This document shows, in pieces, positions 1 to 28,542 of a stretch of DNA of 28,542 nt. The stretch is from IMG/VR virus record IMGVR_UViG_3300024999_000312, positions 1 through 28,542 of that record. The stretch is one strand, 5' to 3'. Position 1 is the first letter of the stretch. The number at the start of each line of letters is the position of its first letter. The DNA comes from a virus. Below the pieces are notes generated by a model. That model saw only the letters and a program-made list of their open reading frames with translations, did no database searches and was not told where the DNA came from. A program made the position numbers and the translations under genes.

Positions 1-181
1 CGACCTGGCAGAGGATGCTTGATTCGCCGATAACATCGGTCATAACCCCGCCGATATTTTTCATCAGCATCGACAACCCGACGCGGGGAATAGTCAGCCC
101 GGACGATCCATCGACTGGAGACAAAACTGCACATTTCAATGGCGAACGAACCGCGCCGAGGACAGGCGACCTAGACCTCAT
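1..181 (-). CDS. Partial phage protein running off the left edge, unknown function
   Basis: An ATG at 179-181 opens a frame that stays open for 60 codons to the edge of the window, so only the N terminus is visible. The start overlaps the last bases of the upstream gene (stop at 171-173), and a GGAG lies about ten bases upstream inside that gene, which fits translational coupling. The visible protein contains the stretch SPVDGSSGLTIPRVGLSMLM and continues with KNIGGVMTDVIGES. It looks like real protein sequence and not a chance frame, but I do not recognise a family. Its position after the fibre-like genes suggests a late structural or lysis-proximal role; that is inference from position only. 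A second frame is also open here but starts without a ribosome site and reads like noise. Confidence 0.5.
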   Translation of the reverse strand, partial: MRSRSPVLGAVRSPLKCAVLSPVDGSSGLTIPRVGLSMLMKNIGGVMTDVIGESSILCQV

Positions 182-440
182 AGCCGACATCTCCGATGGT
201 GTCGCTTGACTTCAGGGCCTTGAAGTTGCCGTACAGTTCGACGTTCAGCGACGGCTGGGTGGCGATGAGTTTAACTTGGTTGCCGTTCGCCCTGTACGGC
301 TCATAGTCGCCGTCGACGCGCTCTTCGTACAAGGTGACGGTTTCGTCGCCGGAGATGTCGTCGGCGCGGATTTTGCCAGGACCATTCAGGGCAAAAACGA
401 CACAGGTAGCGATGTCGGTGGTTGATGTAATGGCGTTCAT
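171..440 (-). CDS. Small phage protein of the tail-end region, unknown function
   Basis: An 89-residue protein starting at ATG 438-440, with a GGAG about ten bases upstream. It is acidic and rich in short beta-prone stretches (for example ETVTLYEERVDG and NGNQVKLIATQPSLNVELYG), so it is probably a small beta-sandwich. It has no signal peptide and no membrane segment. It follows the DUF4376 gene at a 35-base distance and overlaps the start of the next gene, so it belongs to the tail-fibre end of the late operon. I recall short proteins of this style beside tail fibre genes in other prophages, but I cannot name a family. A structural accessory of the tail tip or fibre is the most likely role, by position. 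Confidence 0.6.
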   Translation of the reverse strand: MNAITSTTDIATCVVFALNGPGKIRADDISGDETVTLYEERVDGDYEPYRANGNQVKLIATQPSLNVELYGNFKALKSSDTIGDVGYEV

Positions 441-475
441 GTTTTTAGTCTCCGTTATCTATTTATTGATCGCCT

Positions 476-1063
476 CTAATCCCATCCTTCAGAGATATCA
501 AAGGCGGCCAGGTCATCCGCGGCAGCTCCAGCCTGATACGCGGTGTAGGCGGCGATGGTCAGCAAGGTATAGTTTGTAAAGTTTTTCTCTCTGTGGGCAT
601 AGTAATGGGCGGCAAAGGCGCGGAACTCGCCGCAGGTGAACGGAGTGAATGCGCCTTCCGCCGTCGCCCAGGTCGACGAGAGGGTAGTTCCGGTGAAGGT
701 TGGGATAGGATCGCTGTCCGGCAGCCCCTCAATCTGCGATTTGACGCCAAGAATATTTGGCTCATCAGAGACATACTGGACTCCAAGGTAGGAGAATATG
801 GCGTCGTTTTTTTCCTTTCTGAGGTAAACGATACGTTGTTTCAGATCATTCAGGGCAGCAAGCCTGGCTGATTCAACTTGTTCCGCCTGCCAGTCCGGGT
901 TCTCACCAAATACACCGTCGACATGCCGGTATCGGCGCGGAGATTTGGTAAACCAGCCGATATCCGCTTCGTCCATTTCAACCGCAAACTGGTCAGGTAA
1001 CGGCTCCTGGTTGGTGGTCACCCCGCAGCCGTCGCCGGAATCGAAAATGAGCTTAATTTTCAT
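476..1063 (-). CDS. DUF4376-type tail fibre-associated protein
   Basis: A 195-residue protein whose ATG (1061-1063) lies three bases after the stop of the fibre-like gene; an AAGG sits about 13 bases upstream. The C-terminal half (residues about 65-185) has the layout of DUF4376: an Arg/Lys-rich helix with LNDLKQRIVYLRKEK, a central stretch with the short tyrosine/tryptophan segments, then an Ala-rich helix ending in ISEGW. DUF4376 is common in small proteins encoded next to phage tail fibres, where it is thought to assist or cap fibres, but its biochemical role is not settled. The N terminus (residues 1-50) is a separate short domain with FDSGDGCGV near the start. Assignment to DUF4376 is by pattern memory, without a profile search. 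Confidence 0.62.
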   Translation of the reverse strand: MKIKLIFDSGDGCGVTTNQEPLPDQFAVEMDEADIGWFTKSPRRYRHVDGVFGENPDWQAEQVESARLAALNDLKQRIVYLRKEKNDAIFSYLGVQYVSDEPNILGVKSQIEGLPDSDPIPTFTGTTLSSTWATAEGAFTPFTCGEFRAFAAHYYAHREKNFTNYTLLTIAAYTAYQAGAAADDLAAFDISEGWD

Positions 1064-1066
1064 GGA

Positions 1067-2071
1067 TCACACCTTGAGTTGAATTGCTTCATATCCCCAC
1101 GAGGCAGTGTTTACCGAGGTGTAGGGATTTTTGCTGAATGTTGCATATATTGTTGAGTTCGGAGGGTTGGGGATGAGATTGATATTGACCGCCGAACCGG
1201 TGTTGCCCTCGCCTATCGATCCCAAGGTCTTTGTCCGGCCTGAGTCCAGGTACAACACCCCACCGCTCATATCCACTCCGTTGCCGGCCTGGGGGAAATT
1301 GAAAGCAAGGTTAGGCACCCTGGCTTGAGAAAATGGAACTGTCAGGGTTCTGTTGCCAAAAGCAAACCCTGACTCGACCACCACCCCGGGGAAGAAATGG
1401 ATGATATCATTTCCCGGATCGTGATAAAAATCATAGAGATTGCCGCTGCCATTGGTGGGCAAGACCATCCGCCAGCGGGAATACACCACGTCGCCGTCGG
1501 CGAGTAACCCCTCTTCCGTGGCATAAGGGCGAAACTCGATATCGCCTGCTGCTGTCTCAACCTCAAAAATATGATATCGTTGGTTGGCGACGACTGGGAT
1601 GGCCACCGGCATGTCAATCGTCGTTTTTAACTCGCGCAGGAACGAGGAATCCAGACACCGGCACGGCGAAATTGTGACCTCGTTTGCTGCGGTTTTTGTC
1701 GCCATTCCCCCGTCTATTTTTCTGGTTGCATAATCGGCCAGGTCCTCGACAGTCAGGATCGCCCGCACCCAGTCACCGGTGAGCGAGCCGACCGGGTCGT
1801 CGCCTATTACGTTTTCACCAATGCAGACATAGGTTGCCCCATCTGATCCGTAAACGAATGACGGCTTGGTGTAGCCGGCCTGGTTGTAGGTGGTCGCTGG
1901 GTCGTAGTTCTGGGCGTCGGCCAGGGCGATAACTTCGGCGACGATGGCCTGGATCGGTGACGGCAGGCTGACCAGCCAATCGAGCACATTCTCTGCGTTG
2001 ACGTCGAACTGTTCCTGACTCTGGCCTCTCCTGCTCGGCAGCGTGCCGGAAAATTTCGGAATATCGGTCAT
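1067..2071 (-). CDS. Tail fibre or collar-like structural protein
   Basis: A 334-residue protein. The N terminus (residues about 5-50, with SGTLPSRRGQSQEQFDVNAE and then VLDWLVSLPSPIQ) matches a segment often found at the start of phage tail fibre or collar proteins. The middle has YGSDGATYVCIGENVIGDDP followed by a Trp-containing motif, typical of small carbohydrate-binding-like repeats. The C-terminal half is Gly/Asn/Ser-rich and beta-prone, with no membrane segment. The start codon shares one base with the upstream stop (TAATG) and has GGAG at close range, so translation is coupled to the previous tail gene. Host recognition is the likely role, inferred from position and composition; receptor and fold are unknown. 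Confidence 0.58.
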   Translation of the reverse strand: MTDIPKFSGTLPSRRGQSQEQFDVNAENVLDWLVSLPSPIQAIVAEVIALADAQNYDPATTYNQAGYTKPSFVYGSDGATYVCIGENVIGDDPVGSLTGDWVRAILTVEDLADYATRKIDGGMATKTAANEVTISPCRCLDSSFLRELKTTIDMPVAIPVVANQRYHIFEVETAAGDIEFRPYATEEGLLADGDVVYSRWRMVLPTNGSGNLYDFYHDPGNDIIHFFPGVVVESGFAFGNRTLTVPFSQARVPNLAFNFPQAGNGVDMSGGVLYLDSGRTKTLGSIGEGNTGSAVNINLIPNPPNSTIYATFSKNPYTSVNTASWGYEAIQLKV

Positions 2072-3006
2072 TAGCTCAGCTCCTTTATTTCAAGACTGCA
2101 TTCGGCATAGGTGCCGTTATTGATGACTGTTGTAAATCGCTCAAGTGATCCATATACGATGGTTTCCGTGTATGCCTCGTTACCGATGTAAACTAGAGGC
2201 GTCGCCCGGTAAAAGGCGAGGGTGCGGCGGATGTCGTAGACCCGGAACGTATCAATGACGACGGAGAAGTCGAGCAAGTCGGTATAGTCGCCCTGTTCAA
2301 TTACCGGGTTGCCCTCGGCATCCTCGGTTTTGTCGGACCAGTCCTCAATGGCGAACGTGGTGCCGTTAAGGAGGGTGCCGATGGTCTTAAGGTTGCCCAT
2401 GATACACTCGCCGACCGTCGCGGTGCCGTCGATGGCGGTCGCGGTGATGGTGATGGTCGCCGCTGGGTAGCGCGGCAAATCGGTAATGACGGCGTTCGGC
2501 TTATTGAGCAGCGGTGCGAAAAACCAGGAGTACCACCCATCGATCTCGGTCAGGTCGGCAAGATCGACATCGCGGCTGAAGACCTCGCCGTCGGTCGGGT
2601 CGGTCATGGTGATGTTCAGGGTGGCGCATTCGAGGTTCAGCAGGGCAAGCGCCCCGACTGATTCGCCCGGGGTGATGGACACGACGATATCTCCGGCCCT
2701 GGTCGAGGCGGCTCGGGATTTACCGTCGAACATCTTCCATTTATTGGTGGCGGAGATTTCTTTCCACGCGCCGGTCGGCGGATCGATGCTGTCGTCGTAC
2801 AGGTTGTCGGGGGGATACTTGCCGCTGTTGTCGACGATCATCGACTCATACACTTTATGGATGCCGTCGTCCTTCACCTGCACTCTGGCGGCCAGGGCAT
2901 AGGTCGAGCCGGGGGCGTAGTCCGGCTGGTCCGTCTCCGCGATGTTGGATGCGGTGAGGGTTGCGTCGGTGACCGCGATGGGTTTCAGGATCTTGAATTC
3001 GTTCAT
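2071..3006 (-). CDS. Phage tail protein downstream of the tape measure (tail-tip region)
   Basis: A 311-residue protein that begins inside the last codons of the tape measure gene (ATGA overlap at 3003-3006). The N-terminal part has a YAPGSTYALAARVQV segment and, further on, WKEISATNKWKMFDGKSR, a combination I associate with tail proteins encoded right after the tape measure in siphophage prophages. The C-terminal part ends with a beta-rich stretch (YIGNEAYTETIVYGSLERF). No transmembrane segment or enzyme motif is visible. In lambda this place is taken by gpM/gpL; sequence resemblance to those is not evident, so I call it only a tail-tip protein. It may form part of the tip or adsorption complex (inference). 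Confidence 0.6.
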   Translation of the reverse strand: MNEFKILKPIAVTDATLTASNIAETDQPDYAPGSTYALAARVQVKDDGIHKVYESMIVDNSGKYPPDNLYDDSIDPPTGAWKEISATNKWKMFDGKSRAASTRAGDIVVSITPGESVGALALLNLECATLNITMTDPTDGEVFSRDVDLADLTEIDGWYSWFFAPLLNKPNAVITDLPRYPAATITITATAIDGTATVGECIMGNLKTIGTLLNGTTFAIEDWSDKTEDAEGNPVIEQGDYTDLLDFSVVIDTFRVYDIRRTLAFYRATPLVYIGNEAYTETIVYGSLERFTTVINNGTYAECSLEIKELS

Positions 3007-6000
3007 GGGCGCACCGGCATGCCTTTGCCTTCCCAGCGGCGGACGATCGATAAAGTCTTGTTGGTGTTGGCGGCGATGGCGGTCAGGCGGGTGTTCATGT
3101 CGGAGCGCATCTGGCGGATCTCGTCGATCAGCTCGGCCATGCTGTCGCCAGAAAATTCGTCGCCGCCGAACGAATCGCTTCTGCCGGTGAGATCGATATT
3201 GCTCGGCCTGGAGAGGAAGTCCATAGTGTACCTGTCGAGCCCACCAATCTGGCCGCCGGCGGCGTGGCCGAAACCCTTCAGCCGATCTTCATTGATGGCT
3301 TCAAGGAGGGGAAAGTATTTGGCTGTCGACCGCTGATTGATAACATATTCATCGCGCATGCCCCAATGAGCCGCACCGCCACTCATGCCGAGGAAGACAT
3401 CGTCAGCAGCGCCGGACCCGTCGTTGATCATGCCGCCGCCAGGGTGGGCTCCGAGCCAGCCGCCCTTAGCATGATCGGTGGAGTCCCCTCCTTGATCGCC
3501 ACCGGTCCCGCTCGATGTGCCATTGTCGCTACCTGTGCTACTTCCGCCAGTACTTCCACTGCCACCACTACCACCACTGCCAGTGTCACCCATAATTCCA
3601 CCGGGCGTTGAATCGTCGTGGCGGTCGCTAGAATCAATATCTGTGTCGCCAAGGAAACCGCCTGCGTTTCCACCACTACTTAGGCTACCAGCCGCAGACC
3701 CCAAAGCCACAGCAGAAGAAGTTAAGGCCATTGCTGCCGTCTGTGTCATCTCGGCTCCAAGGCTGGTGCTGCCGAACGCACCAGCCGCCGCGGTTCCAAG
3801 CACTGATGCCGAGTCAGACAGACCAACAGCCGAATCAGATAGACCATATCCTGAACTAGACAGACCAACAGAAGCGCCAGACAAACCAAACCCAGAGCTA
3901 CTCAAATCGCCGGCGGCTGTACCCAGCATACCGGACACATCGCCAAAAGCATTTTCAGCAGCCGCCTGCAGTGCCTCACTTACTGCGCTGCTGTAACCAA
4001 AAGCACTGTTGATGCTGGTTGCTATCGCAGCAGTAATTTGCTCGTCGATAGTTGTCAGGCTCATCAACATATCCTTAACCGGTGCGAGCGGTCCCAAAAA
4101 TGCATCAGTAACCTTATCTAGTCCGTATCCGAGTATTCCTGTGACAACGCCGCCAGGAGTAAAAGACGATTTCTCAGTTGACGCAGACCTGGCCTCGGTG
4201 TTGGCCTTTTCAGCTTTGGTAGACGCCTCAGTGGCCTGGGTGTTGTCCCTGGTCGCATCCCTGTTGTCGGCGTGGGCGTCGTTCAGGTCGAGGGCGTTAT
4301 CGGTTGCGCCGCGGATAATCACGCCGGACAACTGCATGACGCGGCTTAACCGTTGGAATTCTGCGGTCAGGAAATTTGACCCACCGATGAGTGAGGCCAA
4401 CCAGGCTTTCGAATCCTTATTACTGAGAATGGTTGACGGTCCGGTGAATTCCAACTCCGGCCCACGTTCGCCGACTACCCGCAGCCCGCCGCCGTGATTG
4501 CCGCCATCGGCGAACCAGTCGGCATCGTCCCACCATGACGATTCGCCGCCACCACCGCCCCAATCGAAGTCAAAATCGGTGTCCTCCCACCAGTCGCCAA
4601 GCCAATCGAGCCCGGTGTCGAGCCAGCCGTCGCCGCTCGGTTTCCCCTTGCCGTCAAAGCTGCCGAAGACAGCCTCGCCCAGATTTTGAGCGGCGATATT
4701 GGCAACCATATTGATAAAGGCGTTTCCCATGCTGCTCGTAAGGGAATGCCAGGCATCGCCGATTGAATCAAACTCGCCGCGCAGCCCGTCGCCGATGACG
4801 CCAGCGAAGGTGTACGTGGTGGTGTGACCGAAGTTCACCCACTCCTGCTGCATGATGGTCAGCTCGTCATGGGTGGTCTTCGAGATATCCTTCAGGGTGT
4901 CGCGGTTGCCCTGTGCTTTCAGCTCTTCGAGTTTGACGAAGGTGTCGGTGGTGGTCTGCTGGGCCCGGACCATGGCGTTCATCATCTCGATCTTGCCGGC
5001 GGTAGCTTCCCGCCACTCCTGAATATCCTTTCGCAGGCTCTCGCCGCGCTTCTCTTCGATCTCCTTGAGCTTCTGCACTTCGTAATCGGTTATCTGGTCA
5101 AGAAGATCCTTCTTGCCGTCGGCATTTTTCCGCCGCTCGGCAACATCCTGGGTCAGCGCCCACTTTTTGTATTCGTATTCGGAGAGGGTCTGCTGCTTGA
5201 CGTAGTCGACCATCTCTTCGGACATTTTCTTTTGCTGCTCGGCCTGGCGTTTTTGCTCCTCGGTAAGTTTGGCGGCGAGCAGGGCCTTCTGATTGGCCGC
5301 ATGATCTTCAGCGTCGGAAACTGCCTTGGCTGTGGTTATTTGCAACTCGGAAAGAACCAGCCAACTGTCCTTATAAGTTGTATTGGCTTCCCTTGCTGCG
5401 GTCGCAGCTCTCTGCTGATTACCAAGTTCCGATGTAAGTTCTCTTTCTTTATCAAGAAGTTTTTGGTAATTTGCCTCGGCTTTTTCTGACCACCCATTTT
5501 GATCTATCTCAAATGAACGGACTTTACTTATCTGGCTTATCTCATCTTGGGTTTGCCTGATCTTTTCCTTGATCTGGGAAACCCCGGTGTTTAACTCCTG
5601 AAGATACTGATCAACCTCCCCGGGAGTCATTTGCAATACACGATTTAACGACAACCCCTTGACGTTGGCATCTGAGTAGTTATAAAGCGTTTTCCAGGCT
5701 TCAACTACTTTCGCGACACCTTCAACAGCCAATGCCGCTCCTTCAGTTATCCCATTAAAAAGGCTGATAATGGATTCCTTGTTATCAGAAACCACGGTGG
5801 CCAATTCTCTTATGTGCCCGGCAATATCCTGGGTAACGATTTTATCGTTTACATCCCACCACTCCCGGAAGTCGGCAATCAGGGCCTTGACAGAAGGGGC
5901 AAGCGCTCCGCCGATAGAACTACCCATTTCCGTCGCGATATTCTGGACAACATCCCACTGGGCAGACAGGGACTCACCAGCCTTGGCGGCCTCGATATTC

Positions 6001-7019
6001 AGGGCGGTGCCTTTTTTTAACTCCTCATTGGAGATCTTCAGTGACTTTTCGACCACACCGAAATTGACGGCCATGGTCGGCAGGACTTTCAGGACTTCCT
6101 CGCCTTCGAGCCCGAATGACTTCAGCGCCTCGGCCGCCGTGGTGCCGCCGGCGATCATCCTGCCGATACCCTGCAACCATTGCGAAAAAACCGCCGTGGC
6201 ATTGTCGCCGAAGGCCTTCTTCAGATCTTTTTCGGCGATGCCGGTAACCTGCGACAGTTTGGTGATTTCGCCGCCGCCCTTGGCGATGGACGCCTCGATG
6301 GTGCGCATCGCCCGGCCAACCACGCTGCCGCCCAGCTCGGCATTGACGCCGATGGACTTCATCGCCGCACCCAGGGCCAGAGCATCGGCAGAAGTAACGG
6401 AGAAAACGGAAGTGGCCAGGCCGATCTCGGTAGCCAGATCCAGGATCTGCGATTCGGTAGCGGCGGAGTTATTGCCGAGAGCGACCAGGACAGCGCCGAA
6501 CGAATCGACGGTATCGACGCCCTCGCCGGTGACATTCAGGAGACGGGCGATGGAGGCGGCACCCTCGGCGCCGACGACGTCGGTGGCCAGCGACAACTTG
6601 CCGACCACTTCGGTGAATTTGGTGACGTTGCCGACACCCTTGATACCGAGCTGGCCGGCGACACCGGCGATATCAAGCAGGGCGGCGGTGGCGACCGGGA
6701 CGCGGCGGGCCATGCCGGTAATAGAGGACTCGAAGACCTTCATCTCGGCCGCGGTGAAATCGGTGGTCTTCTGCACGCCGATCATCCGCTTTTCCAGATC
6801 GGCGAAGACCTGTAGGCCCTTGCCGCCGATGACGACAAGAGAGGTCCCGACAGCGGCGGCGAGCCCCGCGACCGCGGCCCCGCCCATGGCCATCTGCTTG
6901 CTGAATCTTTCGGCGGCGGATCCGGCCACATCGAGCGATCTGGCCGCGTCGCCGGAAAACTTCTGAACGACAATTGAGCCTTTATCGTCGACTACGAGAT
7001 CTATTTTGAGAGTGGCCAT
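3003..7019 (-). CDS. Tail tape measure protein, TP901-1/PhageMin_Tail type
   Basis: A 1338-residue protein that sets tail length and is ejected ahead of the DNA in siphophages. Residues about 70-290 match the PhageMin_Tail domain (FADLEKRMIGVQKTTDFTAA, then TGMARRVPVATAALLDIAGV and AGQLGIKGVGNVTKFTEVVG). Residues about 450-720 are charged and heptad-like, consistent with a long coiled coil. Around residue 780 a stretch (WHSLTSSMGNAFINMVANIA) recalls the lambda gpH C-terminal domain, followed by Gly/Trp/Asp-rich sequence and two copies of a GG-RVVGERGPE or GGWLGAHPGGG type motif. Residues about 1035-1080 form seven-residue xGLS(D/S)S(A/G) repeats, and a Gly/Ser-rich linker follows. The ATG at 7017-7019 has AAGGGA upstream and lies within the end of the G-T chaperone frame. 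At about 0.15 nm per residue the tail could reach near 200 nm, an upper estimate. The two lower-GC blocks (about 5320-5800 and 3660-4160) suggest mosaic exchange. Confidence 0.93.
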   Translation of the reverse strand: MATLKIDLVVDDKGSIVVQKFSGDAARSLDVAGSAAERFSKQMAMGGAAVAGLAAAVGTSLVVIGGKGLQVFADLEKRMIGVQKTTDFTAAEMKVFESSITGMARRVPVATAALLDIAGVAGQLGIKGVGNVTKFTEVVGKLSLATDVVGAEGAASIARLLNVTGEGVDTVDSFGAVLVALGNNSAATESQILDLATEIGLATSVFSVTSADALALGAAMKSIGVNAELGGSVVGRAMRTIEASIAKGGGEITKLSQVTGIAEKDLKKAFGDNATAVFSQWLQGIGRMIAGGTTAAEALKSFGLEGEEVLKVLPTMAVNFGVVEKSLKISNEELKKGTALNIEAAKAGESLSAQWDVVQNIATEMGSSIGGALAPSVKALIADFREWWDVNDKIVTQDIAGHIRELATVVSDNKESIISLFNGITEGAALAVEGVAKVVEAWKTLYNYSDANVKGLSLNRVLQMTPGEVDQYLQELNTGVSQIKEKIRQTQDEISQISKVRSFEIDQNGWSEKAEANYQKLLDKERELTSELGNQQRAATAAREANTTYKDSWLVLSELQITTAKAVSDAEDHAANQKALLAAKLTEEQKRQAEQQKKMSEEMVDYVKQQTLSEYEYKKWALTQDVAERRKNADGKKDLLDQITDYEVQKLKEIEEKRGESLRKDIQEWREATAGKIEMMNAMVRAQQTTTDTFVKLEELKAQGNRDTLKDISKTTHDELTIMQQEWVNFGHTTTYTFAGVIGDGLRGEFDSIGDAWHSLTSSMGNAFINMVANIAAQNLGEAVFGSFDGKGKPSGDGWLDTGLDWLGDWWEDTDFDFDWGGGGGESSWWDDADWFADGGNHGGGLRVVGERGPELEFTGPSTILSNKDSKAWLASLIGGSNFLTAEFQRLSRVMQLSGVIIRGATDNALDLNDAHADNRDATRDNTQATEASTKAEKANTEARSASTEKSSFTPGGVVTGILGYGLDKVTDAFLGPLAPVKDMLMSLTTIDEQITAAIATSINSAFGYSSAVSEALQAAAENAFGDVSGMLGTAAGDLSSSGFGLSGASVGLSSSGYGLSDSAVGLSDSASVLGTAAAGAFGSTSLGAEMTQTAAMALTSSAVALGSAAGSLSSGGNAGGFLGDTDIDSSDRHDDSTPGGIMGDTGSGGSGGSGSTGGSSTGSDNGTSSGTGGDQGGDSTDHAKGGWLGAHPGGGMINDGSGAADDVFLGMSGGAAHWGMRDEYVINQRSTAKYFPLLEAINEDRLKGFGHAAGGQIGGLDRYTMDFLSRPSNIDLTGRSDSFGGDEFSGDSMAELIDEIRQMRSDMNTRLTAIAANTNKTLSIVRRWEGKGMPVRP

Positions 7020-7437
7020 TTTTCCCTTGTTCCCCTAACTTTTCCCGTTGTTTCTGCCGTTCGTTCTGGATAAGCCCGGCAATGGTGCCGATTATCGTTT
7101 TCACATCGTCAAAGACCGCCGTCCGGTGCCGGCTCGAAACTCCCGCCGCGTCCATGGCCACCTCGACATTCATGTTGTCGACGGTCAAGAAGCCCGACTC
7201 GCCGCCCCGCCATTGGTCGCTGCAGCGGCTGTACACCATTACCGCCAGGGTGTTTGCCGGGTCCAACTCGGGCCGGCAGGTGGCGCAGGGCGGGTCCTTT
7301 TTTACTACCGGCGGCTTCAAGCCCTTCTGCCGCTTCCTATCCCAGGGCCGCGGCCTGCTTCTGGCCGCGTAGGCTGCCTGGCAGATTTGGCAGCTATCCC
7401 GCCCGACACCGGACAGCCAGGCGGAATAGTCTATCAG
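6982..7437 (-). CDS. gpT-like tail assembly chaperone extension, reached by -1 frameshift
   Basis: This frame has no credible start of its own: its in-frame ATG lies inside the upstream gene and has no ribosome site. It is open across the slippery heptamer A AAA AAC at 7437-7443 and continues from there as LIDYSAWLSGVGRDSCQIC for 151 residues, so the fused protein would have about 280 residues, close to lambda gpGT. The extension holds two CxxC pairs (CQIC and CATC) about 36 residues apart, which could bind zinc, and ends with an Arg/Lys/Gln-rich tail overlapping the tape measure start by 38 bases. In lambda the GT product binds the tape measure and recruits tail tube protein; a like role here rests on gene order and frameshift architecture. 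Confidence 0.75.
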   Translation of the reverse strand: MIDYSAWLSGVGRDSCQICQAAYAARSRPRPWDRKRQKGLKPPVVKKDPPCATCRPELDPANTLAVMVYSRCSDQWRGGESGFLTVDNMNVEVAMDAAGVSSRHRTAVFDDVKTIIGTIAGLIQNERQKQREKLGEQGKNGHSQNRSRSRR

Positions 7438-7823
7438 TTTTTTCTTTTGGCCTCGGTCTGCTCGCGGGCCTTCGCCTTGACGATGTCGCAGCACTTCTTG
7501 ACGAAGTCCATAAATGCGGTGTTACAGGCCCACTTGCTTTTGTTCGCCCGGCTGCACTTCATCGGCTTGCCGTCCGTGCCAAAAAAGTTTTCCCAGTTGG
7601 TGACGCAGCGGACTGCCGTTTCCTGCCGGTCGACCAAGGTGTTGTAGGAATGTTCCTGTCTCGGCAGGCCCGACTCCGTGTCGTATACATTCCTGGCGCT
7701 GTAGGCCTTGGCGGTGATCATTGCGATATCCTCGTCATCGAGGTTGGTGATCTCTACCCGGCCCTTGTCCGGATCGTCTGGATAGTCGAACCAGATCGAA
7801 AGTTTTTCGGTCATTCGTGGCAT
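7434..7823 (-). CDS. gpG-like tail assembly chaperone
   Basis: A 129-residue protein placed between the tail tube and tape measure genes, the standard place of the tail assembly chaperone. I start it at ATG 7821-7823 because GGAGGAG lies eight bases upstream; the longer frame reaching 7868 has no such site. It begins MPRMTEKLSIWFDYPDDPDK and is acidic at first, then becomes Lys/Cys-containing. It ends ...EAKRKN followed by TGA, and the last two sense codons are AAA AAC, part of a -1 slippery heptamer. Chaperones of this class coat the tape measure during tail assembly and are absent from the virion. Sequence homology to lambda gpG is not detectable by eye; order, length and the frameshift carry the assignment. 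Confidence 0.78.
   Translation of the reverse strand: MPRMTEKLSIWFDYPDDPDKGRVEITNLDDEDIAMITAKAYSARNVYDTESGLPRQEHSYNTLVDRQETAVRCVTNWENFFGTDGKPMKCSRANKSKWACNTAFMDFVKKCCDIVKAKAREQTEAKRKN
7437..7443 (-). promoter_or_regulatory. Programmed -1 ribosomal frameshift site (A AAA AAC)
   Basis: On the coding strand the last codons of the G-like gene read AGA AAA AAC TGA, giving the canonical X XXY YYZ heptamer A AAA AAC directly before the stop codon. Slipping one base back continues into the T-like frame with CTG ATA GAC. Fourteen bases downstream a 7-bp stem can form between GCCTGGC (7416-7422) and GCCAGGC (7376-7382), which could act as a stimulator. The downstream frame lacks its own start, which supports use of the site. 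Confidence 0.78.
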
Positions 7824-7885
7824 CTTTTGTACTCCTCCCCATTTGGTTGGCGAATTTCGCCACTGCAATTTTCCCCCATGTTTTT

Positions 7886-7945
7886 AAAAAACAGGCCAGC
7901 GGGTTTCGGGCAGGGTGATGGGGGGCACCCTCCCGCCGGCCTGTT
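7886..7945 (-). terminator. Rho-independent terminator after the tail tube gene
   Basis: Read on the minus strand, AACAGGCC (7938-7945) pairs perfectly with GGCCTGTT (7890-7897). A further five pairs follow after one mismatch (GCGGG 7932-7936 with CCCGC 7899-7903), and an inner six-pair stem is formed by AGGGTG (7926-7931) and CACCCT (7912-7917). A run of six T residues follows the 3' arm. This is a strong intrinsic terminator placed eight bases after the tail tube stop codon. It would lower expression of the chaperone and tape measure genes relative to the tube protein. Confidence 0.85.
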
Positions 7946-7953
7946 CTGGCTTA

Positions 7954-8676
7954 TTACAGTGCGCCGCCGTGCAGTTCCATGCCCTCGATACCGGCTTCGG
8001 CGGTCACAAGACCAATCGAGTTAAGCGTCAGGACACCGGCTGCGACAGTCTTGATAGTGGTCGCTATCGCATCGTTGCTGGTCGAGTCGAAGATCAGCAG
8101 AGTCTGGCCGGCGACAAAACCTGCGGTCACAAAGCGGTTGGCGCTGTCGGTAATGGTATCGTTGCTGGCAACGCCGTTGACGAAAGCGGTGGTAACGGTA
8201 TCATCCTCAACCAGGTGGGCGGTGTAGATTGCCAGCCGACCGTTCGGCAGGATCTTGCCGGAGATCGGGAAAGCATCATTTTTACCCACCTCTCCGCTCG
8301 CCACGTCGGCAATCTGCATCGAGCTTGACGGATCATTGGCCAGGTCGGTAGTAAAAAAGTTGGTGAGGTCGAGGAAACAAAGCATGTCGCGGCCTACGAG
8401 TTTGGTTTTGTTGTAGGCGTACCCCTTCATTTTTTGCTGGCCGTCGTGATCGCCTACAACCAGGTTGCCGCCAAACGAGATATCGTTGTACTTGCCGCCG
8501 CCGGAGAACTGGCGGGCGAATTCGTTTCGGAACTCGTCGATGGTGATGACCTCCCGGGAAAAACCGGGGGCAGAAATTTTGGTAAGACCGGCGATAAAAG
8601 CCTGAGTCGTTTTGCCGTAGTCGAGGCAAATCCCCGCGTCGGCGGCAATCAAGAATTGAAGTGCAGTTGCAGTCAT
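7954..8676 (-). CDS. Major tail tube protein (gpV-like position)
   Basis: A 240-residue protein starting at ATG 8674-8676 with AAAGGAG seven bases upstream, the strongest ribosome site of the tail block, fitting a protein made in many copies. The N-terminal domain (residues 1-160) has features of a phage tail tube protein: small, beta-rich, with FSREVITIDEFRNEF and FGGNLVVGDHDGQQKMKGYA. The C-terminal 75 residues form a second beta domain (TDSANRFVTAGFVAGQTLLI) resembling a module seen in many phage structural proteins, possibly displayed on the outside of the tail as in lambda gpV. It lies between the U-like and G-like genes, as gene V does in lambda, and is followed at once by an intrinsic terminator. 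Tube identity is from order and composition, not a search. Confidence 0.8.
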   Translation of the reverse strand: MTATALQFLIAADAGICLDYGKTTQAFIAGLTKISAPGFSREVITIDEFRNEFARQFSGGGKYNDISFGGNLVVGDHDGQQKMKGYAYNKTKLVGRDMLCFLDLTNFFTTDLANDPSSSMQIADVASGEVGKNDAFPISGKILPNGRLAIYTAHLVEDDTVTTAFVNGVASNDTITDSANRFVTAGFVAGQTLLIFDSTSNDAIATTIKTVAAGVLTLNSIGLVTAEAGIEGMELHGGAL

Positions 8677-8700
8677 GGGATTCTCCTTTGCTGCGGTTTT

Positions 8701-9165
8701 TTATTTTTCCCAGCGCCCGCGCATCGGGGCCGGGCACTGAATACGGATGAACATGTTGGTCGAAAATATCGGGAACAGTTCGACCGGGTCGTTTTCAAGG
8801 TCGACCTCGGCGACATAGCCGCCCTTCAGGTCCGCCGCTTCGATTGCTGTGAGGACCAGTTTACGGAAACTCTCCAGATCGAGGACCTGGCTATACTTTT
8901 TTAGCCTGCCGGAAACGACCGGCGCGGCTTCATCGGCGATGCCGCAGGTTACGGCGATAACCGCCACTTCTTCCGGCAGGACCTTGCCCTCCTTGCCGGT
9001 CATCTGGGCGATCATGACGATCGGGTAATCATCGAGGTCAGGCAGTTGATCGAAATTGACGCCGAGCTGGACGGTCTGTTCCGCCTCGTACTGCTCGGTA
9101 CACCAGGCGATCAAGGCCGCATTGTCGGCTACGGCCTGCACGATGTTCTCGATCAGGGTGGTCAT
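8701..9165 (-). CDS. Tail terminator-like protein (gpU position)
   Basis: A 154-residue protein whose ATG overlaps the upstream stop (ATGA at 9162-9165) and has GGAG seven bases upstream. It begins with an Ala-rich helix (MTTLIENIVQAVADNAALIA), followed by alternating strands (YPIVMIAQM, EVAVIAVTCG) and a C-terminal strand set with LFPIFSTNMFIRIQC. The size, alpha/beta layout and position directly before the tail tube gene fit the tail terminator family (lambda gpU), which caps the growing tail tube. I see no motif that would settle it. A general minor tail protein is the alternative. Confidence 0.62.
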   Translation of the reverse strand: MTTLIENIVQAVADNAALIAWCTEQYEAEQTVQLGVNFDQLPDLDDYPIVMIAQMTGKEGKVLPEEVAVIAVTCGIADEAAPVVSGRLKKYSQVLDLESFRKLVLTAIEAADLKGGYVAEVDLENDPVELFPIFSTNMFIRIQCPAPMRGRWEK

Positions 9166-9767
9166 ATCCGCTCTCCCGCCAGCTTGCGCTGAAAGTTACT
9201 GACGATGTTCCGCTCCGCCTCATCCTTGTGCGCATTCCAGAACGGCTCGACAATCTGCCGGGACGGAAGTTTCAGACTGGTGGTGGCCTTGCGCAGGAAG
9301 AAAAACTTGGCGACGCCTTTGCCGCGGCCTTTCTTGTAATCGCCGCCGATCCGGATCCAGTGCTTCCTGAGCGTCGAGCCGAAAACGCGCATGTCAGGGT
9401 TGATGTCTCCGCCTTCCTGCACGGCGTGGGCGATTTTCCGCCAGGCTTTCGAACTTTGCGGACCGTCGAAGCCGACCGACATGACCGTGCTGTCGCCTTC
9501 CTTCTTCACGCTGTAGCGGACGGCCACGGCCAGGGCGGCAAGCGGTTTCTTGCTTGTTCTGGTCCCTCGGCTGACAACCCGCAGCGGCGTGAACGGCGAC
9601 CCGGCAACCTGACCCTGCCGGAGATCTCCCTGCAGGAGGCGCATCAACCGGTACAATTCGATCTTCGTGGCGGTTTCGGCGACAGGCTTTCGCTTGGAGT
9701 CGAAGGCCTTCAGCTCGCGCTGCAGCTGGGCCAGGTTGCGGGAAACAAACCGGGCGTAAAGGCTCAT
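9162..9767 (-). CDS. Tail completion/virion morphogenesis protein (gpZ or HK97 gp10-like position)
   Basis: A 201-residue, strongly basic protein. Its start overlaps the FII-like stop (ATGA at 9764-9767). The N-terminal helix (ARFVSRNLAQLQRELKAFDSKR) and the middle part with LRQGQVAGSPFTPLR recall the phage virion morphogenesis and HK97 gp10 class proteins, which join tail to neck. The second half is rich in Lys and Arg and contains KFFFLRKATTSLKLPSRQIVEP, a type of C-terminal motif (LP.R.....) common to these proteins. It sits where gene Z sits in lambda, between FII and U. The family call is by order and overall pattern. Confidence 0.65.
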   Translation of the reverse strand: MSLYARFVSRNLAQLQRELKAFDSKRKPVAETATKIELYRLMRLLQGDLRQGQVAGSPFTPLRVVSRGTRTSKKPLAALAVAVRYSVKKEGDSTVMSVGFDGPQSSKAWRKIAHAVQEGGDINPDMRVFGSTLRKHWIRIGGDYKKGRGKGVAKFFFLRKATTSLKLPSRQIVEPFWNAHKDEAERNIVSNFQRKLAGERI

Positions 9768-10075
9768 GGCTTCAACCTCCGGTCCCGCTCGATCTGCAGC
9801 ACATGCTTGTACCAGGTGCTGCCTTGACCGGCAGACTTGACCCGCCAGTTCTGACCATCGATATAGACCAGATCGTCGACCGCCCAGGTCGGCACGTCGA
9901 CGACCATGACCTGCAGCTCCGCGACCGCCTTCGAGCCATGCGGCACATTCTGCGGCGTGGCGGAAAGATTGAAGATCGCATTCACCGGCACGCTGTTGTA
10001 TTCGACCTCCTGCCCGAAGAGATCGGGGGAGAAGGCGGATGCAACGGCGGCGGCTATCTGGTCGCGAGGCGTCAT
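9764..10075 (-). CDS. Head-tail joining protein (FII-like)
   Basis: A 103-residue protein starting at ATG 10073-10075 with AAGGA ten bases upstream. It begins MTPRDQIAAAVASAFSPDLF and is then all-beta, with QEVEYNSVPVNAIF, VVDVPTWAVDDLVYIDGQNW and a closing RVKSAGQGSTWYKHVLQIER segment. The size, the DG..W.V motif near the C terminus and the position between capsid genes and the Z-like gene match small head-tail attachment proteins of the lambda FII class, which sit on the filled head and receive the tail. Alternatives are other adaptor families of similar size. Confidence 0.66.
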   Translation of the reverse strand: MTPRDQIAAAVASAFSPDLFGQEVEYNSVPVNAIFNLSATPQNVPHGSKAVAELQVMVVDVPTWAVDDLVYIDGQNWRVKSAGQGSTWYKHVLQIERDRRLKP

Positions 10076-10088
10076 GGTTGGCCGGTCC

Positions 10089-10478
10089 TTACCTGGTTAC
10101 CGTGTATTCCAACATCAGCCGGATTTTACCGGCGGTCAGCGCTGCAGTCGCGATGGACATCACCGGCTTTATCCTGGCGGTGGTCTTGATCGATGTCGCC
10201 GCGCTTTTAACCGGGACACAGGCAAGCGTTGCGGCCAGGGTAAAACTTGCCTTAGCGGTGGCGGCCAGGATATCCTCGGCAGTCACCAGCTTGAGGGCAG
10301 CTGTCGCAGCATCGCCGCTGGTGATCGCGGTCACCACATCGATAAGGCCAAAGTCGACAATCGCGCCTTTCGGGATGTCGGGGCCGCGCAGGGTAATATC
10401 GCCAATCGCGCCGCCGTCTTTCGCGAAGTCGTACTCGAAAATGGCGACATTCTTTCTGTGTTCTAAAGGGGTGTTCAT
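10089..10478 (-). CDS. Possible capsid decoration or head-associated protein
   Basis: A 129-residue, Ala/Thr-rich protein following the capsid gene. It starts at ATG 10476-10478 with GAGG upstream. It contains FEYDFAKDGGAIGDITLRGP, PKGAIVDFGLIDVVTAITSG and DAATAALKL, a pattern of strands with G/A turns that I recall in small proteins encoded next to phage major capsid genes and suspected of decorating capsids. It has no signal peptide or membrane segment and no cysteine motif. It ends in a strand (KIRLMLEYTVTR). Lambda gpD lies before the capsid gene, so position alone does not prove decoration. The product is probably abundant and structural. Confidence 0.5.
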   Translation of the reverse strand: MNTPLEHRKNVAIFEYDFAKDGGAIGDITLRGPDIPKGAIVDFGLIDVVTAITSGDAATAALKLVTAEDILAATAKASFTLAATLACVPVKSAATSIKTTARIKPVMSIATAALTAGKIRLMLEYTVTR

Positions 10479-10502
10479 GTGCTACCTCGTTATGTTGTAG
10501 GC

Positions 10503-10540
10503 TGTGTCAATCCGGCCGCTGATCTGGCCGGACTGGCACA
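10503..10540 (-). other. Stable hairpin between capsid and decoration-like genes
   Basis: On the minus strand the sequence from 10540 down to 10503 folds into a 15-position stem (one C-A mismatch, one G-T pair) around an 8-base loop. The core is TCCGGCC pairing with GGCCGGA, and the outer pairs are TGTG with CACA. No T run follows, so a simple intrinsic terminator is unlikely. It lies 19 bases after the capsid stop and before the ribosome site of the next gene. It may protect the capsid message from 3' exonucleases or be a processing site (inference). Confidence 0.55.
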
Positions 10541-10558
10541 TTCTGGTTTCATCAATTA

Positions 10559-12559
10559 TCAGCCGGCATTCTTCACCATGCCGCGCCAATCCATGGCCTT
10601 GGCCCCGGCGTCGATCCGGACTTTGTGCTCGACACCGTCGACATTCCAGCCGGTTTTCTGCTCAAGGAAAGGCTTCTGCACGCCGTCGAGGAAGAAGACC
10701 TTGACGGTCTTGCCCTTCGGTCCGGCGAGGTACCAGGCGGTGGTGGAGGCACCGTCCAAGCGGGCATCGTACACCCGGGTAAACCGCGGACCGGCGTAGA
10801 TATTGGTTCTTGTCGCCGACTTGAGATCTCCGGCAAACTGGGTCGAAGAGAAAAAAATCTCGGCCGCACCCTCTGCAGTTTTCGGCCCGATGAAAAATTG
10901 CGGGTTGATATTCAGCCGACGCTTGCCGGCGATATCTTTCTGCAGGCCCATCAGTTTGATACCCTCGGCCATGGTGACCTCGGATGGCACGCCAGCGGTG
11001 CCGAGGTTGGCGTGCGAGGCATGGAATAGGGCGATGCCGTCGCCCATCGCCGAGTTGGCGGTGAGCACCGCATAAACCACGTCGCCGACCTTGCGGGCCG
11101 CTGCTTCGCCGTGGGAATACGGGATGTCGGTGAGGGCGCCGATGTTGTCGTTGATGATCGCCTGGCGGGTGATTGCGAATAGCTTGCCGTAGGTAACGAC
11201 GGCATAGCTCTCGAAGCTCTCGGAGCGATCTTCGTATTCGTACTCGCCACCTTCCGGCACCTCGGTAAGGTCGTCGCCCTCGGATGCCCTCGCGGCCTTG
11301 TGGGTGAGGAAGTTGCTGACAGCACCGACTGCGCACCATTGTTCCCAGGATTCCTGCGCCGCTTCCCAACCCATCATCAGGCTGAGGTTGGCGGTTGCGC
11401 CGAGGATGACAGGCAGGTCGGAGCTGGTCAACGCCCGGCCGACCACGTCGAGCGGTCTACCCGAGTCGGAGAATCCGGCGCGAACCAGACACATACGGGA
11501 CAACTCGACCATCGAGCGCCCGGCCAACTCGTCATGTCCAGGCGCCGGTTTTTCCCGGGGGATGCCGGCGCGGAGCAGGAGGGCGTCCTGGCCAGCCGCG
11601 CGGAACTTATCGCGCTCATCGGCGCCGAGCATGACCGGCGATCGGTGGCCGTAGCCGGCCGGGGCCGGGTTTTTGGCGAGATGATCGAGGACCGCCTGGC
11701 GGGCTTCATCCACAGTTTTGTTGTCGCCGATAAGGCCAGCTGACAACTCACGGCAGCCGTACTTCTCGCACAGGCTGGAGATCTCGGTGGTGCGTGAGCG
11801 TTCGGCACGGACGGCATTTTCCGCCGCTTCGTCGGCTGCCCGCTTGATCTCGTCGGCGGTCGGGCCTGCAGCGCCGGCTACAGTGACCGGCTGCTGGTTC
11901 ATCTTCTCAAAAAAGGCATTCGCCTCGTCTTCCGTTGCATCCTTGCGCAGACCGTGCCGCTCAAGGAAGGCTCTCAATCTTTGATCCATGAGGTTTTCCT
12001 TATGTTGGGGCGCGGGCGCACCTTGGTCTGCCCTTGCCTTTGCCAGTTCATCCGCCCCGATGGGACAGACGCTTAATTCCTTCAGTTTCCACTTGGTGAC
12101 GACCTTGACCGGGCCGGTAAATTCCCGGCCGGCAACGTTCTGTTTCATGCCTTTTTCGATCCAGATCGACTCGATCACCCGGTAGCCGACCGAGAAGTCG
12201 GTGAGGTGACCCTCGCAGACTTTGGTATACGGGCCTTCGGCTTCGGCGACGGTGCTGAAGTGGGCGCGGCCGACCAGGCCGTTACCTTCGATAATCATGC
12301 CGCGGAACGAGCCGATGACCGACGCGGTCGAATACCGGCTATGGGTATCCAGCAGCGGCACCTGCCGATTGCCCGGCATTTCGAGGCCGGACATAAGGAG
12401 GATCTCTTCGATGTAGCCGCGTTCCCAGTCGTAGATGGTCGCCGGGTTTTCGGTGGTGGCGAGGACCTCGACCGACCGGTCTTCCTCGTTCAGGGAAGAA
12501 GGTTTGCCGCCCTGCATGGCGAGGGGCATGGCCCGGTAGGTGTCGTAATGTTTTTTCAT
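10559..12559 (-). CDS. Prohead protease / scaffold / major capsid fusion protein
   Basis: A 666-residue protein combining capsid maturation and shell functions. Residues 1-175 are a U35 (HK97-type) prohead protease: candidate catalytic His73 lies in LLDTHSR and Ser123 in DFSVGYR, 50 residues apart, and LKELSVCPIG follows. Residues about 195-300 are helical and charged, as expected of a scaffold (delta-like) region. Residues about 345-666 are the HK97-fold shell protein, most like Mu gpT-type capsids (SNFLTHKAAR, then YGKLFAITRQAIINDNIGA, then NINPQFFIGP). The ATG at 12557-12559 has AAGGAG upstream, overlapping the last codons of the portal gene. Such fusions are known in some phages; the protease would have to cut itself free. 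A second ribosome site inside the gene could yield scaffold-capsid without the protease. Confidence 0.9.
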   Translation of the reverse strand: MKKHYDTYRAMPLAMQGGKPSSLNEEDRSVEVLATTENPATIYDWERGYIEEILLMSGLEMPGNRQVPLLDTHSRYSTASVIGSFRGMIIEGNGLVGRAHFSTVAEAEGPYTKVCEGHLTDFSVGYRVIESIWIEKGMKQNVAGREFTGPVKVVTKWKLKELSVCPIGADELAKARADQGAPAPQHKENLMDQRLRAFLERHGLRKDATEDEANAFFEKMNQQPVTVAGAAGPTADEIKRAADEAAENAVRAERSRTTEISSLCEKYGCRELSAGLIGDNKTVDEARQAVLDHLAKNPAPAGYGHRSPVMLGADERDKFRAAGQDALLLRAGIPREKPAPGHDELAGRSMVELSRMCLVRAGFSDSGRPLDVVGRALTSSDLPVILGATANLSLMMGWEAAQESWEQWCAVGAVSNFLTHKAARASEGDDLTEVPEGGEYEYEDRSESFESYAVVTYGKLFAITRQAIINDNIGALTDIPYSHGEAAARKVGDVVYAVLTANSAMGDGIALFHASHANLGTAGVPSEVTMAEGIKLMGLQKDIAGKRRLNINPQFFIGPKTAEGAAEIFFSSTQFAGDLKSATRTNIYAGPRFTRVYDARLDGASTTAWYLAGPKGKTVKVFFLDGVQKPFLEQKTGWNVDGVEHKVRIDAGAKAMDWRGMVKNAG
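11987..12001 (-). promoter_or_regulatory. Candidate internal ribosome site and start within the protease-capsid gene
   Basis: At codon 191 of the fusion gene the coding strand reads AAGGAAAACCTC ATG, an AGGA seven bases before an in-frame ATG (11987-11989). Starting here would give a 476-residue scaffold-capsid protein beginning MDQRLRAFLERHGL. The point lies exactly at the boundary between the protease domain and the helical scaffold region. Lambda uses the same trick to make scaffold Nu3 from within the protease gene C. Confidence 0.5.
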
Positions 12560-12564
12560 CGGGA

Positions 12565-13986
12565 TTACTCCTTATTGATCGCCGCCGGATTGTTGGCCAG
12601 GGCGGTGCTGGTTTCCTTGGGTGACAGTTTGCGGTCGGCGGCCAGCTTCTCGGCTTCGACGATCTCGTCGAGCACGTCCTCGTACTGACGGCCGCGGCTG
12701 GCGGCGATCTCCTGGGGCGAACGGAGCAGGTTGTTCTTCTCATCGATGTCGGCCTTGGCATCGCGCAGCCGGTCGGCGGCATCGGAAACGGGAGGCTGCC
12801 ACATCGCCCGGCGGTACCTCCACGGATCGGCCCAGTAGCCGGGCAGATTGAGCTTGCCATGCAGCACGGCCTCGTCGAGGAAGGTGTGGAAGATTGGCGT
12901 GCAGCATTGGCGAATATGCCTGGCCTGCAGCGGCGCGAGCGAGAATTTGAAATCTGCGCGGATGACTTTCACCACCGCCCAGGAAAGCCCCTGGTAGTCG
13001 CCGGATAGCAACTCGTAGGGAACGCCGGTGGCAACCGCGATCATGGTCAGAATCAGCCGCACAAAGGGTGTGAGTTGCGGTGTCGGCCGGGGATTGCTGG
13101 CGAGAGTCACGTCCTCGCCCGGTTGGAGGTATTCGATGATGCCGTTCTGCAGGTCCTGGATACGCCGGCCGGCCTCGTCGGTGTCGTCATCGTTTGCGGC
13201 GCTAAGACCTGGATTCAGTTGCCGGATAAAGGCCAGCCACTTCGAGGCGAATTTGAAGCCGTCAACCTCACCCTCCATGCATTCCTGCAGATCGCGGGTG
13301 ACGAGGACGCCTGCGACAAAATCGGAGATGCCGCGCAGTTGTCCGGGGCGCAGGGTCTTGAAGCCGTGGATGATCCGCTCGGCCTCGATCCGCTGCGGCT
13401 TTAGGTATCCCTTCGGGTCGCTGTAGTGGTGGGCGATCACCTCGCCGGTGGTCTCGTCGTACTCGATACCCTGCTCGATTCGGTTGGCTCCGGACCTGGT
13501 CGCGCCGAAGCTGGTCAGCCAGTCCGGCTCGTACATCTGCAGCGCAAGGGGGAGATAGCGGCCGGGGCGTTTGCTGCGGGTCTTGATGATGATGAACTCG
13601 CCGCATTCGGTATCCTGGTCTTTGGCCAGACGGACAATATCGTTCAGGTGAAGCCGGCCGGCAATATCGGCCTCGTCGGCCCAGCGGCGGAAACCTTCCT
13701 CGATCTTTTTCGATATGGCGGGCGAGTACTTGTTGTCGGGGCCAAGGGCTCGGGACTGCAGGGCGATTCCCTCGCCGACGATGTAGTCGGAGAGCACGGT
13801 GTGTGCCCGTTTGAAATAGGGGAAGTCACGGATCAGCTGCCTGACCCTGGCCCGAACTTCCGGACCTGCCATCGAGATAAGATCGTTGACGGACAGGTCG
13901 ACAGGATGCCAGCCATTATGACTGCGGCCGGTTTTGGCGGCGGCGTAGCGCTCGGAGCGCTGAGGGAGGCGGACAACCTTACCCAT
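12565..13986 (-). CDS. Portal protein, lambda gpB type (Phage_portal_2)
   Basis: A 473-residue portal protein, the dodecameric ring through which DNA enters and leaves the head. I start it at ATG 13984-13986, which shares a base with the gpW stop (TGATG) and has GGAGG eight bases upstream; a TTG one codon earlier is less likely. Hallmarks of the lambda portal family include ALQMYEPDWLTS, the segment IHGFKTLRPGQLRGISDFVA near residue 225, and TGVPYELLSGDYQGLSWAVV near residue 340. The C-terminal part is helical and charged (wing/stem to barrel). Length is close to that of lambda gpB (533) and relatives. The stop codon is followed at once by the start of the protease-capsid gene. Confidence 0.93.
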   Translation of the reverse strand: MGKVVRLPQRSERYAAAKTGRSHNGWHPVDLSVNDLISMAGPEVRARVRQLIRDFPYFKRAHTVLSDYIVGEGIALQSRALGPDNKYSPAISKKIEEGFRRWADEADIAGRLHLNDIVRLAKDQDTECGEFIIIKTRSKRPGRYLPLALQMYEPDWLTSFGATRSGANRIEQGIEYDETTGEVIAHHYSDPKGYLKPQRIEAERIIHGFKTLRPGQLRGISDFVAGVLVTRDLQECMEGEVDGFKFASKWLAFIRQLNPGLSAANDDDTDEAGRRIQDLQNGIIEYLQPGEDVTLASNPRPTPQLTPFVRLILTMIAVATGVPYELLSGDYQGLSWAVVKVIRADFKFSLAPLQARHIRQCCTPIFHTFLDEAVLHGKLNLPGYWADPWRYRRAMWQPPVSDAADRLRDAKADIDEKNNLLRSPQEIAASRGRQYEDVLDEIVEAEKLAADRKLSPKETSTALANNPAAINKE

Positions 13987-14198
13987 CAACCGCGCCCTCC
14001 GTTGCGGGCATAGGCCCGGGAACTGACAGGGGAGACGCTCGCGGCGACGATCCGCCGCAGAGTCTGCAGCTGATCGAGTGTGACGTCGGCATAGCGGACG
14101 GTGTCTGTGCCGACGGTGATCTGGCCGATCCGGTTGCCGAGAGCGAAATCCTTTATCGCCTGGTCAATGCTGTCGAGGTCTGTCTGGGTGTAGGCCAT
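13986..14198 (-). CDS. Head-tail joining protein gpW family
   Basis: A 70-residue protein with the gpW pattern: a first helix with TQTDLDSIDQAIKDFALG, a beta hairpin with IGQITVGTDTVRYADVTL, and a second helix with DQLQTLRRIVA. In lambda, gpW plugs the portal after packaging so that tails can attach. The order gpW then portal is the lambda order. The ATG at 14196-14198 is preceded by GGAG at a rather long distance of about 12 bases. The start codon is part of a 13-bp inverted repeat whose other arm lies 61 bases upstream, so its translation may be controlled by RNA folding. Confidence 0.88.
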   Translation of the reverse strand: MAYTQTDLDSIDQAIKDFALGNRIGQITVGTDTVRYADVTLDQLQTLRRIVAASVSPVSSRAYARNGGRG

Positions 14199-14283
14199 CG
14201 TCGGTTACATCTCCATCTCCGTAGTCTTGAAAAAAATCAGTAAATATTTTCATGACGCTTACGGGGTGAGTGTAACCGACGAT
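14197..14283 (-). promoter_or_regulatory. 13-bp inverted repeat spanning the gpW start codon
   Basis: ATCGTCGGTTACA at 14197-14209 and TGTAACCGACGAT at 14271-14283 are perfect reverse complements separated by 61 bases. In the minus-strand message the 3' arm contains the A and U of the gpW AUG, and the loop contains the GGAG ribosome site. A smaller internal pairing (TGAAAA with TTTTCA) could fold the loop further. By chance such a 13-bp match at this distance would be rare in a window of this size. The rest of the 151-base gap (14199-14349) shows no convincing sigma-70 promoter. Confidence 0.6.
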
Positions 14284-14349
14284 TTTAGGGAAAATGTTTA
14301 GATGGGGGTATATGCGGTTGAACGGGGTATCTTTGCGGGTAAACGAGGC

Positions 14350-14508
14350 TTATTTAGGGTTTTTTGGGGTTGACATGGTTGCAGACTCCGCAATCTGCGG
14401 CGACAGACTCCACTCCAAAATTCGGCAGCTGCGGATCAATATCACGCCATCTTCTTCGATGGCTTCCAAAACCTGCAGTCCAACATCGCCAAAAATTTTG
14501 AAGACCAT
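14350..14508 (-). CDS. Overlapping short frame, candidate second gene or frameshifted tail of the previous one
   Basis: From an ATG at 14506-14508 this frame encodes 52 residues beginning MVFKIFGDVGLQVLEAIEED. The composition (hydrophobic positions spaced as in a helix-strand unit, few Cys/Trp/Arg) is much more protein-like than the overlapping frame. No clear ribosome site precedes the ATG, which favours a frameshifted continuation of the gene that starts at 14722. The same frame is closed upstream by TGA codons near 14555, in the sequence ATGATGAGGG. A sequencing error, a decayed gene or programmed +1 shifting are all possible. Confidence 0.35.
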   Translation of the reverse strand: MVFKIFGDVGLQVLEAIEEDGVILIRSCRILEWSLSPQIAESATMSTPKNPK

Positions 14509-14722
14509 ATCTTTCGTGATTTTCGTGTCGCTCGTGAAAATCTTCCCTCATCATTTCTTGGATGGTGAAAATTTTAGTGACGCAGTATTTCTCTCTATTT
14601 TTCGTGCAGGTGATTTCTACTCTGACCTCCAATCCATGTTCGTGTGGCATTGCCAATACTTCTGCTTTGTGCTTAACACCTGTATCTATTTTCCTGAGTG
14701 TTTCATAGAGAGATAGTAACAT
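14354..14722 (-). CDS. Small phage protein, reading frame possibly disrupted
   Basis: A 122-residue frame with a very good ribosome site (AGGAGG six bases before ATG 14720-14722). The first 60 residues look like real protein (KAEVLAMPHEHGLEVRVEIT, then KIFTIQEMMRE). The last 50 are full of Trp, Arg, Cys and His and look like out-of-frame sequence. From about 14550 the +1 frame reads far better: KIFTSDTKITKDMVFKIFGD, then VGLQVLEAIEEDGVILIRS, stopping at 14350. Either a one-base frameshift has broken a single gene, or a second short gene overlaps the end of this one. No family is recognised. It is the last gene of the accessory block before gpW. Confidence 0.55.
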   Translation of the reverse strand: MLLSLYETLRKIDTGVKHKAEVLAMPHEHGLEVRVEITCTKNREKYCVTKIFTIQEMMREDFHERHENHERYGLQNFWRCWTAGFGSHRRRWRDIDPQLPNFGVESVAADCGVCNHVNPKKP

Positions 14723-14782
14723 GAGACCCTCCTGATAAAAAATTTTTATTGGTCAAACTGGTCGGCCGTCGCCAGAAAACAT

Positions 14783-14811
14783 AGACCAGCATACACAGAC
14801 TATGCTGATCT
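14783..14811 (-). other. Hairpin in the gap between small accessory genes
   Basis: On the minus strand AGATCAGCATA and TATGCTGGTCT form an 11-bp stem (one T-G pair) with a 7-base loop. It lies 14 bases past the stop of the gene at 14826-15101 and is followed by ATGTTTTCT, a weak T run. It could be a modest intrinsic terminator or an operator dyad for the gene that follows. The rest of the 103-base gap holds only the strong ribosome site of that gene. Confidence 0.45.
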
Positions 14812-14825
14812 GTCATATCCCAATT

Positions 14826-15101
14826 CTAAAACAATCTCATCTGCCCGGCCTGCTCGCGTAACTTCATCGCCCGTCCCGGGTGCTCATCGGGATCGACGGT
14901 GAACGCTGTACAAACCGGCTGGCCATCCTCATTATACGTCCATTCTGGCGGATACTCGTCTTCGTCGGCGTCATAAACCATTGTCGCCGTCAGGATGGGG
15001 CAGTTCTTGTCCCCCCAATCCTCATTGGCACAATCGACACACCAGGCGCTGATAAAATCAGCGCCTTCCGTTCCATTGCTGGGGCAGTATTTTTTGCTCA
15101 T
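14826..15101 (-). CDS. Cysteine-containing phage protein, unknown function
   Basis: A 91-residue protein of a type I recall from many prophages: an N-terminal KYCPSNGTEGADFISAWCVD segment, then CANEDWGDKNCPILTATMVY and a C-terminal EWTYNEDGQPVCTAFTVDPD part. Six cysteines, several in CxxC-like spacing (WCVDCAN), point to metal binding. The start ATG is at 15099-15101 with only a weak GGA upstream. It lies in the block of short genes between the DUF5131 gene and gpW. The function of the family is not known to me. Confidence 0.68.
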   Translation of the reverse strand: MSKKYCPSNGTEGADFISAWCVDCANEDWGDKNCPILTATMVYDADEDEYPPEWTYNEDGQPVCTAFTVDPDEHPGRAMKLREQAGQMRLF

Positions 15102-15141
15102 AAATTTTATTTCCAGGAGACCTGTTCCAATTCGGAATCAG

Positions 15142-15405
15142 TCAAATATCCTCACCATCGTCTTCTGGTATTTCTCGGTCAGGTATCTGATCCAAAAGCC
15201 ACTCGACAGTTTTGACGAGATTGTTAATTTCAAAAGACGACCGACCGTTGCCGGTTATTTCAAATGCAATAGACATCATGCCGGTCTCCCAGCGATCCTT
15301 TCGCACGATCTTTCTGTCTCCGCGCCTGAACTCGTAGTCTTTTGGGTCTTTGCCGCGAAACTCAGGGTACATAAAGTCTTGAAGCGTCACTTCTTGGTCA
15401 GCCAA
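15142..15405 (-). CDS. Small phage protein with probable TTG start
   Basis: An 87-residue acidic protein (MADQEVTLQDFMYPEFRGKD at the start; many Asp/Glu at the end). The first codon is TTG at 15403-15405, closely preceded by GAGGGGG. The next in-frame ATG (codon 12) has no ribosome site, so the TTG start is favoured. The gene begins ten bases after the DUF5131 stop and is probably co-translated. The middle segment (WETGMMSIAFEITGNGRSSF) suggests an alpha/beta fold. No known family is recognised and no function can be assigned. Confidence 0.55.
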   Translation of the reverse strand: MADQEVTLQDFMYPEFRGKDPKDYEFRRGDRKIVRKDRWETGMMSIAFEITGNGRSSFEINNLVKTVEWLLDQIPDREIPEDDGEDI

Positions 15406-15415
15406 CTTCCCCCTC

Positions 15416-16198
15416 TCAGTTTTTCACTTGCCTGGCAACAACCTCTTTGATGCTGTCCTTCCAGCGGATCATAGGATCATCCTTGAACCAGGTGTAAAGG
15501 TCCATAATCTGCTGATCGCTTTGCAGCTGCTCGATCTCAAAAGCCATATGCAGGAACTCAGGAGGAACCCGCAGGCGCACCTTGTTCATTTTGCCAATCC
15601 AGATGGTTTGAGAAACGAGCGGCCGCACCCACTCGACCAGGATCTCCGTCATCTGATACCCTTCGAGCATTGGCTCGATGGAAACAGAGGTGTCAAACCC
15701 TTCATTGAAAGCAAGTTCCAAACACCCCCGGCGCTCTTGCGGCGATGGTGCACACGGCTCCCACCGAGCAGACACGTCACGCTGAACCGTGCCCATCGTG
15801 AACCTGAAAAGGATTTGTTTCCGGTATGGTTCAAGATATTTTATAAGCCGCTCTATGCACTCCACCCGAGGCTTTGAGACGATCAGTAGCTGGTTGCCTT
15901 TATCGAGCATCAGTTTTGCCACCCGGATATAGGCATCGACATTGAAAGGCGTGATATCGTGAGTCGAAGGAAACATGATCACGCCGTCCCGGGCAGGATA
16001 AGATTTCATCTCGGCCCGCTTGGTCAGCCGCTCGTTCGTCCATTCCTCGCGCTTGCACCAGCCGCCATACATCTTCGCGGCCTTGTCTGCGGCATAGCAG
16101 TAGAGGCAGCCATTGGCGCAGCCGATCTGGATATTTTCGGTCACTTCTGCCCATTCTTTGGTGCCTGTGCCTTTTCGGTTTTTGTCGAAATTGGTCAT
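15416..16198 (-). CDS. DUF5131 (phage Gp37/Gp68 family) protein, radical-SAM-like
   Basis: A 260-residue protein. I start it at ATG 16196-16198 because AGGTGA lies just upstream; the longer frame reads through a separate small gene. Near the N terminus (residues 14-36) it has TKEWAEVTENIQIGCANGCL followed by YCYA, the conserved DUF5131 signature; C27, C31 and C34 form a CxxxCxxC motif as in radical SAM enzymes. Later segments such as GVIMFPSTHDITPFNVDAYI, LLIVSKPRVECIERL and SVSIEPMLEGYQ are the expected barrel strands. DUF5131 is widespread in phages and its substrate is unknown. It shares the accessory block with a PP-loop protein, which may hint at joint nucleic-acid or nucleotide modification (inference). 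Confidence 0.85.
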   Translation of the reverse strand: MTNFDKNRKGTGTKEWAEVTENIQIGCANGCLYCYAADKAAKMYGGWCKREEWTNERLTKRAEMKSYPARDGVIMFPSTHDITPFNVDAYIRVAKLMLDKGNQLLIVSKPRVECIERLIKYLEPYRKQILFRFTMGTVQRDVSARWEPCAPSPQERRGCLELAFNEGFDTSVSIEPMLEGYQMTEILVEWVRPLVSQTIWIGKMNKVRLRVPPEFLHMAFEIEQLQSDQQIMDLYTWFKDDPMIRWKDSIKEVVARQVKN

Positions 16199-16202
16199 TT
16201 CA

Positions 16203-16367
16203 TCACCTGAGTTTGATCCCCATCGCCGCAGCCATTTCTTCCATGCTCGACGCCTTTCTAAAGGCCGACTTTCTTCTGCCCTCAATCGCCCTCTTATCCT
16301 CACGTTCGATAAAAGCGGCCTTTCGCGCTTTGGCTTTGCTGCCTTGTAATTGTTTGCTTTTTCTCAT
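16203..16367 (-). CDS. 54-residue basic protein directly upstream of the DUF5131 gene
   Basis: An ATG at 16365-16367 with AAGGTG six bases upstream opens a 54-codon frame ending at TGA 16203-16205. The protein begins MRKSKQLQGSKAKARKAAFI, is rich in Lys, Arg and Ala, and ends in a helix containing SMEEMAAAMGIKLR. Its stop lies within the ribosome site of the DUF5131 gene, five bases before that ATG, a coupled arrangement. It may bind nucleic acid because of its charge, or act as a partner of the downstream enzyme; both are guesses. The reading frame and spacing make it a real gene in my view. Confidence 0.62.
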   Translation of the reverse strand: MRKSKQLQGSKAKARKAAFIEREDKRAIEGRRKSAFRKASSMEEMAAAMGIKLR

Positions 16368-16369
16368 TA

Positions 16370-16681
16370 TTACACCTTGAAATCATCCGCACAGGTAATG
16401 GAAAAATCATCTTTCCGAATCAGATCGACCACCCTTTTCAATGCCTTATCCATCCGATCCATCTCGTAAAAGTCGTAAAACGCGATGCCTCTATTTTCTC
16501 CATGCCCACCGAACACAGTGACCCAGAATTCGAAACGCCCATCTTTAAACTTGGCATCCAGATCAACAGAGATCTTCTTCAATTTCATCCGAGTGACGGA
16601 AGAAAGAATTTTCCTGTAAAGCTCGAGCATTTCTTTCTTTTTATGTTGTTCCAGAATTAACGTCTCTTTTCTGCTTCGCAT
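16370..16681 (-). CDS. Small phage protein, unknown function
   Basis: A 103-residue protein, Lys-rich at the N terminus (KKKEMLELYRKILSSVTRMK) with a beta meander in the middle (KISVDLDAKFKDGRFEFWVT) and a C-terminal helix (MDKALKRVVDLIRKDDF). The ATG at 16679-16681 is preceded by a G run rather than a clean AGGAG. The upstream region is a diverged copy of the leader found before the genes at 16765 and 20941. The stop lies two bases before the next gene's start. The layout resembles small phage alpha/beta proteins, but no family is recognised. Confidence 0.58.
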   Translation of the reverse strand: MRSRKETLILEQHKKKEMLELYRKILSSVTRMKLKKISVDLDAKFKDGRFEFWVTVFGGHGENRGIAFYDFYEMDRMDKALKRVVDLIRKDDFSITCADDFKV

Positions 16682-16698
16682 TCGACACCCCCCATTTA

Positions 16699-16745
16699 GT
16701 CCGCTCCATTTTCAGAATTTTGAATAGCAGACAGTCAGTTATCAC
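16699..16745 (-). repeat. Shared leader element, copy C
   Basis: About 47 bases that match the region 17062-17109 at most positions. Both contain, on the minus strand, GATAACTGA or TATAACTGA followed about 35 bases later by AAAATGGAGCGGA, which supplies a ribosome-site-like GGAG. It precedes the gene at 16370-16681. The match suggests duplication or recombination between leaders of adjacent accessory genes. Confidence 0.6.
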
Positions 16746-16764
16746 GGTTTCCAGTTGATATCCG

Positions 16765-17061
16765 TCACATTCCGCGGGAAAAACAAACATGGCGTTTTTC
16801 ATCATCTGACCAGAATGTGAAAAAATCTTCCAAGGTGTGCATCTCGTCATCCCACCCAACCTCCACCTCATCACTCGGATCAAAAACCGCAGCTTCGCTT
16901 AATGTTTTTCCGTGATAAAACTCACATCCCAGAGTGGTGTAGATATCAGTCATGAACTGAAGTTCCCCATTATCGATACGGGCAATAGAAAACGCCTCGA
17001 TCCTACAAAGGTCAAAACTTGATATACAAGGGGTGGGTAAGATCATTTTCCATTCGCCCAT
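16765..17061 (-). CDS. Small acidic phage protein, unknown function
   Basis: A 98-residue protein. I start it at ATG 17059-17061, beginning MGEWKMILPTPCISSFDLCR, since GGAG lies six bases upstream in the shared leader; a longer frame with a TTG start at 17112 is possible. The middle (SIARIDNGELQFMTDIYTTL) is beta-prone, the C-terminal half is strongly acidic (DPSDEVEVGWDDEMHTLEDF). No motif identifies a family. It lies between the PP-loop gene and a similar small gene, within the accessory block, and shares its leader with neighbours. Confidence 0.55.
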   Translation of the reverse strand: MGEWKMILPTPCISSFDLCRIEAFSIARIDNGELQFMTDIYTTLGCEFYHGKTLSEAAVFDPSDEVEVGWDDEMHTLEDFFTFWSDDEKRHVCFSRGM

Positions 17062-17125
17062 GTTCCGCTCCATTTTCGAATTTTTGAGAGCCAACCACTC
17101 AGTTATAACCAATCTTTTTCTAACA
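17062..17125 (-). repeat. Shared leader element, copy B
   Basis: The 31 bases at 17095-17125 match 21295-21325 (copy A) with three differences, and 17062-17109 matches 16699-16745 (copy C). The core on the minus strand is GGTTATAACTGA. The element starts directly after the PP-loop stop codon and runs to the ribosome site of the next gene. TATAAC could serve as a -10 box, but no good -35 box is visible at 16-18 bases. Confidence 0.62.
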
Positions 17126-17127
17126 AC

Positions 17128-17886
17128 TTATAATCCGCACTGGCACGGCGGATATTCAATATCTTCCATCCCGAAAAGAGCCTGCTGTTTCTCGTTAATC
17201 AACGAGGTAAGCGGCCTGTCTTTCCCGTATAGGTAGATAGGTTTCTTCCCTCGTTCTTCACGGCCTTTGTTTGTCGCTGTCTCAATACCCACAGCCTTAC
17301 ACCACAAGCCGTCATTGGCTCTTCTTAGGGCCTTCCATTGCCCCTTCCGCTGAAACGGGCAGAAGTAGCATCCGCTCTTCCGAGGAACCTTTAGCCCATG
17401 GTGCTTTATCAGATCAACGCACCCGGCCCGGTCGATATTATGCTCTATCAATAGGTATCTATTTTCCACGCCCTTGTCGGTTGCGATCTTCGCCCTTTTC
17501 GCTTCCCCAGCGTCTATCCCGATGTGCTGGAAACAAGGCTTTTCTATGTGTTTCATCAACACCTTGACCTTGAATTTATCAGTGCACCATCTCTTGATTC
17601 TGCTCGGCATCATGCCCTTAGCAACGCAGTAATCATAAAGCGAAGAAAACCCCTCAACCGCTGGCTTGAGGATCGTCACCGGCCTGCCAGATGCGATAAA
17701 ATATTCTGCGTATTCATAGGTATCGGGCCAATCTCCACCGTGATCGACAAACAGAGCCTCGAAGTCCATATCAAGGTCTTTCATCAGCAGGTAGAGAGCT
17801 ACCGAGTTAACACCGAATCCCATCGATAGGTAATTCTTCAAATTTTGCTCCATCGTGAAAACTGATATTACTTTCGAATTACGCAT
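17128..17886 (-). CDS. PAPS reductase-like PP-loop ATP-binding protein
   Basis: A 252-residue protein of the phosphoadenosine phosphosulfate reductase-like group found in phages. Residues 21-28 read SMGFGVNS, the place of the PP-loop (usually SGGxDS), so the Asp is replaced by Asn; I recall GVNS variants in this clade. It is followed by FVDHGGDWPDTYEYAEYF, a typical substrate-side segment, then RWCTDKFKVK (99-108), GIDAGEAKRAK (123-133) and the cysteine pair GCYFCPF (172-178). Real sulfate assimilation is unlikely for a phage; relatives are suspected in nucleotide or tRNA modification. I chose the ATG overlapping the upstream stop (17879-17886); a second ATG at 17853 is possible. It sits in the same block as the DUF5131 gene. 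Confidence 0.8.
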   Translation of the reverse strand: MRNSKVISVFTMEQNLKNYLSMGFGVNSVALYLLMKDLDMDFEALFVDHGGDWPDTYEYAEYFIASGRPVTILKPAVEGFSSLYDYCVAKGMMPSRIKRWCTDKFKVKVLMKHIEKPCFQHIGIDAGEAKRAKIATDKGVENRYLLIEHNIDRAGCVDLIKHHGLKVPRKSGCYFCPFQRKGQWKALRRANDGLWCKAVGIETATNKGREERGKKPIYLYGKDRPLTSLINEKQQALFGMEDIEYPPCQCGL

Positions 17887-18340
17887 ACTCCCGCAACCCA
17901 ATAATCCGGTACAGCTCGTCAAGCAGCTCGTCGCCCTTTTCGTACGCCGGAAAGTTCAACCCTTCCCGGTCACAAAAATCATGAATCTTCCGGCTTGCGG
18001 CGGCGATCGGTTCGAGCATGGCCATCTTCCTGGCAACGCCATCGTCGCGATGCAGCAGATCGGCGTTGATCCGCTCGCACATGCAGGCCAGGGCCACGGC
18101 GGAATATCCACGGTCAGGATGGCTTTCGACGAACCGCTGGAACTGCTCCCGGCGATCCTTCACCCAATATCTGTTACTCATCCCCGGCCATTCGATGATT
18201 GCTTTCTGGCAGGCGGCGAAGCCTGCGGCGATGGCCGCCTTGATGTCGACCCGGGCGAAGGCGTTCGTCTGCCGCAGGGTTTCAAGGCAGCCTGCCTCGG
18301 TGGCGAGTAGGACGAGGGTTTGGTCGGTTTCTGCGCTCAT
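17879..18340 (-). CDS. Helical phage protein, unknown function
   Basis: A 153-residue protein predicted mostly helical. The ATG at 18338-18340 overlaps the upstream stop (TGATG) and has AGGGG seven bases upstream; a GTG one codon before is less likely. Segments of note are FARVDIKAAIAAGFAACQKA, WVKDRREQFQRFVESHPDRG and KGDELLDELYRIIG. Cysteines are scattered without a metal motif. The gene is translationally linked on both sides, so it acts with or travels with its neighbours. I do not recognise the family. Confidence 0.62.
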   Translation of the reverse strand: MSAETDQTLVLLATEAGCLETLRQTNAFARVDIKAAIAAGFAACQKAIIEWPGMSNRYWVKDRREQFQRFVESHPDRGYSAVALACMCERINADLLHRDDGVARKMAMLEPIAAASRKIHDFCDREGLNFPAYEKGDELLDELYRIIGLREYA

Positions 18341-18540
18341 CACTGTACCCCTATTTCTTTTTTTGCCTGCCTATCTCGCCCGCAATCTTCGCACGAAGGA
18401 TGCAAGGTCCCGCCTTTTTGCTCGAAAAACTTGCCAAAAAATTCACACCTCGCCCCGTATTCTTTCGGATACGATGGATGGCCATTCGTGCCGCCCCAGT
18501 TGTAGTGGCGGCAATTATTGTTGGATCTGCTCTTTTTCAT
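18340..18540 (-). CDS. Small cysteine/histidine-rich protein, possible zinc binder
   Basis: A 66-residue protein starting at ATG 18538-18540. It has RHYNWGGTNGHPSYPKEYGA, a central RCEFFGKFFEQKGGTLHP and a closing SCEDCGRDRQAKK, giving a CxxC pair near the C terminus and further Cys/His residues upstream, suitable for one zinc. It overlaps the end of the preceding gene by 26 bases and shares its stop with the next start. Ribosome site AAGG is rather close to the ATG, with an alternative GGAA farther away. Function unknown. Confidence 0.55.
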   Translation of the reverse strand: MKKSRSNNNCRHYNWGGTNGHPSYPKEYGARCEFFGKFFEQKGGTLHPSCEDCGRDRQAKKEIGVQ

Positions 18541-18724
18541 TACCTTGGGATTCCATAACTTCGCTGATTGCAGCGCAAAGCGTCTCGACGACCAAGCGCT
18601 CATTTTCCCTGTCCGGTCTGTTTTCGTGTGGGACAGTGGCGGTTACGAATGTTCTGCCGACAGTCAGGTAATAGTTCTCGCCGTTGATCTCGACCCTGCG
18701 GCGGACGCATGACTCTCCGTTCAT
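18515..18724 (-). CDS. Small phage protein after the HTH gene, unknown function
   Basis: A 69-residue protein starting at ATG 18722-18724, overlapping the HTH stop (ATGA), with a GGGG six to seven bases upstream. It reads MNGESCVRRRVEINGENYYL, then TVGRTFVTATVPHENRPDRE, then a helix NERLVVETLCAAISEVMESQ. A strand-strand-helix layout is likely. The longer in-frame extension overlaps the HTH gene and reads as an Arg/His/Pro-rich shadow, so I exclude it. No family is recognised. Confidence 0.55.
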   Translation of the reverse strand: MNGESCVRRRVEINGENYYLTVGRTFVTATVPHENRPDRENERLVVETLCAAISEVMESQGNEKEQIQQ

Positions 18725-18957
18725 CGGTTTCCCCTGTTCATGATTTTCTTCTTCCGCCAGTCGCCGATCAGCTCGCGGTCGGACTCCCATATCCCGGCAA
18801 TCTTGGTGGCCGGCAATCCTTCCGACTGGATGAGTTTCAGGACGGTCGCCTCGCTGCGGCCGATGTAGTCGCAGATCGCCTTCATGCCGACCAGGGCGGT
18901 GTGGATATCCTGATCCTTTGCCTTTGCTGCTTTGCTCTTCTCCATGACCTGCGTCAT
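18721..18957 (-). CDS. Small helix-turn-helix protein next to the large terminase
   Basis: A 78-residue protein whose ATG follows the terminase stop directly (TAAATG), with GAGG upstream in the terminase end. Residues about 20-70 form a winged helix or MerR/Nu1-like HTH: ALVGMKAICDYIGRSEATVL, KLIQSEGLPATKIAGIWESD, RELIGDWRKKKI. Similar proteins occur beside terminase genes and as excisionases. It could be a second small terminase candidate, a regulator of late genes or an excisionase. The gene at 23332-23967 looks more like a full small terminase, so I leave this one as a DNA-binding protein of open role. Confidence 0.68.
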   Translation of the reverse strand: MTQVMEKSKAAKAKDQDIHTALVGMKAICDYIGRSEATVLKLIQSEGLPATKIAGIWESDRELIGDWRKKKIMNRGNR

Positions 18958-20928
18958 TTACCACCTCGCTCGTTGCTGTGTCGGTTGATTGGTCCGCGGG
19001 GACCTGGTCTTTTGTTCAGTTGCTTTGTTCGGGTCAGGCCAGTATCTGACGCCCTTCAGGTCGGCAGCGACCAGGATCAGGACCGAGCAGTCCCACTTAT
19101 GATTGGCCCGGTTGCCGATCTGCTGCCAGACGCCTTTTTCGTCGCGGGCCTCTGCGCAGAACTGGGCCCGGAAGTCGGCGGTGACCTCGGCGTGGAAGTT
19201 GACCGCGCCAGGGTCGTCTTTATTTACCTTCAGTTTGCCGTCCAGTTTATCCTTGTAATAGGTGGTGTTGACCCGGACCCGCTTCAGGCTGCCGGGGAAT
19301 TTCTTGCGCTCCGGTCCGGGATAGAATTCGACATCGGCGGTGTCGTATGGCTGGCCGCCGCGCAGGGTCTGCTCGCCCATCGACGGCAGGACACGGCCGG
19401 GGTGTTTCGCGCACCAGTCGTAGACCTCGCTGGTCCGGTGACCGCGGGCATCGATCAGACCGTAGAGGACGGGGATCTTTTTGTCGTCGGCGGTGCGATA
19501 GTCGTAATCCCACAACACCGTCTCCAGATCGTCGAAGCTCTCGACAAAGCCGTCCTTCACCAGCCAGAGATTCTGCGTGCGGCCGTAGCCGACTGCATAG
19601 ATGGCGTAATAAAAGCCGGTGTCCTGGGTATCGACACCGAAGAGCAGCGCCGCCACGCGGCCGTGGCCAGGAACAATGCCTTCCGGCCGGTCATCGAGCA
19701 GAGCAAGGAGGCTGTCCTCCTGGCGGGTCACCTCGACTTCCATCCACGGTTCGGCCCGGTGCTTGTTATAAAAATCCTTGAGCATCCGCCGCCGGTCGCC
19801 TGGGTCCTGCTGCATCGAGCTGGCCAGCAGCCAGTCGGCGGCGATCTTGGAGAGCGACACCCTGGAGGATATCCAACTCGCCTGGTGGAAGCCGATATTA
19901 GCCGGACGGTGGCGATTCAGATACTGGAACAGCTCCAACCCAGGCGAGCCGTCGGTCCGTCGCTCCCGCCAGGTGCGGGTCTGGATGGCGCGGTTGCGGG
20001 CGTTATCGTCCCACTTGGCGTCGCAGTGCTCGCATTCGTACCAGGCAAGCCGCTGCTCGGCGATCAGGAGAGGGTCAAGGCTGTGGCCGTCCTCGCCCTT
20101 CGGCCATTTGATCCGCTCAAAGACCATGAGCTGCTCGCGGCCGCAGAAGGGGCAGCGGACGTAATAGTCGAAGATCACCCGGCAATACTTGGTCAGCGCC
20201 TGCCAGACCGGGCCGGACTCGACTGTCGGGGTAGAGCTGATGTAGATCTTGTGGTTGTGCGGATAGTCGATGACCCTGGCTTCGGCGTTCTTGATCGTGT
20301 CGCCCTCCCGCTTGTTCGGGGTCTCAGGGAATTTGTCGACTTCCTGCAGGTCGAGATACCGGATGGACTTGTTGGAGGTCGAAGCGGCGGAGCCAGCCCA
20401 GCCGATCCAGAAGGTGCAGCTGTTGAGTTTGACCTTGCCGGCAGAAAAGTCGTCCTTGTCGCCGGTCTTCAGTGCCCGCAGCCGCGGCGATTTGTTGATC
20501 CCCGTGTGGATCCGCTCTTTGCAGTTGTCCTTACCGGTAGTCTCGTCGGGATAGACGGACAGAATCGGCCCGGGGGCCATGTCCATTGCATACATATGGC
20601 AACTGTCGATGGCGGTCGATTTGCCGGTCTGAGGCGGGGCACAGATGACGACCACCCGCACCGACGGAAAGAAGGCGGCATCGATCTGCCCCGCGATGTG
20701 CGGCGAGATCTCCAGCCGCATAAGCGACCCGGCCAGCGCCCCCTGGGTAATATACCGGTGCCGCTCCACCCACTGCGACGGCGGGATCTTCCGCCGGCGC
20801 CGGTACATCTGCTTTTCGGCTACTGAAAAGCCGGTGCGCCGGCTGAAGCCACGTCGCAGGCTGGCAGGTAGCCAGGGCGGCGGGGTTTTTAACCGGTAAG
20901 TTTTGGGGGCGTTGGACGGGGTTAGCAT
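18958..20928 (-). CDS. Terminase large subunit, GpA family
   Basis: A 656-residue packaging ATPase and nuclease of the lambda gpA family. Walker A lies at residues 97-104 (APPQTGKS). A Walker B-like region with IRYLDLQEVDKFP follows, and the ISSTPTVESG segment is the coupling motif. Two CxxC pairs (CPFC, CEHC) in the middle are typical of GpA. The C-terminal nuclease part has FGVDTQD, then GLIDARGHRTSEVYDW and a late NHKWDCSVL with acidic residues. It ends with an Arg/Gln-rich tail. The ATG at 20926-20928 has only a weak GAGAGA upstream, and the previous gene ends 12 bases before it. GpA enzymes usually cut at cos sites; no cos is recognisable here. It is separated from the head genes by an accessory block. 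Confidence 0.93.
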   Translation of the reverse strand: MLTPSNAPKTYRLKTPPPWLPASLRRGFSRRTGFSVAEKQMYRRRRKIPPSQWVERHRYITQGALAGSLMRLEISPHIAGQIDAAFFPSVRVVVICAPPQTGKSTAIDSCHMYAMDMAPGPILSVYPDETTGKDNCKERIHTGINKSPRLRALKTGDKDDFSAGKVKLNSCTFWIGWAGSAASTSNKSIRYLDLQEVDKFPETPNKREGDTIKNAEARVIDYPHNHKIYISSTPTVESGPVWQALTKYCRVIFDYYVRCPFCGREQLMVFERIKWPKGEDGHSLDPLLIAEQRLAWYECEHCDAKWDDNARNRAIQTRTWRERRTDGSPGLELFQYLNRHRPANIGFHQASWISSRVSLSKIAADWLLASSMQQDPGDRRRMLKDFYNKHRAEPWMEVEVTRQEDSLLALLDDRPEGIVPGHGRVAALLFGVDTQDTGFYYAIYAVGYGRTQNLWLVKDGFVESFDDLETVLWDYDYRTADDKKIPVLYGLIDARGHRTSEVYDWCAKHPGRVLPSMGEQTLRGGQPYDTADVEFYPGPERKKFPGSLKRVRVNTTYYKDKLDGKLKVNKDDPGAVNFHAEVTADFRAQFCAEARDEKGVWQQIGNRANHKWDCSVLILVAADLKGVRYWPDPNKATEQKTRSPRTNQPTQQRARW

Positions 20929-20940
20929 GACCGGATTCTC

Positions 20941-21261
20941 TCAAAAATCGGCGTTATAGACTCTGCAAGGAGCCTGATACTCCCTCAATCCATCAGCCGC
21001 CGAAGCAGTCCATTCGTCGCTTCGATTATCGCTGAACTTTTCTGTCCGCACAGCATAATGAACCTGATAGCCGGCTATGGTCATGTTGCCGATTTCCAAA
21101 TACCAGTTGGTGCTTTTCCCATTTGGCTTGATGCCGAGCGTTTCCTCGGCCGTCCTGACTCCGCGAACAGTCCCGAACACTGCTTTATAAGATTTCCCGT
21201 CGGGGGCGACAAACCAATCGTTTGTTGTGACCAGGGCCTTATCTCCGACCTTGATGTTCAT
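20941..21261 (-). CDS. Conserved small phage protein, unknown function
   Basis: A 106-residue protein starting at ATG 21259-21261 with GAGGA seven bases upstream; upstream in-frame sequence covers the shared leader. It begins MNIKVGDKALVTTNDWFVAP like a small beta-barrel and has KPNGKSTNWYLEIGNMTIAG, a motif I recall from hypothetical proteins of other prophages. The C terminus (REYQAPCRVYNADF) is also typical of such proteins. It precedes the large terminase by 12 bases. Its leader (21295-21325) is shared with the gene at 16765. Function unknown. Confidence 0.65.
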   Translation of the reverse strand: MNIKVGDKALVTTNDWFVAPDGKSYKAVFGTVRGVRTAEETLGIKPNGKSTNWYLEIGNMTIAGYQVHYAVRTEKFSDNRSDEWTASAADGLREYQAPCRVYNADF

Positions 21262-21294
21262 TTTGTTTCCTCGCTTAAAGTTTGTTTGATATTG

Positions 21295-21325
21295 CCAGTC
21301 AGTTATAACCAACCTTTTCCTAACA
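21295..21325 (-). repeat. Shared leader element, copy A
   Basis: Thirty-one bases matching 17095-17125 with three differences. It follows directly after the stop codon of the gene at 21326-21607. The three differences fall on third positions of one reading frame, in which both copies read VRKRLVIT(D/E)W. Copy A is about 4.2 kb from copy B. Confidence 0.66.
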
Positions 21326-21607
21326 TCAGCCACATTGTCTGGCAGGGTCGAGCGGCTCCCATGGTCCACGAGGCTTGTTTTCGCCAGGTGGGTTTGCTGG
21401 CCTCGGGTAGACAGGAGAAATGGTGTTGCCTTTAACCAACAGGTCGAGAGTATCCCCGTTGTGACCCATCGGGTGGACGATGATATGGACGCCATGTTCG
21501 TAAATACCCTGCACGGCAACCCGGAAATCAGGTGACATTTCAACTTCTTCGCCTTTGAAATTTTCTGACTTCACCTTCATTTGCAACAATTCTTGGAGTG
21601 TTTTCAT
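21326..21607 (-). CDS. Small phage protein, unknown function
   Basis: A 93-residue protein starting at ATG 21605-21607, beginning MKTLQELLQMKVKSENFKGE; GAGG lies about ten bases upstream. The middle part (VEMSPDFRVAVQGIYEHGVH, then IIVHPMGHNGDTLDLLVKGN) looks like a small beta-barrel domain. The C-terminal 30 residues are Pro/Arg-rich and disordered (PRPANPPGENKPRGPWEPLD). The longer frame to 21673 lacks a start with ribosome site. It lies between the integrase and large terminase genes. Family unknown. Confidence 0.58.
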   Translation of the reverse strand: MKTLQELLQMKVKSENFKGEEVEMSPDFRVAVQGIYEHGVHIIVHPMGHNGDTLDLLVKGNTISPVYPRPANPPGENKPRGPWEPLDPARQCG

Positions 21608-21621
21608 GTTCGCTCGACCTC

Positions 21622-21966
21622 TTAGTATTTGATCATTTTTTCTTCTTTCATCCGTATGTATGCACATCCCCATGGCACCTTAAAATGATTCGCCGCCATC
21701 GAAACTTTCACTATCTTTTCAGGCATAAGCAAATCCAGTGCGATCATATGCCTTTCTTCTGGCTCAACACCCTCTGTCCTGCAATCTGCCAGCAGTGGCT
21801 TTATGGTTAGCCAATCATTAGCCGTTAAATTTTTGGCTGAGTCATCAAGCCAATAGCCCCATCGAGACACGAACGCAGATAAAGATTCCCCGTCGCAAAC
21901 AGATTTCAAATCATTCGCATAATCACGGTCCAACTCTGTTGTGTAGTAGATATCTTCCGGTTTCAT
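21622..21966 (-). CDS. Small phage protein downstream of the integrase, unknown function
   Basis: A 114-residue protein. I start it at ATG 21964-21966, beginning MKPEDIYYTTELDRDYANDL, since GGAG lies five bases upstream; the longer frame only adds sequence that is the integrase C terminus read in another frame. The protein is acidic and helical in its first half (LKSVCDGESLSAFVSRWGYW), then has MIALDLLMPEKIVKVSMAAN and ends Lys-rich (RMKEEKMIKY). No motif is recognised. The 58-base gap to the integrase shows no promoter or att-like repeat. Confidence 0.57.
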   Translation of the reverse strand: MKPEDIYYTTELDRDYANDLKSVCDGESLSAFVSRWGYWLDDSAKNLTANDWLTIKPLLADCRTEGVEPEERHMIALDLLMPEKIVKVSMAANHFKVPWGCAYIRMKEEKMIKY

Positions 21967-22024
21967 TTCTGCTCCATCGTAATGATTGAGTGTACTTTCG
22001 ACTGCACCTAAACCAATCCAGCCA

Positions 22025-22873
22025 TCACCCGAGGAGGTCCTCAATAGCTCTGCTCGCCTCAGCCACGGAAACTTTTCCGAGATACCTTTGAGTTGTCGCA
22101 ATGTCTGCATGCCTCAACAGGATTTTGCTTACCAACTCAAGTGCCATGCCTTGTCTTGAGGCTTGTGTTGCAGCGTGACGCCTTAGATCGTGAGGTCGCA
22201 GATTAACCCCGACAGCATGGCCATGTTTCCGGACCATCCTGAACGCGGTGCTGTAGGAAATGGGGAATATTTTGGCGTGACTTGCGATAGAGTTTTCCCT
22301 GACATAATCATCAAGTTTTCTCATCAGTCTTTGCGGTAGATAAACGACCTCTCCTTGCCGGCCAGATTTTGGTTGCTCTATCAAGATCGTATTGACCTCT
22401 ATATTCAGGTTGACTGGTCGAATACTCAATACCTCGCCAACCCGCATAGCAGTGCGGCCCATAAGTTCGAGGATTAACCGTTCTTGTCCTTGCGCCCGGT
22501 ATATGATCTCGTCGACGATTTCCTTATCCAGCAACTCAGGAGGAGTATGTCTCGGCTGCTTGTACAGCTTTTTGATTATTCCTTTGGCGCACGGATTTGC
22601 CATGTTCAGGTCAAAGGTGTCTGCCACAAAATTGAAGAAGGCCGAGATCTGTCCAGCGCGATTGCTCTTTGTTCCGGCAGACAGTCCATCGGTGATCATT
22701 TCAAGAAAAGTGGCAACATCGGAGTCGGGGACCTGAGTAATGTCGTTTCCTGAGAATAATTCTCTGAACTTGTTGAGGGTATATTCAAATGCTCTGACTG
22801 TGTTCGGCCTTGAATTTGCCCTGTGATAATCCATGTACGATTTAATTCCCAGATCTACACTGATGGTTGTCAT
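22025..22873 (-). CDS. Tyrosine recombinase / phage integrase
   Basis: A 282-residue site-specific recombinase. The N-terminal SAM-like DNA-binding domain spans about residues 5-95 (NTVRAFEYTLNKFRELFSGN). The catalytic domain carries the full set: Arg144 (TAMRVGEVL), Lys169 (QPKSGRQGE), His228 and Arg231 (PHDLRRHAAT), His255 (LLRHADIATT) and nucleophile Tyr264 (QRYLG). The ATG at 22871-22873 overlaps the previous stop (ATGA) and has AAAGGAG eight bases upstream. It lies on the same strand inside the early/packaging operon, not at an end of the phage map and not next to a recognisable att site. Besides integration, it could resolve multimers, like XerC/D-type enzymes (inference). Length is at the short end for phage integrases. 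Confidence 0.92.
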   Translation of the reverse strand: MTTISVDLGIKSYMDYHRANSRPNTVRAFEYTLNKFRELFSGNDITQVPDSDVATFLEMITDGLSAGTKSNRAGQISAFFNFVADTFDLNMANPCAKGIIKKLYKQPRHTPPELLDKEIVDEIIYRAQGQERLILELMGRTAMRVGEVLSIRPVNLNIEVNTILIEQPKSGRQGEVVYLPQRLMRKLDDYVRENSIASHAKIFPISYSTAFRMVRKHGHAVGVNLRPHDLRRHAATQASRQGMALELVSKILLRHADIATTQRYLGKVSVAEASRAIEDLLG

Positions 22874-23064
22874 AGCTTTATCTCCTTTATCCAGGCATCC
22901 AACTGCAGTAAATACTGGCCAATTTTTTTAATAAGCCCCTCTGTCCTTTTTTTACGCCAGCAATTGACGAGGCCGCCTCTCTCAAGAGCCAACTTTTTCG
23001 TGATATATTCGTCGGCCAGGGCGTTACGGGCGGCAATTACAGCCTCGACGGGAATGTCAGTCAT
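22870..23064 (-). CDS. Small helical protein before the integrase
   Basis: A 64-residue protein starting at ATG 23062-23064 (MTDIPVEAVIAARNALADEY), overlapping the upstream stop by ATGA, with GGAGG seven bases upstream. It is mostly helical, with a basic middle (VNCWRKKRTEGLIKKIGQYL) and ends in IKEIKL, sharing its stop with the integrase start. Such position and size would suit an excisionase-like or regulatory accessory, but there is no clear HTH. Function unknown. Confidence 0.55.
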   Translation of the reverse strand: MTDIPVEAVIAARNALADEYITKKLALERGGLVNCWRKKRTEGLIKKIGQYLLQLDAWIKEIKL

Positions 23065-23306
23065 CTTTGCCCCTCCCCGGGGAACGGAACATCCGTCCAC
23101 CATTGCGGATCATGCAGCTGGTCGTCGGTTGTCAGATCAATCCATGCCGGGGTTTCGCCGTCAGGCATAATGCTCATATAGCCCTTGACGACATCGTCGA
23201 GAAATCCGTCGTAGATCAGGATTTCTTTGCCGGCATCAGGGATGTTTGCCGGGCCATTGGGGCCAATCTCGTGCCAGGTGATTATACCGGTCAATTCTTT
23301 TGCCAT
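23061..23306 (-). CDS. Small phage protein, possibly DUF551-like
   Basis: An 81-residue protein starting at ATG 23304-23306 with AAAGGAG eight bases upstream. It reads MAKELTGIITWHEIGPNGPA, then GKEILIYDGFLDDVVKGYMS and a C-terminal DPQWWTDVPFPGEGQR. The order of a short N-terminal W, a GKEILI strand and a closing WW.D.PFP resembles DUF551-like phage proteins, whose role is unknown. Longer upstream frame is an antisense-like shadow of the small terminase. It lies 25 bases after the terminase small subunit stop. Confidence 0.58.
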   Translation of the reverse strand: MAKELTGIITWHEIGPNGPANIPDAGKEILIYDGFLDDVVKGYMSIMPDGETPAWIDLTTDDQLHDPQWWTDVPFPGEGQR

Positions 23307-23331
23307 GAGTGGTTCTCCTTTACTTAAGCAA

Positions 23332-23967
23332 TCAGCCGCCAAATTCGTCAAACTCATCTTCTCCATCATCACCAAACCCACCACCAACACCCTCAATCTC
23401 CAGCTCGACCAGGAAATCCCCCATCGAGGCGAATTCATTCATCTGCCGGTCTTTTTTTTCCAACAGGTATTCGAGCAGGTCGGTTGCCCGCGACTGGTCG
23501 CCCTGGACCAGGGCTATCATCTCGGCCAGCGACGACTGGAACATGTATTCCAGGCCGTTATCGAGGACCACAGCCCGGGCAGCCAGTTCGGCGGCGACAT
23601 CGCTTTTCAGCACGTAGAGTTTTCTTTCAACCTCGAACTTGAACTCGTCGCGCTTGGTGGCGATGTCGATCCGCCTGATTTCCTTCTGCGTCTTCTGAGC
23701 GGCGAGGTTGATCGCCGCCTGGTCGGCCGACACGCCGACGGAAGAGTGGATAAGATTTTTTTCCGCGTACTTCTTGACCGCGCCCTTGGTGTAGACCCCG
23801 CCCCGGTTGACCATCAGTTTGCCGGCCGTGCAATGGTTATAGAAGGTCTGCTTCTTGACCTGCCAGCCGTCGGCCAGGAGATGAGCGAGAACGTCCGCCT
23901 TGACTTTGGTCCCCCGGTAAGCGCTCCAGTCGGGCGGCCGTATTTCTTCCGGTTCAGGACGGGGCAT
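23332..23967 (-). CDS. Probable terminase small subunit
   Basis: A 211-residue protein. The N-terminal third has a winged-helix pattern (GWQVKKQTFYNHCTAGKLMV, then NRGGVYTKGAVKKYAEKNL) that would bind packaging-site DNA. A long charged helix follows (TQKEIRRIDIATKRDEFKFE), then VAAELAARAVVLDNGLEYMF and SLAEMIALVQGDQSRATDLL, a pattern I associate with small terminase or DNA-packaging proteins of prophages. The C terminus is strongly acidic and Gly-rich (GGGFGDDGEDEFDEFGG), a type of tail that may contact the large subunit. It lies 2.4 kb upstream of the large subunit gene, split from it by the integrase and five small genes, which is unusual. The HTH protein at 18721 is an alternative small subunit. 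Confidence 0.66.
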   Translation of the reverse strand: MPRPEPEEIRPPDWSAYRGTKVKADVLAHLLADGWQVKKQTFYNHCTAGKLMVNRGGVYTKGAVKKYAEKNLIHSSVGVSADQAAINLAAQKTQKEIRRIDIATKRDEFKFEVERKLYVLKSDVAAELAARAVVLDNGLEYMFQSSLAEMIALVQGDQSRATDLLEYLLEKKDRQMNEFASMGDFLVELEIEGVGGGFGDDGEDEFDEFGG

Positions 23968-23970
23968 TGA

Positions 23971-24186
23971 TTACTTTACCTTTCGCGCAAGCGATACTTT
24001 TCCGAACATCGGCAGCTGGACCGCCCCGGTTTCCGAAACGGCCGGCTGCTTCTTCTCTGGAGCCGGAGGGCTGCACGCTTCTTCCAGCCGCCTGGCCCGC
24101 GCCTCGATGGCCTGCATATAACTCCGGTCGACCGGGCGACCGCCGACCAGGCCGACACGCTTCATCTTGAAAAGCGGCTGATCCAT
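23971..24186 (-). CDS. Small basic phage protein, unknown function
   Basis: A 71-residue protein starting at ATG 24184-24186 with AGGAGG eight bases upstream. It reads MDQPLFKMKRVGLVGGRPVD, then RSYMQAIEARARRLEEACSP, followed by a Pro/Glu-rich linker and a closing QLPMFGKVSLARKVK. The middle helix is charged. Its TAA stop is three bases before the small terminase start. No family is recognised; the linker suggests two short binding segments joined by a flexible region. Confidence 0.55.
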   Translation of the reverse strand: MDQPLFKMKRVGLVGGRPVDRSYMQAIEARARRLEEACSPPAPEKKQPAVSETGAVQLPMFGKVSLARKVK

Positions 24187-24201
24187 ACCATGGTCCTCCT
24201 G

Positions 24202-25113
24202 TCAAGCAGCCTTCAGGGCGTGCAGCTGATCGGCGGTGACACCCTGCACCGTCCCCTTGATAACGCCCAGGGCGATATCAAGGAGGAGATCGGCTTTCGA
24301 TGGGTCAGAACTGCACAAGACGGCGGGGACCGGTTTTATCATTTCGGACCAGCTCGGCCAGCCGTAGGATTTTTCGATTTCCAGTGCATTGACTTTCTCC
24401 CGAAGATGGCTGACTTCATTCTGAATCCCTTCAATTTCAAGAACTGCAGCTGAGACAGCTATATCAACCGGGGCCAAGTGATCAACTTTCAGGGTTTCGA
24501 AAACTTTATTCTGGAATGAGATAAGTGCGCCGCCCAAATTCGTGAGCCGCTCGATTTCAATCTGGTCCATCTTCTTTTCCAGTCTCAGCTTTTCGATTTG
24601 TTCCCGGATGCTCCGGACATCAGCCAAGGCCAGCTTCAGCTGCTCGATCTCGTTTTGGGCTGCCTGCAGATCGGCGGCTGTCGAGTCGGCAGAGGTTGCT
24701 GCTGTGGCCTCGAAACCGAAATGTTCCGCCAACCAAACCGCATCCTTGGTTTCCAATAGTGCCTTGGCCAGCAATCCGGGGGAGACATTAGCCGCCCGCC
24801 ATACATGCTCGCATGTCGGGCAACAGTTTTTCCCGCGCACCTTCCGAACCCTCTTTTTCAAAACGCACAAGTCGCATTTGCCGTCAACTATCGCTACCAT
24901 CTCTTTCACCTCGCTTTCTTGAATGTTTTCCGACTTCACCATTGCCTGGGGATGGCCCGGGCGCACGCTGCAGTAATTGAGGACAATACCGGTCTTCATC
25001 TCGATAGTTTTCCGGAAGGCGGCGCAGTCGTTGCGAAAGACTTCATCCGTGCAATCATCCGTATTCCGTCGTGTTATCGGGCATCGCTTACGCCCCGGTA
25101 TTGTTGTTTCCAT
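24202..25113 (-). CDS. Zinc-ribbon and coiled-coil protein in the replication block
   Basis: A 303-residue protein from ATG 25111-25113, which shares a base with the primase stop (TGATG); AAGGGG is upstream. Residues 1-50 hold four cysteines (CPITRR, DDC, NDC, NYC), perhaps a small metal site. Residues about 78-108 are a clear zinc ribbon with CDLC and CPTC. A long coiled coil follows (about 145-260, with LQAAQNEIEQLKLALADVRS and IREQIEKLRLEKKMDQIEIE). The C terminus ends PSKADLLLDIALGVIKGTVQ. An internal ATG at codon 72 with GAGGTG six bases upstream could start a shorter form (MVAIVDGKCDLC). Position after the primase suggests a role in replication or its control, but I do not recognise the family. 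Confidence 0.6.
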   Translation of the reverse strand: METTIPGRKRCPITRRNTDDCTDEVFRNDCAAFRKTIEMKTGIVLNYCSVRPGHPQAMVKSENIQESEVKEMVAIVDGKCDLCVLKKRVRKVRGKNCCPTCEHVWRAANVSPGLLAKALLETKDAVWLAEHFGFEATAATSADSTAADLQAAQNEIEQLKLALADVRSIREQIEKLRLEKKMDQIEIERLTNLGGALISFQNKVFETLKVDHLAPVDIAVSAAVLEIEGIQNEVSHLREKVNALEIEKSYGWPSWSEMIKPVPAVLCSSDPSKADLLLDIALGVIKGTVQGVTADQLHALKAA

Positions 25114-26597
25114 CACTGCCCCTTGTTTTTACATTGCGGACGGAGTCCGCCATTTAATCGACCACATATGCCTGCCGCGCTCGGCCGGCCTTGACGATCC
25201 GGCCGAGAACGCCGACCGGCCTTGACGATCCGGCCGAGAACGCCGACCGGCTGGCAGGCGATGCAGAAATATCCGCCATTCACCCCGGCGAGGAACGTGT
25301 CGCCGAAGCAGACACAACACCAGCGCAGGGCAGGGATGACTTCCGGCAGCGGTACAGTATCGTATGCCGGCTGCAGCTCCGCCGCCGTGGCCCCAGCGCT
25401 CGCCGCATTCTCTTGTTTTCCGGTAGAGATATCTTTTCCCCCATCCCCCGACGTGAAACTCACAGGCGATAAGGGCAAGTCATGAACCTGGGTGGAAGCG
25501 GGGCGTGAGACCTGCGGCAGCAGTCCTGCTTCGACCCAGGCGCGGAGAGATCCGCCCAACTCGGCGAAGTGGCCTGGGTCTTTGCCCTGCGGTACCGGCC
25601 AGAAGCGGGCTTGGCGGAAGGCCTTCTGCCACCGATCGATCGCCGCTGGTCCGGCGCCTTGTTTGCCGTCCTTGCCTTGGTCGGCATCGAGGGCAAGGAG
25701 GATCACCGGCAGGGCCAACAGCTCGGCGCGCACCGCGGCGGGGAGTCCGGATGAAACCGTACCGAGAGCAATGACCAGGACCTGGTCGTGAGCGGCTGCC
25801 GTGGCGATTGCATCAAGTTCCGCCTCGACGATCACCGCGCCGCGGGGGGCGCCGGATGGGCGGAGGATAAGCGGCTCGTTGCCGGATCCTTCCAGCCATA
25901 CGTATTTCAGGTCCGGCAGAAAATTTGCCCTGGCCTCGTCGGTGCGGCGGACCCGCAGCCGGTGGATCCGGTTGTCGTCGTAGATCGAGATCAAGAGACC
26001 GCCGGGGATCCAGAGATCTGTTTTGCCGGCGCGCGGTTGCAGACCGATGGTATCCCGCTTGACCTTGTGGTCGTGATCGAGCCAGCCGAGGCCGAAGCGG
26101 TCGGCGGTCTCGCTCGATATTCCGCGCTTGGCCAACCAGGACAAGGCCTCGTTGTTCGCCTGCAGGCGTGGCATGGCCTTCTCGGTCAATAGCTCAGCCC
26201 ATTCGCGCCAGAGCACCGCCGGAGATTTGACGACGGTGAGTGGGAGGTCTTTATCCTGCTTGCCAGCATGCGGCTCGATGACCCGCGGCTGCCGAGCGAT
26301 CCGCTTGCCGGAGCCGTCGCCGAGGCGGCAGGTGCCCTTGACCTGGCAGCCGTCGAAGCGGCAGGGGACTCCGGCGGCCTCGTGGGCCTCGGGGCAGGTC
26401 TTGCCGTCAATCTCCCGTAACCAGGTGATGAGATCGCCCTTCCAGCCGCAGCCGAAGCAGCGGAAACCGCCGTCGGTGTACATCGAGAACTTTTCCGACC
26501 TGGAGGAACCACCACACTTCTTACAGGGACCGGTGAACCTGCCGCCGGATTTTCTGAGATTGTGCTTGGAGGCTATGTCGATGATAAGGTTCAACAT
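25113..26597 (-). CDS. DNA primase with CHC2-type zinc finger and Toprim domain
   Basis: A 494-residue primase. Residues 25-50 give the zinc finger (CKKC and CFGC, with FSMYTDGGFRCFGCGWKGD). A second four-Cys group lies at 68, 79, 84 and 90, which is unusual. The Toprim part has AVIVEAELDAIATA (about 254-266) and LALDADQGKDG (301-311), with the acidic residues that hold metal. A third CxxC pair group (CCVC, CIAC) lies near residue 430-448. From residue about 462 the protein is out of its older frame because of a 31-bp tandem duplication, so the last 33 residues (ARG/GLY-rich) are probably not native; without it the protein would end after 470 residues. The start codon lies in one ATGAGTAAA repeat. 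It would act with the D5-type helicase to start replication. Confidence 0.88.
   Translation of the reverse strand: MLNLIIDIASKHNLRKSGGRFTGPCKKCGGSSRSEKFSMYTDGGFRCFGCGWKGDLITWLREIDGKTCPEAHEAAGVPCRFDGCQVKGTCRLGDGSGKRIARQPRVIEPHAGKQDKDLPLTVVKSPAVLWREWAELLTEKAMPRLQANNEALSWLAKRGISSETADRFGLGWLDHDHKVKRDTIGLQPRAGKTDLWIPGGLLISIYDDNRIHRLRVRRTDEARANFLPDLKYVWLEGSGNEPLILRPSGAPRGAVIVEAELDAIATAAAHDQVLVIALGTVSSGLPAAVRAELLALPVILLALDADQGKDGKQGAGPAAIDRWQKAFRQARFWPVPQGKDPGHFAELGGSLRAWVEAGLLPQVSRPASTQVHDLPLSPVSFTSGDGGKDISTGKQENAASAGATAAELQPAYDTVPLPEVIPALRWCCVCFGDTFLAGVNGGYFCIACQPVGVLGRIVKAGRRSRPDRQGRPSAAGICGRLNGGLRPQCKNKGQ
25185..25246 (-). repeat. Perfect 31-bp tandem duplication in the primase gene
   Basis: Two identical 31-base units occupy 25185-25215 and 25216-25246; on the plus strand each starts CCGGCCTTGACGATCC and ends GAACGCCGA. 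Because 31 is not a multiple of three, the second unit moves the frame. With one unit the coding strand would read GCC GGC CGA GCG CGG CAG GCA TAT GTG GTC GAT TAA, an early stop at 25154-25156. With two units the frame runs on to 25113. Confidence 0.92.
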
Positions 26598-26668
26598 GAG
26601 TAAAATTTTTCCTAATTGGTGGTCATTAACTTTCTAATATTTTTAACTAATTGTTTTTATTGCTTATT

Positions 26669-26696
26669 ATTATATAATTATGAGTAAATGAGTAAA
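26669..26696 (-). promoter_or_regulatory. Candidate sigma-70-like promoter of the primase gene
   Basis: On the minus strand TTTACT (26691-26696, four of six match to -35) and TATAAT (26669-26674, perfect -10) are 16 bases apart. The -35 box is inside the repeat at 26680-26696, so a protein bound to that repeat would compete with polymerase. Transcription would start about 65 bases before the primase ATG. Confidence 0.5.
26680..26696. repeat. 17-bp repeat copy 1 (direct)
   Basis: ATGAGTAAATGAGTAAA, identical to the copy at 26841-26857. It overlaps the -35 box of the candidate primase promoter. Confidence 0.88.
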
Positions 26697-26761
26697 ATGT
26701 TATACGCGTACGTGAGAGAGTTTTGTTGCGCTGTTTTTCCTTCGCGTGTACGTGCGGGAAA

Positions 26762-26778
26762 TTTACTCATTTGCTCAT
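26762..26778. repeat. 17-bp repeat copy 2 (inverted, one change)
   Basis: TTTACTCATTTGCTCAT, the reverse complement of the repeat with one substitution (G for A on one strand). It lies midway between the two direct copies. Confidence 0.82.
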
Positions 26779-26840
26779 AAATTTCTGAAATGTCTTTTAT
26801 GTTCGAGGTGTTGCCTTTATTAGTTGGCTGAGTGTTGCAT

Positions 26841-26857
26841 ATGAGTAAATGAGTAAA
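26841..26857. repeat. 17-bp repeat copy 3 (direct)
   Basis: ATGAGTAAATGAGTAAA, identical to copy 1, located four bases past the stop codon of the helicase gene. Confidence 0.88.
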
Positions 26858-26860
26858 CAT

Positions 26861-28459
26861 CTATTCTCCCCTCATAGTTTCTTTGACTGATTCCTTCACC
26901 GTCATTTTATAGACCCAGGTTTTCCCCCCTGACGGTTCTACGCGGAAGCCCTTGTCGCGCAGCTGCTTGTTTATCGTTTTCATGTGGGGGACGTGCTTGT
27001 CCGACGAGTCGGAATTTTCCGACCACCAAAATTTAAAGACATCGTACATCACCGTGCAGGCCGTATTGATCTCTGGTCTGTCAGGCCAGGTGTCCATGCA
27101 ATCTTCGATGAAACGTCCGACATAATCCTCTTCACTGGCCAGTTTCAGCACGGCATCGAGCACCTGTTGTGGCGGCTTCAAGCCGATGTTCTGCCAATCG
27201 AGACAGCCTTCGACCTTCCATCTGAGGATTCCTTGGCGATAGGCCGACAGCTTTTCGTAGAGTTTCGGATCTTTCTTGCGGAACTTGTCGGCCTGGACCG
27301 GGAATTTTCGCTTGTATTCATCCGGATCGTCGACGTACATGAATGGGAATTCGATGATCAGCAGCCTCTCGGCCAAGGAGAATTCCCGAGTAAGACCGGT
27401 CGGGAAATTGTTGGTCTGCAGAAAAACGTTGTGTGTTGGGTCGAATGTGATCTCGGAAGAGAAGTTGGGGCGGCAGGTTATTTTGTTTTGGCCGGTGAGG
27501 GCCTTTACCGCGGCGCCGTCGATCTTCTGCTTGGGGTTGGTCTCTGCCGCCATGATCATCCGCTTGCCGAGTAATGAATACTTGTGTTCGCTTGCGGCAT
27601 TGGCGGACGGCTCGTTGCGCTGCTCAAGAATCATCGCCCGGCTGATCTCGTGGTAATATGGGCCAAACATATCTCCGATCAGGTTGAACAGCACTCCCTT
27701 GCCGTTCCGCCCTGGGCCGATGAACACCCATATATATTGCTCGAAGGAAAAACCGGTGAGAGCGCAACCGAATGACCTCTTTAAAAATTGCTCCATCTCG
27801 ACCGAGTCGGAAATCTCTTGTACAAAATCGACAAACGGCTGGTACTCAGCTCTCGGATCGTATGCGACTGACAGAGCTTTAGTCATCCGGTCTGACGGGT
27901 TGCCGCGGGTTAGCGCTCCGGTTTTGAGATCTATAACGCCGTTCTGGACCGGCAAAAGCCATGGCTTTTTATTAAATTCCTCTTCCCTGCAGGCCATCGC
28001 GGCACGATCCACGATGGCAGCCATTGACAAGGTTTTTTTCATTCCCTCTTCAGTCCTGAGCTTGTCTACCCGAGATAGGTATTTGTCGCGCAACGCAACC
28101 TTCCACCCTTGTTTCTCATCTTTTTTCTCGATGGCGTTTTGCTCGATCTCATCGGTCAACTCCATCGCCCGCTTGGCATATTCTCTGGCGCACTCCTCAA
28201 CTGCGTTGAGCGACTCCCGGAAGACGTCCAACTCCCACACATTGTCACGCCAGGCGTACCATTCTGGCTCTTTATTCTGCCGGGTTACATTGAGCAAAAA
28301 CCGGTCTTTAAAGAGAGTTGCCGCCAGACATCCGTCACCGCGGCTGTTGCCGTCGAGGCAGGTTTTGACAAACAGAGGATCGAGCGGCTCGCGCTCCTTG
28401 TCCTGCAGCAACGCCGCCGCCCGCTCCTCCACCTGCCGTGCTATCTCTTGCTCGTTCAT
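26861..28459 (-). CDS. D5-type SF3 replicative helicase
   Basis: A 532-residue protein of the phage/plasmid D5 helicase family (SF3, AAA+). The D5 N-terminal domain precedes the ATPase, with LLPVQNGVIDLKTGALTRGN near residue 168-186. Walker A is GPGRNGKG at 248-255, the Walker B-like strand is LLGKRMIMAAE (about 297-306), and motif C is the segment VFLQTNNFP with Asn350. LAERLLIIEFPF contains the likely arginine finger. The C terminus has a winged-helix-like part (TINKQLRDKGFRVEP). No archaeal-eukaryotic primase domain is visible at the N terminus, so priming is probably provided by the next gene. The ATG at 28457-28459 follows three bases after a possible upstream stop; the ribosome site is weak. 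Confidence 0.92.
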   Translation of the reverse strand: MNEQEIARQVEERAAALLQDKEREPLDPLFVKTCLDGNSRGDGCLAATLFKDRFLLNVTRQNKEPEWYAWRDNVWELDVFRESLNAVEECAREYAKRAMELTDEIEQNAIEKKDEKQGWKVALRDKYLSRVDKLRTEEGMKKTLSMAAIVDRAAMACREEEFNKKPWLLPVQNGVIDLKTGALTRGNPSDRMTKALSVAYDPRAEYQPFVDFVQEISDSVEMEQFLKRSFGCALTGFSFEQYIWVFIGPGRNGKGVLFNLIGDMFGPYYHEISRAMILEQRNEPSANAASEHKYSLLGKRMIMAAETNPKQKIDGAAVKALTGQNKITCRPNFSSEITFDPTHNVFLQTNNFPTGLTREFSLAERLLIIEFPFMYVDDPDEYKRKFPVQADKFRKKDPKLYEKLSAYRQGILRWKVEGCLDWQNIGLKPPQQVLDAVLKLASEEDYVGRFIEDCMDTWPDRPEINTACTVMYDVFKFWWSENSDSSDKHVPHMKTINKQLRDKGFRVEPSGGKTWVYKMTVKESVKETMRGE

Positions 28460-28542
28460 AAGTTATTTTGATAATTCCGCGCCGAAATTTTCATACCGAA
28501 AACCTAACAAAATCACGACTACAAATGGAGCAATGCAGCATT
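28460..28542 (-). other. Right edge of the window, possible C terminus of an upstream gene
   Basis: On the minus strand one frame is open from the edge for 26 codons and stops at TAA (28463-28465), three bases before the helicase ATG. A second frame contains LHCSICSRDFVRFSV and stops about 33 bases earlier, reminiscent of a small zinc site. The stretch is too short to choose between them or to exclude non-coding sequence. No promoter is evident. Confidence 0.25.

Follow-up and report, generated by a model that had tools for sequence, protein, structure and literature searches.

The closest described systems are replication origins located directly behind a helicase gene. In SaPI and PICI elements, as predicted for the locus analyzed here, the origin lies directly downstream of the initiator helicase gene: the C-terminal domains of SaPI Rep and of the D5-type Cch2 bind iterons that follow closely downstream of the genes encoding these two proteins (PMC7581432), and in Gram-negative PICIs two iteron sets flank an A/T-rich region, with the rep-ori segment replicating a plasmid (PMC6092414). 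A 302-bp non-coding element of the Streptococcus thermophilus phage Sfi21 (PER; NC_000872 34487-34784), situated directly 3' of a D5-type primase/helicase gene, has been described as an independent replication origin (PMC6356513). The origin of the Sulfolobus plasmid pRN1 is likewise found directly 3' of an SF3 helicase/primase gene, and its inverted arms are divergent in sequence and conserved in structure (PMC4234260).

A gap in the same position was present in the window, that is the whole stretch of 28,542 nucleotides analyzed (IMG/VR record IMGVR_UViG_3300024999_000312). It occupies 263 bp (26598-26860) between the helicase and primase genes, beginning at the helicase stop codon and thus directly downstream of a D5-type gene, and its GC content is 31% versus about 47-64% in 1-kb windows, which agrees with its description as AT-rich in an earlier note made from the sequence alone. 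The features of the locus are as follows:

26861-28459, minus strand: D5-family SF3/AAA+ helicase, 532 aa, proposed initiator (Pfam D5_N 1.5e-18; PHROG DNA primase/helicase families)
26841-26857, minus strand: iteron pair 1, TTTACTCATTTACTCAT, direct orientation, next to the helicase stop codon on its 3' side
26762-26778, plus strand: iteron pair 2, TTTACTCATTTGCTCAT, inverted orientation
26743-26756, no strand assigned: alternating pyrimidine-purine tract 1, CGCACGTACACGCG on the minus strand, with an alternation of 0.81-1.00 per step at the corresponding position of 27 aligned loci
26715-26742, no strand assigned: central A/T-richer stretch between the tracts, with the dyad center near 26729
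26701-26714, no strand assigned: alternating pyrimidine-purine tract 2, CACGTACGCGTATA on the minus strand, mirroring tract 1
26680-26696, minus strand: iteron pair 3, TTTACTCATTTACTCAT, direct orientation
26639-26678, no strand assigned: A/T-rich stretch (90% A+T over 40 bp after pair 3), candidate melting region, including a promoter-like -10 TATAAT
26596-26604, minus strand: single iteron, TTTACTCAT, overlapping the primase ATG (26595-26597)
25113-26597, minus strand: CHC2 zinc-ribbon/Toprim (DnaG-like) primase (PHROG_47 DNA primase 1.3e-15; Pfam Zn_ribbon_DnaG 9.3e-05)

Near its end the primase gene carries a perfect 31-bp tandem duplication in 2.2 copies (25185-25251), while the last primase residues of the relatives continue in another frame (window about 25156-25239); the duplication shifts the frame, so that the C-terminus of the window primase is replaced, either in reality or through an assembly error.

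All the repeats that the earlier note had listed, i.e., two perfect 17-bp copies, an inverted near-copy and a half-site at the primase start, were located in the gap. The exact 17-mers (ATGAGTAAATGAGTAAA on the plus strand) occupy 26680-26696 and 26841-26857, and the inverted copy at 26762-26778 has one mismatch. The copies consist of tandem 8-mers, as the note had stated, forming three pairs in direct, inverted and direct orientation at distances of 81 and 80 bp. Its judgment that such matches are far beyond chance was borne out as well: three matches to the 17-mer with up to 3 mismatches were found versus 0.02 expected, and six copies of the nonamer ATGAGTAAA versus 0.09 expected, all six inside the gap. 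A 16-mer search of the whole 28.5-kb record gave no copy beyond those in the gap, and within the window the repeat pairs and the single unit were confined to it. The left arm and both inner pairs of the array are present, the right outer arm is degenerate and, given this degeneration, the dyad (mirror) score of the window itself was not above the null. GC skew across the 28.5-kb record showed no clear switch at the gap.

Searches with the D5 protein, the primase protein and the motif turned up relatives on viral contigs and in MAGs from Desulfobulbaceae, Desulfocapsa and other Desulfobacterales; a scan of 258 genomes from that class then yielded 26. The phage is a prophage type of Desulfobulbaceae and their relatives. 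Among its other genes, a phosphoadenosine phosphosulfate reductase-like gene (17128-17922; PHROG_424, 1.6e-32), carried here by a prophage of sulfur-cycle bacteria, is a possible auxiliary metabolic gene. An ORF at 15416-16303, between this gene and the portal gene, had a weak radical SAM match (Pfam 3.8e-4) and a match to an uncharacterized PHROG (4.3e-13), and a single ORF at 10559-12559 combined a prohead-protease-like N-terminus (Peptidase_S78 1.7e-3, residues 63-176) with a capsid C-terminus (Phage_capsid_4 3.2e-44, residues 376-664).

In the close family, defined by D5 proteins 49-72% identical and represented by 23 gaps that include some copies of one element, every gap was iteron-rich (23/23), with 5-11 copies of one hexamer each. 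Relatives that keep both genes but lack any repeat in the gap, which the earlier note had named as evidence against its proposal, were absent (0 of 23 close-family gaps). The gap length was 256-302 bp in 22 of the 23; in the exception, L049, an extra ORF with CxxC-type motifs (L049:1753-2637) separates the array from the primase gene, while the array is still beside D5. In L070 and L071 another gene directly follows the array. When the commonest word of each gap was determined without a preset motif, ACTCAT or its neighbors prevailed in most close-family gaps, AGTCCT in L047, L053, L039, L040 and L041, AGTCAT in L049 and TGCATG in L056/L042, and the more distant homologs had ATCCTG/GTCCTG, C[AG]TCAT, CTCCCA or CCTCCC. 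The word thus differed at all copies together, while the place and the layout stayed constant. Gap DNA contained 87 tandem pairs in 12 kb versus only two in the 269 kb that surround the gaps in these loci, and an iteron in forward orientation was again present at the primase start or close to it in L050, L051, L052, L054, L055, L037 and L038. Roughly nine D5 homologs, all among the most distant, showed no clear hexamer array when counted automatically. The exact 17-mer had 23 matches in IMG/VR, six of them on contigs beside D5 relatives (L006, L009, L015/L055, L017, L025 and L026); the other 17 had no D5 match, with several tandem TTTACTCA runs among them. The longer (TTTACTCA)n runs at L014:3089-3152 and L012:12153-12224, on contigs without a detected D5 relative, are possibly other iteron systems or simple repeats.

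The order of elements was common to the distant homologs: an inverted pair, an alternating CGCGTACG-like tract, an A/T core, a mirrored tract, a direct pair and an A/T stretch, often with mirrored outer arms. The fullest arrays (L047, L049, L056, L072 and L087) contained four direct, two inverted, two direct and four inverted iterons around one mirror center, with spacings of about 8, 11 and 11 in the first four and 11, 11 and 8 in the last four. Over 30 loci there were 128 mirrored iteron pairs versus 87.5 ± 2.7 with randomly placed blocks. Each inner pair is flanked on its inner side by an alternating pyrimidine-purine tract, for example CGCGCGTACG; in the 27 loci aligned on the inverted pair, the high per-step alternation given above extended over steps 10-20, versus about 0.4 beyond, and the longest G/C-bearing alternating run had a mean of 14.2 versus 5.2 ± 0.9 in shuffles. 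The 40 bp after the second inner pair were on average 79% A+T versus 62% for the gaps, being higher in 26 of 27 loci.

The changes of the iteron word were accompanied by changes in the helicase itself. Residue 509 of D5 was K or R in 12/12 non-ACT versus 0/15 ACT loci (p 5.8e-8), the best of all D5 columns, followed by residue 503 of the same C-terminal domain (1.8e-4); the best primase column against iteron class reached 2.1e-4, and after removal of near-duplicates residue 509 gave 8.7e-7 versus 6.4e-4 for the next column. These column p-values ignore kinship, so that the meaningful result is the rank among columns sharing one tree; the residue had been spotted by eye before the column scan, and the related sequences are not independent. 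In partial Mantel tests that controlled for the rest of D5, the distance between winged-helix domains followed the iteron distance (r 0.40, p 5e-4); for the helicase core the relation to iteron distance was not significant. In the tree of the D5 core, from which the C-terminus had been excluded, the iteron classes switched inside supported clades, with TGCATG (L056) nested in an ACTCAT clade (100/99) and AGTCCT (L047) sister to ACTCAT (L048) (94/86); the tree implies few independent switches, of which L047/L048 and L056 are the clearest. The whole-length AlphaFold model of D5 was poor in the AAA+ part (pLDDT 23-34, residues 231-370) and therefore only the C-terminal domain (about residues 440-532) was used, which was modeled confidently as a winged helix (pLDDT 82). 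Its best PDB match in Foldseek was the RFX winged-helix DNA-binding domain (probability 1.00, albeit with a weak E-value of 0.011), followed by AsfvPrimPol, also with a weak E-value. Residue 509 sits in the first wing strand of this model, and in RFX1 the major groove is known to be read by the wing instead of the helix (PMC4333399). The C-terminal winged helix of D5 is accordingly proposed, on the strength of covariation and a predicted fold, as the putative reader of the iterons.

Because 23 of 23 gaps carry an array, its letters change together, residue 509 covaries with them and the geometry matches that of the Sfi21 origin, the gap is read as the probable replication origin of this phage, bound by its D5 helicase, with a probability of roughly 0.86 as judged from sequence comparison. 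The origin or iteron function suggested in the earlier note is thereby strongly supported, and we infer that helicase binding, double-ring loading, melting and replication take place at the gap. In the proposed sequence of events, the C-terminal winged helix of D5 would dock on the 8-bp iterons, and the wing near residue 509 would read their first positions. Two helicase rings, one to each side of the dyad center, would be loaded by the pairs of opposite orientation; strand opening would be helped by the CGCGTACG-like alternating tracts and by the A/T stretches; and the opened DNA would be primed by the DnaG-like enzyme that the next gene encodes. More tentatively, and with somewhat less than an even chance of being right, the two mirrored 8-20-bp alternating tracts, whose letters vary while the alternation is kept, might form a torsion-sensitive gate (Z-DNA-prone or easily unwound) for double-ring loading, in an array whose word has been rewritten repeatedly with residue 509, neutral with ACT words and K/R with all others, as the chief switch of specificity. 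A predicted origin is thereby assigned to a group of Desulfobulbaceae prophages that has received little study, and about 30 natural variants of a single design become available, with fixed geometry and changing iteron letters. The putative code between initiator winged helix and iteron is testable and is relevant to the question of how mobile elements retain or change the specificity of their origins, and the conserved alternating tracts offer a concrete element for how D5/SF3 helicases open DNA.

Control of the primase, which the earlier note had considered equally possible, did not keep that standing. The array would then be an operator at which a phage regulator or D5 itself controls the promoter-like TTTACT-16-TATAAT (minus strand, 26696-26669) without any replication start. 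One copy does overlap the -35 box, as the note had claimed, this copy being iteron pair 3, and a half-site covers the primase start codon. However, the promoter-like match was conserved at 10/12 only in the window, L036 and L052, dropping to 7-9/12 elsewhere while the iterons and the A/T stretch persisted; in L049 the array stays beside D5 despite the ORF in front of the primase gene; and it is the helicase, rather than the primase, that covaries with the iterons. Moreover, 8-12 mirrored iterons make a larger array than usual operators, and the layout agrees with the annotated Sfi21 origin. A phage repressor operator would have a conserved promoter under the sites and further copies; the former was not found among the loci compared, and of the latter there were none in the window and only the two tandem pairs outside the gaps of the relatives' loci mentioned above. 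A pure operator is thus unlikely, albeit autoregulation of the primase may occur as a side effect of the array. Even less probable is a cis-acting accessory element resembling crr of phage P4, bound by D5 and needed for replication, with the strands opening elsewhere: P4 crr is located 3' of the alpha gene and has the same type I iterons, with the P4 ori elsewhere, but the 28.5-kb window, which may be an incomplete record, contained no second iteron cluster, the region 3' of the helicase acts as origin in Sfi21 and PICIs, and the A/T stretches fall inside the array.

The remaining two explanations have hardly any probability. Inverted arms of 17-19 nt, perfect or near-perfect, and an RNA folding z of -2.0 would suit a structured RNA in the helicase-primase transcript, an attenuator or riboregulator in which arms 1/2 or 2/3 form alternative hairpins. 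Yet the gap had no match to Rfam families, an RNA helix needs neither identical direct copies nor isolated units, all iteron copies of a gap change their letters together, in covariation with the D5 winged helix, and the paired alternating purine-pyrimidine tracts would seem to resemble a DNA-type constraint. Equally, the repeats might be codons recurring by chance in a small gene, namely an ORF of 60 aa (26678-26860) whose ATG immediately follows the helicase stop, with a GGGGAG-like site upstream. This candidate was rejected: its frame is not kept in the relatives, which have unrelated frames of 4-71 aa with only L036 sharing a part, and it had neither Pfam nor PHROG matches, so that it is probably not a gene.

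As a predicted origin, the gap was closest in geometry to the Sfi21 element. In the latter, the inverted pair occupies 93/101 and the direct pair 177/185 (84 bp apart), compared to 83/91 and 168/176 (85 bp) in the window; the 8-bp unit spacing and the A/T-rich core are common to both. In contrast, the Sfi21 iteron is AGTAAC/GTTACT, its core is a long AT alternation instead of two CG-rich alternating tracts, and no DnaG-like primase gene directly follows; in profile comparison the C-terminal domain matched Sfi21 orf382 weakly. The same inverted and direct pairs occur in phi105 with a 9-bp spacing, while PSA has single inverted and direct units. Satellite phage P4 resembles the window in that its 8-bp iterons form pairs at distances of 9-10 bp and point in both directions, and in the position of crr 3' of the D5-like alpha gene, but it differs in having separate ori and crr and a primase-fused alpha, whereas the window record (28.5 kb, maybe incomplete) has one cluster; hhalign, applied to profiles of the C-terminal domains here and in P4 alpha, found no match (probability 0.35%). 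The pRN1 origin differs in being a single stem-loop of about 100 bp without an iteron array. SaPIs and PICIs differ in being satellites or cassettes, often with an AEP-type primase, and in their iteron sequences, and the passages compared (PMC6092414, PMC7581432) do not name mirrored 4+2+2+4 arrays or paired alternating tracts. In the portions of the origin literature compared, the paired alternating tracts, the near-perfect mirrored arms and the set-wise rewriting of the word with one wing residue were likewise unnamed. Nevertheless, the gap lies 3' of a D5-type gene, has repeats in two orientations and an A/T-rich region, and the helicase has a C-terminus with a predicted winged-helix fold, as in the SaPI/PICI/Sfi21 kind. 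By layout, the predicted origin therefore belongs to the SaPI/PICI/Sfi21/Cch2 kind, with the mirrored array and the paired alternating purine-pyrimidine tracts as its variant features.
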